Both the position numbers and the translations under genes were made by a program. A stretch of DNA of 64,000 bases from Ilumatobacter sp. (GTDB lineage: Bacteria; Actinomycetota; Acidimicrobiia; Acidimicrobiales; Ilumatobacteraceae): positions 1 through 64,000 of the forward strand of contig NZ_JASJCS010000010.1 in assembly GCF_030065885.1 (NCBI RefSeq). Reading direction: 5' to 3'. How positions within the stretch are numbered: position 1 is the first letter of the stretch; every line of letters starts with the position of its first letter. Of this stretch, positions 1-64,000 are shown in pieces. The notes below the pieces were generated by a model. The model saw only the letters and a program-made list of their open reading frames with translations. It made no database searches and had not been told where the DNA came from.

Positions 1-915
1 ACCGCACGCACCGGCACCCACCCCGACACCGGCCAACCCGCCACCCCCGACGACATCACCCAACTCCAAGCCGAACTCGACACCGCCACCACCACCGCCG
101 CGGTTGCGGGCGACGCCCTGAACGACGCCGCGGCGACCGTGGCCGGCGTCGATCGCTCCTCGCTCGAATCGCGGATCACCGACGCGGAGCTCGAGCTGCG
201 GATCGCCGAGGCGGTCGAGGGTGAGACGCTCGCCGGCGAGCCGGTGACCGACCTCGAGCAGGAGCTCGCTGCGGCACGCGACGCGCTCGCCACGGCCGAA
301 CTCGAGCTCAGCTCGTCGCAGTTCGCGACGGGAGCGTGGCTGCCGATGAGCGAGGTCGCCTTCGTCCCCGAGTTGCCCGTCGTCGTGCAGCAGGTCGCCG
401 TGACCACCGGCGCTCGGCCCGACGGCACGCTCCTGACGGTGTCGGCCAACGATCCGGTCGTGAGGACCGAGGTGTCGGCGAGCGATCGCGACCTCCTCAC
501 CGTCGGGACCGCCGCCCAGATCATCGACGAGTCGTCCGGCGCGGTGTACCCAGCACGCGTCGCAGCGATCGGGGCCGGCACCGGGCAGGTCGACACGCTG
601 GGCGATCTCGTCGAGGTGTTGCTGGAACCCGACACCCCGTTCCCCGCCGATGCGCTCGGCCGCAACGTCCGCGTCGACGTCGAGATCGCGACCACCGGTG
701 CATCCGTTCTCCTCGTGCCGGCCGCCGCGTTGTCGACGTCGATGACCGGCGTCACGACCGTCGAGGTCGAGCACGCCGAGGGGTCGTCACGCGTCGTCGA
801 GGTCGACACCGGGCTGGCCGCGAACGGCCTCGTGGAGGTGGCGCCGCAACAGGCAGGTGAGTTGGCAGAGGGTGATCTGGTCATCGTCGGACGTGCGGCG
901 TCGTTCGCACCATGA
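1..915 (+). CDS. MacA/HlyD-type efflux adaptor, 5' partial
   Basis: The reading frame is open from base 1, so the gene begins before the window; the GTG at 139 is only an internal codon. A Glu/Ala/Leu-rich segment (bases about 150-320) looks like the coiled-coil hairpin of membrane-fusion proteins. It is followed by beta-rich domains ending in a segment (LVPAAALSTS, then VEVDTGLAANGLVEV) typical of the C-terminal part of MacA/HlyD adaptors. Family knowledge: these proteins link an inner-membrane MacB-type ABC permease to substrate outside the membrane. The ATPase and permease genes follow directly, which supports a tripartite-like MacAB exporter in a monoderm. Substrate unknown. Confidence 0.75.
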   Translation, partial: TARTGTHPDTGQPATPDDITQLQAELDTATTTAAVAGDALNDAAATVAGVDRSSLESRITDAELELRIAEAVEGETLAGEPVTDLEQELAAARDALATAELELSSSQFATGAWLPMSEVAFVPELPVVVQQVAVTTGARPDGTLLTVSANDPVVRTEVSASDRDLLTVGTAAQIIDESSGAVYPARVAAIGAGTGQVDTLGDLVEVLLEPDTPFPADALGRNVRVDVEIATTGASVLLVPAAALSTSMTGVTTVEVEHAEGSSRVVEVDTGLAANGLVEVAPQQAGELAEGDLVIVGRAASFAP

Positions 916-940
916 GGTGGTTGCGGACCATGAGGCGGTG

Positions 941-1684
941 GTGTCGTTGACCACCCCGACCACGGCCGTGTCACTTCGCGAGGTGAGCCGCGTGTTCCCC
1001 GGCGAGCCTCCGACGCACGCGTTGACCGACGTCGACCTGGACATCCACCACGGTGACTGGATCTCGATCGTCGGTCCGTCCGGCTCGGGCAAGTCGACGT
1101 TGCTCAACGTGCTCGGGCTGCTGGACCGCCCGACGTCGGGTTCGTACCTGCTCGGTGGCGACGAAGTCGCCTCTCTCGGCGAGGACGAGCGGGCCGCCGT
1201 CCGTGCCCACCGGGTCGGCTTCGTGTTCCAGTCCTTCCATCTGCTCCCGCGACGCAGCGCCATCGAGAACGTGATGTTGGCCGACACGTATCGGGGGGTG
1301 TCCCGCGCGCAGCGCCGCCGCCGCGCCCGCGAGGTGCTCGAGGCCGTCTCGCTCGGCGACCGGATCCACGCACGGCCCGGCACGCTGTCGGGGGGCGAGC
1401 GGCAGCGCGTCGCAATCGCTCGCGCCATCGTCGGCCGGCCCGACGTCCTCCTGGCCGACGAGCCGACCGGCAACCTCGATTCCCACACGACGCAGTCGAT
1501 CCTCGACCTGCTGGGCGAGCTCAACGCCGGTGGGCTGACGCTCGCCGTCGTGACCCACGACATCGGCGTCGCCGAGCGCGCGACGCGCGTCGTCGAGGTG
1601 CTCGACGGCGTGCTCACCGAACGACCTCGGGCGGCCTCGCCCAGCGAGGGCGCCGAGCTGCTGCACACCGGGGCGTCGACATGA
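941..1684 (+). CDS. ABC transporter ATP-binding protein (MacB/LolD type)
   Basis: All ABC ATPase motifs are visible: Walker A GPSGSGKST, Q-loop FVFQSFHLLP, signature LSGGERQRVAIARA, Walker B VLLADEPTGNLD and H-loop VTHD. The order and spacing match the MacB/LolD/FtsE branch. I chose GTG 941 because GAGG lies five bases upstream and the protein then starts shortly before the first beta strand; GTG 938 or GTG 917, just after the adaptor stop at 913-915, are alternatives. The stop overlaps the permease start as ATGA. It probably powers export or mechanotransmission together with its neighbours. Confidence 0.93.
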   Translation: MSLTTPTTAVSLREVSRVFPGEPPTHALTDVDLDIHHGDWISIVGPSGSGKSTLLNVLGLLDRPTSGSYLLGGDEVASLGEDERAAVRAHRVGFVFQSFHLLPRRSAIENVMLADTYRGVSRAQRRRRAREVLEAVSLGDRIHARPGTLSGGERQRVAIARAIVGRPDVLLADEPTGNLDSHTTQSILDLLGELNAGGLTLAVVTHDIGVAERATRVVEVLDGVLTERPRAASPSEGAELLHTGAST

Positions 1685-2916
1685 GTCGGCGCGGTCAGGC
1701 ACGGGGCCGATTCGGGCCCACGGACGTGGTCGCCGAGATCACGATGTCGATCCTCGAGCGGCCGACGCGCACGGTGTTGACCACGCTCGGCACCGTGCTC
1801 GGCGTCGCCGCACTCGTCGCGACGTTGGGACTCGCCCAGACGGCCGGCGGACAGATCATCTCCCGCTTCGACGAGCTCGAGGCGACTCAGGTTCGGCTGG
1901 TACCGGCCGACGAGGGCGTCCGCGGTCCGAACGGTGAGTCGACGCCGATCCCGGTCGGCGCGCCCCGACGGCTCGAGCGCCTGAACGGCGTGCGCGCCGC
2001 TGGCACCCTCTCGACCCTCGACGTCGGCGATGTCGGGGTGCGGGCGACGAACGTGCGCGATCCGCTGGCGTCCACGATCGTCGACGTGCCGATCATGGCG
2101 GCCTCGCCCGGCGCGTTCCCGGCGGCGCGCGCCTCGGTCGTCGCGGGGAGGAGCTTCGACGTGGGCCATGTCGAGCGCCTCGACCGCGTGGCGGTGGTGG
2201 GCGTCGGCGCCGCCGAACGCCTGGGCATCCACGGCGTCGACCGTTCACCCGCCGTCTTCGTCGGCGAGGACCCGTTCGTCGTGATCGGGATCATCGACGG
2301 CTCGGTCCGCGTCCCGAGCCTCTCCAACTCGATCGTCATCACCGAATCGGTGGCGAGCCGGTTGCTCCTGCTCGACTCGGCGCAAGAAGTCGTGATCGAC
2401 GTCGAGGTCGGGGCCGCCGCCCTGATCGGGCAGCAGGGCCCGATCGCCGTGGCCCCCAACGATCCGCAACTCGTCCGCGCGCTCGTGCCGCCCGCACCGG
2501 AGGACGTCCGCGCCCGTGTGGCCGAGGACGTCCGCTCACTCTTCCTCGTTCTCGGCGCGGTCTCTGTGCTGGTGGGCGCGATCGGGATCGCCAACGTCAC
2601 GCTCGCCTCGGTCATCGAGCGCACCGGCGAGATCGGCGTCCGTCGGGCGCTCGGTGCGACGCGCGGACACATCCGCATCCAGTTCATGGGCGAGGCGGCG
2701 ATGCTGGGGGCGATCGGGGGCGTGGTCGGGACCGCGGTCGGGGTCATGACGATCGTTGCGACGTCCGCCGCTCGCGGTTGGACGCCGATGCTCGACGTAC
2801 GCATCCCGCTCACCGCCCCACTGATCGGGCTGGTCGTGGGCCTCGTGGCCGGCACGTACCCGGCGAGCAAGGCAGCCAGGCTCGAGCCCGTCGATGCGCT
2901 GCGCACCGCGCAGTAG
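1681..2916 (+). CDS. ABC transporter permease, MacB/FtsX family
   Basis: This 411-residue protein has the MacB layout: one N-terminal membrane segment (TVLTTLGTVLGVAALVATLG), a periplasmic-type MacB_PCD domain of about 230 residues, and a C-terminal FtsX domain with three membrane segments and the conserved ERTGEIGVRRALGATRGHI coupling segment. It overlaps the ATPase gene by four bases (ATGA), so the two subunits are translationally coupled. Family knowledge: such permeases do not carry substrate through the membrane but use ATP-driven movement to expel material. The cargo cannot be inferred. Confidence 0.9.
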   Translation: MSRRGQARGRFGPTDVVAEITMSILERPTRTVLTTLGTVLGVAALVATLGLAQTAGGQIISRFDELEATQVRLVPADEGVRGPNGESTPIPVGAPRRLERLNGVRAAGTLSTLDVGDVGVRATNVRDPLASTIVDVPIMAASPGAFPAARASVVAGRSFDVGHVERLDRVAVVGVGAAERLGIHGVDRSPAVFVGEDPFVVIGIIDGSVRVPSLSNSIVITESVASRLLLLDSAQEVVIDVEVGAAALIGQQGPIAVAPNDPQLVRALVPPAPEDVRARVAEDVRSLFLVLGAVSVLVGAIGIANVTLASVIERTGEIGVRRALGATRGHIRIQFMGEAAMLGAIGGVVGTAVGVMTIVATSAARGWTPMLDVRIPLTAPLIGLVVGLVAGTYPASKAARLEPVDALRTAQ

Positions 2917-2928
2917 CGGCGCGTTCGC

Positions 2929-3324
2929 TCAGGGAACTGCGACACCCTCCAGCGCGGCCCGTAGGCCGTCGAGGTCGTCGGAGCCGAAGACGATGCGCGA
3001 TCCCGTCGCGACGTAGACGAGGTCGAGGTTGACGCCGGCCGCCGCGACCCGGCCGGCGAGCTCGGCCAGCTCACCGGGACGGTCCTGCGCCTCGACCACG
3101 ACCACCTCTCGCTCACGCGTGATCGACACGCTGTGCACGACGGCGAGCGCGTGACGTACGGCCTCGGGGTGCGGCACGAGGATGTGCAGCTCGGCCTTCT
3201 GGCCCTTCCCCAGGTGCGTCGCCGCGGCGATGTTGACGCCGGCGTCGCTCAGCAGCGTGGCGACGTGGGCCAGCGCCCCCGGCTTGTTGTCGTCGAGTTC
3301 GATGACCATGTCGGTCGTCGTCAT
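2929..3324 (-). CDS. Tandem ACT-domain protein
   Basis: 131 residues made of two ACT-like halves: MVIELDDNKPGALAHVATLLSDAG (about 6-30) and VVVEAQDRPGELAELAGRVAAAG (about 75-98), each with the Pro-Gly turn and a following helix. ACT domains bind amino acids or other small ligands and control enzymes or regulators. No enzyme domain is attached, so it is a free-standing sensor of unknown ligand. CAGGGAG eight to nine bases before the ATG is a usable ribosome binding site. It ends 12 bases from the converging permease gene. Confidence 0.8.
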   Translation of the reverse strand: MTTTDMVIELDDNKPGALAHVATLLSDAGVNIAAATHLGKGQKAELHILVPHPEAVRHALAVVHSVSITREREVVVVEAQDRPGELAELAGRVAAAGVNLDLVYVATGSRIVFGSDDLDGLRAALEGVAVP

Positions 3325-3384
3325 GGATTGGCACTCCCTGTTCGATCGGCGTCATTCATGGTCGCACACTCGGTGTCGCATCGA

Positions 3385-3867
3385 TCACGTCGGGCGGCGT
3401 CCTGCCACGCCGACGTTCTCGGCGAGACGGTCGGCGAACGTCCGCAGCAGCTTCCAGCCGAGACCCGGCACCTCGTCGACCGCTTCGCGCAGGGCCTCCT
3501 GCGGCAGCACGAGGACCTCGACCGGCGTCGCCGCCGTGACCGTCGCGATGTGGTCGCGATGGAGCAGCAGGCCGAGCTCACCCACGAAGTCGCCGCGCTC
3601 CAACGTGGCGACCCTCCGGCCTCGGCGCCGCACCACCACGCTGCCGGCCACGACGACGTACGCCTCACGCGACGCCTGACCTTCGGCGAACAGGACGTCG
3701 TCGGGCTCGAGCAACTCGAGCCGCGTCGAGCGTGCCAGGTGGCGGAGCTCGCGCTTGGAGCAGTCGGCGAACAGCGGGAGCGCAGCAAGGTGCTCGACCT
3801 GGGCGGCGATCGCGAGCCGGCCGGTCGGCCGGCCCTCGTCGGGGAACGGGGGCAGCACGCGGCTCAC
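3385..3867 (-). CDS. Stand-alone cyclic-nucleotide-binding domain protein
   Basis: 160 residues with one cNMP-binding beta barrel (about 30-145): LPLFADCSKRELRHLA, the VLFAEGQ strand, and a phosphate-binding-cassette-like GDFVGELGLLL. After it there is only a short C-terminal helix (LLRTFADRLAENVG), so the DNA-binding HTH of Crp/Fnr regulators is missing. It starts at GTG 3867. Role unknown: it could bind a nucleotide and act on a partner protein. A similar 140-residue protein lies at 18030. Confidence 0.82.
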   Translation of the reverse strand: MSRVLPPFPDEGRPTGRLAIAAQVEHLAALPLFADCSKRELRHLARSTRLELLEPDDVLFAEGQASREAYVVVAGSVVVRRRGRRVATLERGDFVGELGLLLHRDHIATVTAATPVEVLVLPQEALREAVDEVPGLGWKLLRTFADRLAENVGVAGRRPT

Positions 3868-3898
3868 GGCGTCGCTCCGGCCCGTACCAGCGCACCCA

Positions 3899-4345
3899 TC
3901 AGTCGGTGCCCAGCGCTCCCCACGAGCCGGTGACGACGGGGGTCATCCGGCGGGCGATCTCGATGCCGCCGACCCGGAGCGTCAGCGTCGCGTCGAGGTG
4001 GTCGGCGAACTCGGCGATCGGCTCGGTGCCGCCCGCCATGTCGGTGTCCCACCAGTCCTGCTCGACGTCGAGATCGACGCGGTGGACCTCCTTCTCGAGC
4101 CGGCGGTCGATCGTGCCCGGCTCGGTCACGGTGACCTCGTCGACGAAGCGGAACGCCACCGGTTGCGGTCGCACCGGCGCATCGTGCTCGTCGCGGGGCT
4201 CGACCACGACCTCCTCGCGAACGACGTGGCCGATCGCCGGGTCGTCCTGGGCGATGTCCAGCTCGTACGACACGACGAGGCAACGCTCGCCGGGCCGATT
4301 CGGCACACGTTCGACCGAGAGCTCGGGTTGGAGGATCCCCACCAC
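3899..4345 (-). CDS. Hypothetical protein, 148 aa
   Basis: I do not recognise this protein. It is acidic, rich in short hydrophobic/charged alternation typical of beta structure, and has no membrane segment, signal peptide or Cys pair. Codon use (GC at third positions) matches neighbouring real genes. Start is taken as GTG 4345, with a GATGAT hexamer six bases before it as a possible leaderless -10 element. It shares strand with the cNMP protein 31 bases downstream and may be co-transcribed with it. Confidence 0.6.
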   Translation of the reverse strand: MVGILQPELSVERVPNRPGERCLVVSYELDIAQDDPAIGHVVREEVVVEPRDEHDAPVRPQPVAFRFVDEVTVTEPGTIDRRLEKEVHRVDLDVEQDWWDTDMAGGTEPIAEFADHLDATLTLRVGGIEIARRMTPVVTGSWGALGTD

Positions 4346-4457
4346 GACACGATCATCCCGCCCGTCACCACGCTCCGACTAGAGCCTTCGGTCCCGTGAT
4401 CGCACGCGATCCCGTGACGTGTGACCGGCAGCCGTGCTCCAACCGGCCGAAGGAGCC

Positions 4458-5270
4458 CTATGAGCCCTCGAGGACGGGTGCGATCCGCTCGGGGGCCGGG
4501 TCGAGCCGGTAGAGCGGCGCCAGCGAGCCGTCTTCGGGCCGCAGGTACAGCGACTCCTCGAAGAGCGCCGGGATCAGCACGTCGTCGCCGGTCCAGACCG
4601 GGTCGAGCTGGCACTCGACGTCGTCGTCGAAACGAGGCGTGATGCCCTCACCGGTGGCCATCCAGTTGCCGGAGCACTCGTCGACGAGCAGCAGACCGCG
4701 CTGGCCGAACTCGACCATCGAGCCGCCCGACGACCACCGGCCCGCCAGGTCCTCGGCCTCGACCACCGGCAGCGAGTCGAACGCCAGCGAGCGGATGGTG
4801 TGATCGTCGCCCTCGAGCGTCATGGCGGCGCCGTCGATGCTGACCTTGCCGCTCTCGATCACCGTGGCCGACTCACAGCCTGCGTCGTCGGTGGCCGACC
4901 AGTCGATCGTCAACCGCTGCGACGCCGTGTCGAAGCTCCAGTCACCTCGCGCCGTGCCGCACGGCGAGCCGCTGCGCAGGCCGCCGGCACCGAACAGCAC
5001 GTAAGTCGGGAGCTGTCCGACCTCGTTCGCCGGGGCCTCGCCGTCGACCTCGATGACGGCCCACGAGTGGCCGCCCAGCTCATCGCTGAGGTCGGATGGG
5101 CGCTGGAACCACCAGATGGCCACGCCCAGGAGCCCCACCAGGCCGAGGAGCAGCAACGTCCGGGCGGAGTTGCCGATCGGTGCTCGAATGGGCGCGCCGA
5201 CGTGGTCGAGCGGACCGGCATCGGGCTCGAGCAACGGGTCGGTCAGCGGGCGTTCGGGCGGCAACGCCAT
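4458..5270 (-). CDS. Membrane-anchored META-domain-like protein
   Basis: 270 residues from ATG 5270; the frame stays open far upstream, but that part is antisense to ygeW. After an acidic N-terminus there is one membrane anchor (ARTLLLLGLVGLLGVAIWW, about 50-68). Two domains follow, each opening with a META/HslJ-like pattern (LGGHSWAVIEVDG; then LAGRWSSGGSMVEFG) and containing Cys residues. META-domain proteins in other bacteria are heat-shock or secreted stress proteins of poorly known function. It is transcribed away from the ygeW operon. The family call is moderate, based on pattern only. Confidence 0.65.
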   Translation of the reverse strand: MALPPERPLTDPLLEPDAGPLDHVGAPIRAPIGNSARTLLLLGLVGLLGVAIWWFQRPSDLSDELGGHSWAVIEVDGEAPANEVGQLPTYVLFGAGGLRSGSPCGTARGDWSFDTASQRLTIDWSATDDAGCESATVIESGKVSIDGAAMTLEGDDHTIRSLAFDSLPVVEAEDLAGRWSSGGSMVEFGQRGLLLVDECSGNWMATGEGITPRFDDDVECQLDPVWTGDDVLIPALFEESLYLRPEDGSLAPLYRLDPAPERIAPVLEGS

Positions 5271-5425
5271 CACGATCAGCGTGCCACCGATCGGCGACCA
5301 AGGGGCATCACCCGCCCGACACCAGGCCAGCCCGTCCGGCCTCGCGCGGCCCGACGCCGGCACCGCCCGGCAGCAGGCCCGAACGCTCGGGTCCTTGTGC
5401 TCTGCCCACCACGCTGCGCGCTTGG

Positions 5426-5431
5426 AACACT
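5426..5431 (+). promoter_or_regulatory. Possible leaderless -10 element before ygeW
   Basis: AACACT ends seven bases before GTG 5439 and there is no Shine-Dalgarno sequence. The spacing fits a leaderless transcript starting at or next to the start codon. No clear -35 box. Confidence 0.3.
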
Positions 5432-5438
5432 GGACGCG

Positions 5439-6554
5439 GTGAAGGCCGAGATCGATCCCGACGTGGTCGCGACCCTCCGCGGTCGCAGCCTGCTCACGAC
5501 GCACGACTGGACGACCGCTGAGCTCGACGCCGCGCTGGCGGTCGCCGATCGCTTCCAGCAGCTCGATCGGTCGGGCCGGCCGGCGGCGCTGCTCCCGAAC
5601 GAGCTCGCCTACGCGCTGTTCTTCGACAACTCGACACGGACGAAGTCGGCGTGGGCCGGCGCTGCAGCGCGCCTGGGTATGCAACCCGTGATCGTCGACG
5701 GCACGTCGACGCAGGTGTCGCACGGCGAGACCGCAGCCGAGACCGGGGCGATGCTGGGGATGAACGCCCATGCGCTGGGCGTTCGCCACGACCTGATCCT
5801 CGGCGAGGGCAACGTCTTCATGCGCGAGATCCAGCGCGGCATCGACGACTACCTGGCCGCCACGGACGACGAGCGGTGCGTCCCGATCGTCAACCTGCAG
5901 TGCGACGTCGACCACCCGACCCAGACCCTGGCCGACCTGCTCTGGCTGCGCGAGCACTTCGGCGGCGACATCGCCGGCAAGCGGATCGCGGTCTCGTGGG
6001 CGTACTCCCCGAGCTATGCCAAACCGCTGTCGGTGCCCCAGGGCCTCGTGTCGCTGCTGCCCCGCTTCGGTGCCCACGTGACGCTCGCCCATCCCGAGGG
6101 CTACGACCTCCTGCCCGATCCGCTCCGCTGGGCGCACGAGGGTGCGGTCGCCTCCGGCGGGACGTTCACCGTCACCGACGACATGGACGCCGCGTTCGAG
6201 GGGGCCGACGCGGTGTACCCCAAGTCGTGGGGGCCGCAGGCGCTGATGTTCGAACGGGTCGCTGCCAACCAGGCCCACGACATCGCCGCGCTGCACGACA
6301 TCGAAGAGCGCGCCCTCGCGCTCAACGCCAAGCACCGCAGGTGGATCTGCGACGAGCGGCGCATGGCGCTCACCGACGACGCCCTCTACCTGCACTGCCT
6401 GCCCGCCGACATCGGCGACGAGGTCGAACCGTCCGTGATGGACCGATTCCGCACCGCGGTCGCCGAGGAGGCCAACAAGAAGCTCTACGTGATCATGGCG
6501 TTGCTCGCCGTCGCAAAGGTCGACGACCTCGCGGACCGCCTCGCCGCTGCGTAG
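5439..6554 (+). CDS. ygeW: Knotted carbamoyltransferase YgeW
   Basis: 371 residues. The carbamoyl-phosphate loop FDNSTRTKSAW (about 66-76) and the HCLP motif (HCLPADIGDE, about 318-327) mark an aspartate/ornithine transcarbamoylase fold. The overall sequence and the ADIGDE variant fit the YgeW subgroup rather than ArgF. Family knowledge: YgeW carbamoylates or, in reverse, phosphorolyses an unsettled ureido substrate; 2,3-diaminopropionate chemistry has been proposed. With carbamate kinase downstream the likely direction is breakdown to carbamoyl phosphate. GTG 5439 is chosen because homology begins right after it and the upstream frame is antisense to the META gene. It is the first gene of a four-gene operon; no ygeX or hyuA is present. 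Confidence 0.88.
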   Translation: MKAEIDPDVVATLRGRSLLTTHDWTTAELDAALAVADRFQQLDRSGRPAALLPNELAYALFFDNSTRTKSAWAGAAARLGMQPVIVDGTSTQVSHGETAAETGAMLGMNAHALGVRHDLILGEGNVFMREIQRGIDDYLAATDDERCVPIVNLQCDVDHPTQTLADLLWLREHFGGDIAGKRIAVSWAYSPSYAKPLSVPQGLVSLLPRFGAHVTLAHPEGYDLLPDPLRWAHEGAVASGGTFTVTDDMDAAFEGADAVYPKSWGPQALMFERVAANQAHDIAALHDIEERALALNAKHRRWICDERRMALTDDALYLHCLPADIGDEVEPSVMDRFRTAVAEEANKKLYVIMALLAVAKVDDLADRLAAA

Positions 6555-6571
6555 CGCGAAAGGAGATCCCC

Positions 6572-8131
6572 ATGTCGCTCGACGAGAAGCTCGACCACGT
6601 GCTCGACGATCGGGTGGCCGAGCTGGCCGCCCGGTACCTGCCGCTCGCGGTCGAGATCCTGCGCGAGGCCGTGCGGATCCCGGCCGACCAGGTCGACCGG
6701 CCCGAGGACGCCGGCGGCGATCCGGCCGCAGGGTTGTCGAACCACGAGCGGATGCGGCTCGAGATGCTGCGTGACCGGATCATCGAGATCGGCGCCGTGC
6801 GCGACGCGGCGGACGTCGGCTTCGACGACTTCGGCAACCTCGTCTGGGTCGTCGAGGACGACGACGGCGTGCCGTCGGCCGACAAGAAGGTCATCTACCT
6901 CGACGGTCACTCCGACACCGTGCAGGCGTTGCGCGACCAATGGCACGAGAAGCTGAACGGCGCCGTCGACCCCTACGACGGGCTCGTCGACGCGGAGCGC
7001 CTCGACCGCGATGCCGTGCGGGCCGAGCTCGGCTACCTCCCGCCCGACGACGAATGGGAGCACCTCCTGTTCGGCCGGGGCACGGCCGACCAGCTGGCCG
7101 GCGTGATCTCGCAGATCATCGCCACCAAGATCCTGCTCGAGCTGGCACCCGAGGGCGCGCTGCGCGGCACCATCGTCCGTTCGTATGCGACGGTCGCCGA
7201 GGAGGACAACGACGGTGGCGGCCCCCGCTACGTCGTGAGCAAGGTGCTGCCGGGTGCCTCGCCCGAGCTGGTGCCCGATGTCGTGATCTTCACCGAGGGC
7301 ACCGGCGACAATCAGAAGGGCGCACTGGGGATCTACCGCGGGCAGCGCGGGCGGATGCAGATCGAGGTCACGGTCACCGGCCGCTCGTGCCACGGATCGA
7401 TGCCCCACCTCGGCCTCAACCCGCTCGAGTTCGGCGCCCGGATCCTCGTCGAGGCCACCGAGCAGGCCGAGATCGACGGCTTCGCCGACCACGCGTTCCT
7501 CGGCGCCGGCACCCGGACGGCCTCGTGGGCCGTGCTCGACACGCCGAGCGACTGCGCCGTGCCCGATCGCTTCACGTTCCGCTTCGACCGTCGCCTCACC
7601 GTCGGCGAGACGCCCGAGCTGGCGCTCGACGAGGTGGCCCGGCTCGACGCCGTGACCGCTGCCCGAGATGCCGGCCTGACGGTCGACATCACCGTGCCCG
7701 TGTACGAGCAGCCGACGCACACCGGCTACGTGCTGGGCAACGACCAGATCTATCCCGGCTGGGAGACACCGGAGGATCACCCGGCGATCACAGCCGCCGT
7801 CGAGGCCTACCGGCGCGTCGTCAGCCCGCGGATCGACGAGCCGGCCGGTGGCGCCACCGCCGGGGCGCGACGGAGCGAGCCGCGCGTCGACCGATGGGTG
7901 TTCTCGACCGACGGCGTCGGGTTCCCCGTGCCCGCCGACGCCGACGAGATCGACGTGCCGGCATCGAAGGCGTGGGTCACGTCCGGCGACATGAAGCATC
8001 CCGCGATGTTCGGCATCGGTGCCGGCGTCGAGCAGAACACGCACCGGATCGGCGAGAACATCGACCGGCGTGAGCTCGAGCATGCGATCGCGGTGCTGGC
8101 CCGGTTCCCGAGCCTCTTCTCGGCCGCCTGA
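6572..8131 (+). CDS. ygeY: YgeY-type M20 peptidase/deacylase
   Basis: 519 residues with M20 metal-site features: DGHSDTV (first His-Asp) and GRGTADQLAG (bridging Asp). A catalytic-Glu region VAEEDNDGGG and late TSGDMKHPAMFGIGAG residues are also visible. The N-terminal 60 residues and about 120 extra residues make it longer than E. coli YgeY (about 400). An insert around residues 120-165 (DAERLDRDAVRAELGY) explains part of this. The strong ribosome binding site AAAGGAGA lies seven bases before ATG. YgeY proteins occur with YgeW and carbamate kinase in purine/selenium-linked catabolic clusters; the exact substrate is not established. It lies 17 bases after ygeW. Confidence 0.85.
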   Translation: MSLDEKLDHVLDDRVAELAARYLPLAVEILREAVRIPADQVDRPEDAGGDPAAGLSNHERMRLEMLRDRIIEIGAVRDAADVGFDDFGNLVWVVEDDDGVPSADKKVIYLDGHSDTVQALRDQWHEKLNGAVDPYDGLVDAERLDRDAVRAELGYLPPDDEWEHLLFGRGTADQLAGVISQIIATKILLELAPEGALRGTIVRSYATVAEEDNDGGGPRYVVSKVLPGASPELVPDVVIFTEGTGDNQKGALGIYRGQRGRMQIEVTVTGRSCHGSMPHLGLNPLEFGARILVEATEQAEIDGFADHAFLGAGTRTASWAVLDTPSDCAVPDRFTFRFDRRLTVGETPELALDEVARLDAVTAARDAGLTVDITVPVYEQPTHTGYVLGNDQIYPGWETPEDHPAITAAVEAYRRVVSPRIDEPAGGATAGARRSEPRVDRWVFSTDGVGFPVPADADEIDVPASKAWVTSGDMKHPAMFGIGAGVEQNTHRIGENIDRRELEHAIAVLARFPSLFSAA

Positions 8132-8143
8132 AGGACCGTCGGG

Positions 8144-9052
8144 ATGCGGATCGTCGCTGCGCTCGGTGGGAACGCACTCCTCAAGCGCGGCGAGCGACCC
8201 GACAGCGACATCCAGGAGCACAACGTCGCCGAGGCGGTGGCCGCGCTGGCGCCGCTCGCCGGCGAGCACGAGCTGATCGTCACCCACGGCAACGGTCCGC
8301 AGATCGGTGTGCTCGCGATCGAATCGGCCGACGACCGCCAGCTCACCCACCCGTACCCGCTCGACACGCTCGGCGCCGAGACCCAGGGCCTGATCGGCTA
8401 CTGGCTCTCCCAGGAGCTGCACAACCGGCTCCCGGAACGCGACGTCGCAGCCGTCGTCACCCAGACGCTGGTCGATGTGGACGATCCTGCGTTCGATCGG
8501 CCGACCAAGTTCGTCGGTCCGGTCTACGACGCAGGCACTGCGGCCGGCCTGGCCGACGAGCGTGGGTGGACGATCGCCGCCGACGGAGACCGGTGGCGGC
8601 GCGTCGTCGCCTCGCCCGAGCCGATCGAGATCGTCGAGACCGGTGTCGTGCGCGGCCTCATGGATGCCGGTGTCGTGGTCGTGTGCGCCGGGGGCGGCGG
8701 GGTGCCCGTCGTGCGGACGCCAAGCGGTACGTTGCGCGGCGTCGAGGCCGTCATCGACAAGGACCTGACGAGTGCGCTCCTCGCCATCGAGCTCGGCGCC
8801 GATGCGTTCCTCGTGCTCACCGACGTCGACGGGGTCTACCGGGACTTCGACACCCCGACGGCGTCGCTGATCGAGCGCACCACGCCGGCGGACCTGCGGG
8901 CCCTCGGTTTCCCCGACGGCTCGATGGGGCCCAAGGTGGAAGCGGTCTGCCGCTTCGTCGAACGAGCCGGTGGTGTGGCCGCGATCGGTGCGCTCACCGA
9001 CGCGCCGGGCATGCTCGCCGGTGAGCGTGGCACCCGGGTGCAGCCGGACTGA
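8144..9052 (+). CDS. arcC: Carbamate kinase
   Basis: 302 residues, normal family length. Visible motifs are ALGGNALL at the N-terminus, THGNGPQIG, CAGGGGVPVV, IDKDLTSALLA and the C-terminal GSMGPKVEA, all characteristic of carbamate kinase within the amino-acid kinase fold. It converts carbamoyl phosphate plus ADP to ATP, CO2 and ammonia in the cytoplasm. Placed 12 bases after ygeY, it is the energy-yielding last step for carbamoyl phosphate released by YgeW. No arginine deiminase (arcA) is nearby, so this is not an ordinary Arc pathway. Confidence 0.95.
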   Translation: MRIVAALGGNALLKRGERPDSDIQEHNVAEAVAALAPLAGEHELIVTHGNGPQIGVLAIESADDRQLTHPYPLDTLGAETQGLIGYWLSQELHNRLPERDVAAVVTQTLVDVDDPAFDRPTKFVGPVYDAGTAAGLADERGWTIAADGDRWRRVVASPEPIEIVETGVVRGLMDAGVVVVCAGGGGVPVVRTPSGTLRGVEAVIDKDLTSALLAIELGADAFLVLTDVDGVYRDFDTPTASLIERTTPADLRALGFPDGSMGPKVEAVCRFVERAGGVAAIGALTDAPGMLAGERGTRVQPD

Positions 9053-9116
9053 GCCCGGAACCCCGCAACGACCGCCCGACAGCCGCTCGCCTCGGCGACG
9101 GGTGCGAGACTGGCGC

Positions 9117-10298
9117 ATGGACGTGACCGCCGACGAGCTGGCTGCCTCGGTCGCCGAGCTGGTCCGCATCCCGAGCGTCAACCCGTTGCACGCCGGACCC
9201 GTCGCCCGGGCCGCCGACGCCGTCGGCGAGCGGCCACTCGCCGAGCACGTCGCCGGCGAGCTCGAGCAGCTCGGTGCGTCGGAGGTCGTCCTCGACGACG
9301 TCGTCGACGGGCGCCCCAACGTCTACGGCTTCTTCCAGGGGAGGTCCGATCGACTGGCCGTCGTCGACGTGCACCTCGACACCGTCACCGTCGAGCACAT
9401 GACCGACCCGCCGTTCGACGGCCGGATCGAGGACGACCGGGTGTGGGGCCGTGGCGCCCTCGACACGAAGGCCACGATGGGGGTGCTGCTGGCACTGCTC
9501 GAATCGTGGCGACGCACCGGTGCGAGGCCCGAACCGACGCTGCTGGTCGTCGGTTCGATCGCCGAGGAGGCCGGCGGGCTGCTCGGCGCGACGCAGCTTC
9601 GACCGTGGGCCGACGCCCGCGGCCTCGAGATCGACCAGATGGTCGTGGCCGAGCCGACCCGGCTGGCGCCGATCCACGGCCACAAGGGAGGCACCTCCTT
9701 GCGGGTGACCTCGATCGGGCGAGCGGCCCACAGCGCACTCCCCCACCTCGGCGAGAACGCGATCGACGCGATGATGCCGGTGGTCGCCGCGCTGCAAGCC
9801 GAACACCGGCGGCTCCAGTCCGAGCCGCCGACGACCGAGCTCGGCACCGGCACGCTGTCGGTCACCACGATCCGGGCCGGTTCGGGCGGCAACGTGATCC
9901 CCGACCGGTGCACGATCGGCGTCGGGCGGCGAACGGTGCCGGGCGAGGACCCCCACGAGGAGTTCGAACGCATCGCCGCAATCGCCCGTGCGGCGTGCCC
10001 GCTCCCGACCGAGATCGAGTCGGTCTACCCGCCCGACGCCGACGGCCGGTACGGCGCCGCCGCCTTCTACCAACCCGCCGACACACCGCTGATACGACTG
10101 CTCGCCGGCGCCGCCGGCACCGCCCCCGCCGTTGCGCCGTTCGGCACCAACGCCCTCCGGTACGGCGGCTTCGCCCGCGAGCTGGCGGTGTTCGGCCCCG
10201 GCTCGATCGACGACGCCCACCAGGCCACCGAGTGCGTCGCGATCGCCGATCTCGTCACGACGGCCGAGGTCTACGAGGCCTGGCTCGACCCGGCCTGA
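9117..10298 (+). CDS. M20 family metallopeptidase (ArgE/DapE type)
   Basis: 393 residues. The dinuclear zinc-site motifs are clear: VDVHLDTV, WGRGALDTKATMG, catalytic SIAEEAGG, VAEPTRL, and a late dimer-domain His in THKGG-type context (IHGHKGGTSLRV). M20 enzymes remove acyl or carbamoyl-type groups from amino acids. This one probably supplies or finishes the substrate of the YgeW/YgeY route, since it is the last gene of that cluster (64 bases after arcC). A hexamer GAGACT five bases before ATG suggests it may also have its own leaderless start. Exact substrate unknown. Confidence 0.85.
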   Translation: MDVTADELAASVAELVRIPSVNPLHAGPVARAADAVGERPLAEHVAGELEQLGASEVVLDDVVDGRPNVYGFFQGRSDRLAVVDVHLDTVTVEHMTDPPFDGRIEDDRVWGRGALDTKATMGVLLALLESWRRTGARPEPTLLVVGSIAEEAGGLLGATQLRPWADARGLEIDQMVVAEPTRLAPIHGHKGGTSLRVTSIGRAAHSALPHLGENAIDAMMPVVAALQAEHRRLQSEPPTTELGTGTLSVTTIRAGSGGNVIPDRCTIGVGRRTVPGEDPHEEFERIAAIARAACPLPTEIESVYPPDADGRYGAAAFYQPADTPLIRLLAGAAGTAPAVAPFGTNALRYGGFARELAVFGPGSIDDAHQATECVAIADLVTTAEVYEAWLDPA

Positions 10299-10324
10299 AC
10301 CGCGACCCCACCCGAGCGTCCGCA

Positions 10325-10399
10325 CCGAGCCATCCACGGCGAGCTGTCCGCGCCCGAGCCATCCACGCCGAGCCATCCACGGCGAGCTGTCCGCGCCCG
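10325..10399. repeat. Two 32-bp direct repeats with a truncated copy between
   Basis: A 32-base unit that begins CCGAGCCATCCACGGCGAGC occurs at 10325-10356 and again, identical, at 10368-10399. A 14-base partial copy lies at 10354-10367. The array is intergenic, just upstream of the methionine-operon promoter. It does not encode a protein in any sensible frame. It could be a small slipped-strand repeat or part of a dispersed family. Confidence 0.85.
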
Positions 10400-10436
10400 G
10401 CGCCGAAACCGACCCGACGCCGATCTCGCATTCTTC

Positions 10437-10465
10437 TTGCGAACATGTAGATATCTTTATATACT
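10437..10465 (+). promoter_or_regulatory. Sigma-70-type promoter of the ArsR-metF-metH operon
   Basis: TTGCGA (10437-10442) and TATACT (10460-10465) are separated by exactly 17 bases. The -10 box ends six bases before ATG 10472, so the transcript should start at the start codon (leaderless). This is the best-looking promoter in the window and sits in a rare AT-rich patch. Confidence 0.75.
10447..10464. promoter_or_regulatory. Probable ArsR-family operator overlapping the -10 box
   Basis: GTAGATATCTTTATATAC is an imperfect 18-base inverted repeat (outer GTA/TAC, inner ATA/TAT arms) lying between and over the promoter elements. ArsR repressors bind such short AT-rich dyads. Its position would let the downstream ArsR protein block its own operon. 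The assignment of this regulator to this site is inference. Confidence 0.6.
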
Positions 10466-10471
10466 TCTGGA

Positions 10472-11506
10472 ATGCAGCTCCCTGCGGACACCATGCTCAC
10501 GGCGCTCCGTGCGGTCGGCGAAGAGACGCGCCTGCGCATCGTGTCGTTGCTCCAGCACGGCGAGCTCACCGTCTCCGACCTGACCGACATCCTCGGGCAG
10601 TCCCAGCCCCGCATCTCGCGCCACCTCAAGCTGCTCGCCGAAGCGGGCGTCGTCGACAAGCACCGCGAAGGCACGTGGGCGTTCTTCGAGCTCGCCACGC
10701 ACGGCGCGATCGGCGAGCTGATCGGTGACGTGCTCGCCCACACCGACGACCACGACCCCGTCCTGGCGGCCGACCTCGACCGCCTCGCCGTGGCTCGCCA
10801 GCGCCGTGCCTCACAGGCCCAGGAGTACTTCACCGCGGTCGCCGAACGCTGGGACGAGGTCCGGTCGCTGCACGCCGCCGACGAGACCGTCGAGGCCGCG
10901 ATGGACGAGATGCTCGGCGGCACCGACTACCGGACCGTGCTCGATCTCGGCACCGGTACCGGGCGGATGCTGCAGCTGTTCGGCGACGACCCCGCCGTCA
11001 CGCGGGCGGTCGGGCTCGACAGCAGCCATTCGATGCTCGCCGTCGCCCGCGCCAACCTCGAACGCAGCGAGGTCCGGCGCGTCGACCTCCGCCAGGGCGA
11101 TGTGTACAGCCCACCGTTCGAGCCCGAATCGTTCGACCTGGTCGTCATCCATCAGGTGCTCCACTTCCTCGACGACCCGGGCCGCGCGGTGCGCGAGGCC
11201 GCCCGCCTGCTGTCACCGAACGGGAAGCTCCTCATCGTCGACTTCGCGCCGCACGCGCTCGAGTTCCTGCGAACCGATCACGCTCACCGGCGGCTCGGGT
11301 TCGCGAGCGAGGTCGTCGATGCGTGGCTCGAGCAGGCGGGCCTCGAGGTCACCGCCAGCCGCACCATCGCACCGGTCAACGGCGACTCGCCCGACGCGAC
11401 GTCCGGGGAATGGCTGACCGTGTCGCTCTGGCTCGCGAGCGACCGGCGCGAGGCCGACACCGATGAGGCCGCTACGGAGACGGAGGTCGAGGCATCGTGG
11501 AACTGA
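10472..11506 (+). CDS. ArsR-family regulator fused to SAM-dependent methyltransferase
   Basis: 344 residues. Residues about 8-85 are an ArsR winged helix ([17 protein letters not shown]; recognition region [18 protein letters not shown]). No metal-binding Cys motif is visible. Residues about 140-320 are a Rossmann methyltransferase with motif [21 protein letters not shown], and post-[14 protein letters not shown]. Such fusions are known next to metF/metH in other bacteria, and related ArsR proteins (SahR) sense S-adenosylhomocysteine. A plausible role is a methionine-cycle repressor that reads SAM/SAH. Its 3' end overlaps metF by ten bases. Confidence 0.85.
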
Positions 11507-12350
11507 ACGTCAGCTTCGAGGTCTTCCCGCCGAAGACCGATGCCGGGCTGCGGACCCTGGCCGACACGTCGGCGCGGCTCGCTGTGGCACGGCCCGATTT
11601 CGTGTCGGTCACCTACGGCGCGGGTGGCTCGCAGCGCGACAGGTCGTTCGCGGCGATCGAGGCGGTCGCGTCGAGCGGCGACCACACGATCGCCGGGCAC
11701 CTCACGTGCGTCGGCCAGTCGCGCGCCGACGTCGACGACGTCATCGCCCACTACGAGGGGCTCGGTGTCCGCCACGTCGTCGCGCTGCGCGGCGATCCAC
11801 CGACCGGCATCGACGCCCCCTACCACCCGCATCCCGACGGCTACACCTCGACCGCCGAGCTCGTCGCGGCCATCAAGCACCGGGCCGGCTTCGAGGTCTC
11901 GGTGTCGGCCTACCCCGAGCGGCACCCGCAATCGCCGAGCGACGACCACGATCTCGACATCCTCGCCGAGAAGGTCGCAGCCGGCGCCGACCGTGCGATG
12001 ACGCAGATGTTCTTCGACAACGGTTGCTTCCTCCGCCTGCGCGACCGCGTCGCCGCCCGAGGCATCGACGTGCCGCTCGTTCCGGGCATCTTCCCGATCC
12101 ACTCGTATCCGACGGTCGCCCGATTCGCCCGGCGCTGCGGCGCCACGATGCCGCTCTCGATCGCCAAGCGCTTCTGCGGTCTCGACGACGACCCGACGTC
12201 CACCCACGAGGTGGCCGCCGACCTCGCCGCCGAGCAGATCGCCGACCTCGCCGCCCGCGGCGTGCGCGACGTCCACCTCTACACCCTCAACAAGGCCGAC
12301 CTCGCCCTCGCCGTGTGCGAGCGCCTCGGCCTGCTCACACCCCACATCGC

Positions 12351-12354
<4 letters not shown>
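11497..12354 (+). CDS. metF: Methylenetetrahydrofolate reductase
   Basis: 285 residues with the TIM-barrel features of MetF: N-terminal [10 protein letters not shown] (catalytic Glu region), [22 protein letters not shown], and the flavin/folate region AYPERHPQS and MTQMFFDN. It reduces 5,10-methylene-THF to 5-methyl-THF, the methyl donor for MetH. It starts at GTG inside the end of the regulator gene and ends in an ATGA overlap with metH, so the three genes form a tightly coupled operon. Confidence 0.95.
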
Positions 12355-16073
<3,719 letters not shown>

Positions 16074-16109
16074 CCAGCGAGCTCCGCGGCGTCGGGGGCC
16101 GCAGCGTCG

Positions 16110-16778
16110 TCAGAGTTGGCCCCGGATCGCGATCTGGTCGCGATCGTTGAGCGTGATCGTGCCGGCGGACGTGTCGACCCAGCCGAGGTTGCGGAGCTTG
16201 CGGAGGGCCTTCACGATCGCCTCGCGGGAGAGCCCACACCACTGGGCGAGCTCGGTCTGGTTGATCTCGAGCTCGATCGCCACGGCGTCGTCGCCGTCGG
16301 CGCGACCGTATCGGGCAGCGAGCTCGTCGAGTCGGGCGCACACGCGACCCAGCGAGTCGGTCGTCGAGAACTCGAGCTGGCGACGGTTGGACGAGCGGAG
16401 GCGACGGATCACGATCGCCAGCAGCGCACCCATGGCAGGGGGATGCTCCTGCAGGAACGCCAGGAAGCGCTCGACCCCGATCGACGTCAGACGGACGTCG
16501 TTGAGGGCGACCGCCGTCGCAGACCTGCGCGAACCGTCGATCGCCGAGAGCTCGCCGAGCATCTCACCGGCACCGACGACGTCGAGCACGACCTCCTGTC
16601 CCGTGAGCGACGTCGTCGTGAGCTTCACGTCTCCCGACTCGATCACCATCAGGTCGTACGGCTCGTCACCTTCGACGAACAGGGTCGAACCCGACGGGAC
16701 CGAACGAGCGGTGCCGAGCGCAGTCAGCACACCGGTCTCGGGCGCCGACAACCAGGACGTCTCGGGGGCCACCTCCAC
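16110..16778 (-). CDS. Crp/Fnr family transcriptional regulator
   Basis: 222 residues, standard Crp length. An N-terminal cNMP-binding domain (FVEGDEPYDLMVIESGDVKL; GAGEMLGELSAIDGSRRSATA) is followed by a dimer helix and a winged HTH (INQTELAQWCGLSREAIVKALRKLRNLGWV). No Fe-S cysteines of Fnr are present. It starts at GTG 16778 with a GAAGAT hexamer six bases before it. It converges with metH and is divergent from the SDR gene across an intergenic region with two large inverted repeats, which could be its own operators. Confidence 0.92.
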   Translation of the reverse strand: MEVAPETSWLSAPETGVLTALGTARSVPSGSTLFVEGDEPYDLMVIESGDVKLTTTSLTGQEVVLDVVGAGEMLGELSAIDGSRRSATAVALNDVRLTSIGVERFLAFLQEHPPAMGALLAIVIRRLRSSNRRQLEFSTTDSLGRVCARLDELAARYGRADGDDAVAIELEINQTELAQWCGLSREAIVKALRKLRNLGWVDTSAGTITLNDRDQIAIRGQL

Positions 16779-16835
16779 GCCGACATCTTCGGCGACGTCG
16801 CTCGGTCACGCCCAATCGCACCGCGCCATGCGCGG

Positions 16836-16869
16836 CCAGGCGGCTGGGTACACATACCCAGCCGCCTGG
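16836..16869. repeat. Perfect 15-bp inverted repeat, 4-base loop
   Basis: CCAGGCGGCTGGGTA (16836-16850), loop CACA, then its exact complement to 16869. It lies 58 bases upstream of the Crp-family start codon. There is no T-run, and it sits before, not after, genes, so an operator or an mRNA leader hairpin is more likely than a terminator. Confidence 0.85.
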
Positions 16870-17117
16870 GTTCACGGACGCTGCCGACCCGTCGTGCCTC
16901 GTTCAGAGTGACACCGTGTTTCACGACGTGACGGCATCGGGACCTGAGGAGGGCTCCGGAGCTTGGGACGCTGGCCGTCGCTCGTGGCGGGAAGCACACC
17001 GTGGGTGCGGCTGCCTCGGCGGCGGTCCGGTGCGTCGGCGGAGGCGCTCGGACCGGAGGATGCCGTGTCCCAGCAGGTGTGGTGTTCGCGTACGCAGCGG
17101 ACCCAACGCCATCTGAC

Positions 17118-17153
17118 GCCGGTGGCGCCCGTCGATCGTCGGGCGCCACCGGC
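17118..17153. repeat. Perfect 14-bp inverted repeat, 8-base loop
   Basis: GCCGGTGGCGCCCG (17118-17131) pairs exactly with 17140-17153; the loop TCGATCGT is itself palindromic. It lies about 56 bases before the SDR start, upstream of the presumed -10 element. Possible operator or cruciform-type element. Confidence 0.8.
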
Positions 17154-17196
17154 AGGCGGGCTTCGAGCCCGTTCGTCGCCGCCGGCCGCGGCGCCG

Positions 17197-17202
17197 TACG
17201 TT
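17197..17202 (+). promoter_or_regulatory. Possible leaderless -10 element before SDR gene
   Basis: TACGTT ends six bases before ATG 17209, with no Shine-Dalgarno sequence. Confidence 0.4.
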
Positions 17203-17208
17203 CGGCGG

Positions 17209-17943
17209 ATGGAGTTCGAAGGTCGCGTCGTGCTGGTCACCGGTTCGTCGAGCGGGATCGGCGAGGCGATCGCACGGCGCTTCGCCGAGCTCGGCGCGTC
17301 GGTGGTGGTCAACTCGTCGTCCTCGGTCGAGGCGGGCGAACGGGTCGCCGCCGACCTGGCAGGCGATGCGCGGTACGTGCGGGCCGACATCAGCGACCCC
17401 GACCAGAGCCGTTCGCTGATCGAGACCACGATCGACCACTACGGCCGCCTCGACGTCCTCGTCAACAACGCGGGATGGACGACGCGCATCGACCACGCCG
17501 ACCTCGATGCACTGACCGACGAGGTGTTCCGACGGACGTTCGAGGTCAATGTGTTCGGCACCTGGTGGCTGACGAAGGCGGCCATCCCGCACCTCCGGCA
17601 GGTCGAGGACGGCAACATCGTCAACATCACGTCGATCGCCGGCGTTCGCCCGGTCGGATCGTCGATCGCCTACTCGATGTCCAAGGCCGCGCTGAACCAG
17701 ATGACCGCACTCCTCGCGAAGTCGTACGGACCGATCCGCGTCAACGCCGTCGCCCCCGGCCTGGTCGCCACACCGTGGACGAGCGAGTGGCACGACCAGC
17801 ACGCGGCGCTCGCAGCCCGCAACCCGATCCCGCGGTCGGCGACCCCCGACGACGTCGCCGAGGCCGCGCTCGCCCTCGTCAGGAACCGGTACACGACCGG
17901 CGAGATCTTCGTCGTCGACGGCGGGACGACGCAGACGATGTGA
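17209..17943 (+). CDS. Short-chain dehydrogenase/reductase
   Basis: 244 residues with the classical SDR set: cofactor loop TGSSSGIGEA, NNAG, catalytic Ser in NITSIAG, and YSMSK (Tyr-Lys). The C-terminal PGLVATPW and GEIFVVDGGTTQTM are also typical. The absence of an Asp after strand 2 (VVVNSSSSVEAG) favours NADP(H). It resembles FabG-like oxidoreductases; substrate unknown. It stands alone, followed by a gene with its own promoter. Confidence 0.93.
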   Translation: MEFEGRVVLVTGSSSGIGEAIARRFAELGASVVVNSSSSVEAGERVAADLAGDARYVRADISDPDQSRSLIETTIDHYGRLDVLVNNAGWTTRIDHADLDALTDEVFRRTFEVNVFGTWWLTKAAIPHLRQVEDGNIVNITSIAGVRPVGSSIAYSMSKAALNQMTALLAKSYGPIRVNAVAPGLVATPWTSEWHDQHAALAARNPIPRSATPDDVAEAALALVRNRYTTGEIFVVDGGTTQTM

Positions 17944-17973
17944 GATCGCACCCCTCCGGCGTCGCCGCACTCG

Positions 17974-18001
17974 TTGCTCGCGTACCCCGCTGATCTATCT
18001 T
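17974..18001 (+). promoter_or_regulatory. Promoter of the 18030 cNMP gene
   Basis: TTGCTC (17974-17979) and TATCTT (17996-18001) with a 16-base spacer. A start about seven bases later gives a short leader that includes GGAAGG before ATG 18030. Confidence 0.5.
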
Positions 18002-18029
18002 TCGTCTCGGATCAGGAAGGGCCCCTCAC

Positions 18030-18452
18030 ATGGCAAAGCACCGCTACAACGAACACCTCAAGAACGTGCCGCTGTTCGCCGACCTCGACGACCACGAGCT
18101 CGAAGTCGTCAGCCGCATGGCGACCGAGCTCGACTACGACGCCGGCAAGGTGCTCCTCACCGAGGGTGGCACGGCGCACGAGATGTTCGTGGTGATGGAA
18201 GGCACGCTCGAGGTCACCCGTGGCGGTGAGCACATCGCCGACATCGGGCCGGGCGGCTTCGCGGGCGAGATGGCGCTGCTGACGCACTCGCACCGCAACT
18301 CGACCGTGACGGCGAAGACCGACACGCTCGTGCTCCACATCGACGGCCGCGGCTTCGCGTCGGTCCTGCACGAGGTGCCCGAGGTCGCGGTGAAGATGTT
18401 GCCCATCATCGCGGCCCGCGCCGTCGCGATGAGCGACGACCACACGCACTGA
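18030..18452 (+). CDS. Stand-alone cyclic-nucleotide-binding domain protein
   Basis: 140 residues forming one cNMP-binding domain: VPLFADLDDHELEVVSRMA, VLLTEGGTAHEMFVVMEG, and the GGFAGEMALLTHSHRNSTV cassette with Gly-Glu and Arg where phosphate is held in Crp-like proteins. No HTH follows. It shares its architecture with the 3385 protein and may be a small adaptor or sensor. GGAAGG about ten bases before ATG supports the start. Confidence 0.88.
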   Translation: MAKHRYNEHLKNVPLFADLDDHELEVVSRMATELDYDAGKVLLTEGGTAHEMFVVMEGTLEVTRGGEHIADIGPGGFAGEMALLTHSHRNSTVTAKTDTLVLHIDGRGFASVLHEVPEVAVKMLPIIAARAVAMSDDHTH

Positions 18453-18467
18453 GGCCGCGACGGCGCG

Positions 18468-19484
18468 TCAGGCGACGGCTCGCTCGACGCTGCCGTCAGC
18501 GCGCCGAGCGAAGCGCGCACCGTCGATGCCGTGCACCGGATCGTCGCGGTCCCAGGGCCAGCCCCCGAACCCGGTGCGCTGGTAGTCGTCGAACGCCTGT
18601 CGGATCTCGGCCCGCGTGTTCATGACGAACGGGCCGTACTGGGCGACCGGCTCGCCGAGCGGCCTCCCTTGCAGCACGAGGATCTCGACCCGGCCGGTCG
18701 CGACGAGCTCGACCTCGCAGGCGGCGTCGACCACCGCACCGGTCGAACCGGTCACGAGTTCGCCGCCGACCGACAACCCGCCGCCGTCGAAGACGTACAG
18801 CGTCCGGGCGACCCCGTGACCGGCCGCCGGCACGGTCCACGACGTCCCGGCATCCATCACCACGTGCCAGATCGCGAGCTCGGCGTCGGCCCTGGACGCC
18901 CACGACGCTGGGGGCGGCGCCGGCGGCACGGCCGAACCCAACGCCCCTGCGATCACCGTGACCTCGACCGTACGGCCGTGGTCGTCGATCTCGACCACCC
19001 TCGGGATCTGGGCGTCCCACAGCATCGAGAAGTGCGGCTCGACCATCTTGTCGGCCGCCGGGAGGTTGAGCCAGACCTGGAACAGCTCGAGTGTGTTCGG
19101 GCCGTCGCGGTCGAGCAGTGGGAACATCTCGGCGTGCACGATGCCGCGGCCGGCGGTCATCCACTGCACGTCGCCGCGCCCGTAGCGGGCGGCGGCGCCG
19201 AGCGAGTCGGCGTGATCGACGAGGCCCTGCCTGACGTAGGTGATCGTCTCGAACCCGCGATGGGGGTGCGCCGGGAAGCCGGGCACGACCTGTCCGTGGT
19301 ACATCCGCCAGCCGTCGGTGCCGGCGAAGTCGCTGCCCAGCTCGCGGCCGATGAGCGAGGCGGCCGGCCCCTGCCGGTCGTCGGCCGCCGGGTAGCGGTC
19401 GAGATGGTGGACGCAGAACAGGAACGGGTCGGTGGTCGGCCACTGGAACCCGAGCGGTACCCGCTGCAAGATCGTTGAGGTCAC
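18468..19484 (-). CDS. Pirin family protein
   Basis: 338 residues with a bicupin pirin fold. The metal ligands appear in HPHRGFETITYV (two His) and in GIVHAEMF (His and Glu). The C-terminal cupin and a tail (VMNTRAEIRQAFDDYQ) match bacterial pirins. Pirins bind iron; some are quercetin dioxygenases, others redox sensors. It starts at GTG 19484 with TACGCT seven bases upstream. It is divergent from the molybdenum hydroxylase gene. Confidence 0.9.
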   Translation of the reverse strand: MTSTILQRVPLGFQWPTTDPFLFCVHHLDRYPAADDRQGPAASLIGRELGSDFAGTDGWRMYHGQVVPGFPAHPHRGFETITYVRQGLVDHADSLGAAARYGRGDVQWMTAGRGIVHAEMFPLLDRDGPNTLELFQVWLNLPAADKMVEPHFSMLWDAQIPRVVEIDDHGRTVEVTVIAGALGSAVPPAPPPASWASRADAELAIWHVVMDAGTSWTVPAAGHGVARTLYVFDGGGLSVGGELVTGSTGAVVDAACEVELVATGRVEILVLQGRPLGEPVAQYGPFVMNTRAEIRQAFDDYQRTGFGGWPWDRDDPVHGIDGARFARRADGSVERAVA

Positions 19485-19491
19485 AACAACA

Positions 19492-19497
19492 AGCGTA
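19492..19497 (-). promoter_or_regulatory. Possible leaderless -10 element before pirin gene
   Basis: On the minus strand TACGCT ends seven bases before the GTG start at 19484; no Shine-Dalgarno sequence. Confidence 0.4.
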
Positions 19498-19556
19498 GGG
19501 CACCGCCCGTGGATGCGCTCGCGGAGCTCCGAAGCGGCGCGTCGACGGACGGCGCG

Positions 19557-19562
19557 TAGAGT
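19557..19562 (+). promoter_or_regulatory. Possible leaderless -10 element before molybdenum hydroxylase
   Basis: TAGAGT ends eight bases before ATG 19571. No Shine-Dalgarno sequence and no clear -35 box. Confidence 0.4.
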
Positions 19563-19570
19563 CCGCTCCG

Positions 19571-21964
19571 ATGACCGCCACCCTCCCGTCCTCCGTTCAC
19601 GGCTCGATCCTCGGCAACCGCGTGATGCGCACCGAAGACCCCGCCTTGCTCACCGGGTCGGCCCGGTACGTCGCGGACCTCGACCTCGACCGCCCGCTCC
19701 ACGCGGTGTTCGTCCGCTCCGACATCGCCCACGGCACGATCAACTCGATCGACGTCGACGAGGCGAGGCAGATGCCCGGCGTCGTCGACGTCTGGACCGC
19801 GGCCGAGCTCGACGTATCGCCGCACCACGGCTTCGCCAAGATCCACGACGACTTCGCCCGACCGCCGCTGGCGACCGAGCGGGTGCGCTTCGTCGGCGAG
19901 GCCGTGGCCGTCGTGTTCGCCGAGTCGGCTCGCGAGGGCGTCGATGCAGCACAGGCGGTCTGGGCCGACATCGAGCCCTTGCCCGCGGTGACCGATCCCG
20001 AGCTCGCGCTGGCCGACGGAGCCCCGGTCGTCTTCCCTGACCACGGGGACAACATCGCCACGACCGAATCACCAGACGAGCCAGTCGACATCGACGCGGT
20101 CTCCGACGTGGTCGTCCGCGGCCGGTACGTCAACCAACGCATCGCCGTGGCACCGATGGAGCCGCACGGATTCGCCGTCGCGCCTGCGGACGACGGCCGG
20201 CTGACCGTCTACCCGTCGAACCAGTTCCCGCACTACGTCCGCATGTTCCTGGCCGGTGCGACCGGGATCGGCGCCGAACGGCTGCACGTCGTGACCCCGC
20301 AGGTCGGCGGGGGCTTCGGCGGCAAGGCCGGCCTGCAGCACGAGTACACCGTCGTCGCCGTCGCGGCCGATCGGCTCGGTCGGCCGGTCGTGTGGATCCC
20401 GACCCGCACCGAGGACATGCAGGCCAAGGACCACTCCCGCGCCCAGGTGCAGTACGCCGAGCTCGGTTGTCGAGCGGACGGGACGTTCACGGGGCTGCGG
20501 GTCCACCTCGTCGGCAACGGCGGCGCCTACCCGGGCATCGGTGCCGCGCTGCCGGGAGGCACGCGGCGGATGTCGCATGGAACGTACGACTTCCCGGCGA
20601 TCGACTTCGACGTCGCCGTCGCCGTGACGAACACGCCACCGACCGGGGCGTACCGCGGTGCGGGCCGACCCGAGGCGACCGCGCTCCTCGAACGACTCGT
20701 CGACCAGGCGGCGCGCGAGCTGAGCATCGATCCGATCGAGTTGCGCGAGCGGAACCTGCTCGGCGACGACGTCTTCCCGTTCACGAGCCACACCGGCAAC
20801 GTCTACGACTCCGGGCGCTACCTGCTGCCGCTGCGAACGGCGGCCGACGCGATCGGCTACGACGAGCTGCGGGCAGAACAGGCGGCCCGCCGAGAGTCCG
20901 GCGACGTGCGACAGCTGGGGATCGGTGTCGCCTGCTACGTCGAGATCACCGCCGGCGGACTGGGCAGCGAGTTCGGTCGGGTGGACGTCCACGCCGACGG
21001 CAGCGCGACGATCTACGCCGGCACCCTCTCCCACGGCCAGGGCCACCAGACGACCTACGCGATGCTCGTCAGCGCTCGCACCGGGATCCCGGTCGATCGC
21101 ATCTCGCTCGTCGACGGCGACACCGACCGGGTGCGAGAGGGCAGCGGCACGGGCGGCTCGCGGTCGTTGCAGGTCGGTGGCTCGGCGGTGGACCAGGCGA
21201 CGGAGGTGCTCGTCGACCGGGCGAAGGCGCTCGCTGCCGACGTGCTCGAGGCCGACGCCGCCGACATCGTCGTCGACGTCGACGCCGGCACGATCGGCGT
21301 CACGGGCGTACCGGCGAGTGCGCTCACGTGGGCCGAGCTCGCCGCCCGCGCCGAGTCCGACGGCGAGCCGCTGACCGCCGACACCGTGTTCGAGCAGGAC
21401 GGGGCGACGTTCCCGTTCGGCGCGCACATCGCCGTGGTCGAGGTCGACACCGAGACCGGCGAGGCGCGCCTGATCCGTCACGTCGCCGTCGACGACTGCG
21501 GCACGGTGGTCAACAAGCTCCTCGTCGAGGGTCAGCAGCACGGCGGCGTCGCATCGGGCGTCGGACAGGCGCTGTACGAGGAGGTCCGCTACGACGGCCA
21601 CGGCAACCCGATCACCTCCAACTTCGCCGACTACGGCCTGCCCTCGGCAGCCGAGATGCCGAGCTTCGAGGTGCACTCGACCGAGACGCCGTCACCGCTC
21701 AACCCGCTCGGCGCCAAGGGCATCGGCGAGGCGGCCACGATCGGGTCGACCCCGGCGATCCAGAACGCGGTCATCGACGCCGTGTCACACCTCGGCGTCC
21801 GTCACATCGACATGCCGTGCAGCGCCGAGCGGGTGTGGAGGGCGATCGAGGCGGCGCGCCACGGCAACGGCGATCCGTGGCGCGAGCCGCCTGCGGTGTT
21901 CGCGTCGATGACGAAGGGCGTCGTGGGCGACGAAGCCGCAGCCGAGGCGGCCGACGGAATCTGA
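19571..21964 (+). CDS. Molybdenum hydroxylase large subunit, form II CO-dehydrogenase-like
   Basis: 797 residues of the xanthine oxidase/CoxL family. Seen are HGSILGNRVMRTEDPALLTG at the N-terminus, molybdopterin contacts GGGFGGKAG and HGQGHQTT, the active-site loop AYRGAGRPE, and the late catalytic Glu region GAKGIGEAA. The loop reads AYRGAGR, the form II signature, rather than the AYRCSFR of true carbon-monoxide dehydrogenase, so the substrate is probably another aldehyde or heterocycle. The FAD (medium) and 2Fe-2S (small) subunit genes are absent from both sides, which is odd for an enzyme that needs them. Confidence 0.93.
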   Translation: MTATLPSSVHGSILGNRVMRTEDPALLTGSARYVADLDLDRPLHAVFVRSDIAHGTINSIDVDEARQMPGVVDVWTAAELDVSPHHGFAKIHDDFARPPLATERVRFVGEAVAVVFAESAREGVDAAQAVWADIEPLPAVTDPELALADGAPVVFPDHGDNIATTESPDEPVDIDAVSDVVVRGRYVNQRIAVAPMEPHGFAVAPADDGRLTVYPSNQFPHYVRMFLAGATGIGAERLHVVTPQVGGGFGGKAGLQHEYTVVAVAADRLGRPVVWIPTRTEDMQAKDHSRAQVQYAELGCRADGTFTGLRVHLVGNGGAYPGIGAALPGGTRRMSHGTYDFPAIDFDVAVAVTNTPPTGAYRGAGRPEATALLERLVDQAARELSIDPIELRERNLLGDDVFPFTSHTGNVYDSGRYLLPLRTAADAIGYDELRAEQAARRESGDVRQLGIGVACYVEITAGGLGSEFGRVDVHADGSATIYAGTLSHGQGHQTTYAMLVSARTGIPVDRISLVDGDTDRVREGSGTGGSRSLQVGGSAVDQATEVLVDRAKALAADVLEADAADIVVDVDAGTIGVTGVPASALTWAELAARAESDGEPLTADTVFEQDGATFPFGAHIAVVEVDTETGEARLIRHVAVDDCGTVVNKLLVEGQQHGGVASGVGQALYEEVRYDGHGNPITSNFADYGLPSAAEMPSFEVHSTETPSPLNPLGAKGIGEAATIGSTPAIQNAVIDAVSHLGVRHIDMPCSAERVWRAIEAARHGNGDPWREPPAVFASMTKGVVGDEAAAEAADGI

Positions 21965-22019
21965 TCACCGGCGCCGCCGGACCGGCCGAACGGAACCCGG
22001 CTCCACCCACCGGTCTGGG

Positions 22020-22025
22020 TACGCT
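22020..22025 (+). promoter_or_regulatory. Possible leaderless -10 element before short ORF
   Basis: TACGCT ends eight bases before ATG 22034. Confidence 0.35.
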
Positions 22026-22033
22026 GCGGCGAC

Positions 22034-22075
22034 ATGGACGAGTCGTCGCCGGATCCTGGCCGCGGTACGGCGTGA
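22034..22075 (+). CDS. Possible 13-codon leader peptide
   Basis: ATG 22034 opens a reading frame of 13 codons (MDESSPDPGRGTA) whose TGA overlaps the GTG start of the next gene as GTGA. With a -10-like hexamer eight bases before it, it could be a leaderless leader peptide that feeds ribosomes to the FkbM gene, whose own start has no Shine-Dalgarno sequence. It is short, so chance is not excluded. Confidence 0.35.
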   Translation: MDESSPDPGRGTA

Positions 22076-23121
22076 CGACCTCAGACCTCACCCGCCGTGT
22101 GATCGGGCGCGCCCGCCGGACGATCTCCGGGTTGGCCGCCCGCGACACAGTTCCGTCGGTCGCCGCGCCGGAGCCGGCCGAGGGGCTCCACGAGTGCGAG
22201 CTCTACCGCGGCTACGACGACGCCGACGTGGCGCGCCTCGAACTGCTGAGGTCGCCGGCACCGGTCGCGGGGAAGCCCGGCTTCGCGACCGACTTCATCG
22301 GCGCCCGGACCAGGATCGACATGCTGCCCGGCGCCGACCGCTTCGACGGCCGGACCGTGTACGAGTTGCCCGTCCCCGGCGATCGGTTGCATGCCGAGAC
22401 CGCCGAGTACGCCGCGCTGGCGCTGGCGTTCAGCCTGGCCGGTCCGGACCGGTTCCAGGTGTTCGAGCTCGGCGCAGGTTGGGCGCCGTGGATGACCGGA
22501 GCGGGCCTCGTCGCGAAGCGCCGCGGGATCGGCCACGTCCGGCTCCTCGGTGTCGAGGCGGGCGACCAGCGGTTCGGGTTCGCCCTCGACCACCTCGCCG
22601 AGAACGGGCTGCGGCCGGCCGGCGACGAGCCGGTCACCGAGCTCGACGGGGTTCGCTGCGAGCTGCTGCACGGCGCGATCTCGTGGGAGGACGGCGAGCT
22701 CTTCTTCCCGACGGGCGACGCGCTCGACTACGGCATGGCGGCGCAGCCGACCGATGCACCCCACGACTACCGCGGCGTGGCGTTCGAGCAGCGGGCGGTG
22801 CAGGCGTTCGCGCTCCCGCGCCTGCTCGCCGAGCACGGGCTCGTCGACCTGCTCCACATCGACATCCAGGGCACCGAAGCCGAGCTGATCGAGCGGTCCC
22901 TCGGCCCGATCGACGAGCACGTCCGCGTCATGTGCGTGGGCACCCACAGCCGGGCGATCGAGGGCGAGCTGCTCGGCACGCTCCACCGCGCGGGCTGGCG
23001 CCTCCACGGCGAGAAGCCGTGCCGCTTCGTCCACGACGCCGACGGCGCCACGCTGGAGGCGATGACGTCGCACGACGGCGTCCAGACCTGGGTCAACCCG
23101 CGTCTCACCGATCCGGTCTGA
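22072..23121 (+). CDS. FkbM-type methyltransferase domain protein
   Basis: 349 residues from GTG 22072. The C-terminal half has the FkbM pattern: VFELGAGWAPWM (SAM-loop-like), LLGVEAGDQRFGFALDHLAENG, and LLHIDIQGTEAELI followed by a helix and GTHSRAIEGEL. FkbM-like enzymes usually O-methylate sugars or polyketides. The N-terminal 90 residues are not recognised. No glycan or polyketide cluster adjoins it. The frame is open further upstream, but that part is antisense-like shadow of the preceding gene. Confidence 0.75.
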   Translation: MTTSDLTRRVIGRARRTISGLAARDTVPSVAAPEPAEGLHECELYRGYDDADVARLELLRSPAPVAGKPGFATDFIGARTRIDMLPGADRFDGRTVYELPVPGDRLHAETAEYAALALAFSLAGPDRFQVFELGAGWAPWMTGAGLVAKRRGIGHVRLLGVEAGDQRFGFALDHLAENGLRPAGDEPVTELDGVRCELLHGAISWEDGELFFPTGDALDYGMAAQPTDAPHDYRGVAFEQRAVQAFALPRLLAEHGLVDLLHIDIQGTEAELIERSLGPIDEHVRVMCVGTHSRAIEGELLGTLHRAGWRLHGEKPCRFVHDADGATLEAMTSHDGVQTWVNPRLTDPV

Positions 23122-23150
23122 GGGTGCGGCGCGGTGCCGCCACCGACCAC

Positions 23151-23168
23151 CCGGCCCGGTTCGGCCGG
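23151..23168. terminator. Hairpin between convergent genes
   Basis: CCGGCC, six-base loop, GGCCGG, lying between the ends of the FkbM gene and the cyclase gene. No U-tract follows, so factor-independent termination is uncertain. Confidence 0.3.
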
Positions 23169-23188
23169 ATCGGTGCCACCGGTGCGAG

Positions 23189-24187
23189 CTACTTGATGGC
23201 GAGCGCGTTCGGCGGGCTCGCCACGCCGCTCGGCAGGTTCAGTGGCGCCGAGCTGAAGAAGAAGTCGTAGCGACCATCGGCCGCGCAATCCGCCGCGAGA
23301 TCGTCGAGCGCGAACATCTCACCGAGCGGCAGTCCGAGCATCGGCAGCAGGACGGTGTGGCCGAACGCCTCGTGGAGGCGTCGCTGGTCGGCGCGGACCT
23401 CGGCCATTCGATCCTCGGGAAGCAGGACACCGGGCGGCCACACCTCGACGCTCGGGTTGTCGCACCCGATCGCCGCGATGTGGAGGTTCCAGAGCGTCCG
23501 TGCGAGCTCGTCGCCGGGACGCAGGCCCGGCGCGCGCAGTTCGGATCGATCGGCGATGCGCTCGCGCACCTCGGTCGGTTGCTCCTCGTACCAGCCGACC
23601 CATCCGAACCGCACCAGCAGCACGTCTCCCTCGTCGACCTCGGTGCCCTGGTCGGCGAGGCAGGCGAGCAGTTCGTCGGCGCCGACGTCGTCCGCCCGGT
23701 CACAGCGGAGCGGGCGACCCTGTCGCTCGCGCCAGCGAGCGATGTCGGCGAGCACACCTCGCCCGACGATGCCACGTCGCGCCCAGTGGTCGACGCCGTG
23801 GTCCCCGTCGGCGACGCCACCGAAGTGACCGGTACCGGGCTCGTCCTCGAGCGCCGCGTGGTTTCGGATGTGACGGAAGCCGTCCCACTGGCTCGACGAC
23901 TGGGTGTTCCACGAGTGCAGCACGTCGTCGTGACTGGTGCTGACGTCGTCGCCGGTGATCTCGTGGCGGTACGACGCCCGGCCGAACAGCGGCGGGTCCG
24001 GCAGCCGCATCGACCAGTTGAGCGCGAACGCACGGCCGCGTTCGATCAGTTGGCCGGCAGCTGCTGCGCGCTCCTCGGTCAGCAGGTTGAGGCAACCGAA
24101 GGCGTCGCCGTCGTCGGTCCAGACGTCCCACGCGCACGGGAGTCCGGCGCGGAGCGGCAGGTCGTCGTAGTCGGGCAGCCCGGTCAT
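23189..24187 (-). CDS. Cyclase family protein (kynurenine-formamidase-like fold)
   Basis: 332 residues of the cyclase/KynB superfamily. The family metal motif HxGTHxDxxxH is replaced by NTQSSSQWDGFRH, the form seen in a longer subfamily whose function is not settled. Other conserved parts include GDVLLVRFGW and the GCDNPSVEVWP loop near the active site. Members hydrolyse N-formylkynurenine or related amides. A kynureninase lies about 3 kb downstream on the other strand, but the cyclase is not in its operon, so a joint role is only a suggestion. Confidence 0.8.
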   Translation of the reverse strand: MTGLPDYDDLPLRAGLPCAWDVWTDDGDAFGCLNLLTEERAAAAGQLIERGRAFALNWSMRLPDPPLFGRASYRHEITGDDVSTSHDDVLHSWNTQSSSQWDGFRHIRNHAALEDEPGTGHFGGVADGDHGVDHWARRGIVGRGVLADIARWRERQGRPLRCDRADDVGADELLACLADQGTEVDEGDVLLVRFGWVGWYEEQPTEVRERIADRSELRAPGLRPGDELARTLWNLHIAAIGCDNPSVEVWPPGVLLPEDRMAEVRADQRRLHEAFGHTVLLPMLGLPLGEMFALDDLAADCAADGRYDFFFSSAPLNLPSGVASPPNALAIK

Positions 24188-24247
24188 GCCTGCATGTCAG
24201 CAGGTCGGCGACGACAACGACGACACCGACGACCCGGCGGCGGAGTG

Positions 24248-24847
24248 TCAGATCGTCTCGGTCACCACATCGATGACGGGCATCTTCTGATCGAAGTGGC
24301 GCAGCGCCTCGGCGGCGGACTTGACGATCGACGGCAGGCGCGGGTCGTCGTCGCGGGTGCGGATCACGAGCCGGAGCCGGGTGGTGTCGCGGTGCACCTC
24401 GAAGACGACCGACGGCGGGTCACCGACGACGTCCTCGGGCTGGATGACCCCCGAGATGAGGAGCTCACGCCTGACGGCGGCGACGTGGGCGACCCCCGAG
24501 CGGGCAGCGGTGTCGACGGCGCCTGCGAGATCGGCGCCGGCCAGGTGGGTGCCCGGGCCGAACGAGATCGCGTGCTTCGGGTTGCCGGTGATCACCACCG
24601 GGATCCGCGACCGCGCCGCGCACAGGGCACCGCGTTCGCCTGGTGCGAGGTCGCCACCGGCGCGGCTCACGACGGCGACGTCGATGTCGCCGCCGTCGAG
24701 CGGGCACTCGCCCATCGGCTCGAGACCGCGGCAGGGCGACGACGCATCGTCGGGTTCGCAACCCACGACCGCGTGGCCGGCTGCACGCAGCTCGGCCTCC
24801 GCACCGGCGCCGACACCTGGTGCGCCCTCGACCAACAGCACCTTCAT
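24248..24847 (-). CDS. Hypothetical protein with receiver-like N-terminus
   Basis: 199 residues from ATG 24847, supported by GAGGAG eight bases upstream. The N-terminus (MKVLLVEGAPGVGAGAEAEL) and DVAVVSRAGGD resemble a flavodoxin-like or response-regulator fold, but the receiver phosphoacceptor Asp/Lys set is not clear. The C-terminal part (ISGVIQPEDV, then RDTTRLRLVIRTRDDD) is unrecognised. It runs divergently from the CoA-transferase gene. The frame remains open to 26248, but that part is antisense. Confidence 0.65.
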   Translation of the reverse strand: MKVLLVEGAPGVGAGAEAELRAAGHAVVGCEPDDASSPCRGLEPMGECPLDGGDIDVAVVSRAGGDLAPGERGALCAARSRIPVVITGNPKHAISFGPGTHLAGADLAGAVDTAARSGVAHVAAVRRELLISGVIQPEDVVGDPPSVVFEVHRDTTRLRLVIRTRDDDPRLPSIVKSAAEALRHFDQKMPVIDVVTETI

Positions 24848-24952
24848 GCTCAGCTCCTCTCGGGGGGCGAAACGAATCACTCGATGGTGCCAGCCGGTCG
24901 ACCCACGGCATAGGGCCGTTGGTCCCGGTTCTCCGCAGAGTGGTCGATCGGC

Positions 24953-24958
24953 CACGAT
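24953..24958 (+). promoter_or_regulatory. Possible leaderless -10 element before CoA-transferase
   Basis: CACGAT ends six bases before ATG 24965; the same hexamer and spacing precede the lipoprotein gene at 63061. Confidence 0.3.
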
Positions 24959-24964
24959 GGTGCG

Positions 24965-26185
24965 ATGGAGACGCCGCTGGAGGGCATCCGGGTCCTCGAC
25001 TTCACCCGCGTCCTCGCCGGTCCGCACTGCACCCGCATGCTGTGCGATCTGGGCGCCGAGGTGATCAAGATCGAGCCGCCCGCCGGCGACGTCACACGGT
25101 TCACGTATCCGCGCCGCAACAGCATGCCCACCTACTACGTGCAGCAGAACACGGGCAAGCGATCGGTCAGCCTCGACCTGCAGCGACCCGAGGCGGTCGA
25201 GATCGCGCTCGAGCTCGCAGAGCGCAGCGACGTCCTCGTCGAGAACTACCGACCCGGTGTGATGGACCGCTTCGGGCTCGGCTACGACGCCGTCAGCGCC
25301 CGCAACCCCCGGATCGTGTACACGTCGATCTCGGGCTACGGGGCGACGGGCCCGTGGCGTGACCGGCGGGCGTACGCGCCCGTCGTCCAGGCCGAGGTCG
25401 GGTTGACGAAGTCGCAGGGCGACCACGGCGGCCACGGCGCGTACCGCAACGACCGTCACAGCCACGCCGACCTGTACACCGCGCTCGACGCGGCTGCGGC
25501 ACTGCTCGCCGCGCTCTACCAGCGCGAGCGAACCGGCCGCGGGCAGTGGATCGACGTCGCGATGGCCCAGGTGACGCTCTACCTGAACGAGCACGTCCAC
25601 AACGACCTGTGGGACGGCGACACCGATCCGAACTGGATCCGCAGCTTCGGCAACGAGCACCAGCCGGTGGTCACCCTCGCCAACGGCGACCAGGTCATCA
25701 TCGCCGGGCACCCCGCCTCGAAGGGGAACTTCGAGATGTACATCGGCGCGATCGAGCGGCCCGACCTCGCCCACGACCCTCGCTTCGCCACGCCCGCCAG
25801 CCGCCAGGAGCACATCGACGACCTGGTCGCGTACATCCGCGAGTACGCCGCGACCGTGCCCGACGCCGAGGCGTTCGAAGCCCAGTGCTCGCGGTTCAGC
25901 CTGGCGGTCGGCGCGATCCGCTCCGTCGCCGAGGTGTGCGACAGCGAGTGGGCCCGCGAACGGGGGGTCATCGCCGAGGTCGACGACCGGGGCGGCGGCA
26001 CGTACCGGATCCCGAACGCGCCGTGGACGTTCAGCGACGGGCCGGGCGTGGGCGTACGCGGCACGCCCCGCTACCGCGGTGAGGACAACGCCGAGGTGCT
26101 GCGCGAGGTGCTCGGCTTCGGTGACGCCGACATCGAGCAGCTGGCCGAATCGGGCGTGCTCTCCGAGCACCGCCCACGTGGATGA
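24965..26185 (+). CDS. CaiB/BaiF (class III) CoA-transferase
   Basis: 406 residues, family length. The N-terminus GIRVLDFTRVLAGPHCTRML and LGAEVIKIEPP are hallmarks. The catalytic Asp should be in SHADLYTALDAAAALLAALY, followed by RTGRGQWIDVAM. These enzymes move CoA between carboxylic acids. No fatty-acid or carnitine gene adjoins it, so the acids are unknown. Confidence 0.93.
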   Translation: METPLEGIRVLDFTRVLAGPHCTRMLCDLGAEVIKIEPPAGDVTRFTYPRRNSMPTYYVQQNTGKRSVSLDLQRPEAVEIALELAERSDVLVENYRPGVMDRFGLGYDAVSARNPRIVYTSISGYGATGPWRDRRAYAPVVQAEVGLTKSQGDHGGHGAYRNDRHSHADLYTALDAAAALLAALYQRERTGRGQWIDVAMAQVTLYLNEHVHNDLWDGDTDPNWIRSFGNEHQPVVTLANGDQVIIAGHPASKGNFEMYIGAIERPDLAHDPRFATPASRQEHIDDLVAYIREYAATVPDAEAFEAQCSRFSLAVGAIRSVAEVCDSEWARERGVIAEVDDRGGGTYRIPNAPWTFSDGPGVGVRGTPRYRGEDNAEVLREVLGFGDADIEQLAESGVLSEHRPRG

Positions 26186-26256
26186 GTCGCACGCCGGCAT
26201 CCCGGCGAACGGGTGAGGATCGGCGACCGGGTGAACGACACGATGCATGAGCTGCG

Positions 26257-27153
26257 ATGCCGCTGACCTTCCCGGTGGCCCCGATGAAGGCGACGCTCGG
26301 CTCGCTGCCGGCCGACGACGACCGGTGGGCGTTCGAGGTGAAGTTCGACGGCTACCGCACGCTCGCCTTCGTCGACGGCGAATCGGTCAGGCTGCAGTCG
26401 AGCAACCAGCACGACGTCACGGCGTCGTATCCCGAGCTCACCGATCTGCCCCAAGGCGTCAACGCGGGCATCGCCGTGCTCGACGGCGAGCTCGTCGTGC
26501 TCGACGACGACGGCCGACCGCGCTTCGAGCTCATGCAGCGGCACGAGCGCGAGGCGGTGTACCAGGTGTTCGACGTGCTCCGCATCGACGATCACGACAC
26601 GATCGGACTGCCCTACGAGGACCGCCGGCGGCTGCTCGAGCAGCTCGTCGAGCCCGGCCCGAACTGGCTGGTGCCGGCGCACAGCGTCGGTGGCGGCGCG
26701 GCGTTGCTCGCGGCGACCGGCGCCCAGGGGCTCGAGGGCATCATGGCGAAGCGGCTGGCGTCGACCTGGGTGCCCGGCAAGCGCACACCGAACTGGCGCA
26801 AGATCAAGCACCGCCGACGCACCGAGGTCGTGATCGGCGGCTTCACGGCCGGCGAGGGCAACCGTGCGTCGACGTTCGGCTCGCTGCTGGTGGGGCGGTG
26901 GGACGGTCCCCGGCTGGCCTTCGCCGGGGGCGTCGGCACGGGATTCGACCAGGTCACGCTCGACCGGCTCGGGAACCGGCTCCGCGACATCCGCACCGGC
27001 GACTGCCCCTTCGACCCGATCCCCCCGGCCCCGTACCGACGCCACGCCACCTGGGTCGAGCCGACGTTGTCGGCCCTGATCGAGATGACCGAGTTCACCA
27101 ACGACGGTCTGGTCCGCCATGCCAGCTTCATCGAACTGGTGGACGGATCGTGA
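26257..27153 (+). CDS. ATP-dependent DNA ligase (LigC/LigD ligase-domain type)
   Basis: 298 residues: a minimal ligase with adenylation and OB domains and no primase or nuclease domain. Motif I EVKFDGYR carries the AMP-accepting Lys. Motif III VLDGELVVLDDDGRPRF, motif IV EGIMAKR, motif V NWRKIKHR and the OB-fold segment VVIGGFTAGEG are in order. Such enzymes work in NHEJ or in repair of nicks with ribonucleotides. No ku gene is in the window. The stop overlaps the kynureninase start as GTGA. Confidence 0.93.
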   Translation: MPLTFPVAPMKATLGSLPADDDRWAFEVKFDGYRTLAFVDGESVRLQSSNQHDVTASYPELTDLPQGVNAGIAVLDGELVVLDDDGRPRFELMQRHEREAVYQVFDVLRIDDHDTIGLPYEDRRRLLEQLVEPGPNWLVPAHSVGGGAALLAATGAQGLEGIMAKRLASTWVPGKRTPNWRKIKHRRRTEVVIGGFTAGEGNRASTFGSLLVGRWDGPRLAFAGGVGTGFDQVTLDRLGNRLRDIRTGDCPFDPIPPAPYRRHATWVEPTLSALIEMTEFTNDGLVRHASFIELVDGS

Positions 27154-28307
27154 AGCACGGCGAGATGCTCGACTGGGCCCGCCGACTCGACGCGGGCGAC
27201 CCGCTCGGCGCGTGGCGCGAGCGATTCCAGATCCCCGACCCCGACCTCGCCTACCTCGACGGGAACTCGCTGGGCATGCCGCCGAAGCGCACGCTCGAAC
27301 GCGTGCAGACCGTGATCCGCGACGAGTGGGCGGGCGGCCTGATCCGCAGCTGGGAAGACTGGCTCGACCTCCCCCAGCGCGTCGGTGACCGGCTCGCGCC
27401 GCTCATCGGCGCTGGTGCCGGCGAGGTGACCGTGCACGACTCCACCACGGTGAACCTGTACCAACTCGTCGTCGCTGCTGTCCGGCTCCGCCCCGATCGG
27501 TCGGTGATCGCGATCGAATCGAAGGACTTCCCGACCGACCGATACGTGGTCGACGGCATCGCTCGTGCGCGAGGTCTCACGGTGCAGGAGGGCTTCGACG
27601 ACCTCGGCGGCGTCGCCGTGGCGGTCCGGTCGATGATCGACTACCGGAGCGCCGAGATCGTCGACCTTGCCGCCGAGACGGCCCGGGCACGCCGGGCGGG
27701 CGCGCTGGTGGTCTGGGACCTCTCGCATGCGGCCGGCCTGCACCCGGTCGGCCTCCACGCGGCGGGCGCCGAGCTGGCGGTCGGATGCACCTACAAATTC
27801 CTGAACGGCGGTCCCGGCGCGCCGGGCTTCAGCTATGTCGCCGGCTCGCTGATCGAGCAGCTCGATCAGCCGATCCAGGGCTGGTTCGCGCAGGTCGACC
27901 AGTTCGCGATGGGCTCGGCGTTCGCGCCCCGACCCGACATCGGGCGCACCCTGATCGGCACTCCGGGCATCATCGGGCTCGCCGCCGCCGAGGAGGGCAT
28001 CGCACTCACCGCGGAAGCCGGGATCGACGCGATCAGGGCGAAATCGATCGCGCTCGGCCGCTTCGCGCTCGATTGGTGCGATCGGCTCGGGCTCGACACC
28101 TCGACGCCCCGCGACGATCACCGCCGCGGAGGGCACGTGTGCGTCCACCACCCGAACGCCCGCGCCGTCACCGCGCGGCTGGCGACGGAGCACGGAGTGC
28201 TCGCCGACTTCCGGGAACCCGATGTGATCCGCCTCGGCTGCTCACCGTTGACGACGCGCTACGGCGACGTGGCGCGGGCCCTCGCCGCCGTCGACTCGAT
28301 GCGCTGA
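27150..28307 (+). CDS. kynU: Kynureninase
   Basis: 385 residues of the class V aminotransferase fold. The PLP Lys lies in CTYKFLNGGPG, the classic kynureninase motif. AYLDGNSLGMPP near the N-terminus, VVWDLSHAAGLHPV (PLP Asp) and FREPDVIRLGCSPL are also typical. It hydrolyses kynurenine or 3-hydroxykynurenine to anthranilates plus alanine. It starts at GTG 27150, inside the end of the ligase gene. No tryptophan dioxygenase was seen; the cyclase at 23189 is the only other candidate for this pathway. Confidence 0.93.
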   Translation: MKHGEMLDWARRLDAGDPLGAWRERFQIPDPDLAYLDGNSLGMPPKRTLERVQTVIRDEWAGGLIRSWEDWLDLPQRVGDRLAPLIGAGAGEVTVHDSTTVNLYQLVVAAVRLRPDRSVIAIESKDFPTDRYVVDGIARARGLTVQEGFDDLGGVAVAVRSMIDYRSAEIVDLAAETARARRAGALVVWDLSHAAGLHPVGLHAAGAELAVGCTYKFLNGGPGAPGFSYVAGSLIEQLDQPIQGWFAQVDQFAMGSAFAPRPDIGRTLIGTPGIIGLAAAEEGIALTAEAGIDAIRAKSIALGRFALDWCDRLGLDTSTPRDDHRRGGHVCVHHPNARAVTARLATEHGVLADFREPDVIRLGCSPLTTRYGDVARALAAVDSMR

Positions 28308-28364
28308 GCGCCGGCCGCGACGGCAGCGACAATTGCAGCGACACGATACGGCGGAGCGAGCGGT

Positions 28365-28394
28365 GGTGGGGGCACCCCGAAGAGCACCCCCACC
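28365..28394. terminator. Hairpin between convergent genes
   Basis: GGTGGGGG (28365-28372) pairs with CCCCCACC (28387-28394) across a 14-base loop, between the end of kynU and the end of the MBL gene. There is no U-tract. The rest of the 272-base gap shows nothing else. Confidence 0.35.
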
Positions 28395-28579
28395 GACGGC
28401 CGACCCCGGCGGATGGGTCGGCCGACACCGCGAACCCGTGGACCGCCGGCTGGACCCCCGCGCCGCCGACGGCGTGGACGACGACACTAGCCCGGCCCGC
28501 GACGTCCATCGTCACGACCAGCCATTGCGCCCGGCGTGGCCGGTGCCTCGTGACGAGACAGCGTCGTCGAGGCGCTCGC

Positions 28580-29563
28580 TCAGACCGCCGTGTACACGCT
28601 GGTCAACCGAGCCGGGCCGCCCGCCTCGACGGCGGCGCGCCCTTCTGCGACGAGCTTGACCAGGTGCGCCCAGACGCTGCGGCGCGCCGGCTTGTGGAGC
28701 TCGCGACGGACGTCCGCGTACAGCACCTCGACGATCGCCGGGACGGTCGTCGGGCCCGCAGCGAGCGCGCGCACGATCGCCGCCTCGCGTTCCTCACGAT
28801 GCACGAGCAGGGACTCGACGTAGCGGCGACCGTCGGTGCGACACGGACCGTGCGTCGGCCAGAGCACCCGGTCGTCGCGATCGGCGACCCCGCGCAGCGA
28901 GGCGAAGTACGCGGCCATGTCACCGTCGGGCGGCGAGACGACCGTCGTGCTCCAACCCATCACGTGATCGCCCGTGAACAGGGTCTCCTCCTCGGCGAAG
29001 GCCCAACACGTGTGGTTCGACGTGTGACCCGGCGTGTGGACGGCGGTGATCGTGAGTCCACGTCCCGAGACGACGACGTCACCGTCGACGACCGCGTCGG
29101 TCGGTCGGAAGTCGTGGTCGGTCGACTCCTCGATCACGACACCGGCCGGCGCGCCCGCGTCGGCGCGGTCACCGGCGTCCGATGCTGGCTCCAACTCGTC
29201 GGCGGGGACGTCGGCGACGACCGCGGGGTCCGGACGAGGATGTGGCCCGAAGGCGATCGTCGGTGCGCCGCTGACGTCGCGGAGCCACGTCGACAGCGGT
29301 GAGTGATCGGCATGACAGTGCGTGACGAGGATCGCCCGAACGCGCTCGCCGTCGAGGGCCTGCTCCAACGCACGCCGATGGGACTCCAGTCGCGGACCGG
29401 GGTCGATCACGACGACGTCACCGCGGCCGACGAGGTAGGTGCCCGTGCCCCGGTACGTGAACTTCGACGGGTTCTCGGCGATGACCCGGCGGATCTGGGG
29501 GCTGACCTGGTCGACGCGCCCGTACTCGACCTCGTCGAGCGCGAGGAACTCCGGGCCGGCCAT
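28580..29563 (-). CDS. MBL-fold metallo-hydrolase (LACTB2-like)
   Basis: 327 residues. The zinc motif THCHADH, a GHTSNHTC His, and FTGDHV (metal Asp) define the metallo-beta-lactamase fold. The C-terminal winged-helix-like region (VPAIVEVLYADV; SVWAHLVKLVAEGRA) matches LACTB2-type hydrolases or nucleases. Substrate unknown. It is 47 bases downstream of the asparaginase gene but may also have its own leaderless start. Confidence 0.9.
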   Translation of the reverse strand: MAGPEFLALDEVEYGRVDQVSPQIRRVIAENPSKFTYRGTGTYLVGRGDVVVIDPGPRLESHRRALEQALDGERVRAILVTHCHADHSPLSTWLRDVSGAPTIAFGPHPRPDPAVVADVPADELEPASDAGDRADAGAPAGVVIEESTDHDFRPTDAVVDGDVVVSGRGLTITAVHTPGHTSNHTCWAFAEEETLFTGDHVMGWSTTVVSPPDGDMAAYFASLRGVADRDDRVLWPTHGPCRTDGRRYVESLLVHREEREAAIVRALAAGPTTVPAIVEVLYADVRRELHKPARRSVWAHLVKLVAEGRAAVEAGGPARLTSVYTAV

Positions 29564-29569
29564 CGAACG

Positions 29570-29575
29570 ATCATG
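29570..29575 (-). promoter_or_regulatory. Possible leaderless -10 element before MBL gene
   Basis: On the minus strand CATGAT ends six bases before ATG 29563. Confidence 0.35.
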
Positions 29576-29610
29576 CCCGACCGGTTGCGTGCACCAGGCG
29601 TCGGGCGCGG

Positions 29611-30567
29611 TCAGCCGATGACCGGCCGGATCGTGCCGACCGGCTCGCCGTGGCCCAGCACCGGATCGCCGAGCTCGGTCGGATCGACGTCGACGCCGAC
29701 CGTCCGCAGCGTGGCCGCCAGCACGATGCCCGCCGGCCGGGACGCGCCGTCGGCGATCTTCACGGCGGCGGCGCGTCCGTCGGGGAGGGCTGCCGCGAAC
29801 ATCCCCTCGGCGCCGTCCTTGGCCATCAGGCCGGGCACCCGCCGCATGATCCGCGTGACGTCACGGGTATCGCCACCGACCAGGTCGGGATGTGACGTCA
29901 TCGCCGCCCACACGTCGCCTCGGGCGATCGCCAGCGAGCGGAACGCCCTGGCGAGCCCCGCCAGCGTCACGACATGGGCGGGTGCGCCGCAGCCGTCGAC
30001 GCCGATGTGGTCGACGTGCCCGGCGAGCCGCTCGATGTGGCCGGTGATCGCGACCTGGAGCGGATGAGCCGGGTCGAGGTAGCCGTCGATCGGCCAGTGG
30101 TTGGCGACGCAGGTGGCCACCATGGCGGCGTGCTTGCCCGAGCAGTTCATCCTGATCGGCACCCGCCGGCCACCCCCCGCGAGCAACGCCTCGGCGGCCG
30201 GCTTGTGGATCGGGAGGTCGGGTGTGTTCGCGAGCGCCTCGTCTCCGAGCCCGGCCTCGGCCAGCGTGGAGCGCACGACGGCGACGTGGCGATCGGTGCC
30301 GTCGTGGCTGGCACAGGCGACTGCGAGCTGCTCGGGCGAGAGGATCAGACCGAGCCCGAGCATTGCGTCGGCCTGCATCGGCTTGTTCGACGAGCGCGGG
30401 TAGATCGCGACGTCGGATTCGCCGACCGAGAACACCTGGCCACCGTCGCGATCGAGTGCGACGGCAGCGCCGTGGTGGACGCTCTCGTCGTAGCCCGAAC
30501 GGCTCGAGATCGCGACCGGCTCGTAGGCGCCGTCACTCGGCGTCGTCCTCGGCCGCCGTTCATTCAT
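29611..30567 (-). CDS. Asparaginase (Rhizobium AnsA / asparaginase II family)
   Basis: 318 residues from ATG 30567, or 326 from the in-frame ATG 30591. Conserved blocks of this family (distinct from E. coli AnsA/AnsB) are SGYDESVHHGAAVALD, YPRSSNKPMQA, CASHDGTDRHV and MNCSGKHAAMV. It hydrolyses L-asparagine to aspartate and ammonia, probably in the cytoplasm. Both starts lie in a 14-base tandem repeat that joins this gene to the AI-2E gene; neither has a Shine-Dalgarno sequence, so coupling to the upstream stop is likely. Confidence 0.88.
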   Translation of the reverse strand: MNERRPRTTPSDGAYEPVAISSRSGYDESVHHGAAVALDRDGGQVFSVGESDVAIYPRSSNKPMQADAMLGLGLILSPEQLAVACASHDGTDRHVAVVRSTLAEAGLGDEALANTPDLPIHKPAAEALLAGGGRRVPIRMNCSGKHAAMVATCVANHWPIDGYLDPAHPLQVAITGHIERLAGHVDHIGVDGCGAPAHVVTLAGLARAFRSLAIARGDVWAAMTSHPDLVGGDTRDVTRIMRRVPGLMAKDGAEGMFAAALPDGRAAAVKIADGASRPAGIVLAATLRTVGVDVDPTELGDPVLGHGEPVGTIRPVIG

Positions 30568-30614
30568 CGCCGTGCATTCGTCGCCGTTCATTCGTCGCCG
30601 TTCATTCGTCGCTC
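30559..30614. repeat. Four 14-bp tandem repeats at a gene junction
   Basis: Near-identical 14-base units, plus-strand form TTCATTCGTCGCCG, occupy 30559-30572, 30573-30586, 30587-30600 and 30601-30614. Read on the coding (minus) strand, each unit contains ATG. The array covers the stop codon of the AI-2E gene (30602-30604) and the starts of the asparaginase gene. Fourteen is not a multiple of three. Confidence 0.9.
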
Positions 30615-31801
30615 GGTGCCGGGCTCCGGCCGGGCAGGCTGAGCTCGGTGAGGGCGTCGTCGACGATCGGGTGCCGCTCACCCCACTCACCGACGATCGC
30701 CTGCACCATCGCGGCGCCCGGCAGGGCGAGGATCGCCCCCGCCGCACCGAGCAGCTGGAAGCCCCCGAGCGCGGCACCGAAGGCGACCGCGGGGTGCAAC
30801 TCCATGGTGCGGGCGGTGATGCGAGGCGCGAAGAAGTAGTTCTCGACCTGCTGGTAGACGATGATGAACGCCAGCACGATCGCCGCCTTGGTCGGCGATT
30901 CGAGGAACGTGATCAGCACCGGGAGCACACCGGCGATGTACGTGCCGACGACGGGCAGGAACTGGCTGACGAGGCCGACCCACAGCGCGAGCGGGATCGG
31001 CGCCTGGATGTCGGCCGCCTGGAACACGATCCAGTGGAAGAACGCGGAGAGCAGCGCCAACAGCGCCCGCGAGTAGAGGTAGCCACCGGTCTTGGTGATC
31101 GCCAGCTCCCACGCCATGAGCACCATCCGCTGGCGGTCGGGCCGCAGCCGGCTGCAGATCACGCGCCGCAGGCGGGGCCCGTCGGCGACGAGGTAGTAGG
31201 TGAACAGCAGCACCGACAGGGCCGCCAGCAAGCCGCTCAGCGCCTGCAGCGACAGGTTGACGACGTTGTCCTGCTGCGCGTCGATGAACTCCTGCACGGG
31301 GCCGTCGGGGTCGTTGAACTCGTCGACGACCTCCTGCGGGTCGAGCTCGGTGCCGAACGTGTCGTTGATCGTGTCGACGGTGTCGACGATGTACTGCTCG
31401 GAGTTCTGCAGCAGGTCGGCGATCTGGGTCCCGACGAGCGTTCCGATCGCGCCGACGAAGACGCCGGCGGCGGCCATCACGCCGAAGAGGATCGCCGCCG
31501 TGGCGCGGCCGCGCCGCCAGCCGCGGCGGGCGAGACGGTTGACCCCCGGCTCGATCGCGAGCGCCAGGAAGAGTGCGATGACGAGCAGCAGGGCAAGGCC
31601 GGACAGGCGGATCCACACGTGGCGCGCCAGGCCGACGACGATGAACGCGAACCAGAAGAGGATGATGGCGCGGATGACCCACGGGGGGACGCGTTGTCCG
31701 TCCGCGGGGACGAGGGGATCGAGATCGACCGCGCTCGGCGACGATGTGCCTGGCGGGAGTTGTTCGTCGCCGGCCGGAGGATCGACGGGCTGATCGGGCA
31801 C
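30602..31801 (-). CDS. AI-2E family transporter (DUF20 permease)
   Basis: 399 residues with the family pattern: paired N-terminal membrane helices (PWVIRAIILFWFAFIVVGLAR), a soluble middle domain about 135-235, and a C-terminal membrane bundle with PLALWVGLVSQFLPVVGTYI. The YFFAPRITARTMELHPAVA block near the end is conserved. Members export diverse molecules or act as Na+/H+ antiporters; AI-2 transport itself is only one case. It starts at GTG 31801 with TACGCT six bases upstream. It is probably co-transcribed with the asparaginase. Confidence 0.92.
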   Translation of the reverse strand: MPDQPVDPPAGDEQLPPGTSSPSAVDLDPLVPADGQRVPPWVIRAIILFWFAFIVVGLARHVWIRLSGLALLLVIALFLALAIEPGVNRLARRGWRRGRATAAILFGVMAAAGVFVGAIGTLVGTQIADLLQNSEQYIVDTVDTINDTFGTELDPQEVVDEFNDPDGPVQEFIDAQQDNVVNLSLQALSGLLAALSVLLFTYYLVADGPRLRRVICSRLRPDRQRMVLMAWELAITKTGGYLYSRALLALLSAFFHWIVFQAADIQAPIPLALWVGLVSQFLPVVGTYIAGVLPVLITFLESPTKAAIVLAFIIVYQQVENYFFAPRITARTMELHPAVAFGAALGGFQLLGAAGAILALPGAAMVQAIVGEWGERHPIVDDALTELSLPGRSPAPSDE

Positions 31802-31807
31802 AGCGAG

Positions 31808-31813
31808 AGCGTA
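31808..31813 (-). promoter_or_regulatory. Possible leaderless -10 element before AI-2E gene
   Basis: On the minus strand TACGCT ends six bases before the GTG start at 31801. Confidence 0.4.
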
Positions 31814-31839
31814 GTGACGCCGCGTGGCAGCATGTTGTG

Positions 31840-32697
31840 ATGCCGCTCGACGACGTGCGCTCCCGGATCGCCGCCATGGTGCGTGCCGGGGTCATCGGCG
31901 ATCGCGAGCGCGCGGCGACGCGGCATGCCGAGCTGTTCGAGGCTCCTGGCGAGCGGTGGTTCGAGGAGGAGTCGCCGATCAGGCGCGTCCACGCCGACAG
32001 CGCGATGTTCGTCGGTGGGCTCCGTGCGCTGCTGCTCCAGTCGCTCCACCCGCTGGCGATGGCGGGCGTGGCCGAGCACAGCGACTACCGCCACGACCCG
32101 TGGGGGCGCCTGCAGCGCACCGCCGACTTCCTCGCCTCGACGACCTACGGCCCGATCGACCAGGCCGAGCGGGCGATCGCTCGAGTCCACGCGGTGCACG
32201 AGCGCGTGACGGGCGTCGCCAGCGATGGCCGGCCGTATGCGGCGAACGACCCCCATCTGCTGCGCTGGGTGCACCTCGCCGAGGTCGACAGCTTCCTCGC
32301 CGCGCACACACGGCACGGCGCCGAGCCGCTGCTCGACGACGAGCGCGACGAGTACGTCGCGCAGATGGCGGTGATCGCCCGCGGGCTCGGAGTCCCGGCG
32401 CCACCCGAATCGGTGCGTGCGCTTCGCGATCAGCTGCGCGCGTATCGGCCCGAGCTGCGGGGAACCCCCGAAGCTCGCGACGCCGCTCGCTATCTCCTGC
32501 TCCAGCCGCCGATGCATCCGGCGGCACGACCGGTCTACGGGGTGATTGCCGCCGCCGCCGTGGCGATGCTGCCGCGCTGGGCCAGGATGCCGCTGCGGCT
32601 GCCGTGGATGCCGGTGACCGAGCGCATGGCGGTGCGACCCGCCGGCGACGCGCTCACCCGGTGGTTGCGGTGGGCGCTCACCGAGCCCGCGGTCTGA
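31840..32697 (+). CDS. MpaB/latex-clearing-protein-like oxygenase (DUF2236)
   Basis: 285 residues. The block LLLQSLHPLAMAGVAEHSDY followed by DPWGRLQRTADFLASTTYG is diagnostic of DUF2236, a helical family that includes rubber-cleaving Lcp and the fungal MpaB oxygenase. His and Arg residues in this block are candidates for haem contact. Substrate unknown. Start ATG 31840 has CAGCAT six bases upstream; the gene is divergent from the AI-2E gene. Confidence 0.85.
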   Translation: MPLDDVRSRIAAMVRAGVIGDRERAATRHAELFEAPGERWFEEESPIRRVHADSAMFVGGLRALLLQSLHPLAMAGVAEHSDYRHDPWGRLQRTADFLASTTYGPIDQAERAIARVHAVHERVTGVASDGRPYAANDPHLLRWVHLAEVDSFLAAHTRHGAEPLLDDERDEYVAQMAVIARGLGVPAPPESVRALRDQLRAYRPELRGTPEARDAARYLLLQPPMHPAARPVYGVIAAAAVAMLPRWARMPLRLPWMPVTERMAVRPAGDALTRWLRWALTEPAV

Positions 32698-32896
32698 TCG
32701 GGCTGCGCACGTGGCGCCGCTCGTGTAGCGGCCGCCCTCCCGTTCTGCGGTGCTCGCTCCGCTGCGCTCCTCGCCTCGCTACCTCATCGCACGCGGTCTG
32801 CGTTGCGGCGATGACCGGATCCGCCTACCGAAGCTCGCCGTCTCCGCTGAGCTCCGATGCTCGCCCACCTCGCACAACTGACGTGTTCGAGAGTCC

Positions 32897-34087
32897 TCAG
32901 CCAAGTGCGGTGGCCAGTGCCGGGCGGAGGTCGCCGCCGCCGTTCAGGCGCACGTCGTCCAGGTCGAGCCACGCCGCCATCGATCGCAGTTCCTCGGCCA
33001 GCTCGCCGGCGACGAGGTCGCGCGGCACGCCGGGCTCGGCCCACGCAGCCTGGACCAGCAGCTCACCGGCCGCTCTGTCGGCCTTCAGGTCGACGCGACC
33101 GACGAGGTCGTCGCCGAGGAGGAACGGCAGGACGTAGTAGCCGAACCGCCGCTTGGGCTTCGGCACGTAGATCTCGATCCGGTAGTGGAAGCCGAACAGC
33201 CGCTCGGCGCGCTCACGGAACCAGACCACGGGATCGAACGGGCTGAGCAGGGCGCGAGCCCCGATCCGCCGCGGGATCGTCGCGTCGGGGTGCATGTAGG
33301 CGGGCTTCCCCCATCCCTCGACCTCGACCGGCACGAGGCGGCCCTCCTCGACGAGCTCGGCGAAGAGCGGCCGGGTGTGCGTCAGGCGGTGGTAGTCGGC
33401 GAGGTCGGCGGCGGTGCCGACGCCGTGATGCTTCGCTGCCAGCACGAGCAGCTCCTTCTTCGACTCGTCCACGTCGAGTCTCGGACCATGACGGAGGGCG
33501 TCGGGGATGACGTGCTCGACCGCGTGGTAGAGGCGGGCGAAGTCGGACTCCCTGCGGGTTGCGGTCACCTCGCCGACACGGAAGAGGTGCTCCAGCGCCC
33601 GCTTGCCATCGTCCCAGTCCCACCACGGCTCCTTGGGTCGGTCGCGCATCTCGAGGTCGCTGGCGACGATCGGCCCGTGGTTGCGAACGTGGTCGAGCAC
33701 GTCGGCGACGAAGTCGGCCCGATCGGAGGCCCAGGCGCGGAGGCGTTCCCATCGCGGGTGGGCGTCCATCGCCCAGCGGTGCAACGGGTAGTGCTCGACG
33801 GGGACGTGGCACGCCTCGTGCACCCAGTACTCGAACAGCTCGCCGTCACGGGTCGCGTCCCAGATCAGCGAGCGGGGATGCGGGCCGAGCCGCGAGAACA
33901 AGGGCAGCTCCTGGCTGCGCACGAGCACGTTGACCGCATCGATCTGGATGAGCCCCATCCGGTCGAGCACACGCCGCAGGTGACGCCGGTCGATCCGCCC
34001 GGTCGGACGAGGGTCGGCGAACCCCTGCGCCCCGAGGGCGACACGCCGCGCCTGGGCGGCCGAGAGTCGGGTGCGGGACGCGGGCAT
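32897..34087 (-). CDS. YcaQ/AlkX-type DNA glycosylase (winged-helix HTH_42 protein)
   Basis: 396 residues from ATG 34087. The N-terminus (LSAAQARRVALGAQGF) and the catalytic QxD motif in GLIQIDAVNVLVRSQ fit the family of DNA interstrand-crosslink glycosylases (E. coli YcaQ, Streptomyces AlzX). The conserved LLSPFDPVVWFRERAERLFG and the PKPKRRFGYYVLPFLLGD blocks are present. It probably excises bulky alkylated bases. Nearest gene on the same strand is the cyclophilin, 186 bases downstream. Confidence 0.88.
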   Translation of the reverse strand: MPASRTRLSAAQARRVALGAQGFADPRPTGRIDRRHLRRVLDRMGLIQIDAVNVLVRSQELPLFSRLGPHPRSLIWDATRDGELFEYWVHEACHVPVEHYPLHRWAMDAHPRWERLRAWASDRADFVADVLDHVRNHGPIVASDLEMRDRPKEPWWDWDDGKRALEHLFRVGEVTATRRESDFARLYHAVEHVIPDALRHGPRLDVDESKKELLVLAAKHHGVGTAADLADYHRLTHTRPLFAELVEEGRLVPVEVEGWGKPAYMHPDATIPRRIGARALLSPFDPVVWFRERAERLFGFHYRIEIYVPKPKRRFGYYVLPFLLGDDLVGRVDLKADRAAGELLVQAAWAEPGVPRDLVAGELAEELRSMAAWLDLDDVRLNGGGDLRPALATALG

Positions 34088-34273
34088 CGGATCAGCCTGG
34101 CACGTCGACCGGCAGCCTCCCCGAACCCGTCGCACGACCCGGGATCAGCCGACGGGGAACAAGGCTGCTGAGTCGGGATCGGATCGTCGGCCGGCAAGGC
34201 GCGACGAACCCCGAGCTGCCTGGTGGCAGCGAGCGGTGAGGCGGAACGCAGCGAGCAGGCGATCCGGCCCGAC

Positions 34274-34831
34274 TCAGTCGGCCTGCGTGATGGTGACGGA
34301 GTTGATGGTGACGTCGTCCTTGGGGCGGTCGCCCGGGCCGGTCGGCACGTTCTGCATCGCGTCGAGCACGTCGAGGCCCTTCACGATCTTGCCGAACAGG
34401 CTGTACTGCGGCGGCAGCCCGGCACCGTTGGGACCCGAGATGAGGAAGAATTGGCTGCCGTTGGTGTTGGGGCCGGCGTTGGCCATCGCGACCGAGCCGA
34501 TCTCGTACTGGCCGGGGCGGGGCAGCTCGTCGTCGAAGCGGTAGCCGGGGCCACCGCGGCCGGTGCCGGTCGGGTCGCCGCCCTGGCACACGAAGCCGTT
34601 GATGATGCGGTGGAAGATGATCCCGTCGAAGTAGTGGTGCAGGGCGAGGAACACGAAGCTGTTGACCGTGTTGGGCGCCTGGATGGGGTCGAGGGCGATC
34701 ACCATGTCGCCCATCGAGGTCGACATCGTGGCGCTGTAGCGCTTGGACGTGTCGATGCCCATCTCGGGCGGGGCGGAGAACTCTTGCTGCTTGGGCGCGG
34801 AGCCGTCGAACGGGGGAAACGGGGTTGCCAT
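34274..34831 (-). CDS. Peptidyl-prolyl cis-trans isomerase, cyclophilin type
   Basis: 185 residues with the cyclophilin core: FHRIINGFVCQGGDPTGTG (catalytic Arg and substrate pocket), GSVAMANAG, NGSQFFLIS and LFGKIVKGLDVLDAM. A 35-residue extension precedes the barrel; there is no signal peptide, so it should be cytoplasmic. It speeds proline isomerisation in folding. TAGGGT lies seven bases before the ATG. Confidence 0.95.
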   Translation of the reverse strand: MATPFPPFDGSAPKQQEFSAPPEMGIDTSKRYSATMSTSMGDMVIALDPIQAPNTVNSFVFLALHHYFDGIIFHRIINGFVCQGGDPTGTGRGGPGYRFDDELPRPGQYEIGSVAMANAGPNTNGSQFFLISGPNGAGLPPQYSLFGKIVKGLDVLDAMQNVPTGPGDRPKDDVTINSVTITQAD

Positions 34832-34838
34832 GCGCCGC

Positions 34839-34844
34839 ACCCTA
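34839..34844 (-). promoter_or_regulatory. Possible leaderless -10 element before cyclophilin gene
   Basis: On the minus strand TAGGGT ends seven bases before ATG 34831. Confidence 0.35.
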
Positions 34845-34970
34845 CCGGTGCATCGATCGACCCCCGGCTGCGGAGCCCGAGACGCGCGAGCCGCCAACAC
34901 CGTCGCGCCGATGGATGTCCGCCGCGATGAGCGCATCGACGAGGGATCCGCCGGGACGCGCGCTCACCGG

Positions 34971-37900
34971 CTACGAGCGGGGTGTCGTTCGGCGTCGGGT
35001 GGCGACGACCAGTGCCAGGCCACCCACCAGCGATGCCACGGCGAGTGCGAGGCCGTTCGACCCGCCACCGGTGGCCGGGAGGCCGCCAACGCTGAGCGTC
35101 GTCGACGTTGCAGGCCCTTGTGTCGGAGGCGGCACCGTCGTGGGCGCCTGGGTGCTCGGCGGGACGGTCGTCGGCGGGACGGTCGTCGGCGGCGGCACGA
35201 CATCGATCTCCGCAAAGTCGTTGTCGTCCTCGTCGCCGGGCGGATCGTCGAGGCCGATGTCGTCGTGGTCGTCCACGTCGTCGTTCGGCGGGGTGCCGGT
35301 TCCGGCGCCGTCGTCGTCACCGGTGTCCGCGTCCGGCGTCGAGTCCTCGTCGGTGGTGCCGTAGAACGCCGCCGAGTCGCTCGAGATCTCCGACCAGTTC
35401 CGGAACGGCGCCTCGGCAACCGAGTCCACGCGCGTGACGATCGAGAACCCGAGCTGGCCGGCGGGCGGCAGGGACGGAAGGTCGGCGAAGGTGAGCACGC
35501 GTCCCGCCTCGGCCGGTGCGACCGGAGCGCTCGTCGAGACGTAGCTCGTGCCGGCGGGGATCACGTCGGTCACGTCGTACGGGCCGGAGTCGACGTTGCC
35601 CTGGTTGGCGACCGTGACGACCCACGTGATCGTGTCGCCGGCGGCGACCGGTACGGTCGACTCGACGGTCTTGATCAGGGCGAGGTCGTAGACGACGCCG
35701 ACGTCGACGTCCTCGAAATCGTTGTCGTCCTCGTCCGGGGCCGTGACCGTCATGCCGTTCACGTCGGCGCCGGTGGCGTCGCCGCTGTCGAAGCCCGGGT
35801 CGTCGTGGTCGACTGCGTCGTCGTTCGGTGGCGTCCCGACGCCGGCGCCGGGGTCGGTGCCGATCGCGCCGCCGGGTTCGAGCCCGTTCGGTACCGAGTC
35901 CTCGTCGCGGGCGTCCGGCCCGTACAGCTGGGTGGCGCCGTCGGAGGTGATCTCGGCCCAGTTGCGGAACGGCCGCAGCGCCGGATCGCTGATCGTCGTG
36001 TCGAACGTCAGGGTCACCGATGCGCCGGGCGCGAGATTGCCGAGCGTCCAGGTGATCTGCTGCCCGGCGACGACGCCGCCGTCGCTCGGCGTCCCGACGA
36101 TCGTGAGACCCGCCGGTACCTCGTCGAGGACCTCGACGGGGCCGGAATCGACGTTGCCCTGGTTGGCGACGGTCACCTCCCATGCGATCGTTCCGCCCGG
36201 AGCCACCGGCGACGACGTCGGCGTCGTCTTGATCAGGGCGAGGTCGTAGACGCCACGCGTCAGCGTGGCGGGGTCGCGGTCGTCTTCGTCGCCGTCCGGG
36301 TCGGTGCCGTTCGGCGTGCCGCTGCCGTCACCGTCGATGGCATCGTCGGCCGGCGAGCCAGGCGCACCGCCGGGGTCATCGGGGTTCCGGTCGGGTGTCG
36401 AATCGAGATCCGGGTAGGCGGTCGGGTCGGTCTGCGAGTTCCCGCCGGCCGGGTTGTCGCCGTCGGCGAAGAGCGAGATCTCTGCGACGTTGACCAGCGG
36501 GTCGGCGGTCGGCGCCGCAGCGACGCGGAGCACCACGGGGAACGTCGCCGACTCGCCCGGCGCCAGCACGCCGACGAGCGTGGCGACGCCGTCGTCGCCG
36601 TCTGCCGCCCAGGTGACGTCGAGCGCGGTCGCCGGCGTCGCGAACGTGCCGCCCCCAGCGACCCACGCGTCGCCGCTCGACGGGCCGGTCGTGGTCGGCG
36701 GGTTGAGCGCTGCGTCGAACGGGCCGAACGATGCCGGGTCGACGTCGTCGAACACCTCGATCACGTCGACGTTTCGGAAGCCCTGGTTGAACACCTCGAC
36801 GGTGAACGTGACGAGTTCGCCGGGAACGGCGATCGTCGCCGTCGTCGTCTTGCGCAGGGCGAGGTCGTACGGCCCGAAGAGCACCTCGGTGTCGTCGTCG
36901 TCCTCGTCCGCCGGGTTCACGATGTTGTCGGTCGGGAGCACGTTCGTGCCGTCGTCGGGATCGACGACGGTCGTGCCGTTCGGCGTGCCGGGCTCGAATG
37001 CGTCGTTGCCCGGCGTGGCGTCGGGCACCGAGTCGACATCGGGCACCGGTTGGCGGGTCGGGTTCCCGTCGCCGTCGAGGTCGAGATCGCCCTCCATCGC
37101 GGAGATCTCCGCACCGTTGACGATCGTACCGTTCGACGGGGCGGCCGCGACCGTGAACAGCACCGGGATGACGACGGTCTCTGCCGGATCGAGCTGGTCG
37201 ATCGTGAAGGTGCCCCCGCTGCGGGTCACGCCGGCGGGCAGCCCGGCGTCGGTGGTGGCGCCGTCGAGCGTCAACTCGGCGGGCACCTCGTCGGTGACCT
37301 CGACGTCGTAGGCGGTGCTGTTGCCCTGGTTGTTGACCGTGATGTCGAACACGACGGTGTCGCCGACGTTCACCGTCGGCGACTGCCCCGCTGCCCGCGT
37401 CTTGATCAGGCTGAGGTCCCACCACGGCACGGTGGCGATGTCGGCGTCGTCCTCGTCGACGGGCGGTTGCTGGTCGACGATGTCGTCGACCTCGGGGTCG
37501 TTCGTGTCGTCGGCGTCGGGTGTGGAGTCGACGTCGACGAGCGGACCGGACGCCGGATTGTCCGGGTTCGTCGGGTCCGAGTCGCCGTTGGACGGATCGT
37601 CGTCGTCGTCGAAGTACGAGATCTCGGCGCGGTTGACGAGGTCGGGCGTACCGGTGACCTCGGAGAAGTCGGCGGTGAGGACGATCGGCACGAGGACCGA
37701 TTCACCAGCCGGGAGGATCCCGTCGATGCGCACCGGAACGAGCTCGAGGCCAGCGGCAGTGGCGTCACCGACGGTGTAGGTGTACGCCTGACCGGCGGCG
37801 CCGCCGAGCGTTCCGGGTGTCGTGGTCCCGGGTGGGTTGTCCGCGAGCAGGAAGTCCCATCCGGGCTGGACGTAGTCGGTGACGACCACCGGGTCGACGG

Positions 37901-40900
37901 CGACCGTGCCCTGGTTGAGGACCTCGACGAAGAACCGGAACTTGCCGTCGACGCCGAGAACGTCGGTCACGTCCGGCCGCTTGCGCAGCGCCAGGTCGAG
38001 CCGCTCGACGAAACCGAAGTCGACGGTGAGGTTGCTGAACGCATCGGGCGACTCGCCCGTCAGGACCATCGACGGTGTGTCGGACTCGCCGACCGGTTCG
38101 AACGCCCCGAGCGTGATCGGCGCCGAGGCGATGGCCCCGGCCGCGAGGTCGGCGAGCGCGCCGAGCGGGGTGTCGCCGCCGTGGTCGGTCGCGTCGTCGG
38201 CGAGGTCATAGCTCGTGGACGCCCCGGTCGACGAGGTCAGGCCCTCCAGCGGCTGGCCCGCTCCGAATCCGGCGGGATCGATGACGACGACGTAGTCCCC
38301 CGGCTGCAGCTGGGTGAAGAGGTAGTGGCCGTTCGCGTCGGTGGTCGTCGTGTCGAGGGCCGTACCGACCGGCGCGCCCGACGCATCGGCCGCGTAGAGG
38401 CGGACCGGGACACCCGGGATCGGGAGCTCGCCGGCACCGGGGTCGTAGACGCCGTTGTCGAACGCGGCGCCGAGCCCGTTGTCCTCCCAGACGAGGTTGC
38501 CGAGGCTGAACAGGGGCGTGAAGCCGAAGTCGACCGTTCCGTCGCCGCGGTCGTCGAGCAGGCCTGCGGCCGTGGCCAGCGGATCGTCCTCGCCGGTCGG
38601 TTCCGGGCCGTCGCCGAGCACGACGAGGTCCGAGACGATGCCGCCGGGCTGGATCGGAGCGGACAGCGGGGTGTTCTGCCCGCTGTCGTTGTCGTCGGCA
38701 CCGGTGGTCGGCGTCGACGTCGCGAGGTTCTCGAGCGGTTCGCCGGGCGCGAACTCGGTCGGCGGGATCACGACGACGTACTGCCCCGCAGCCAGCCCGT
38801 CGAACAGGTAGTCGCCGTTGCCGTCGGTCGTCTGGGTGTCGAGGATCGGACCGACCGGCTGGCCGCTGGCATCGGCTGCGTACAGCAGCACCTCGACGCC
38901 GGGGATCGGCGACTCCGACGCGTCGAACACGCCGTTGTCGACGTCGGCGGCAACCGTTGCGCCACCGTCGTCGCGCCAGACGGTCGAGCCGATCGAGTAC
39001 GGGAGCTCGAAGCCGGCGTCGAACGTGTGGTCGTTGTCGCCGGCCAGCCCGGTCGTCACCTCGATCTCGGGCAGCGCGCCGCCGAGGCCGAGCACGTCGC
39101 CGGTGACGATGTCGGAGTCGCGCCGGTCGTCGTCGCCGTCGCCGATCCCGGACGACCCGTCGACCTGGGTGACGACGAGGTCGGCGGCCGTGTACGGGCC
39201 GGGGACGTTGGTCGCCGTCGACTGGTCGAAGCGGATCACGTAGTCGCTGGCGAACTCGAGCAGCACGGCGTCATCGGCCGCCGACGCCGTGGCGTCCGCC
39301 GGGTCGGACACCCCGAACGTGTAGCGACCGTTGGCGTCGGTGGTCGCCGTCGCAACGAGTGTGCCGGCGTCGTCGTACAGCGTCACGGTCACGCCCTCGA
39401 GAGGCTGCTCGTCGGGGTCCTGGATCCCGTCGCCGTCGAGGTCGAGCCACACGTAGTCGCCGATCTCGATCGGGGCCGGGGCGCACAGTAGCTCGATGTC
39501 GCCGATGCCCGAGGCCTTGCCGAACGTCCCCGGCTCGTCCAGACCGAACACCTGGTACGAGCGGGTGCGCGAGCCATCGGCGTGCGACATCCAGATCAGG
39601 CCGCCCGAGCGGAACGAGTTCGCGAACGAGCCACCGCCCGGCGCCGGCACCGGACCACCCACCGGGGCGGGGTCGAAGGCGTTCGACACGACCTCGGCGC
39701 GACCGAGGAACACGGCAAGATGGCCGAGCGAGATCTCCTCGTGCGTCGGCGTCGCAGCGTCGAGCGTGTACCGCTCCGACCCGTAGAACTCGTCGTCGGT
39801 CGCCGGCGTCAACGACCAGGTGGCGCCCGAACGGGCGAGCCGCACCGTGTCGCCGCCAGCGACGCCTTCGCCGTTGCCGGCCCCAGCCGCAGTGTTGTCG
39901 TTGCCGAACTGGTCGCCGAAGCGGTCGGTGACGCCGAGGATCATGTCACCGTCCTCGTCGAACTCGATGTCGGTCACCCACGGCTGCGGGTAGTACGACT
40001 GGCCGAACGGCGCCGCCGGCCCTCCGGCCGGGAGGACCTGACCGCTGCCGTTGCGAGTTGGCTCGGCGGCGACCCACGGCAGGTACTCGGCACCGGCGAT
40101 CGTCGACCCGCTCCGCGACACCCACGTGCGGTCGTAGTCCAGCGGCACGTTCGCCACCTCGGTCGCAGTCCCACCGGCAGGGTCGTAGGCATACACGAAC
40201 GCCTGGAGGTCGGCGCTGGTCGCGCCGGCTCCGTCGCCGACGCACGTCGCGCTCAGATAGATGAGGCCGTCCTTCGCCTTCACGGCGCCGGGTACCCACG
40301 AGCCGTTCGTGCAGTCGGTGTCGACCGACGTGAGCGAGCTGAGGTCGACCGTCGACGGCGTGCCGGCCGCTGGCGGAACGACCGACGCATCGACCGGGAT
40401 CGCGTAGATCAACCGGTCGAACTGGTTGGCGGCATACAGCGTGGTCTCGGCCTCGTCGAGGTCGATGTCGCCCCAGCCGGTGCGGCCGACGTCGTCCCAG
40501 AACCCGACGTCGTCGATCAGGTCGGCGTAGTCGTGGTTGTCGTCGCCGGCCTCGATCGTCACGAACGGTACCGGTGCGGACCCGTCACGGAAGACCGTGT
40601 AGATCGTGTCCGGGCCGCTGTCGGCGGGCGCGCCGACGACGCCGCCCGGGTACGCGGTGTGCCGCTTCGCGTACGCGGCGGCGAAGATCACGTCCGCCTC
40701 GCGGTGGTACGCGAGGCCGCGGACCGGGCCGACCTCGTCGTCGGATGCCCGCTCGGGGTGCGGCGTCAGTGCGACGGTGGCGTTCGACGTGCTCGACGTC
40801 GTGCCCGCCTCGTAGACGAAGTCGACGACGGCCGGGCCGTCGGCCGCCGTGCTGCCGCCCTGGAAGCACGTCGTGGCGAGCTCGGCGTTCCGATCGCAGT

Positions 40901-41312
40901 ACTCGGCCGGATTCGTCACGCCGAGCGACGCCGTGCCGCCGGCATCGACGAACTGCACGGTCGTGCCGGAGTCCGGCCCGTCCTGTCCGGAGCGCACGAA
41001 GGCAGGTAGGTCGTCGAACTCGACACGGAACGGTCCCACGCCGAGGCCTGTGACATCGATCGAGAAGGTGCCGTCGGTCGCGACGGTTCCGGCGGCCGAG
41101 GCCCCGGCCGCGTCGTAGGCGATGACCGAATAGGCGGCGAAGTCCGGCTCCAACGCATCACGAACGCCGTCCGCGTCGTAGTCGCGGAAGACTTCGCCCG
41201 TGATCGGGGGATCACCGGGTGCGGCTCGCCCCGGCGACACCGCGCCCGTCACGAGCACCACGAGCGCAATCGACCCGGCAACGAGCGCGCGGGCCACACG
41301 AAACTCCGACAC
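34971..41312 (-). CDS. Giant LPATG-anchored surface protein with SdrD-B and DUF11 repeats
   Basis: 2113 residues from GTG 41312, preceded by GGAGG six bases away. A signal peptide (about 1-31, ending PGRAAPG) is followed by an SdrD-B-like domain to about 150. A middle region of about 450 residues resembles a beta-propeller. Three SdrD-B domains start near residues 616, 774 and 937 (first opens GDYVWLDLDGDGIQDPDEQP). Five DUF11 repeats start near 1104, 1296, 1478, 1688 and 1874, separated by Asp-rich linkers likely to bind calcium. The C-terminus has LPATG (about 2077), a hydrophobic stretch and RRR, a sortase sorting signal. It should stand off the cell wall as an adhesin or matrix fibre. No sortase gene is in the window. 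Confidence 0.92.
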   Translation of the reverse strand: MSEFRVARALVAGSIALVVLVTGAVSPGRAAPGDPPITGEVFRDYDADGVRDALEPDFAAYSVIAYDAAGASAAGTVATDGTFSIDVTGLGVGPFRVEFDDLPAFVRSGQDGPDSGTTVQFVDAGGTASLGVTNPAEYCDRNAELATTCFQGGSTAADGPAVVDFVYEAGTTSSTSNATVALTPHPERASDDEVGPVRGLAYHREADVIFAAAYAKRHTAYPGGVVGAPADSGPDTIYTVFRDGSAPVPFVTIEAGDDNHDYADLIDDVGFWDDVGRTGWGDIDLDEAETTLYAANQFDRLIYAIPVDASVVPPAAGTPSTVDLSSLTSVDTDCTNGSWVPGAVKAKDGLIYLSATCVGDGAGATSADLQAFVYAYDPAGGTATEVANVPLDYDRTWVSRSGSTIAGAEYLPWVAAEPTRNGSGQVLPAGGPAAPFGQSYYPQPWVTDIEFDEDGDMILGVTDRFGDQFGNDNTAAGAGNGEGVAGGDTVRLARSGATWSLTPATDDEFYGSERYTLDAATPTHEEISLGHLAVFLGRAEVVSNAFDPAPVGGPVPAPGGGSFANSFRSGGLIWMSHADGSRTRSYQVFGLDEPGTFGKASGIGDIELLCAPAPIEIGDYVWLDLDGDGIQDPDEQPLEGVTVTLYDDAGTLVATATTDANGRYTFGVSDPADATASAADDAVLLEFASDYVIRFDQSTATNVPGPYTAADLVVTQVDGSSGIGDGDDDRRDSDIVTGDVLGLGGALPEIEVTTGLAGDNDHTFDAGFELPYSIGSTVWRDDGGATVAADVDNGVFDASESPIPGVEVLLYAADASGQPVGPILDTQTTDGNGDYLFDGLAAGQYVVVIPPTEFAPGEPLENLATSTPTTGADDNDSGQNTPLSAPIQPGGIVSDLVVLGDGPEPTGEDDPLATAAGLLDDRGDGTVDFGFTPLFSLGNLVWEDNGLGAAFDNGVYDPGAGELPIPGVPVRLYAADASGAPVGTALDTTTTDANGHYLFTQLQPGDYVVVIDPAGFGAGQPLEGLTSSTGASTSYDLADDATDHGGDTPLGALADLAAGAIASAPITLGAFEPVGESDTPSMVLTGESPDAFSNLTVDFGFVERLDLALRKRPDVTDVLGVDGKFRFFVEVLNQGTVAVDPVVVTDYVQPGWDFLLADNPPGTTTPGTLGGAAGQAYTYTVGDATAAGLELVPVRIDGILPAGESVLVPIVLTADFSEVTGTPDLVNRAEISYFDDDDDPSNGDSDPTNPDNPASGPLVDVDSTPDADDTNDPEVDDIVDQQPPVDEDDADIATVPWWDLSLIKTRAAGQSPTVNVGDTVVFDITVNNQGNSTAYDVEVTDEVPAELTLDGATTDAGLPAGVTRSGGTFTIDQLDPAETVVIPVLFTVAAAPSNGTIVNGAEISAMEGDLDLDGDGNPTRQPVPDVDSVPDATPGNDAFEPGTPNGTTVVDPDDGTNVLPTDNIVNPADEDDDDTEVLFGPYDLALRKTTTATIAVPGELVTFTVEVFNQGFRNVDVIEVFDDVDPASFGPFDAALNPPTTTGPSSGDAWVAGGGTFATPATALDVTWAADGDDGVATLVGVLAPGESATFPVVLRVAAAPTADPLVNVAEISLFADGDNPAGGNSQTDPTAYPDLDSTPDRNPDDPGGAPGSPADDAIDGDGSGTPNGTDPDGDEDDRDPATLTRGVYDLALIKTTPTSSPVAPGGTIAWEVTVANQGNVDSGPVEVLDEVPAGLTIVGTPSDGGVVAGQQITWTLGNLAPGASVTLTFDTTISDPALRPFRNWAEITSDGATQLYGPDARDEDSVPNGLEPGGAIGTDPGAGVGTPPNDDAVDHDDPGFDSGDATGADVNGMTVTAPDEDDNDFEDVDVGVVYDLALIKTVESTVPVAAGDTITWVVTVANQGNVDSGPYDVTDVIPAGTSYVSTSAPVAPAEAGRVLTFADLPSLPPAGQLGFSIVTRVDSVAEAPFRNWSEISSDSAAFYGTTDEDSTPDADTGDDDGAGTGTPPNDDVDDHDDIGLDDPPGDEDDNDFAEIDVVPPPTTVPPTTVPPSTQAPTTVPPPTQGPATSTTLSVGGLPATGGGSNGLALAVASLVGGLALVVATRRRTTPRS
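35560..38010 (-). repeat. Five DUF11 repeats inside the giant surface protein
   Basis: Each unit opens with a variant of YDLALIKT and contains VxNQGN and a V[TL]DEVPAG-like turn. The units begin near 38000, 37425, 36880, 36250 and 35690 on the minus strand, with spacing that varies from 545 to 630 bases because of Asp-rich linkers. The last two are the most alike (GNVDSGP in both), which suggests recent duplication. Confidence 0.85.
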
Positions 41313-41918
41313 TTCACACCTCCAACGCGGCCCGCCCGACGGGGCGAAGATAGAGCGACCGTCGCACCGCGACAAGTCCTCCGCACGATCTCCTCTGCAC
41401 GATCAGGGCCACGCGTACGTGGCGCAGGACGGCGTACAGCGCTGATCGCCGACGGCGATGCGGCGCCCACGCCACACCGATCCGCGGCAGCCGCGTTGAT
41501 GGGATCCGACAGCCCCGAGATCGCCCGGTTCTCGTCGAGCCAGGTGACCTCGTGCCCAGATCCGGCGCTGGCGTGCCCGGTCCGGCCCCCGTGCCGGCGA
41601 ACGTGTCATCGCCGGGCGCGGGTTCGAGCGGGCTGCCCATCTCGGAACGTCGCGATCGCCCCGAAGCACGCAAGATCGGTGCGTCCCGGGATCGAGTGAC
41701 ATCGCTCCGAGTGCAGGACCTCCACGTCACTCGCCGAGCAGTCGGCTGGCGTGTCGATCCACGGCCAGACGGGCGTCCGCCCCTCGACTGCGTCGACCCG
41801 ACCGGCGTGGGGTCGGCAGTTCGTCAAGATCCCCGCACATCGTGGCCCCGGCCGGCCCGCGATCGGACGATCGAAGGCCTACGGACAGGACGCGCACTTC
41901 ACGGAGGAGGTGACGGAT
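41313..41918. other. 606-base divergent regulatory region, no gene recognised
   Basis: It separates the giant surface-protein gene (leftward) from the TasA-like/signal-peptidase genes (rightward). I recognise the leftward promoter and a small GCCACG-CGTA-CGTGGC hairpin, but no rightward promoter or riboswitch. Overlapping frames on both strands have Arg-rich shadow translations. At this length it could hold further control sites or a small RNA. Confidence 0.5.
41347..41375 (-). promoter_or_regulatory. Promoter of the giant surface-protein gene
   Basis: On the minus strand TTGTCG (41370-41375) and TATCTT (41347-41352) are 17 bases apart. Transcription from about 41340 gives a leader of some 28 bases that includes the GGAGG ribosome binding site. 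The -10 box is identical to that before the 18030 gene. Confidence 0.6.
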
Positions 41919-42503
41919 TTGCGGACGCGAACGCGCTCGCGCACGCCCATGATGCTGATGATCTGGGCCGCGATCGTCGGCTCGTTCCTCGCCTCGGGCG
42001 CGCTCGTGGTCGGCGCCACACGATCCGCCCTCGACGTGGCTCCACCCCGACCGGCGCAGTTGAACAGCTCGCGCCCGGAGCTCCGGGCCGACGGCATCGT
42101 GCGCCGGCGCGTCGACGTTCCGTCCCTCGTCCCCGGCGACTCGGTCGGCGGCTGTGTCGAGGTCGCTCGTGCCGATGGTGACGATCGACCGTTCGACGTG
42201 CGCGTCCACGGATCCTCGTCGGGTGGCCTCACGCCGGACCTCCGGCTCACGATCCACCATGGCGTCGACGGTGGCCGATGCGGCGAGCCCGGCACGCTCA
42301 CCGCGGTGTTCGACGGCCCCCTCGCCGAGCTCGGCACCGACTTCGGCGACGGCAGTCGGGGCCTGGCGCCGGCGCGGGCCCGAACGACCGTCGCCTACCC
42401 GTTCACGGTCTCGCTCGATCCGTCGACGTCGAACTCCCAGCAGGGCGCGACGGCAGCGCTGGAGCTGCGATGGGAGGTGCGGCCCGGCCCGACGACGCGG
42501 TGA
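41919..42503 (+). CDS. TasA/camelysin-like secreted protein 1
   Basis: 194 residues from TTG 41919; GGAGGAGG sits eight bases upstream, which decides this start over GTG 41910. A charged N-terminus (RTRTRSRTP) and one hydrophobic segment (MLMIWAAIVGSFLASGALVV) form a signal peptide. The mature part shares with the next gene VPGDSVGGCVEV, SSSGGLTPDL, a second Cys (GGRCGEPG), ELGTDFGDG, and a WEVR ending. The two Cys could form a disulfide. By similarity it is a SipW-type signal-peptidase substrate, although its cleavage region (GATRSALDV) is less typical. Confidence 0.75.
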   Translation: MRTRTRSRTPMMLMIWAAIVGSFLASGALVVGATRSALDVAPPRPAQLNSSRPELRADGIVRRRVDVPSLVPGDSVGGCVEVARADGDDRPFDVRVHGSSSGGLTPDLRLTIHHGVDGGRCGEPGTLTAVFDGPLAELGTDFGDGSRGLAPARARTTVAYPFTVSLDPSTSNSQQGATAALELRWEVRPGPTTR

Positions 42504-42609
42504 TCGCCGTTCCCCTTCCTGCGCGCCACCGACTCAAGGTGGTCGTCGATGGCGTCGATGAGTGGATATGACGCGTCCCGACACGTGGGACCGAACAAGG
42601 AGAACCAAC

Positions 42610-43191
42610 GTGGAGACCACCCCCCATTCACAGGATCGTCGGAGCCTCGGCGGCGTCATCCTCGCCTCGGCCATCGTGTCGGCACTGCTGGTCGGCGTGC
42701 TCGCCTACAGCGCGACGAACGCCGCCTTCACGGGCGTCACCGGCAACACCGGCAACACCTTCGAGGCCGCCACCGTGTCGCTGACCGACGACGACTTCGG
42801 TGGCACGAACTTCCAGGTGACCGACATGATCCCCGGCGACACGGTCACCGACTGCATCGAGGTCGAGTACACCGGCTCGACCACCGATCTGGCCGGGTTG
42901 CGGCTGTACGGCGCGTCGAGCGGCGACCTCGCCGACGATCTCGACCTGAACGTCCGCCACGGCGCCGCCGGAAGCAGCTGCGCGGCACCCGGCGCCCTCA
43001 CCGGCGTCTACTCCGGTGACCTCGACGCGCTCGGTACCGACTGGGCGACGGGCAGCGCCGGCTTCACGCCGACCGCTACGAACGAGACGGTCGCGTACGT
43101 GTTCGACGTGACCCTGAAGGCCACGACCACCGACGCCGCTCAGGGTGACACGGCGAGCGCCGACTTCACCTGGGAGGTCCGGTCCAACTGA
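42610..43191 (+). CDS. TasA/camelysin-like secreted protein 2
   Basis: 193 residues from GTG 42610, with AAGGAG seven bases upstream. The signal segment (GVILASAIVSALLVGVLAYS) ends in ATNA, followed by AFTGVTGNTGNTFEA, the start expected of SipW-processed TasA/CalY proteins. The rest is a predicted beta sandwich with two Cys. It is clearly a paralog of the upstream gene. It lies 15 bases before the signal peptidase-LamG gene. In bacilli such proteins form extracellular fibres or act as surface proteases; here the role is inferred. Confidence 0.82.
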   Translation: METTPHSQDRRSLGGVILASAIVSALLVGVLAYSATNAAFTGVTGNTGNTFEAATVSLTDDDFGGTNFQVTDMIPGDTVTDCIEVEYTGSTTDLAGLRLYGASSGDLADDLDLNVRHGAAGSSCAAPGALTGVYSGDLDALGTDWATGSAGFTPTATNETVAYVFDVTLKATTTDAAQGDTASADFTWEVRSN

Positions 43192-43206
43192 TCGGACCCC
43201 CATGAC

Positions 43207-45270
43207 GTGAGCACGGGCCTGGCTCACCGCGCTCGGACGAGCGCATCGGTCGCCCCGGATCACTCCGACCTCGAGGGTCGGGATGGCACGGTGGCGACCG
43301 AGTCGCGTCCCGACGGCCGACGGTTCGGCACGACCGGGTTCGTCGCTTCGATGGCCGGCCGGTTCCTGGCGATGTCGTGGTGCTGGACCATCATCTGGCT
43401 CACGCTGTGGAGCGTGGTCCCGATCGTGCTCGGGTGGTCGCCGGCGGCCGTCACCGGGTCCTCGATGGAGCCGAGCCTCCGCTTCGGATCGGTGGTGCTC
43501 CTCGACGACGGCGTCGACCTCGACACCATCGGTCCGGGGGCCGTCGTGTCCTACGACGACCCGGGGCTGCCCGGGATGCGGGTCACACATCGCGTCATCG
43601 AGGTCGAGACCGACGGCGACCGCGTCGTCGCCTTCCGGACGATGGGCGATGCGAACGAGGTGCCCGACTCCACCGTCGTTCCCGTGGAGCGGGTCCACGG
43701 TGTGGCGCGGCTCGTGGTGCCGTACGCCGGCCTGCCGAAGGCGTGGACAGCCTCCGGACAGTGGACGGAGTTCGCCGCGTTCGCCGTCCTGACGCTCGTC
43801 GCCGCCATCGTCTCCATGGACACGCTCCAGCGGCTCCGGTCCGGTCCGGATCGCGGCAGGCGGGGCCGCCGACGCCAGACCGCTGCGATCGGCGTCGCGA
43901 TCGCCGCCATGCTGGGGGCACCGTCGACATCGGCGGCGTTCACGAGCCAGACCGGCGACGCCGGCAACGACTTCGCGATGACGTCGCAGTGGTTCCTCGA
44001 CACGATCGACCGCGACGCGCCCGTCGCTCACTGGCGGCTCGGCGAGGCGGCGGGCGGGCCACCGGTCACCGTGCTCGTCGACGACTTCGAGACGTTCTCG
44101 GGATACAACACCTACGGCGCCGGCAGCTTCGTGTCATCGACCGCCCAGGCACGCTCGGGGACACGCTCGGGCCTCAAGACCGGGAACAACGACCCCAACG
44201 GCGGCTGGAAGGCGCTGCCGGCGACGGTGAGCGGCAGCTTCGTGTTCGAGGTCTGGGTCTACCGCCCGAGCGGCTTCGCCGGCGGATCGATCGATCGACT
44301 CGGCCTCGAGGATGCCGGGTTCAACGGCTACACGTTCCTGGTCGACCACAACGGCAACCGACTCGGCATCGATCGCCGGACCGGAGGGTCGCCGAGCTCG
44401 ATCGGCACGACGGTCGCCTTCGACCCACCCGAGGACAGCTGGTACCGACTCCAGCTCGTCCGCTCGGGCGCCGCGCTGACCCTGAGCGCCTACGACGGGG
44501 CTGGCACGCTGCTCGCGAGCACGTCGGCGATCGACGGCACGACGACGACCTTCGACCGACTCGCGATCCACGGCGGCTGGGACTACTACGTCGACGACCT
44601 GATGGTCGTGCAGACCAACCCGACGCTGGTCGCGGTCGACCGCATCGGCACGCTCGACGGCGGATACATCGGCGGTCCGCTGCTCGGCCAGCCCGGGCTG
44701 ATGACCAGCGATGGCGACACGGCCGCTGATCTCGACGGCATCGACGACGCCGTGCTGATCGGCGACGACGCGCTGGTCAACCTGTCGACACGAGGGGAAC
44801 GCACGACCGAGCTGTGGTTCGAGGCCGACTCCACGAGCGGCCGCCAGGTGATCTACGAAGAGGGTGGGACGGTCAACGGGTTGAACGTGTACCTCGACGA
44901 CAGCCAGCTCTATGCGACGGCATGGAGCCAGTCGACCGGTTGGAGCACGCCGCTCGTGACCAGCACCCCGATCGCGGCGAACACCGCCTACCACGTCGCG
45001 GTGGCGCTCGACGCCGTGACGTCGCGGTCGCTGACGTTGTACCTCGACGGCGTCCCCGTCGCGAGCGCGTCCAAGACCGACGCCAACGCCTGGAACGCCC
45101 ACAGCGACGACGGCGCCATCGGGGTGCTCAACGGTGGCACCCAGTTCCACGACGGCGACTCGTCGGCGAGCGGCTCGTTCGCGTTCGACGGCACGGTCGA
45201 CGAGGTCGTGCTGTTCAACAGCCTCGTCTCACCGGGCCGGATCGCCAACCACCACGCAGCCGGCGGCTGA
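43207..45270 (+). CDS. SipW/ER-type signal peptidase fused to LamG-like ectodomain
   Basis: 687 residues. A membrane helix (about 56-76) leads to the peptidase: TGSSMEPS with nucleophile Ser86, VTHRV with His128 where bacterial type I enzymes have Lys, and GDANEVPDS with Asp148/Asp154. This is the Ser-His arrangement of SipW and eukaryotic/archaeal signal peptidases. A second membrane helix (about 187-203) is followed by a basic stretch (GRRGRRRQ) and a third hydrophobic segment (228-238). Then comes TSAAFTSQTGDAGNDF, which copies the cleavage region of the upstream substrate. Residues about 265-687 are two LamG/concanavalin-like beta-sandwich units (YRLQLVRSG; AYHVAVALDAV; LYLDGVPVA). The fusion of protease and substrate-like domain is unusual. 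Confidence 0.85.
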   Translation: MSTGLAHRARTSASVAPDHSDLEGRDGTVATESRPDGRRFGTTGFVASMAGRFLAMSWCWTIIWLTLWSVVPIVLGWSPAAVTGSSMEPSLRFGSVVLLDDGVDLDTIGPGAVVSYDDPGLPGMRVTHRVIEVETDGDRVVAFRTMGDANEVPDSTVVPVERVHGVARLVVPYAGLPKAWTASGQWTEFAAFAVLTLVAAIVSMDTLQRLRSGPDRGRRGRRRQTAAIGVAIAAMLGAPSTSAAFTSQTGDAGNDFAMTSQWFLDTIDRDAPVAHWRLGEAAGGPPVTVLVDDFETFSGYNTYGAGSFVSSTAQARSGTRSGLKTGNNDPNGGWKALPATVSGSFVFEVWVYRPSGFAGGSIDRLGLEDAGFNGYTFLVDHNGNRLGIDRRTGGSPSSIGTTVAFDPPEDSWYRLQLVRSGAALTLSAYDGAGTLLASTSAIDGTTTTFDRLAIHGGWDYYVDDLMVVQTNPTLVAVDRIGTLDGGYIGGPLLGQPGLMTSDGDTAADLDGIDDAVLIGDDALVNLSTRGERTTELWFEADSTSGRQVIYEEGGTVNGLNVYLDDSQLYATAWSQSTGWSTPLVTSTPIAANTAYHVAVALDAVTSRSLTLYLDGVPVASASKTDANAWNAHSDDGAIGVLNGGTQFHDGDSSASGSFAFDGTVDEVVLFNSLVSPGRIANHHAAGG

Positions 45271-45288
45271 GACGAAGCCCGGTGTGCG

Positions 45289-45573
45289 TCAGTCGGTGAC
45301 GACGACGCCGTGCCAGAACGCGACGCGGTCGGTGATCTGGGCCGCGGCCTCCTTCGGCTCGCGGTAGTGGAACGCCGCGTTGGCGTTGGTCTCGCCGTCG
45401 ACGACCACGTCGTAGTAGCTGGCGGTGCCCTTCCACGGGCAGACGGAGGTGTGATCGCTCTCGACGAGCGTGCCGGGCGCGACCGAGGCGAGCGGGAAGT
45501 AGTGGTTGCCCTCGACCACGACCGTGTCGTCGGACTCTGCGATGACCGTGCCGTTCCAGGTTGCTGTTGCCAT
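45289..45573 (-). CDS. DUF427 domain protein
   Basis: 94 residues, full length for this small family. ATWNGTVIAESDDTVVVEGNHYFP, TSVCPWKGTASYYDVVVDG, and DRVAFWHGV are the conserved blocks. The fold is a compact beta barrel; biochemical role unknown. It converges on the signal-peptidase gene with an 18-base gap. Confidence 0.93.
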   Translation of the reverse strand: MATATWNGTVIAESDDTVVVEGNHYFPLASVAPGTLVESDHTSVCPWKGTASYYDVVVDGETNANAAFHYREPKEAAAQITDRVAFWHGVVVTD

Positions 45574-45647
45574 GCCGGAGTCAACCCACCAGCACGTGCG
45601 GGTGTTCCGCCGATCGCCTGCAACACCCCGACGTCATGCTGGCTGTC

Positions 45648-46982
45648 ATGGCAAAGAGCAAGATCGAACACGTCTGCTCGGCGTGCGGCGCGTCGCATCC
45701 GAAGTGGTCGGGGCAGTGCACGTCCTGCGGCGAGTGGAACACCCTCGTCGAGGAGTTCGCCACCGACCCGTTGCCCGTCATCGCACCGGCCCTGTCGGCG
45801 CCACAGCCGATCGGCGACGTCGATCCCCACACGAGCGCGCCCGTGCCGACCGGGCTCGACGAGCTCGACCGGGTCCTCGGCGGCGGTCTGGTCGCGGGCT
45901 CGGTGACCCTGCTGGGTGGCGAGCCGGGCATCGGCAAGAGCACGCTGCTGCTCCAGCTGCTCGCCGAGCGCGCCGGGCGAGCTCTGTACGTCACCGCGGA
46001 GGAGAGCGCCCAGCAGGTGCGCCAACGGGCCGAGCGGCTGGGTGCCGTCCGACCCGAGCTGCTGCTGCAGGCCGAGACGGCGCTCCCGCACATCACGGCG
46101 GCCGTCGCCGACACCGCCCCCGGCATCGTCGTCGTCGATTCCATCCAGACCGTGCACGACCCGGCGCTCGGGTCGCCACCGGGTTCGGTCGTGCAGGTCC
46201 GCGGCTGCGCACAGCAGCTGGTCCAGATCGCCAAGCAGCGCAACGTGCCGATCGTGCTGGTCGGCCACGTCACGAAAGAGGGGTCGCTGGCCGGTCCACG
46301 GGTGCTCGAGCACGTCGTCGACACGGTGCTGGCCTTCGAGGGCGAGCGCCACCACGCGCTCCGGCTGCTGCGGGCCAGCAAGCACCGGTTCGGACCCACC
46401 AACGAGCTGGGTCTGTTCGAGATGGCCGGGCACGGGCTGATCGGCGTGCCCGATCCGAGCGAGCTGTTCCTCGGCGATCGCCGCACCGGCGTCCCGGGCT
46501 CGGCCATCGTGCCGACCGTCGAAGGGCAGCGTCCGCTGGTCATCGAGGTCCAGGCGCTCACCACGCCGGCACCGCCGAACGTCCCGGCCCGCCGCACGAC
46601 CCAGGGCGTCGACACGAACCGGCTGGCGTTGCTCCTCGCCGTGCTCCAGCAGCGTGCCCGCGTCGACGTCCGAGCGCACGACGTGTACGCATCGACCGTC
46701 GGCGGCGTGCGCTTGGCCGCGCCCGGCCTCGACCTCGGCGTGTGCCTGTCGGTGGTCAGCGCCGTCAACGATCGCCCGCTGCCGGCCGACCTGGTCGCGT
46801 TCGGCGAGGTCGGTCTCGGCGGCGAGGTCCGGCAGGTGGCGCACGCGCCGCGGCGCGCGGCCGAGGCGGCCCGCCTCGGGTTCCGGCGCGCCATCGTCCC
46901 CCGCAGCTCACCCGACGCCGACGGTCTCCATCTCGTCCGCGTCGCCACCATCGCCGAGGCGTTGGCGGCGGCCGGTCTGTGA
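45648..46982 (+). CDS. radA: DNA repair protein RadA
   Basis: 444 residues. An N-terminal C4 zinc finger (CSACGASHPKWSGQCTSCGE) precedes a RecA-like ATPase with Walker A GGEPGIGKST. The RadA motif usually written KNRFG reads KHRFG here (RASKHRFGPTNELG). The C-terminal Lon-like domain (VYASTVGGVRL; SSPDADG) completes it. RadA helps process recombination intermediates by branch migration. ATG 45648 is preferred (CATGCT seven bases before it); ATG 45636 is possible. disA follows, a common pairing. Confidence 0.97.
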   Translation: MAKSKIEHVCSACGASHPKWSGQCTSCGEWNTLVEEFATDPLPVIAPALSAPQPIGDVDPHTSAPVPTGLDELDRVLGGGLVAGSVTLLGGEPGIGKSTLLLQLLAERAGRALYVTAEESAQQVRQRAERLGAVRPELLLQAETALPHITAAVADTAPGIVVVDSIQTVHDPALGSPPGSVVQVRGCAQQLVQIAKQRNVPIVLVGHVTKEGSLAGPRVLEHVVDTVLAFEGERHHALRLLRASKHRFGPTNELGLFEMAGHGLIGVPDPSELFLGDRRTGVPGSAIVPTVEGQRPLVIEVQALTTPAPPNVPARRTTQGVDTNRLALLLAVLQQRARVDVRAHDVYASTVGGVRLAAPGLDLGVCLSVVSAVNDRPLPADLVAFGEVGLGGEVRQVAHAPRRAAEAARLGFRRAIVPRSSPDADGLHLVRVATIAEALAAAGL

Positions 46983-47068
46983 CGCGTTCGACCCGGTCAG
47001 CGCCGGCTCCGACGGAGAGCGCCGACCCGACCGCCACGACAGGATGAACGTCGCGCAGCGCGTCGTTC

Positions 47069-47074
47069 TACACT
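47069..47074 (+). promoter_or_regulatory. Possible leaderless -10 element before disA
   Basis: TACACT ends six bases before ATG 47081, with no Shine-Dalgarno sequence. This would allow disA to be transcribed separately from radA. Confidence 0.45.
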
Positions 47075-47080
47075 CACTCC

Positions 47081-48151
47081 ATGCAGAGCCGGTACAGCGG
47101 GGCGAACGAGCAGATGCGCAACGCGCTCGCCCGCGTCTCGCCGGGCACGCCGCTGCGTGACGGCATCGACCGCGTCGTGCGGTCGAAGGCCGGTGCCCTG
47201 CTCGTCCTCTCCGACGATCCCGAGGTCCTCTCGATCTGCTCCGGCGGCTTCCTCGTCGACGCACCGTTCAGCCCGCAGCGACTCTCCGAGCTCGCCAAGA
47301 TGGACGGCGCGATCATCATCTCCAACGACGGCGGGCGCATCGCACGGGCCAACGTCCACCTCGTTCCCGACCCGACCGTGCCGACCAGCGAGACCGGCAC
47401 GCGCCACCGCACCGCCGAACGCGTCGCCCGGTCGCTCGACGTCCCCGTCGTGTCGGCGTCCGAGGAGATGGGCGTCATCAACGTGTACGCGGGCGGGTCG
47501 AAGCGCGAGCTGCAGGAGATCGGGCGCCTCCTCGACCGCGCGAACCAGGCGCTGCAGACGCTCGAGCGCTACAAGACGCGGCTCGAGGACACGATCAGCC
47601 GACTGACCACGCTCGAGATCGAGGACGTCGTCACGATCCGCGACGTGGTGAGCGTCGTGCAGCGTGGCGAGATGGTCCACCGGATCGCCGACGAGATCGA
47701 GACGATGATCGTCGAGCTCGGCGTCGACGCGCGGCTGCTCCGCCTGCAGCTCGACGAGACGTACACCGACCTCGACGACGAGCTCGACCTGGTGGTGGCC
47801 GACTACCTCCCGCCGCACCGCAACGTCGAGGACACCCTCGCCGAGATGTCCCGGCTGAAGGACGACGACGTGCTCGACGCCCGGATGGCGCTCTCGACGA
47901 TGCACCTCGGCGCCAGCGAGCTCGACCACGAGCTCGCACCGAAGGGGCTTCGGCTCCTCCGCCGGGTGCACAAGCTGCCACCCGAGCTCGCCGGCAAGAT
48001 CGCCAACCGCTTCGAGAGCCTCGCGCGGCTGCAGCGGGTCACCGTCGACGACCTCATGACCGTCGACGGCGTCGACGCGGAGACCGCCCGCAGCGTCAAG
48101 GAGACGCTCGAGCGCGTCACCGAGAGCACCATCCTCGAGCAGTACAGCTGA
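47081..48151 (+). CDS. disA: DNA integrity scanning diadenylate cyclase DisA
   Basis: 356 residues. The DAC domain has the DGA motif (KMDGAIIISNDG) and the RHR motif (TGTRHRTAERVA) needed to make c-di-AMP from ATP. A helical linker and a C-terminal helix-hairpin-helix DNA-binding domain (VTVDDLMTVDGVDAETARSVKETLE) follow. In other actinobacteria DisA senses branched DNA and is linked to RadA, its upstream neighbour here. No c-di-AMP phosphodiesterase or receptor is recognised in the window. Confidence 0.97.
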   Translation: MQSRYSGANEQMRNALARVSPGTPLRDGIDRVVRSKAGALLVLSDDPEVLSICSGGFLVDAPFSPQRLSELAKMDGAIIISNDGGRIARANVHLVPDPTVPTSETGTRHRTAERVARSLDVPVVSASEEMGVINVYAGGSKRELQEIGRLLDRANQALQTLERYKTRLEDTISRLTTLEIEDVVTIRDVVSVVQRGEMVHRIADEIETMIVELGVDARLLRLQLDETYTDLDDELDLVVADYLPPHRNVEDTLAEMSRLKDDDVLDARMALSTMHLGASELDHELAPKGLRLLRRVHKLPPELAGKIANRFESLARLQRVTVDDLMTVDGVDAETARSVKETLERVTESTILEQYS

Positions 48152-48184
48152 CCTCGCCCACCCCGTCGACATCCAGGAGCAGCC

Positions 48185-48490
48185 ATGCCCTTCCGTCACA
48201 TCGCCATGTTCAGATGGAACGACGACGTCGGCGTCGACCACCTCGATCGCGTCCGCGACGGCCTCAACGCGCTGCCCGCCGAGATCGAGGAGATCCGGAG
48301 CTACGTCCACGGTGCCGACGTGGGCGTGTCGGAGGGCACGTACGACTACGCGGTCGTGGCCGACTTCGACAACGTCAACGACTGGCGCACCTACCGAGAC
48401 CACCCGCAGCACGTGCTGTTCATCTCGGAGGTCATCGCCGGCAACGTGGCCGAGCGGGCCGCGATCCAGATCCAGACCGGTCCGTCCTGA
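48185..48490 (+). CDS. Dabb (stress-responsive A/B barrel) protein
   Basis: 101 residues with the FRHIAMFRWNDDV start, ALPAEIEEIRSYVHGADVG middle and AVVADFDNVNDWRTYRDHP / HVLFISEVIAG end of dimeric alpha-beta barrel proteins. AGGAG lies six bases before ATG. Members include small enzymes and proteins of unknown role; nothing here points to a substrate. Confidence 0.9.
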   Translation: MPFRHIAMFRWNDDVGVDHLDRVRDGLNALPAEIEEIRSYVHGADVGVSEGTYDYAVVADFDNVNDWRTYRDHPQHVLFISEVIAGNVAERAAIQIQTGPS

Positions 48491-48517
48491 TCGCGTCGCG
48501 GCCCCCGGCCGGTGTGG

Positions 48518-51500
48518 TCACCGGGTCGGGTTGAGCAGCTCGCGACGGAGCTCGACCAGCTTCGGCGACGGCTCCCCGTCGCTCCACGGGTCGGCGGTGA
48601 TGACGCGCTCGTAGCTCTCCCACTCCTGCCGCACGCCGGCGTGGTCGCCGGCGCGGGCGTGGGCCTGCATGCGCAACCCGATCAGCTCCTCGTGTCCGGG
48701 GAGGACGCGCAGCCCGCGACCCGTCGCCAGGAACACCCCGTCGATGTCGCCGACCGACAGGCAGTGCGCGGCGAGCTCGGTCGCCGCCGACGTGGCGAGC
48801 AGCACCAGGGTCGACGTCAACCCTTCGGCGTCGGGCCACAGGTACGAGGTGCCCTCGAACGGCATGCCGACGATCAGGTCGACCGCCGGGCTCAGCGTGT
48901 CGATCGCCTGCGCGGGCGGTTGCAGCAGGGCGGCGTCGAGTGCGTGCTCGAGGACGTCCGCGTCGGTGCGGACCAGGTCGTGCAGCGGTAGCGCATCGGT
49001 GTGGGTCCGGCCGACCCACTCCTCGCCCTCGGGCGGCTCGACGAGGCGGGCGAGCGAGCGCCGGGCCTCGGAGACGACGTTGGCGAACGTGGCGTCCCTG
49101 ACGTCGAGCTCCCAGAGGGCGGTGCGGGCCGCGGTCCGCGTCGACCGCTCGCGGTGCGTCGCCAGCCACGCAACCAGCTCGCGCGTCTTCGAGCGCTCGA
49201 ACTCGACGACCGCACCTTCGGGCGACATCACCTCGACCGGCCCCAGCAGACGGACGAGCAGCGACCAGGCCGGAGCGGGAACGGCCGGCTCCCCGTCGCT
49301 CGGGATCGCGGCGTCGTCCGCGACCGCGGCCTCATCGGCGACCGTGGCACTGGTGGCGGGCTCGCCGATGTCGCCGCCGCCCAGGAGTTCGGCCGCAGGT
49401 GGCTCACCCGCAGTCGTCAGGTCGGCCGGCTCGTCGCGCGGCCCGACCACCGTGTGATCGCCGTCGGTCAGGACCTCGCGCTCGACCGGCGCGACCGGCG
49501 GATCGATGACCGTGACGAGGCCGGAGATCGCGGCGATGTCGTCGGGAGCCAGACCGACGGGGCGCAGCCGGATGCCGGCCGGCTTGAGCTCCCATGCGTC
49601 ACCGTCGGGCGCGAGCCGGCCCGACGGCCCGAGGATCGGCGACGCCGACACCACCGCCAAGCCGGTGCGAACGCGAGGCGCCGGGATCGTGCCGGCCGCG
49701 GACCCGATCAGCACGACGGCCGGCTCCCAGGTCTCACCCCCCTGGCCCCCGACACGCAACTCGAACGTCGACCTGCTCATGCTGGCCGTCGACCCGATGG
49801 CGTCGGCGGCCGCTTCGAAGGCACGCTGCGAGTCACGGGCGGGGACGTGGAGCCGATGCCCGAGGAACGCGTCGTCGGCGACGCCGAGGCCGACCAGCGT
49901 CGTGACCTCGGCCAGCGTCGACCCCGCCAGCGTCGCGGCGATCGCAGCCACGATCGCGTCGGCCTCGTCGCCCGGGCCGCCGACCTCGAGCGCCTCGACC
50001 GCCTCGAGATCGAGGTAGACGTCGTGACCATCGGGCGTCTGGCCGAGCTGCACGAGCGTCGGGCACGGTGATGCGTCCGCACCGTGATCGAGCAGCTCGA
50101 TCGGCGTGGCGGCGTCGAGGCGCCACCGGGTGTCGGCCCCCGTCCAGGGTGACGGGAGCGACGCAGGAGCCGTCACCCGCAGCTCGAGCGACCCGTCGGT
50201 GCCGACCAGCACTGCGAGCACGCGCGATCCGTGCCGGACGAGGTGCTCGGAACTGGCCGCGATGGCCGCACCGACGCGGGCGAACCGCTCGCCCGGGTCG
50301 ACCGCTCGCAGTGCCCGCTCGGTCGCCGACGACGACGCCGGCTGCTCGGGCAGCCGGGCACGGGGGCGCGCCCGCCTGAGCTGGTTGCGTCGGCGAACGG
50401 CGAGCAGGGTCAGCACACCCGCCGACAGCATTGCGGCGGCGCCGTAGGAGAGCAGTGCGGTCGGTGCGCCTCGATCGTTGCGGGCTGCCGATGGCGTCGC
50501 GGAACCTTCGCGCCGGCCCTGAGCCCCACCGCCTCCGGTCGCCGCACTGACATCCGCTACGGCGGTGGGTGACGCGTCGGCCGGCTGGTCGGCGCCGGTC
50601 AGATCGGCGGCAGGCGGGGCGCCGACGTCGGTCCGTGCCGGCGTGTCGGTCACCGGTGTCTCGGCCAACGCGGTCTCGGCTGCCGGTGTCTCGGCCGTCG
50701 CCGGATGCCGGTCGCTCGCAGGCGTCGCGGGAGCGCTCGCATCCTGGACCACCGCCGGGCCGTCATCGCCGGCACCGACTTCGGCGACGTCGGCGAGGTC
50801 GTGCTTCGGGATCCAGACGTTCTCCGCGCGGGCGTCGCCGGGGGCCAGCGTGGCGACCGACTCGATCGGCACCTCGTCGCCCGGGACGTCGAGCCGCCAG
50901 CCCGGCTGGATGAGGTCGGGGTCGTCGAGCGATCGCCCGTCGTCGAACGAGCGGCCCCGGTTCGCCTCGTAGATCTCGGGCCACCGCTCGGGATCGCCGA
51001 GCTCGTCATCGGCGATCGACCACAGGGTCTCGCCCTCCTCGACGACGTGGACCACCGCGCCGGCGGCCGTCGCGCCCGGCGCCCCGGTCACCGTGCTCGC
51101 AGCGGCGGCCGGCGGCTGCGGTGGGAGCTCGAGCACCCAGCCGACCTCGATGTAGGCGGCGTTGGTGAAGTGCTGCCCGTCTGGCATCGGCCGCCCGAGG
51201 TTGGCGTCGAGCAGCCGCTCGGCGTAGGCGGCGACGGTCGCGTGGTCGGGGCCGACCACGCGCTCGGCGATGCCGAAGATCGAGTCGCCCGGCTTGACGA
51301 CGTACCGATCGGACGGCGGTGTCGTCTCGGCGACCGGTTCGTCGAGCGACCTCTCGGAGTGCTGCGGCAGCGACGCGGCGACGGCGTGTTCGGCCAAGCC
51401 GCCCACCGCGTCGGACCGATCGGGCGCCTCGAGCACCGAGGTCGTCTCGGGACGTTGCTCGGGAACCAGCGTGTCGCGCGCGATCGCACGGCTCGGCGTC

Positions 51501-51910
51501 GCGAACATCGGGACGATCACGAGCAGCCCCGACGCGATCACCCGCGCGGTTCGCTGGGACAGACCGAGGCCGCGAACGTCGGGCATCGGCAGTCCGTCGT
51601 GGCGCACCATGTGGACCGCCTCGGCGATGACGGTGAGCACCAGCACGATGACCGCCGCCCACGCGACCAGCAGCGACAGGCGGATCACGACGTCGGCGAC
51701 GGTCTCATCGGTCAGCCGGTCGGTCAGCGCCGATCGGATCGTGTCGAGCTCCCACTCGGCCGGGCTCGCGACCCCGTGCAGGGGCGCTCGGCCGCCGAAC
51801 CGCTCGTCGGCCGCGAACATCAGTGCGACCGGCACGCCGATCGCCAACAGGCCGAGGAGCGCGACCGAGCGGACGAACGCCGCCGCCCTCGAACCTGCTG
51901 TTCGTGTCAT
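48518..51910 (-). CDS. Membrane LysM-BTAD protein of the Tad locus
   Basis: 1130 residues from ATG 51910 (GAGGAG upstream). Membrane segments lie at about 13-33, 76-98 and 121-137. Two LysM domains follow (about 202-263 RYVVKPGDSIFGIAERVVG; about 287-342 VHVVEEGETLWSIADDELG), then an Ala/Pro/Thr-rich linker. A further membrane helix lies near 485-505 (SYGAAAMLSAGVLTLLAV). About 370 residues without a clear family precede a C-terminal AfsR/SARP-like winged helix plus BTAD helical-repeat domain (from about 875: LVRLLGPVEVMSPEG). It is the last gene of the pilus operon. It may sense or grip peptidoglycan and signal or scaffold inside the cell; this is inference. Confidence 0.85.
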   Translation of the reverse strand: MTRTAGSRAAAFVRSVALLGLLAIGVPVALMFAADERFGGRAPLHGVASPAEWELDTIRSALTDRLTDETVADVVIRLSLLVAWAAVIVLVLTVIAEAVHMVRHDGLPMPDVRGLGLSQRTARVIASGLLVIVPMFATPSRAIARDTLVPEQRPETTSVLEAPDRSDAVGGLAEHAVAASLPQHSERSLDEPVAETTPPSDRYVVKPGDSIFGIAERVVGPDHATVAAYAERLLDANLGRPMPDGQHFTNAAYIEVGWVLELPPQPPAAAASTVTGAPGATAAGAVVHVVEEGETLWSIADDELGDPERWPEIYEANRGRSFDDGRSLDDPDLIQPGWRLDVPGDEVPIESVATLAPGDARAENVWIPKHDLADVAEVGAGDDGPAVVQDASAPATPASDRHPATAETPAAETALAETPVTDTPARTDVGAPPAADLTGADQPADASPTAVADVSAATGGGGAQGRREGSATPSAARNDRGAPTALLSYGAAAMLSAGVLTLLAVRRRNQLRRARPRARLPEQPASSSATERALRAVDPGERFARVGAAIAASSEHLVRHGSRVLAVLVGTDGSLELRVTAPASLPSPWTGADTRWRLDAATPIELLDHGADASPCPTLVQLGQTPDGHDVYLDLEAVEALEVGGPGDEADAIVAAIAATLAGSTLAEVTTLVGLGVADDAFLGHRLHVPARDSQRAFEAAADAIGSTASMSRSTFELRVGGQGGETWEPAVVLIGSAAGTIPAPRVRTGLAVVSASPILGPSGRLAPDGDAWELKPAGIRLRPVGLAPDDIAAISGLVTVIDPPVAPVEREVLTDGDHTVVGPRDEPADLTTAGEPPAAELLGGGDIGEPATSATVADEAAVADDAAIPSDGEPAVPAPAWSLLVRLLGPVEVMSPEGAVVEFERSKTRELVAWLATHRERSTRTAARTALWELDVRDATFANVVSEARRSLARLVEPPEGEEWVGRTHTDALPLHDLVRTDADVLEHALDAALLQPPAQAIDTLSPAVDLIVGMPFEGTSYLWPDAEGLTSTLVLLATSAATELAAHCLSVGDIDGVFLATGRGLRVLPGHEELIGLRMQAHARAGDHAGVRQEWESYERVITADPWSDGEPSPKLVELRRELLNPTR

Positions 51911-51983
51911 GGTGTCGTCTCCTCGGGCCACATCGTGGCAACACCTCCACTGTGGGGGACGAGTGGCAGGAACGGGAAAGCGC

Positions 51984-52445
51984 TCACGGTCCTGTCTCCG
52001 GGCGCGCCGAGCCGACCCCGGTCACGTCGCCGACGGGGTCGGTGATGACGACGGTGACGGTCACCAGGAGCGGATCGGCGCCGCCGATCCGTGCGCTGGC
52101 CGTCCCGGTCACGCCGTACTCGCCCAACAACCGCGTCGCCACGCGCTGGACCTCGGCGCGGGCCCGATCCTCGTCGATGGTGATCTCGTCGTCGGCACCC
52201 CCTCGCAACGAACCGACCTCGACCTGTTGTGCCCCGGAGCGTGCGGCCTGGAAGGCGACCGACGCTGCGATCGACCGGTTGGAGATCGTGCGGTCGACGT
52301 CGCGGGCCAGCCAGACCACCGCGCCGGCAGTGAAGGCGAACAGCAACACGAGTGATGCGACCATGGCCGAACCCCGGTCGGACCGCAACCGCCGATCGCC
52401 ACCCCGGTCACGATCGGCCCACCGGTCGTGCGCCTGCACCGCCAT
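51984..52445 (-). CDS. TadE/TadG-like pseudopilin 3
   Basis: 153 residues. A basic leader ending SDRG is followed by one membrane helix (SAMVASLVLLFAFTAGAVVW) and a beta-rich extracellular part, as in TadE/TadF/TadG minor pilins. The leader cut by the prepilin peptidase is likely after the Gly. The start overlaps the upstream stop by one base (TGATG). It lies 73 bases before the LysM-BTAD gene. Confidence 0.75.
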   Translation of the reverse strand: MAVQAHDRWADRDRGGDRRLRSDRGSAMVASLVLLFAFTAGAVVWLARDVDRTISNRSIAASVAFQAARSGAQQVEVGSLRGGADDEITIDEDRARAEVQRVATRLLGEYGVTGTASARIGGADPLLVTVTVVITDPVGDVTGVGSARPETGP

Positions 52446-52900
52446 CAGGGACCTGACGCAGCCGCGCGGAACGGATCGATCGTCGCGTACGCCGTCGCCG
52501 ACGAACCCTCCGGTTCGGCTCGCACGACCTCGATGCCGCGGTTCGAGATCGTGCACGTCACCGTGACCCCGACCTCGCCACCCGGCCGGAACGACGCGGC
52601 GTCGACCACGACGACGGGTGCCGAGCACGAGTCGGCATCGACGAGCATCGCGCCGGCGACCCGGTCTGCCGCAGCTCTCGCAGCGGCGGGCGTGCGCTCG
52701 AGCGCCGCTGCCTGCGCAGCGGCCTCGGCGGCCGTGCGCACCTGGGCGCGGGCGTCGACGCCGCGTCCCAGCGACACGACGAGCAACGCCAGCCCGATCG
52801 CGACCGGCGCGATCAGTACCAGACCCAGCGCCTCGGTGGCGCCCCGGTCGCGCGTCGTCAGCGAACTGCCGGCCGGCGGGACTGCGGCGAGCCGGCTCAC
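52445..52900 (-). CDS. TadE-like pseudopilin 2
   Basis: 151 residues with TRDRG then ATEALGLVLIAPVAIGLALLVV, a prepilin-like leader and membrane helix. An Ala-rich helix (VRTAAEAAAQAAALERTP) and a secreted domain with two Cys follow. This matches TadE/RcpE-type minor pilins. It is joined to both neighbours by stop-start overlaps. Confidence 0.78.
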   Translation of the reverse strand: MSRLAAVPPAGSSLTTRDRGATEALGLVLIAPVAIGLALLVVSLGRGVDARAQVRTAAEAAAQAAALERTPAAARAAADRVAGAMLVDADSCSAPVVVVDAASFRPGGEVGVTVTCTISNRGIEVVRAEPEGSSATAYATIDPFRAAASGP

Positions 52901-53280
52901 GGGCGGAACGCCTCGATCGGGACGGCTTCGACGACGGTCAGATCGGTCGACGTGCCACGGATGATGCCCGGTGCCCGCCCGGTGACCGTGACGGTGACGA
53001 AGGTGCCGCCCGGATCGGTCTCGATTCGGATGTCCGGCGCACCGATGTCGGTGTCGGCGCGCAACACCTGCTCGGCGGCCGCCTCGGCGGCATCGGTCGG
53101 CACCCCGCCCCGGGCGACCTGGGCAGCCGTGTCACGCGCGATGAAGCGAGCCTCGGTCCGGGCGTGGCTCCACATCGCCGCCTGGAACGCGGCGAAGGCG
53201 ATCACGATGAACACCGGCGTGAGGAGCACGGTGGTCAACGACGTCGAGCCGACGTCGCGGTTCGTGACCGAGTCGGACAC
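52897..53280 (-). CDS. TadE-like pseudopilin 1
   Basis: 127 residues. NRDVG then STSLTTVLLTPVFIVIAFAAFQAAMW is the TadE leader and helix, followed by HARTEARFIARDTAAQVARGG, the typical amphipathic segment, and a short beta domain. Overlaps the next gene as ATGA and begins three bases after the Flp-like gene. Confidence 0.8.
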   Translation of the reverse strand: MSDSVTNRDVGSTSLTTVLLTPVFIVIAFAAFQAAMWSHARTEARFIARDTAAQVARGGVPTDAAEAAAEQVLRADTDIGAPDIRIETDPGGTFVTVTVTGRAPGIIRGTSTDLTVVEAVPIEAFRP

Positions 53281-53283
53281 GGA

Positions 53284-53523
53284 TCAGGGAGTCGGCGCCG
53301 TCGGCGTGTCGATCGGTGTGTTCGCCTCGTCGCGAATGTTGTTCCACAGGATCGCGGCGATCACGGCGACGCTGACTCCGGCCGCGACGAACCACAACAC
53401 CTGCTCGAGCGACACCGCGCCCCGGTCCCGGTCGTCGGTCGCCGCGCGGCGCCCGACCGCCCGCACGGCAACGCCGTACAGCTGGTGCGTGACGGCCGGT
53501 CCGAGTACGGAGAGGTCGTGCAT
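53284..53523 (-). CDS. Flp-like major pilin
   Basis: 79 residues. The leader is about 35 residues and ends DRDRG. The next residues, AVSLEQVLWFVAAGVSVAVI, place Glu at +5 of the mature protein, the hallmark of type IVb/Flp pilins. The mature form would be 44 residues, the size of an Flp subunit. CTAGGAGGAACC just before the start is the best ribosome binding site in the operon, fitting high production of a structural subunit. Confidence 0.8.
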   Translation of the reverse strand: MHDLSVLGPAVTHQLYGVAVRAVGRRAATDDRDRGAVSLEQVLWFVAAGVSVAVIAAILWNNIRDEANTPIDTPTAPTP

Positions 53524-53535
53524 GGTGGGTTCCTC

Positions 53536-54414
53536 CTAGGAGAAGCTGAGTGCTGGATAGATGACGAGGCCCATGAAGATCAGTGCCATGCCGACGATCG
53601 GCGTCGTCAGCCGGCTGGTGCGGAGGCGTGCTTCGGATTCTTGCTCGGTCGCCAAGGCGGTGCGGAGCGTGGCGCACTTGGCCGCCAGCGTACGCGCCAC
53701 CGGTGCACCCTCCGCGGCGCTGAGCGCAGCCGTCGCCGAGATCTGCTCGAGCTCGTCGAGGCCGAGCTCGAGCCCGGCGTTCCCGAGCGCGTCGGTGAGG
53801 CTCGAGCCGCGGGCGCCCGACTCGCGCATCCGGCGGCGCAGCTCGGCGAACAGCCGGCCGTCACCGGCGTGCGCCGCCTGTTCGAGCGCACCTTCGTAGC
53901 CCGTGTTGCCGGCGAGCAGCATCGTGACGACGTCGAGGTAGGCCGACACCTGGTAGCGCAGATCGCTGCGGATGGCGGCGGCACGCTCGACCGTGGCGGT
54001 GTGCACGATCAACGGCCCGACGACGGCGAAGACGAGTCCACCCAGCACGGGGACGAACCAGCCCAGCCCCACCAGATCGGCGGCCTGGAGGAAGGCGAGG
54101 AGAACGGTCGGGGCGACCAGCCCGGCGACCGTGGCCAGCACGAGCCACACGACGTGCTGCTCGGTCGAACGCCCGACCAACCGGAGCTCGGCGTCGGTCG
54201 GCAGGAGGCGGGGTTGGGCACGGATCGTCCGGACGAGCGGTGCGACCAACCGGCTCGCCGGCGGCGACGGAGCGCTCGACACGGTGCCGCCGCGCTGGAG
54301 GTGGCCGAGCACACGACGCAGCGACGGTGCCGGCTGGAGCACCCCGCTGGCGGCGAGGAGCAGACCGGCCACACCCACGGCCGTGAACACGAGCAACGCA
54401 TTGAGGCCGCTCAC
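53536..54414 (-). CDS. tadC: Tad pilus platform protein TadC (type II secretion F family)
   Basis: 292 residues with membrane helices at the N-terminus (ALLVFTAVGVAGLLLAASG), middle (PTVLLAFLQAADLVGLGWFVPVLGGLVFAVVG region) and C-terminus (PIVGMALIFMGLVIYPAL). The T2SSF cytoplasmic helical domain (YLDVVTMLLAGNTGYEGALEQAA) is present. It is an inner-membrane platform that pairs with TadB. The start overlaps the tadB stop as ATGA. Confidence 0.88.
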   Translation of the reverse strand: MSGLNALLVFTAVGVAGLLLAASGVLQPAPSLRRVLGHLQRGGTVSSAPSPPASRLVAPLVRTIRAQPRLLPTDAELRLVGRSTEQHVVWLVLATVAGLVAPTVLLAFLQAADLVGLGWFVPVLGGLVFAVVGPLIVHTATVERAAAIRSDLRYQVSAYLDVVTMLLAGNTGYEGALEQAAHAGDGRLFAELRRRMRESGARGSSLTDALGNAGLELGLDELEQISATAALSAAEGAPVARTLAAKCATLRTALATEQESEARLRTSRLTTPIVGMALIFMGLVIYPALSFS

Positions 54415-55256
54415 AGCACACCACCCGGTTGACGCCGTGGCGTGCCGGTGAGGAACCGCGCCGGCCGCGGGAACGCTGCGAGGCGCTGCACGCGCACGAT
54501 CAGTGCCGCGTATCCGGCGAGGCAGGCGCCGAGGAACACCTGACCGGTCGGCTCGTCATAGGCGTCGAGGTACTCGCTGCGGCCGAAGACCAGCAGCCCG
54601 ATGACCAGCGTGGCCATGATCGCAGTCAACGCCTGGACCTCGCGCCTCGTGGGTGCGCGCTCGGCCTCGACGAGACGCCGACGATCGACCTGTTCGCGCG
54701 TCTGCTCGGCGAGCGCGGTCAGCACGGGCACGGTGCGGGCTCCGCGGCGGATCGCGATCGACAGCCCCGCCGCGACCAGGTCGGCCAGCGGATCGTCGAG
54801 GTCGTCCGCGAACCGGCGGAACACGATGTCGGGATCCTGCCTGCCGAGGCCGGCGGCGAGGCGGCGCACGTGCGACCGGATGAGCGGCGGGCAGGCACCC
54901 ACGGTCGAGTTGATCGCGCCGACCGGCTGCTCGCCCGCCATCAGCACGTCGCGCACGTTCTCGATCCACGATGCGAGTGCGTCGAGGCGGGCGATCTCGA
55001 CGTCGGTCGAGCGCTGTCGCCGCTGCCAGCCCCCGATCAACCAGAAGGCGCCGACGCCCACGATGATCGACGGCAGGAGCCAGCTCGACATGAAGAACAC
55101 GAGCACGCCGACCGCACTGGCGCCGACGAAGCGCAGACCGATCTGGCGCACGGTGTCGGTGCTGATCTCGACGCCCGGCTCGTCGGTCGGTGGCGACACC
55201 GCCACGGTGATGCCGGCCACGAACAGCAACGTGAGCAGGATGACGACGCCGACCAT
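54411..55256 (-). CDS. tadB: Tad pilus platform protein TadB
   Basis: 281 residues: two N-terminal membrane helices, a T2SSF domain (LDALASWIENVRDVLMAGEQ; ADLVAAGLSIAIRRGARTV), and two C-terminal helices (LTAIMATLVIGLLVF; QVFLGACLAGYAALI). It forms the membrane platform with TadC. Start ATG 55256 overlaps the cpaF stop by one base. Confidence 0.88.
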   Translation of the reverse strand: MVGVVILLTLLFVAGITVAVSPPTDEPGVEISTDTVRQIGLRFVGASAVGVLVFFMSSWLLPSIIVGVGAFWLIGGWQRRQRSTDVEIARLDALASWIENVRDVLMAGEQPVGAINSTVGACPPLIRSHVRRLAAGLGRQDPDIVFRRFADDLDDPLADLVAAGLSIAIRRGARTVPVLTALAEQTREQVDRRRLVEAERAPTRREVQALTAIMATLVIGLLVFGRSEYLDAYDEPTGQVFLGACLAGYAALIVRVQRLAAFPRPARFLTGTPRRQPGGVL

Positions 55257-56641
55257 CAGCGGGCTCCCGACGGCGCGAACAGCTGCGGGTCGTAGCCGGC
55301 GATGCGCAGGCGCTGCAGATGGCGCGCCGACAGCGGGGCGAGCTGCACCAGGTCGCCGTGCTCGCCGATCCCCCACACCTCGGTGCTGGCGAGGCCACCG
55401 CGCTCGCCCAGGCCACCGATCTCGATGATCGACGTCACCCGTCGCGTCGCGGCCCCTTCGTACTCCTCGTTGCGGACCAGGTCGATGTGGACGATGAAGT
55501 CGACGGTCTGAGCGATCAGGCTCCACACGGCGAACTCGGGCAGGCTCGTGTCGGACTTCGACACGTAGTAGGCGAGGCGCTGGACGACGACGTCGGACGT
55601 GTGCGCGTGGATCGTGGCGAGCGAGCCGCGCTTGCACATCGAGGCGACGTCGAGCATGTCGAGCGCCTCGTCCTCGACGAGCTCGCCGACGACGACGCGG
55701 TCGGGGTTGAGACGGCGCGTCAACTCGACGAGCTGGCGGGTCGTGATCTCGCCCTCGCCCTCGGCGTTCGAGTGCCGCGTGAACAACGCCGGTGCGTCGG
55801 GATGCCGAGGATCCTCCTCGAGGCGCAGCTCGAGCAGGTTCTTCTCGACGGTGATGATGCGCTCGCGCGGTGAGACCTCGCCCAGCAGCTCGGTCAGCAA
55901 CGTCGTCTTGCCCGCCCCGGGCGGGCCGCTGACCAACACGGTGAACCCGCAACGGATCATCGCCCGCAGCCGCGGGACCAGGTCGACGGGGAAGAGCCCA
56001 CGATCGGCGAGCCCGTCGAGGCCCTCGTGGCGGAGCACGAACCGCCGGATGGCGATCCGCGGATGCGTCGAGATGCCGTGTTCGGACCGGCCGCCCAGGA
56101 CCATCACGACCCGCGAGCCGTCGTCGGACTGGAACGTCAACATCGGGGACTGCGTGTCGAGGCGCCCCTCACCGGTGCCGCTCATACGGCGGGCAAGGCG
56201 CTTCTGGTAGGCGGTCAGATCGGCCGACGACTCCCACAGCGCGCCGACGTCGACCTTGCGGCCGTCGCTGTAGGTCACCCACGTCGAGAGGTGCGAGTTG
56301 ACGTCGATCTCCTCGACCGTCGGGTCGGTCATGAAGCGTTCGAGCGGGCCGGTGCCGGTGAGCTCGGCGACGACCCGTGACCTGATCTCGCGATCGGCCA
56401 TCTCGGACAGCGGCGGGTCCCCGCGATGCATCCGGTCCTGGTTGACGACCGCGATCTCGTCGCTCAGCCACGAACCGACGAGCAGCTGCTGCCGGCGCGG
56501 ATCCGCCGCGAGCGGCGTCTCGGACGTGGCATGGCCGTCCTGGCGGTCGGCCTCGTCGAGCTCGATCGCCTCGACGAGACGGGTCGCGACGCGACCGGTC
56601 ACGTAGCGGACGAGCGCCGAGCTCTCGTCGACCGCGGTCAT
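55256..56641 (-). CDS. cpaF: Tad pilus assembly ATPase CpaF/TadA
   Basis: 461 residues of the VirB11/GspE secretion ATPase family. Walker A is SGPPGAGKTTLL, the Asp box lies in IITVEKNLLEL, and Walker B is in PDRVVVGELVEDEALDML. The His box is in GSLATIHAHTSD. The usual GEVRGGEA reads GELVEDEA here. It powers Flp pilus extrusion from the cytoplasmic face. Linked by ATGA to the CpaE-like gene upstream. Confidence 0.95.
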   Translation of the reverse strand: MTAVDESSALVRYVTGRVATRLVEAIELDEADRQDGHATSETPLAADPRRQQLLVGSWLSDEIAVVNQDRMHRGDPPLSEMADREIRSRVVAELTGTGPLERFMTDPTVEEIDVNSHLSTWVTYSDGRKVDVGALWESSADLTAYQKRLARRMSGTGEGRLDTQSPMLTFQSDDGSRVVMVLGGRSEHGISTHPRIAIRRFVLRHEGLDGLADRGLFPVDLVPRLRAMIRCGFTVLVSGPPGAGKTTLLTELLGEVSPRERIITVEKNLLELRLEEDPRHPDAPALFTRHSNAEGEGEITTRQLVELTRRLNPDRVVVGELVEDEALDMLDVASMCKRGSLATIHAHTSDVVVQRLAYYVSKSDTSLPEFAVWSLIAQTVDFIVHIDLVRNEEYEGAATRRVTSIIEIGGLGERGGLASTEVWGIGEHGDLVQLAPLSARHLQRLRIAGYDPQLFAPSGAR

Positions 56642-57405
56642 CGCGCCGCCCTCCACAGACCGCCCGCCTGGTCGGCGAGGGTTCGTTCGACCACGGCGGC
56701 GAGGTCTCGCGCCGCCCGGACGAGTGGGAGCCGCGCCAGGCGCCGCTCGGACACACCGGTGCGGCCGCCGAACACCCCGGCCGCGAGGTCGTCGACCGGC
56801 AGGCCGACCAGCGGCGTCGACCCGACCGACTCGGCCAGGAACGACTCGATCTCGCCCAGGTCGAAGGGTGTCGCGCCGATGACCGCCACCACGGTGGCGC
56901 CGCGCGCCGCCTCGAAGCCGTCGAGTTGGTCGGCGAGCCGTTGGAGCCGCACGGCGGCAGCCCGCGACGATTGCGGCGCCTGGCGGTGGACCACGACCGT
57001 CACGGCCGCCGACGCGACGAACGGGTGGGCGACCGGCGACGGCTGCACCGAGCCGGTGTCGGCGATCGTCACGGGTGACCGCAGCGCAGCGAGCGTCGCG
57101 ACCAGGGAGCGGCCCGACTCGCTCACCGCCTGCGCGGCCTCGCGAGCGCGAGCGGGGGCGGGGATCAGCCGGAGCCCGGCGTCGGCGAGCCGCGTGTGAC
57201 GCTCGATCTCGGGCCACGCCCCATCGAGGACCCGCGTGACCACGGTCGACAGCGAGGGAGCGACGCGCATGTCGAACCAGGCGGCCATGTCACCGCCGGA
57301 CGGGTCGGCCTCGACGAGGATCGCGTCCTCGGTCAACGGCCATGCCGACGCCAGCGCCACCGATGTCGTGGTGGTGGCGTCGCCGCAGACGGCGACGATG
57401 CCCAT
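56638..57405 (-). CDS. CpaE-like MinD/ParA-fold protein with degenerate P-loop
   Basis: 255 residues. The order of elements (VAVCGDATTTTSVALASAW; ILVEADPSGGDMAAWF; IADTGS; VVVHRQAP) follows the ParA/MinD fold of CpaE/TadZ. Where the deviant Walker A (KGGxGKT) should be, the protein has CGDATTTTS with no Lys, so ATP binding or hydrolysis is probably lost. CpaE/TadZ positions the pilus machine in the cell. Location between cpaB and cpaF supports that role. Confidence 0.8.
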   Translation of the reverse strand: MGIVAVCGDATTTTSVALASAWPLTEDAILVEADPSGGDMAAWFDMRVAPSLSTVVTRVLDGAWPEIERHTRLADAGLRLIPAPARAREAAQAVSESGRSLVATLAALRSPVTIADTGSVQPSPVAHPFVASAAVTVVVHRQAPQSSRAAAVRLQRLADQLDGFEAARGATVVAVIGATPFDLGEIESFLAESVGSTPLVGLPVDDLAAGVFGGRTGVSERRLARLPLVRAARDLAAVVERTLADQAGGLWRAAR

Positions 57406-58079
57406 CAGCCGCCGCCGTCCTGTTCGAGCGCCCCGTCGACGCCGGGGTCGAGCAGCACGATCCTGACGTCGTTCCCGGCGGCGACGACGGCTGCATCGGA
57501 CTCGGCGACCTCGACCGACACCGACGAGGAGCCGGTGGTGCTGTCGGCGCTGTCGGTGCGAGCCACGACGCGACCGGTCGTGATGAAGGCGTCGGCGCCG
57601 GTGCCCTCGCCCTCGACCACGAGCATCACGCGCGACCGCTCGCTGAGACCCGACGGCATCCGGCCCGCCCGGACCTCGACGGCGACGACGCTCGCGCCGG
57701 ACGACACGAGCGGCGTCGGCTGGACGAGTTGGGGGGCGATGAGCGTGCCCGACGTGATGAACGTTCGCGCGTACTGGTTGACGACGAGGCCGATCTGCGA
57801 GGCCTCGACCGCTGGCACCGTGTCGTCGAGCTCGACCTCGACGATCCGCAGGTCCTCGCTGGTGACGAGGTCACCGGCGCGGACGTTGCGAACGACCTGG
57901 ACGACCTCGGTCTTGTCGTCGAGCGACGAGTACACGAGCACGTTGCCGCCGATCGCCACCGCTGCCAGCACTGCGCCGGCCGCGATCCGGGCGCGCCGGC
58001 GCGAGGCGGGACGGAAGCCACGCGGCTCGCGCCCCCGCTCGGCGTCCGCGACTGCGACCGCCTCCTGACGATCGCTCAT
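57405..58079 (-). CDS. cpaB: CpaB/RcpC-like SAF-domain protein
   Basis: 224 residues: a basic cytoplasmic tail (ASRRRAR), one membrane helix (IAAGAVLAAVAIGGNVLVYSS), and a SAF domain (VVRNVRAGDLVTSEDLRIVEV; TSGTLIAPQLV) followed by RcpC-like beta structure. In diderms it couples the inner membrane to the secretin. Here, without a secretin, it may contact the cell wall. Starts in an ATGA overlap with the peptidase gene. Confidence 0.85.
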   Translation of the reverse strand: MSDRQEAVAVADAERGREPRGFRPASRRRARIAAGAVLAAVAIGGNVLVYSSLDDKTEVVQVVRNVRAGDLVTSEDLRIVEVELDDTVPAVEASQIGLVVNQYARTFITSGTLIAPQLVQPTPLVSSGASVVAVEVRAGRMPSGLSERSRVMLVVEGEGTGADAFITTGRVVARTDSADSTTGSSSVSVEVAESDAAVVAAGNDVRIVLLDPGVDGALEQDGGG

Positions 58080-58690
58080 CGCAGTGCTCCGGAGGCCGCT
58101 GCGACGACGAGCACCGCAGCGCTCCCGACCAGCAGCCCGGGCCCGAGCGGGAGCTCTCGGCGATGCGTCACCAGACCGGCGGCGGCGGTCGACCCCGCTG
58201 CCACACAGAGCGCGACCATCGCCAGCCGCCAGTCGACGAGCCCCAGGGCGAGGCCGAGGGCGGCGGCGAATTTGACGTCGCCGAACCCGATCGCGTTGGG
58301 CGACACGAGGTGCATCGCGAGCAACGGGCCGGCTGCCGCAGCTGCGCCTGCGAAGCCTGCCGCCAGGGGCGCTGCCGACCCGCCGTCGACGACAAGCCCG
58401 AGTGCGAGCAGCGCGGCGGGGAGCGCGGTGAGCGCGACGAGCCGATCCGGCAGCCGAGCGGTTCGCGCGTCGGCCACCGCGGCGAGGGTCGCGAAGACGA
58501 CGACGGCACCGATCGCCACGCCCATGGGCGAGCGGGCGGCGAGTGCGACCATGGCAGCGGCGACGGCACCGACGATGCCGACCGCCAACGGTGCGGGCGC
58601 GTCGAGACCAGCCGCGACATGGCGGTCTCGCGGGTGGTCGATCAGCGAGTACACGGTTGCTCCGCCAGCGACGTCCGAATGGTCGGACAT
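58076..58690 (-). CDS. Prepilin peptidase, A24 family (TadV type)
   Basis: 204 residues from ATG 58690, all membrane segments. The catalytic Asp pair is visible: ADARTARLPD for the first and GFGDVK (GxGD motif) for the second. There is no N-terminal methylase domain, as in TadV/FppA. It should cut the leaders of the Flp-like pilin and three TadE-like proteins downstream. It is the first gene of the pilus operon, divergent from msrB. Confidence 0.9.
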   Translation of the reverse strand: MSDHSDVAGGATVYSLIDHPRDRHVAAGLDAPAPLAVGIVGAVAAAMVALAARSPMGVAIGAVVVFATLAAVADARTARLPDRLVALTALPAALLALGLVVDGGSAAPLAAGFAGAAAAAGPLLAMHLVSPNAIGFGDVKFAAALGLALGLVDWRLAMVALCVAAGSTAAAGLVTHRRELPLGPGLLVGSAAVLVVAAASGALR

Positions 58691-58851
58691 CGTAGACGAC
58701 GGTGTGGGCCGGGGCTCCGGCGATCGTGTGGTCGGCACACCGGCAGTGTGGGCGCAACGGCGCGCCGTCGGGAAACGAGGACTCGCTGAACGATCCGCGA
58801 ACTCGACGCTCCGGGGGTGCGCGCCCGCGCCCGATGCGGCAGGCTGGTCAC

Positions 58852-59253
58852 ATGAGCGACACGAACGTGCCATCCGCCGAGGAGCTCAAGCTGAAGCTCA
58901 CCCCGATGCAGTTCCACGTCACGCAGGAGGCGGGTACCGAACGGCCGTTCACCGGCGAGTACTGGGACACGACCGACCCCGGCACGTACCACTGCATCGT
59001 CTGCGACACCGAGCTGTTCGACTCCGACACCAAGTTCGACGCCCACTGCGGGTGGCCCAGCTTCTACGAGTCGCTCGACAGCGACAAGATCGAATACATC
59101 GAGGACCGCTCGCACGGCATGCGGCGAACCGAGGTCCGCTGCGCGAACTGTGGCGCCCACCTCGGTCACGTCTTCCCGGACGGCCCGCAGCCGACCGGCC
59201 AGCGCTACTGCATCAACTCCGCGAGCATCAACCTCGAGCGCCGCCCCGCCTGA
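58852..59253 (+). CDS. msrB: Peptide-methionine (R)-S-oxide reductase MsrB
   Basis: 133 residues with two zinc CxxC pairs (CIVC, CANC), the substrate loop [10 protein letters not shown], and the catalytic Cys in RYCINSASI. It reduces methionine-R-sulfoxide in oxidised proteins, in the cytoplasm. CAGGCT six bases before ATG 58852 may be a leaderless -10 element. Confidence 0.97.
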
Positions 59254-59296
59254 CGGACGCCGGCCCCACGACGCGGCCGCCGGGGTGTCGGGGCGC

Positions 59297-59302
59297 CATA
59301 CT
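59297..59302 (+). promoter_or_regulatory. Possible leaderless -10 element before MBL gene
   Basis: CATACT ends seven bases before ATG 59310; no Shine-Dalgarno sequence. Confidence 0.4.
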
Positions 59303-59309
59303 CTCGGCC

Positions 59310-60221
59310 ATGACTCCCGTGGCCGACTGGGGCGAGACGCAGCGCCGGCTGACCTCCGACGTGAGCGTGCTCGTCGGCGCCGACGCGGGCAAGTACCCGT
59401 CGGGCAACTCGCTGGTCGTGCGCGGCGACGGCGAGTCGGTGATCATCGACCCGTCGGTGACCGTCGTCGCGAACGGTGGCGCGCCCGTCCCGGTCGACGC
59501 GGTGATCATCTCCCACAGCCACGAGGACCACATGGCCGGCAACGGCCTGTTCGCCGACGCGCGGCTCCACATCCACGACGAGGACCTCCCCGGCGCACGC
59601 AGCCTCGACGGGTTGATGGAGGTCTACGGCCTCACCGGTGCGGCGCGCGAGGACTTCGCCGACCAGATCGTCGAGGAGTTCCACTATGCCCCGCGCCCCG
59701 ACGCGGAGGGCTTCGTCGACGGGCACGTCTGGGACCTCGGCAGGGTGCAGGTCGAGGCCGTGCACCTGCCCGGTCACACGCGCGGCCACAGCGGCTTCCG
59801 GATCTCGGGCGGCGTGTTCTTCCTGTCCGACATCGATCTGACCGGCTTCGGGCCGTACTACGGGGACGTGTGGAGCGACCTCGACGACTTCGAGCGCTCG
59901 CTCGTGCAGGTCCGCGAGGAGGAGGCCGACTTCTACGTCACCTACCACCACAAGGGCGTGATCGAGGGGCGGGACGAGTTCGTGGCGCTGATCGACGCGT
60001 TCCACGCGGTGATCCCGCGCCGCCACGCGGCGATGCTCGAGTTCCTGGCCGAGCCGCGCTCGATCGACGACATGGTCGAGCACCGGTTCGTGTACCGGCC
60101 GCACGTCCAACACGTCTTCGCCGAGAGCGTCGAGCGGCGATGCGCGGCGATGCACGTCCAGCGCATGCTCGTGCAGGGCGACGCCGACGAGGTCGAGCCC
60201 GGCCGGTTCCGAGCGCGCTGA
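59310..60221 (+). CDS. MBL-fold metallo-hydrolase
   Basis: 303 residues. The zinc motif reads SHSHEDHMAG, followed by HLPGHTRGHSGF (third His) and LSDIDLTGFGP (bridging Asp). An extended C-terminal helical half (DDFERSLVQVREEEADFYVTYHHKG) distinguishes it from LACTB2-like hydrolases. Substrate unknown; glyoxalase II or another thioester hydrolase is possible. It is monocistronic. Confidence 0.9.
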   Translation: MTPVADWGETQRRLTSDVSVLVGADAGKYPSGNSLVVRGDGESVIIDPSVTVVANGGAPVPVDAVIISHSHEDHMAGNGLFADARLHIHDEDLPGARSLDGLMEVYGLTGAAREDFADQIVEEFHYAPRPDAEGFVDGHVWDLGRVQVEAVHLPGHTRGHSGFRISGGVFFLSDIDLTGFGPYYGDVWSDLDDFERSLVQVREEEADFYVTYHHKGVIEGRDEFVALIDAFHAVIPRRHAAMLEFLAEPRSIDDMVEHRFVYRPHVQHVFAESVERRCAAMHVQRMLVQGDADEVEPGRFRAR

Positions 60222-60223
60222 CC

Positions 60224-60245
60224 CGGCGGCGGGCGGACGCCGCCG
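60224..60245. terminator. GC-rich hairpin between convergent genes
   Basis: CGGCGGCG (60224-60231), six-base loop, CGCCGCCG (60238-60245), three bases after the MBL stop and ahead of the DUF1876 stop. Strong stem, no U-tract. Confidence 0.4.
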
Positions 60246-60273
60246 AGTCAGGCGAGCTCGAGGACGACCGCGA

Positions 60274-60528
60274 TCACGTCGGTGTGTGCGCGAACTCCTC
60301 GATCATCTGCCAGGCGTCATTGCTCAGATGGTGCGCGAGATCGTGCAGCGCACGCGCGGTGGCCAGTTCCTCGCCGACGCGAGGGACGGACGGATCGGCG
60401 GGGTTCCGCCGGGACCGGCCGACCCCCGAGAGGGAACGGTCACCCGCGTCGAGGTGGGCGACGACCTCGCAGTGGTCCTCGTCCTCACGCAGCTCGAGAC
60501 GCACATCCCAATGCTTGATGGCATCCAT
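60274..60528 (-). CDS. DUF1876 domain protein
   Basis: 84 residues from ATG 60528; a longer form from GTG 60600 is possible. KHWDVRLELREDEDHCEVVAHL, SGVGRSRRNPADPSVPRVGEEL and ALHDLAHHL are the conserved DUF1876 blocks. This is a small actinobacterial family with a dsRBD-like fold and unknown role. The short start is chosen because the family begins at this Trp-containing strand. Confidence 0.88.
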   Translation of the reverse strand: MDAIKHWDVRLELREDEDHCEVVAHLDAGDRSLSGVGRSRRNPADPSVPRVGEELATARALHDLAHHLSNDAWQMIEEFAHTPT

Positions 60529-60689
60529 GTCACCATGGTCGGCCAGGCGGGGCAGGGGCGACCAGGGCCCAATGTCACCCCCACTGCCTCCCGAGGACAC
60601 GGCCTCGCCCCGGACCCGTGGATCACGTCATCGGACGCGGCACCGCTCCCACCGCCGGCCGAGAGCTCCATCGGGCCGCCCCGCCCGGA

Positions 60690-62513
60690 TCACCACGAGC
60701 CGCGGCTGCGCCCGCCGCCGCCACCACCGACCCGGCCGCCGCGGCTGCCACCACCGCCGAAGCCGCCGCTGCGACCACCTCCGCCCGACGAGCCGGGCGC
60801 CGTGCGAGTCGAGCGCATCGACGGCGCGCGGCGGTGCACGATGATCGGCCCGGCGGCAGCCCGAGCGGGCGCCGGCACGTTGGCGCCGTCGAGGGCATCG
60901 GACCACGCATCGGCCTCCCCGAGGGCGACGGCCCAGCCGCTGTACTCGCGGAGCACTCCCTGCGACCACGCCCACTCGACGTGGCGTCCCTCGCTCGCGT
61001 GGAGGAACCGGCGGAAGGACTCGGCGCGCAGCGCGAGCGCCGAACCCTGTGCCGACCGCACCGGGAGGAGTGCCCGGTACATGAAGTAGGCGACCGCAGC
61101 CGGCACGGCGAGACCGAAGGCGAGGGCCAGCGGCCAGGAGCCGAACGCCCCGAACAGGGCCGTCGCACCCGAGCCCCACACGAACAGGCCGAAGCAGATG
61201 AACAGGAGCAGGCGGACCGGCGCCCCGCCCGATCCGCCGGCGATGCCGCTGCCGGGCGGCAAGCGCTTCCACCAACCGCTCGTTGCGATCCGCTGCTTCT
61301 GGCGCGCGGAGATCGCACGCCACACCTTCGCGAACTGCTCGTCGTAGGTACCGGTGACGAACGGACTCTCGATCGCGAAGATCTGATCGAGGAGCGCGGC
61401 GTCGACCTCGTCGAGCTCGCGTCGCTCGGGACCACTGCGGATGACGAGGTCGTCACCTTGTTCGTCGAACTCGACGGCGTCACGCCCCGCGAGTCCCGAC
61501 AGCCAGGCCTCGACCGTGTCGTCGCCGATCCGCTCGGTGAGCAGCACCGATGCCTCCCACGGCTCGAGCCCCTTGGGAGGCACGAACTCGATCGTGGCGA
61601 GATCGCCCAGGTCGTCGTCGGCGACGAGCGCAACCGGTGGTGGCGGTTCGCCGGCACCGTCGCCGCCGGGTGGCGGCAGCGAACCGTACGCCGCGTCGGC
61701 CGCGCCACCGGCGAACACCTCGTTGCGGCCACGGCGTCGCGCCCAGCGGTGCACCCCGAACGCGCCGGCGAGGCCGACGCCGCCGACGCCGAGCGCGGTC
61801 AACCCCCGATTCGACGACCTGCGCTCGGGAATCGGCGGCGGTTCGATCGCTGCCGGGTCGATCGCCTCGGGGTCGGTCACGGCGACGATGTCGGCCTCGA
61901 TCGTGATGCCCGCGCCCGCCGGCAGCGGTTCGAAGACGGCCCGGTGGAGGTCGCCGTCCGCAGCGAGGACGCATTCGTCGATCGAATCGAACGCGCCGAC
62001 GAAGCAGCGCGGGTCGTCAAGCTCGAAACCCACCACGACGATCTCGACGTAGTCAGTCTCGATCGGCTCGGGGTCGAGCACGTCGAGCGTGAGCACCCCC
62101 GACCCGAGCTGCGCGGCGGGCAGCGTGTACGCCAGGCGATAGCGGTGCTGCCCGGTGATCGTCACGTCGGGGTCGCCGATCCTGATCTCCGTCTCGAGGC
62201 CGAGGTCGGTCACCCTCAGATCGTCGGGGGCGTCCGGTGACGAGGCGACGACGTCGATCGGCGCGCCGAGGTCGTTCGGAATGCGCCCGAGGTGCCCTCG
62301 GCGGCGCTCGTTCCCGAAGTCCTGGTCGAACGTCTCGGTCAGGCGCAGCCCGTCGTCGCCGGTCGGGGCGATGACCACGTGCCAGGTCTCGAACCGTTCC
62401 GGCCGATCCCCTTCACCGATCACCCCGGTGCCGGCGAGCAGTGTGGTGCCACCGATCGCGGCGCCGACGACGGCGTGGCGCACTCTCGAGATCCGGCCCA
62501 ACACGCCGGCCAT
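60690..62513 (-). CDS. DUF2207 membrane protein
   Basis: 607 residues. A signal or anchor helix (AVVGAAIGGTTLLAGTGVI) is followed by an extracellular beta domain (about 40-200, with two Cys) typical of DUF2207. A membrane helix (LTALGVGGVGLAGAFGV), a cytoplasmic part, and two more helices (LLLFICFGLFVWGSGATALF; LALAFGLAVPAAVAYFMY) follow. The C-terminus is a Gly/Arg/Ser-rich tail ending GRSRGSW, a signature of the family. Function unknown. Confidence 0.88.
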   Translation of the reverse strand: MAGVLGRISRVRHAVVGAAIGGTTLLAGTGVIGEGDRPERFETWHVVIAPTGDDGLRLTETFDQDFGNERRRGHLGRIPNDLGAPIDVVASSPDAPDDLRVTDLGLETEIRIGDPDVTITGQHRYRLAYTLPAAQLGSGVLTLDVLDPEPIETDYVEIVVVGFELDDPRCFVGAFDSIDECVLAADGDLHRAVFEPLPAGAGITIEADIVAVTDPEAIDPAAIEPPPIPERRSSNRGLTALGVGGVGLAGAFGVHRWARRRGRNEVFAGGAADAAYGSLPPPGGDGAGEPPPPVALVADDDLGDLATIEFVPPKGLEPWEASVLLTERIGDDTVEAWLSGLAGRDAVEFDEQGDDLVIRSGPERRELDEVDAALLDQIFAIESPFVTGTYDEQFAKVWRAISARQKQRIATSGWWKRLPPGSGIAGGSGGAPVRLLLFICFGLFVWGSGATALFGAFGSWPLALAFGLAVPAAVAYFMYRALLPVRSAQGSALALRAESFRRFLHASEGRHVEWAWSQGVLREYSGWAVALGEADAWSDALDGANVPAPARAAAGPIIVHRRAPSMRSTRTAPGSSGGGGRSGGFGGGGSRGGRVGGGGGGRSRGSW

Positions 62514-62522
62514 TGTGCCGGG

Positions 62523-62963
62523 TCAGCCGGCCGGCGGTGACCATTCCGACGGTGACCATCCCGGCGGGGCCAGCTCGAAGCCGTCGAAGTCGAAGCCGGG
62601 CACCACGACGCACGACACCAGCGTCCACGGCCCTGCACTCACCGCCGATTGCCACGACCGTGCGGGAACCAGCGCCTGCGGGCGCTGGCCGGCGTCGATG
62701 TCCGGACCGAGCTCGACATCGTTCGGTGTTGCGCCGTCGGCAGCGATCGAGAGCGTGAGGGGTGCGCCGGCGTGGAACAGCCACAGCTCGTCGGCGTCGA
62801 CGCGGTGCCAGTGGGATCGTTCCTCGAGCAGGTAGTAGATCGCCGTACCGGTCGACCGACCGTCGCCCGTCGCCGGTCCTCGCCACGTCTCGACGTAGTA
62901 GCCACCCTCGGGATGCGGCGTGAGACCGAGCGCTGCGGCCATCTGCGAGCTGTCGACCGTCAT
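62523..62963 (-). CDS. DUF985 (cupin_5) protein
   Basis: 146 residues from ATG 62963. LGLTPHPEGGYYVETWRG, TAIYYLLEERSHWHRVDADELWLFHAG and a late VVPGFDFDGFELA are diagnostic of this cupin family; the His residues are candidate metal ligands. Enzymatic role uncertain. The start has GACGAT six bases upstream. It ends ten bases before the DUF2207 start, so the two may be one unit. Confidence 0.9.
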   Translation of the reverse strand: MTVDSSQMAAALGLTPHPEGGYYVETWRGPATGDGRSTGTAIYYLLEERSHWHRVDADELWLFHAGAPLTLSIAADGATPNDVELGPDIDAGQRPQALVPARSWQSAVSAGPWTLVSCVVVPGFDFDGFELAPPGWSPSEWSPPAG

Positions 62964-63048
62964 GCCGGCATCGTCGCACGAAGCGGGTGGGGTTGTCCCC
63001 ACCATCGACACGCCCGGGTGCCCCATCGCAACCCGGGGCCCGGTTCGT

Positions 63049-63054
63049 CACGAT
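63049..63054 (+). promoter_or_regulatory. Possible leaderless -10 element before lipoprotein gene
   Basis: CACGAT ends six bases before ATG 63061. Confidence 0.35.
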
Positions 63055-63060
63055 GGAGTC

Positions 63061-63765
63061 ATGGCATCACTCCCTGTCCTCCCCGCTCTGATCGGTGCCG
63101 CGCTCCTGGTGTCGGGCTGCTCCCTCAGCGTCGACCTCGGCGACGGCGACACGAAGCGGCGCGTCGAAACCGACACGATTCCGATCGCCGATCTCACGCG
63201 GCTCGACGTCTCGACCGGCAACGGCGCGATCGAGGTGACCGCAGCCGACGTCGAGGAGATCGTCGTGCGCTCGGTGTTCCGCGAGTCGGACCCGGGTGAC
63301 GCCAGCTCGGAGATCGACGTCGGCACCGACGAGCTCGTCGTCCGCGGCGTCTGCGACAGCGGGTGGTTCGAGAGCTGCCAGGTGGCATTCGAGTTGACGG
63401 TGCCGGCCGACCTCGACGTCTCGGTCGACACCGACAACGGACGCATCCTGGTGGACGGCGTCGCCGGCGACGTCGCCCTCACCAGCAACAACGGCGCCGT
63501 CACCGGGCTCCATCTCGCGAGCGACGACGCCCGGGCCGAGACCGACAACGGGCGCGTCGAGCTGCGGTTCGACGACGTGCCGGACTTCGTGGACGCCGTG
63601 AGCGACAACGGCGCGATCGAGATCATGGTGCCCGACGAGGCGTACGACGTCGAGGCGATCACCGACAACGGCGGCATCGACGTCGACGTCGTCGACCAGG
63701 ACGATGCCGAGCGCCGGATCATCGCCGAGACCGACAACGGCTCGATCCACGTCGGCGCCGCGTAG
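63061..63765 (+). CDS. Lipoprotein with DUF4097-like beta-solenoid repeats
   Basis: 234 residues. A lipobox LVSGCS (Cys20) follows a short hydrophobic signal, so it should be lipid-anchored outside the membrane. The rest contains a repeated [TS][DG]NG[AGR][IV] motif: TGNGAIEV, TDNGRILV, SNNGAVTG, TDNGRVEL, SDNGAIEI, TDNGGIDV, TDNGSIHV. The units are 18-31 residues apart after the first, the pattern of a right-handed beta-helix of the DUF4097 type. Such domains are putative adhesins or envelope-stress factors. No partner is known. Confidence 0.88.
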   Translation: MASLPVLPALIGAALLVSGCSLSVDLGDGDTKRRVETDTIPIADLTRLDVSTGNGAIEVTAADVEEIVVRSVFRESDPGDASSEIDVGTDELVVRGVCDSGWFESCQVAFELTVPADLDVSVDTDNGRILVDGVAGDVALTSNNGAVTGLHLASDDARAETDNGRVELRFDDVPDFVDAVSDNGAIEIMVPDEAYDVEAITDNGGIDVDVVDQDDAERRIIAETDNGSIHVGAA

Positions 63766-63920
63766 GCACGGCCTGTCAGCGCTCGGAGCGGAGGTCGTCG
63801 TCCCCCCGACAGGCTGCCGATCTCCGAGCTGCCGACCGGCGCGACCTGCTCGACACGTCGAGGACCTCCCCCGGAGGCAACGAGTGGGTCGACCGACCAG
63901 GTAGGCGTCGCGTTCAGGGA

Positions 63921-64000
63921 TCAGCTCGTCTCGGCGTCGATCCAGGCGAGGTACTCGGCGCTGCCACCGACGATGTCGACCGCGGTCACGGCCGGCAGGT
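63921..64000 (-). CDS. 3' end of a gene continuing past the window
   Basis: The minus strand is open from the window edge to TGA at 63921-63923. The last residues read VDIVGGSAEYLAWIDAETS, with third positions rich in G/C as in neighbouring genes. Too short to name. The 155 bases between it and the lipoprotein gene contain only a small CTCGAC-AC-GTCGAG dyad. Confidence 0.5.
   Translation of the reverse strand, partial: LPAVTAVDIVGGSAEYLAWIDAETS

Follow-up and report, generated by a model that had tools for sequence, protein, structure and literature searches.

Signal peptidases are, to our knowledge, taken to act on other proteins. The locus described here, located in the 64,000-nucleotide stretch of Ilumatobacter sp. 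DNA that was analyzed in this work (referred to as the window), raises the question of what such an enzyme does when a substrate-type cleavage site and a large exported domain are part of its own chain. Because a cleavable-type signal peptide sits in the same chain, the fused peptidase may cut off its own tail. The original prediction had described a peptidase with Ser86 and His128 that is followed, in one chain, by a hydrophobic segment and a cleavage motif, and this arrangement was confirmed at positions 43207-45270. The relevant features are:

41751..42503, + strand: P0003, second TasA-like protein, signal region ending TRSALDV, no AF(T/S) motif
42562..43191, + strand: P0002, TasA-like protein with a SipW-type signal peptide (TNA, followed after the predicted cut by AFTGVTGNTGNTF)
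43207..45270, + strand: P0001, fused protein (signal peptidase, putative internal signal peptide and ectodomain), open frame of 687 aa without internal stop
43384..43770, + strand: SipW/ER-type signal peptidase I domain, TIGR02228 above cut-off
43462-43464, 43588-43590 and 43648-43650, + strand: catalytic residues Ser86, His128 and Asp148, respectively
43762..43842, + strand: second membrane segment (AF2 model: helix 186-212; hydropathy)
43843..43878, + strand: Arg-rich, presumably cytoplasmic loop preceding the internal signal peptide
43879..43935, + strand: putative internal signal peptide (hydrophobic core at about residues 225-237 plus c-region, P1 = Ala243)
43936..43980, + strand: predicted new N-terminus, +1 to +15, AFTSQTGDAGNDFAM (P2' = Phe245; similar, by column comparison, to the part of the TasA-like neighbour that corresponds to the donor strand)
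44011..44067, + strand: LamG domain, initial part (residues ~269-287), as read from alignment A4
44068..44622, + strand: LamG-interrupting insert, about 185 aa long (residues ~288-472), absent from all 12 other LamG-fusion rows of alignment A4
44623..45267, + strand: remainder of LamG (Pfam match 511-680)

The reading frame of P0001 was taken to begin with GTG, an unproven start, and the matched catalytic core commences at about residue 54-60. Residues 60-187 match the NCBIfam model TIGR02228 for archaeal/ER-type signal peptidase I with 72 bits (cut-off 51.85), while the protein remains below the Bacillus SipW equivalog NF046067 (53.9 bits against a cut-off of 190). The catalytic pair is Ser-His and not Ser-Lys, a GDAN motif provides Asp148, and the best relatives of solved structure are SEC11C and SEC11A. 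All 40 fused rows of alignment A3 have the active-site Ser and the active-site His. At the other end of the chain, Laminin_G_3 (PF13385) matches residues 511-680 with 60.7 bits (gathering score 27.6). The original prediction had spoken of LamG-like domains in the plural; LamG is indeed present but is better read as a single domain split by the insert, for which the pLDDT of the AF2 model lies mostly below 50.

The layout between these two domains fits an internal signal peptide. The peptidase domain would lie outside the cell, the positively charged loop inside and the cut site outside again. A 21-residue linker that starts slightly before the Arg-rich loop contains eight positive and two negative residues, and a third helix is predicted at residues 221-236. 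Beyond residue 236 the AF2 model of P0001 is poor (mean pLDDT 53.5). The placing of the cut site at Ser86 in this model was dropped because the model is too poor beyond the peptidase.

The third hydrophobic segment ends with STSA, immediately followed by AFTSQTGDAGNDF, so that the predicted site reads T241-S242-A243 and A244-F245 on its two sides, with Ala243 at P1 and Phe245 at P2'. When 13 fusions were aligned with MAFFT and without any motif rule, Ala243 was invariant and P2' was occupied by F in ten, Y in one and L in two cases. Among the columns listed for the 40 fused rows, some of which are near-copies, Ala243 is the sole one after Trp180 that reaches at least 90% conservation. A 39-row junction profile was also constructed. 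It goes back to 48 candidates from loci L001-L121, 11 of which were removed, either as near-copies (L088, L094, L114) or as mis-anchored or lacking a clear motif (L024, L053, L054, L064, L066, L068, L069, L086); L064 and L068 were then restored with the right anchor. In this profile P2' is F in 30, Y in three, W in three and L in three rows, and Ala occupies P1 in 39 of 39 rows, partly by construction since the anchor rule demands A-x-[FYWLV]. The statement on P1 is therefore based on the alignments made without the anchor rule, namely the 13 fusions, the 40 fused rows and alignment A4. In the TasA protein of B. subtilis, as described in PMC10269814, Phe is likewise found at P2' and the protein is cleaved by SipW.

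Exceptions to the pattern are few. L046, L053 and the 877-aa ORF of L066 are signal peptidases with an extracellular tail and no clear motif, and in L086 the P1 position, Ala in its relatives, is occupied by Val. The NCBIfam model for SipW-cognate signal peptides, TIGR04088 (cut-off 19), has no match at E <= 1 in P0001, nor in P0002, the free candidate substrate of the window itself; among 14 fused proteins scanned singly it hits only that of L092, with 9.8 bits and thus below the cut-off.

The same architecture recurs well outside the window. A search with the whole protein in 296 genomes of the same class resulted in matches in 40 of them, and 13 of the 30 loci kept (window included) comprise the peptidase, the second segment, the third segment, the motif and an ectodomain. 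A DNA pattern of the peptidase core that set no condition on what follows yielded 34 named loci: 23 such fusions (L086 by eye), eight stand-alone peptidases and three with a different fusion. Genera with fusions include Saccharothrix, Actinokineospora, Pimelobacter, Cellulomonas, Modestobacter, Amnibacterium, Frigoribacterium, Curtobacterium and Microbacterium. In a search of the phylum, a peptidase-junction profile matched 77 of 296 genomes, fused and unfused forms taken together. Single-protein scans of viral contigs and of genome contigs did not confirm relatives. The order of signal peptidase, motif and LamG for which the original prediction had proposed a search is found again, with Laminin_G_3 in 14 of 40 fusions. 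Absence of the second hydrophobic segment and of AFT...GN from homologs would have spoken for a chance resemblance; the fused homologs largely retain both, the few exceptions being L046, L053 and one ORF of L066, together with the Val at P1 of L086. Besides Laminin_G_3, the ectodomains of the 40 fusions contain RCC1 (three), CBM96 (two), ice-binding, FG-GAP and beta-propeller domains (one each). As far as the aligned sequences tell, the junction is conserved across Actinomycetota while the ectodomain family changes. The TafC fimbrial model NF052521 matches five of the 40 fused rows at E <= 0.01 (best 6.7e-20); three fusions scored singly reached 15.8, 22.8 and 30.6 bits against a cut-off of 410, the matches covering the C-terminal LamG part. 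For the window protein this label was set aside, as NF052521 has no match in it at E <= 1.

The same organization is found on plasmid records. Fifteen plasmid records matched, and three of them (two from Arthrobacter, one from Pseudarthrobacter), chosen for product names hinting at a fused tail, were examined: all three encode a motif-bearing secreted protein followed by a peptidase fusion, with domain E-values for the junction of 1.3e-8, 9.7e-7 and 2.1e-5. Fusions on plasmid records add Ig-like and glycosyl hydrolase domains to the list of ectodomains. In the plasmid annotation the upstream gene is called a hypothetical protein and the fusion an Ig-like domain-containing protein or a glycosyl hydrolase, such that the peptidase is hidden.

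The resemblance between the junction and true secretory signal peptides was evaluated with held-out profiles. The first of these consisted of 21 rows, all of them junctions of fusions in the named actinobacterial loci, and was run against 3,314 ORFs drawn from the window and from 20 loci of the class. It produced 26 matches below 0.01, eight of them in the 20 signal peptidase ORFs of this set (16 of which are fused), each located at the junction, and 18 in other ORFs, all of which adjoin a signal peptidase gene on the gene maps. The junction of the window protein was matched at E 7e-5. With reversed ORFs no match below 0.01 was obtained (best 0.79). A profile built in the opposite direction found five of 37 peptidase ORFs, 24 of which are fused, together with 19 others, and again none of the reversed ORFs fell below 0.01. 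As judged from the numbers of forward and reversed matches, the held-out profiles are specific, yet they miss half or more of the fusions, eight of 16 and five of 24 fused ORFs being found in the two directions. The similarity of the motif to that of the upstream secreted protein, which had been noted in the original prediction, is therefore above chance. A profile of 44 free signal peptides, themselves picked with the junction profile and with candidates L129 and L137 skipped, recovered the window junction (8e-6) and the junctions in ten more of 57 peptidase ORFs; outside the junction it had no match below E 1 in these 57 ORFs.

Gene order provides a further line of evidence. The gene for a free motif-bearing secreted protein lies directly upstream of the fused peptidase gene in the window, and the same holds true for 14 of the 15 fused loci of the class (the exception is L132) and for 14 of the 23 fused named loci, for some of which little upstream sequence is available. 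The four stand-alone loci retrieved from the class, L137-L140, all have a gene for a TasA-like protein upstream of the signal peptidase gene and, downstream of it on the same strand, a separate gene for a motif-bearing secreted protein. In these four loci the fibre protein, the peptidase and the secreted protein are thus encoded one after the other by three genes, and in the fused loci the last two of them form a single gene. The eight named stand-alone loci are less uniform. In L067, L075, L081 and L089 the peptidase gene is immediately followed by a motif-bearing gene, possibly that of the TasA-like protein. The sole motif-bearing gene of L082 is located upstream, L071 has two such genes on the opposite strand and L087 has one at a distance of 3 kb, and none was seen in L083. 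In a tree of 75 peptidase domains (95 rows minus two near-copies and 18 from a distant order search), the distribution of fused and unfused forms needs at least eight changes on the best tree; the well-supported branches of this poorly resolved tree, calculated from 126 columns, force only two. L086, L132 and L136 were classified as fused by eye and not via the profile at 0.01.

The nature of the neighbouring genes points to the process in which the fusion may participate. The original prediction had named a TasA-like matrix as the partner, and this suggestion gains support from P0002. Its AF2 model (pLDDT 86.4) retrieved the TasA fibre 8aur with Foldseek at E 2.2e-6 as the sole match at or below 0.001, and in VIA three TasA chains came out on top with Z scores of 9.1, 8.9 and 8.8 (next 7.6), the best of them superimposing with an rmsd of 3.6 over 133 aligned residues. 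P0002 is thus predicted to adopt the TasA jelly-roll fold. The TasA sequence model NF046066 has no match in P0002 at E <= 1, and the relative in L122 scores 16.7 bits against 450. Profile A5, built from 27 upstream proteins, picked up just two sequences when compared with the PDB at E <= 1, both of them TasA (0.15 and 0.19). Genome-wide it has exactly two matches at E <= 0.01, P0002 and P0003, both encoded just upstream of the fused gene. P0003 is matched at 1.1e-20 and shares 36% identity with P0002 over 176 columns. The held-out junction profile matches the signal peptide of P0002 at 5e-6, and P0002 is likely both the fibre subunit and a free substrate.

In the TasA fibre, according to PMC9674648, the mature N-terminus (residues 28-38) serves as donor strand, and the N-terminus of TapA resembles this strand. 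When the fusions were compared column by column with the TasA-like neighbours, six free rows encoded downstream of, or on the opposite strand to, a stand-alone signal peptidase being excluded from the upstream set, the likeness extended from +1 to +15 (F+2, T+6, N+8, N+11, aromatic/Leu at +13, A+15). G+16, V+18 and L+20, strong in the TasA-like neighbours, are lost in the fusions. Signal peptidases usually reach from about P3 to P2', and their recognition therefore does not explain the likeness from +6 to +15. For the 26 loci in which fusion and neighbour are both present, identity within the locus over +3 to +15 amounts to 0.376 as compared with 0.320 after permutation within three groups, a value reached in 8 of 5000 permutations, and the same procedure applied to the h-region showed no own-partner signal (3336 of 5000 as high). 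Nine Microbacteriaceae alone gave 34 of 5000 and the 13 class loci alone 118 of 5000; restricted to +3 to +11, 761 of 5000 permutations were as high in the class. In L127 and L091 there is hardly any likeness between the fusion and its partner (0.08 in both). For both comparisons the register of four Microbacteriaceae rows was shifted by three residues. As a test that controls shared ancestry only in part, the permutation result is suggestive of strand matching with the own partner. Use of the retained stretch as a donor strand by a released ectodomain thus receives modest support from these comparisons. Since the donor-strand stretch is kept and the TasA core is absent, the released protein could donate a strand and not accept one; because the likeness stops at +15, we propose that it starts or caps the P0002 fibre in a manner similar to TapA.

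Taken together, these data lead us to the following model. A signal peptidase gene would have absorbed the next gene of its operon, which encoded a secreted surface protein with a SipW-type signal peptide of its own. The resulting chain would cross the membrane three times with the peptidase domain facing outward, and the third hydrophobic segment would insert as an internal signal peptide that presents A243 and A244-F245 at the outer face, on the side of the active site. Cleavage between A243 and A244, performed by the peptidase on its own chain or on that of a sister copy, would free the LamG part, the new N-terminus of which (AFTSQTGDAGNDF...) would retain the donor-strand stretch of the neighbour without the TasA core. 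The freed protein would start or cap the P0002 fibre like TapA and place an adhesive domain at that end, and fusion would result in one such protein per peptidase. We read the ectodomain as a true SipW-type substrate that is probably released by the fused peptidase, acting either in cis or from a sister copy, and for the explanation as a whole, from the absorbed gene to the adhesive starter or cap, we consider the chances somewhat better than even. Its extension to a widespread actinobacterial class of self-processing peptidase-adhesin chains, which would expose a donor strand for a TasA-like fibre in a 1:1 ratio and swap the binding domain between species, is more tentative and in our judgement falls somewhat short of an even chance.

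Other explanations for the junction deserve consideration. The third segment could remain uncut and serve as a plain membrane anchor that holds LamG beside the peptidase, for instance for docking of an emerging TasA-like fibre. Topology would permit such an anchor, cleavage is so far a prediction, the donor-strand-like stretch would be exposed even in the uncut protein, and the tails without clear motif mentioned above would be compatible with it. An anchor does not, however, need a near-invariant Ala at P1, a small residue at P3 or an aromatic residue at P2', and the same stretch is present as an ordinary N-terminal signal peptide in the split loci; we regard an uncut anchor as unlikely. Processing of the junction by another signal peptidase, the fusion being the passive merger of two operon genes, appears similarly improbable. 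It draws on a second, stand-alone TIGR02228 (SipW-type) peptidase in the genome (84 bits) and on the alternation of fused and unfused states in the tree, but P-type LepB cleaves sites with aromatic P2' poorly, as reported in PMC10269814, and the 40 fused rows show no change at Ser or His. Within 12.2 kb of the second peptidase no neighbour reaches the junction profile at E 0.01, and several genomes with a fused peptidase (e.g. G001, G018, G066) have a single match to the signal peptidase profile at 1e-12, with seven candidates scored per genome.

A resemblance of the hydrophobic segment to a signal peptide by mere chance is hardly credible. The motif is short and lies in an alanine-rich context, and the anchor of the 39-row profile was chosen under the A-x-[FYWLV] rule; against this stand the agreement of the alignments made without that rule, the held-out matches with none below 0.01 among reversed controls, and the same junction in the three outside plasmid loci. 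Finally, two proteins might arise from the one ORF by internal initiation before the third segment, without physical fusion. An in-frame ATG or GTG occurs in the scored linker of 23 of 37 fused ORFs, and inspection by eye revealed an in-frame ATG (Met204) just ahead of the scored linker in the window. Yet by a crude test, a Shine-Dalgarno-like stretch precedes the linker ATG/GTG in only three of the 37, and in 14 of the 37, including the window, the linker is free of both codons; no Shine-Dalgarno-like stretch was seen by eye ahead of Met204 either. As a general explanation internal initiation was rejected, as it is not conserved across the 37 fused ORFs, and we deem it very unlikely.

What emerges is a large set of signal peptidases whose own chain includes an exported domain and a site of the substrate type, usually encoded next to a TasA-like gene. 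If these enzymes are self-cutting, the ratio of peptidase to fibre starter would be fixed, and the system would be a clean one for studying site recognition in cis versus trans by ER-type signal peptidases. The findings also point to TasA-like fibres in various Actinomycetota that may carry a lectin-like, ice-binding or hydrolase domain at the tip. Should both self-release and strand donation hold true, they would constitute a new coupling of a protease to fibre assembly. In the titles and abstract openings of the openly licensed literature, no signal peptidase-substrate fusion was found among the matches listed. The single parts are known; their combination in the present order, how widely it occurs and the exchange between fused and split states were not found described in that literature among the matches listed.

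The closest parallels are the tapA-sipW-tasA operon of B. subtilis and sipW-tasA with calY nearby in B. cereus. There, too, an ER-type signal peptidase is encoded beside a substrate with the TasA fold, and the TasA site has an aromatic P2' residue as does the predicted site in the window. In Bacillus the N-terminal strand of TapA starts the TasA fibre, as described in PMC9674648 and PMC10151520. The locus studied here differs from the Bacillus systems in that the extra protein is fused to the signal peptidase behind a putative internal signal peptide and, while TapA possesses an Ig domain, the actinobacterial fusions carry LamG or other domains. Compared with the ER-type signal peptidases I as a family (TIGR02228; SEC11, SipW), P0001 scores at the same family level and has the same Ser-His(-Asp) residues, to which it adds a second membrane segment, the predicted internal signal peptide and a large ectodomain. 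Chaperone-usher pili have two-domain tip adhesins, in which a donated strand joins the binding domain to the end of the fibre. P0001 may be regarded as analogous, but it has neither a pilin domain nor an usher, and its strand would be N-terminal and exposed by the signal peptidase. Self-cutting membrane proteases are known with BlaR1 and LepB, and P0001 may likewise cut its own chain; the site in P0001 is, however, of the full signal-peptide type, and its cleavage would release a secreted product.

The fused protein P0001, in which a SipW-type signal peptidase, an internal signal peptide and a LamG ectodomain form one chain, differs from its LamG-bearing relatives by an insert of about 185 amino acids within the LamG domain that is missing from all other LamG-fusion rows of the alignment (12 of 12). 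The two TasA-like genes directly upstream of P0001 are in turn adjoined upstream by a gene for a large surface protein on the opposite strand.

Window 44068-44622: insert of P0001, placed by alignment of the LamG fusions
Window 34971-41375 (-): surface protein of 2134 aa that contains repeats of the SdrD_B and DUF11 types and bears an LPATGG-like motif at its C-terminus

G002 and G157, two genomes from the window's genus that each consist of one contig, yielded no match at 1e-12 to the profile covering peptidase and predicted cut-site region of the fused proteins, with seven candidates scored per genome. The peptidase-fusion locus therefore does not seem to be fixed, even inside the genus. The window's own genome encodes a second SipW-type peptidase, an ORF of 282 aa (from 6280). 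The next ORF (from 5726, 240 aa), apparently another secreted protein, lacks the AF motif, the cleavage motif with aromatic P2'.

L170, contig 82 of the same genome, 5726-7125 (-): second SipW-type peptidase region

In a Pseudarthrobacter plasmid the tail of the fused chain is annotated as a glycosyl hydrolase, and the putative released part can therefore be an enzyme and not just an adhesin. The annotated start of this chain falls within the peptidase domain.

L168 4055-5518 (+): fused peptidase chain, tail annotated as glycosyl hydrolase

A fusion type distinct from peptidase-ectodomain chains like P0001 occurs at six loci, whose peptidases cluster together in the tree with a support of 85.

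L066 1140-4304 (+): SipW-type signal peptidase, several membrane segments, GGDEF and EAL (both by Pfam)
L069 3-4040 (-): the same, GGDEF and EAL by Pfam
L036, L037, L038, L084: same architecture, assigned solely from like tails

The joining of a matrix-type signal peptidase to a c-di-GMP enzyme would be striking in its own right.
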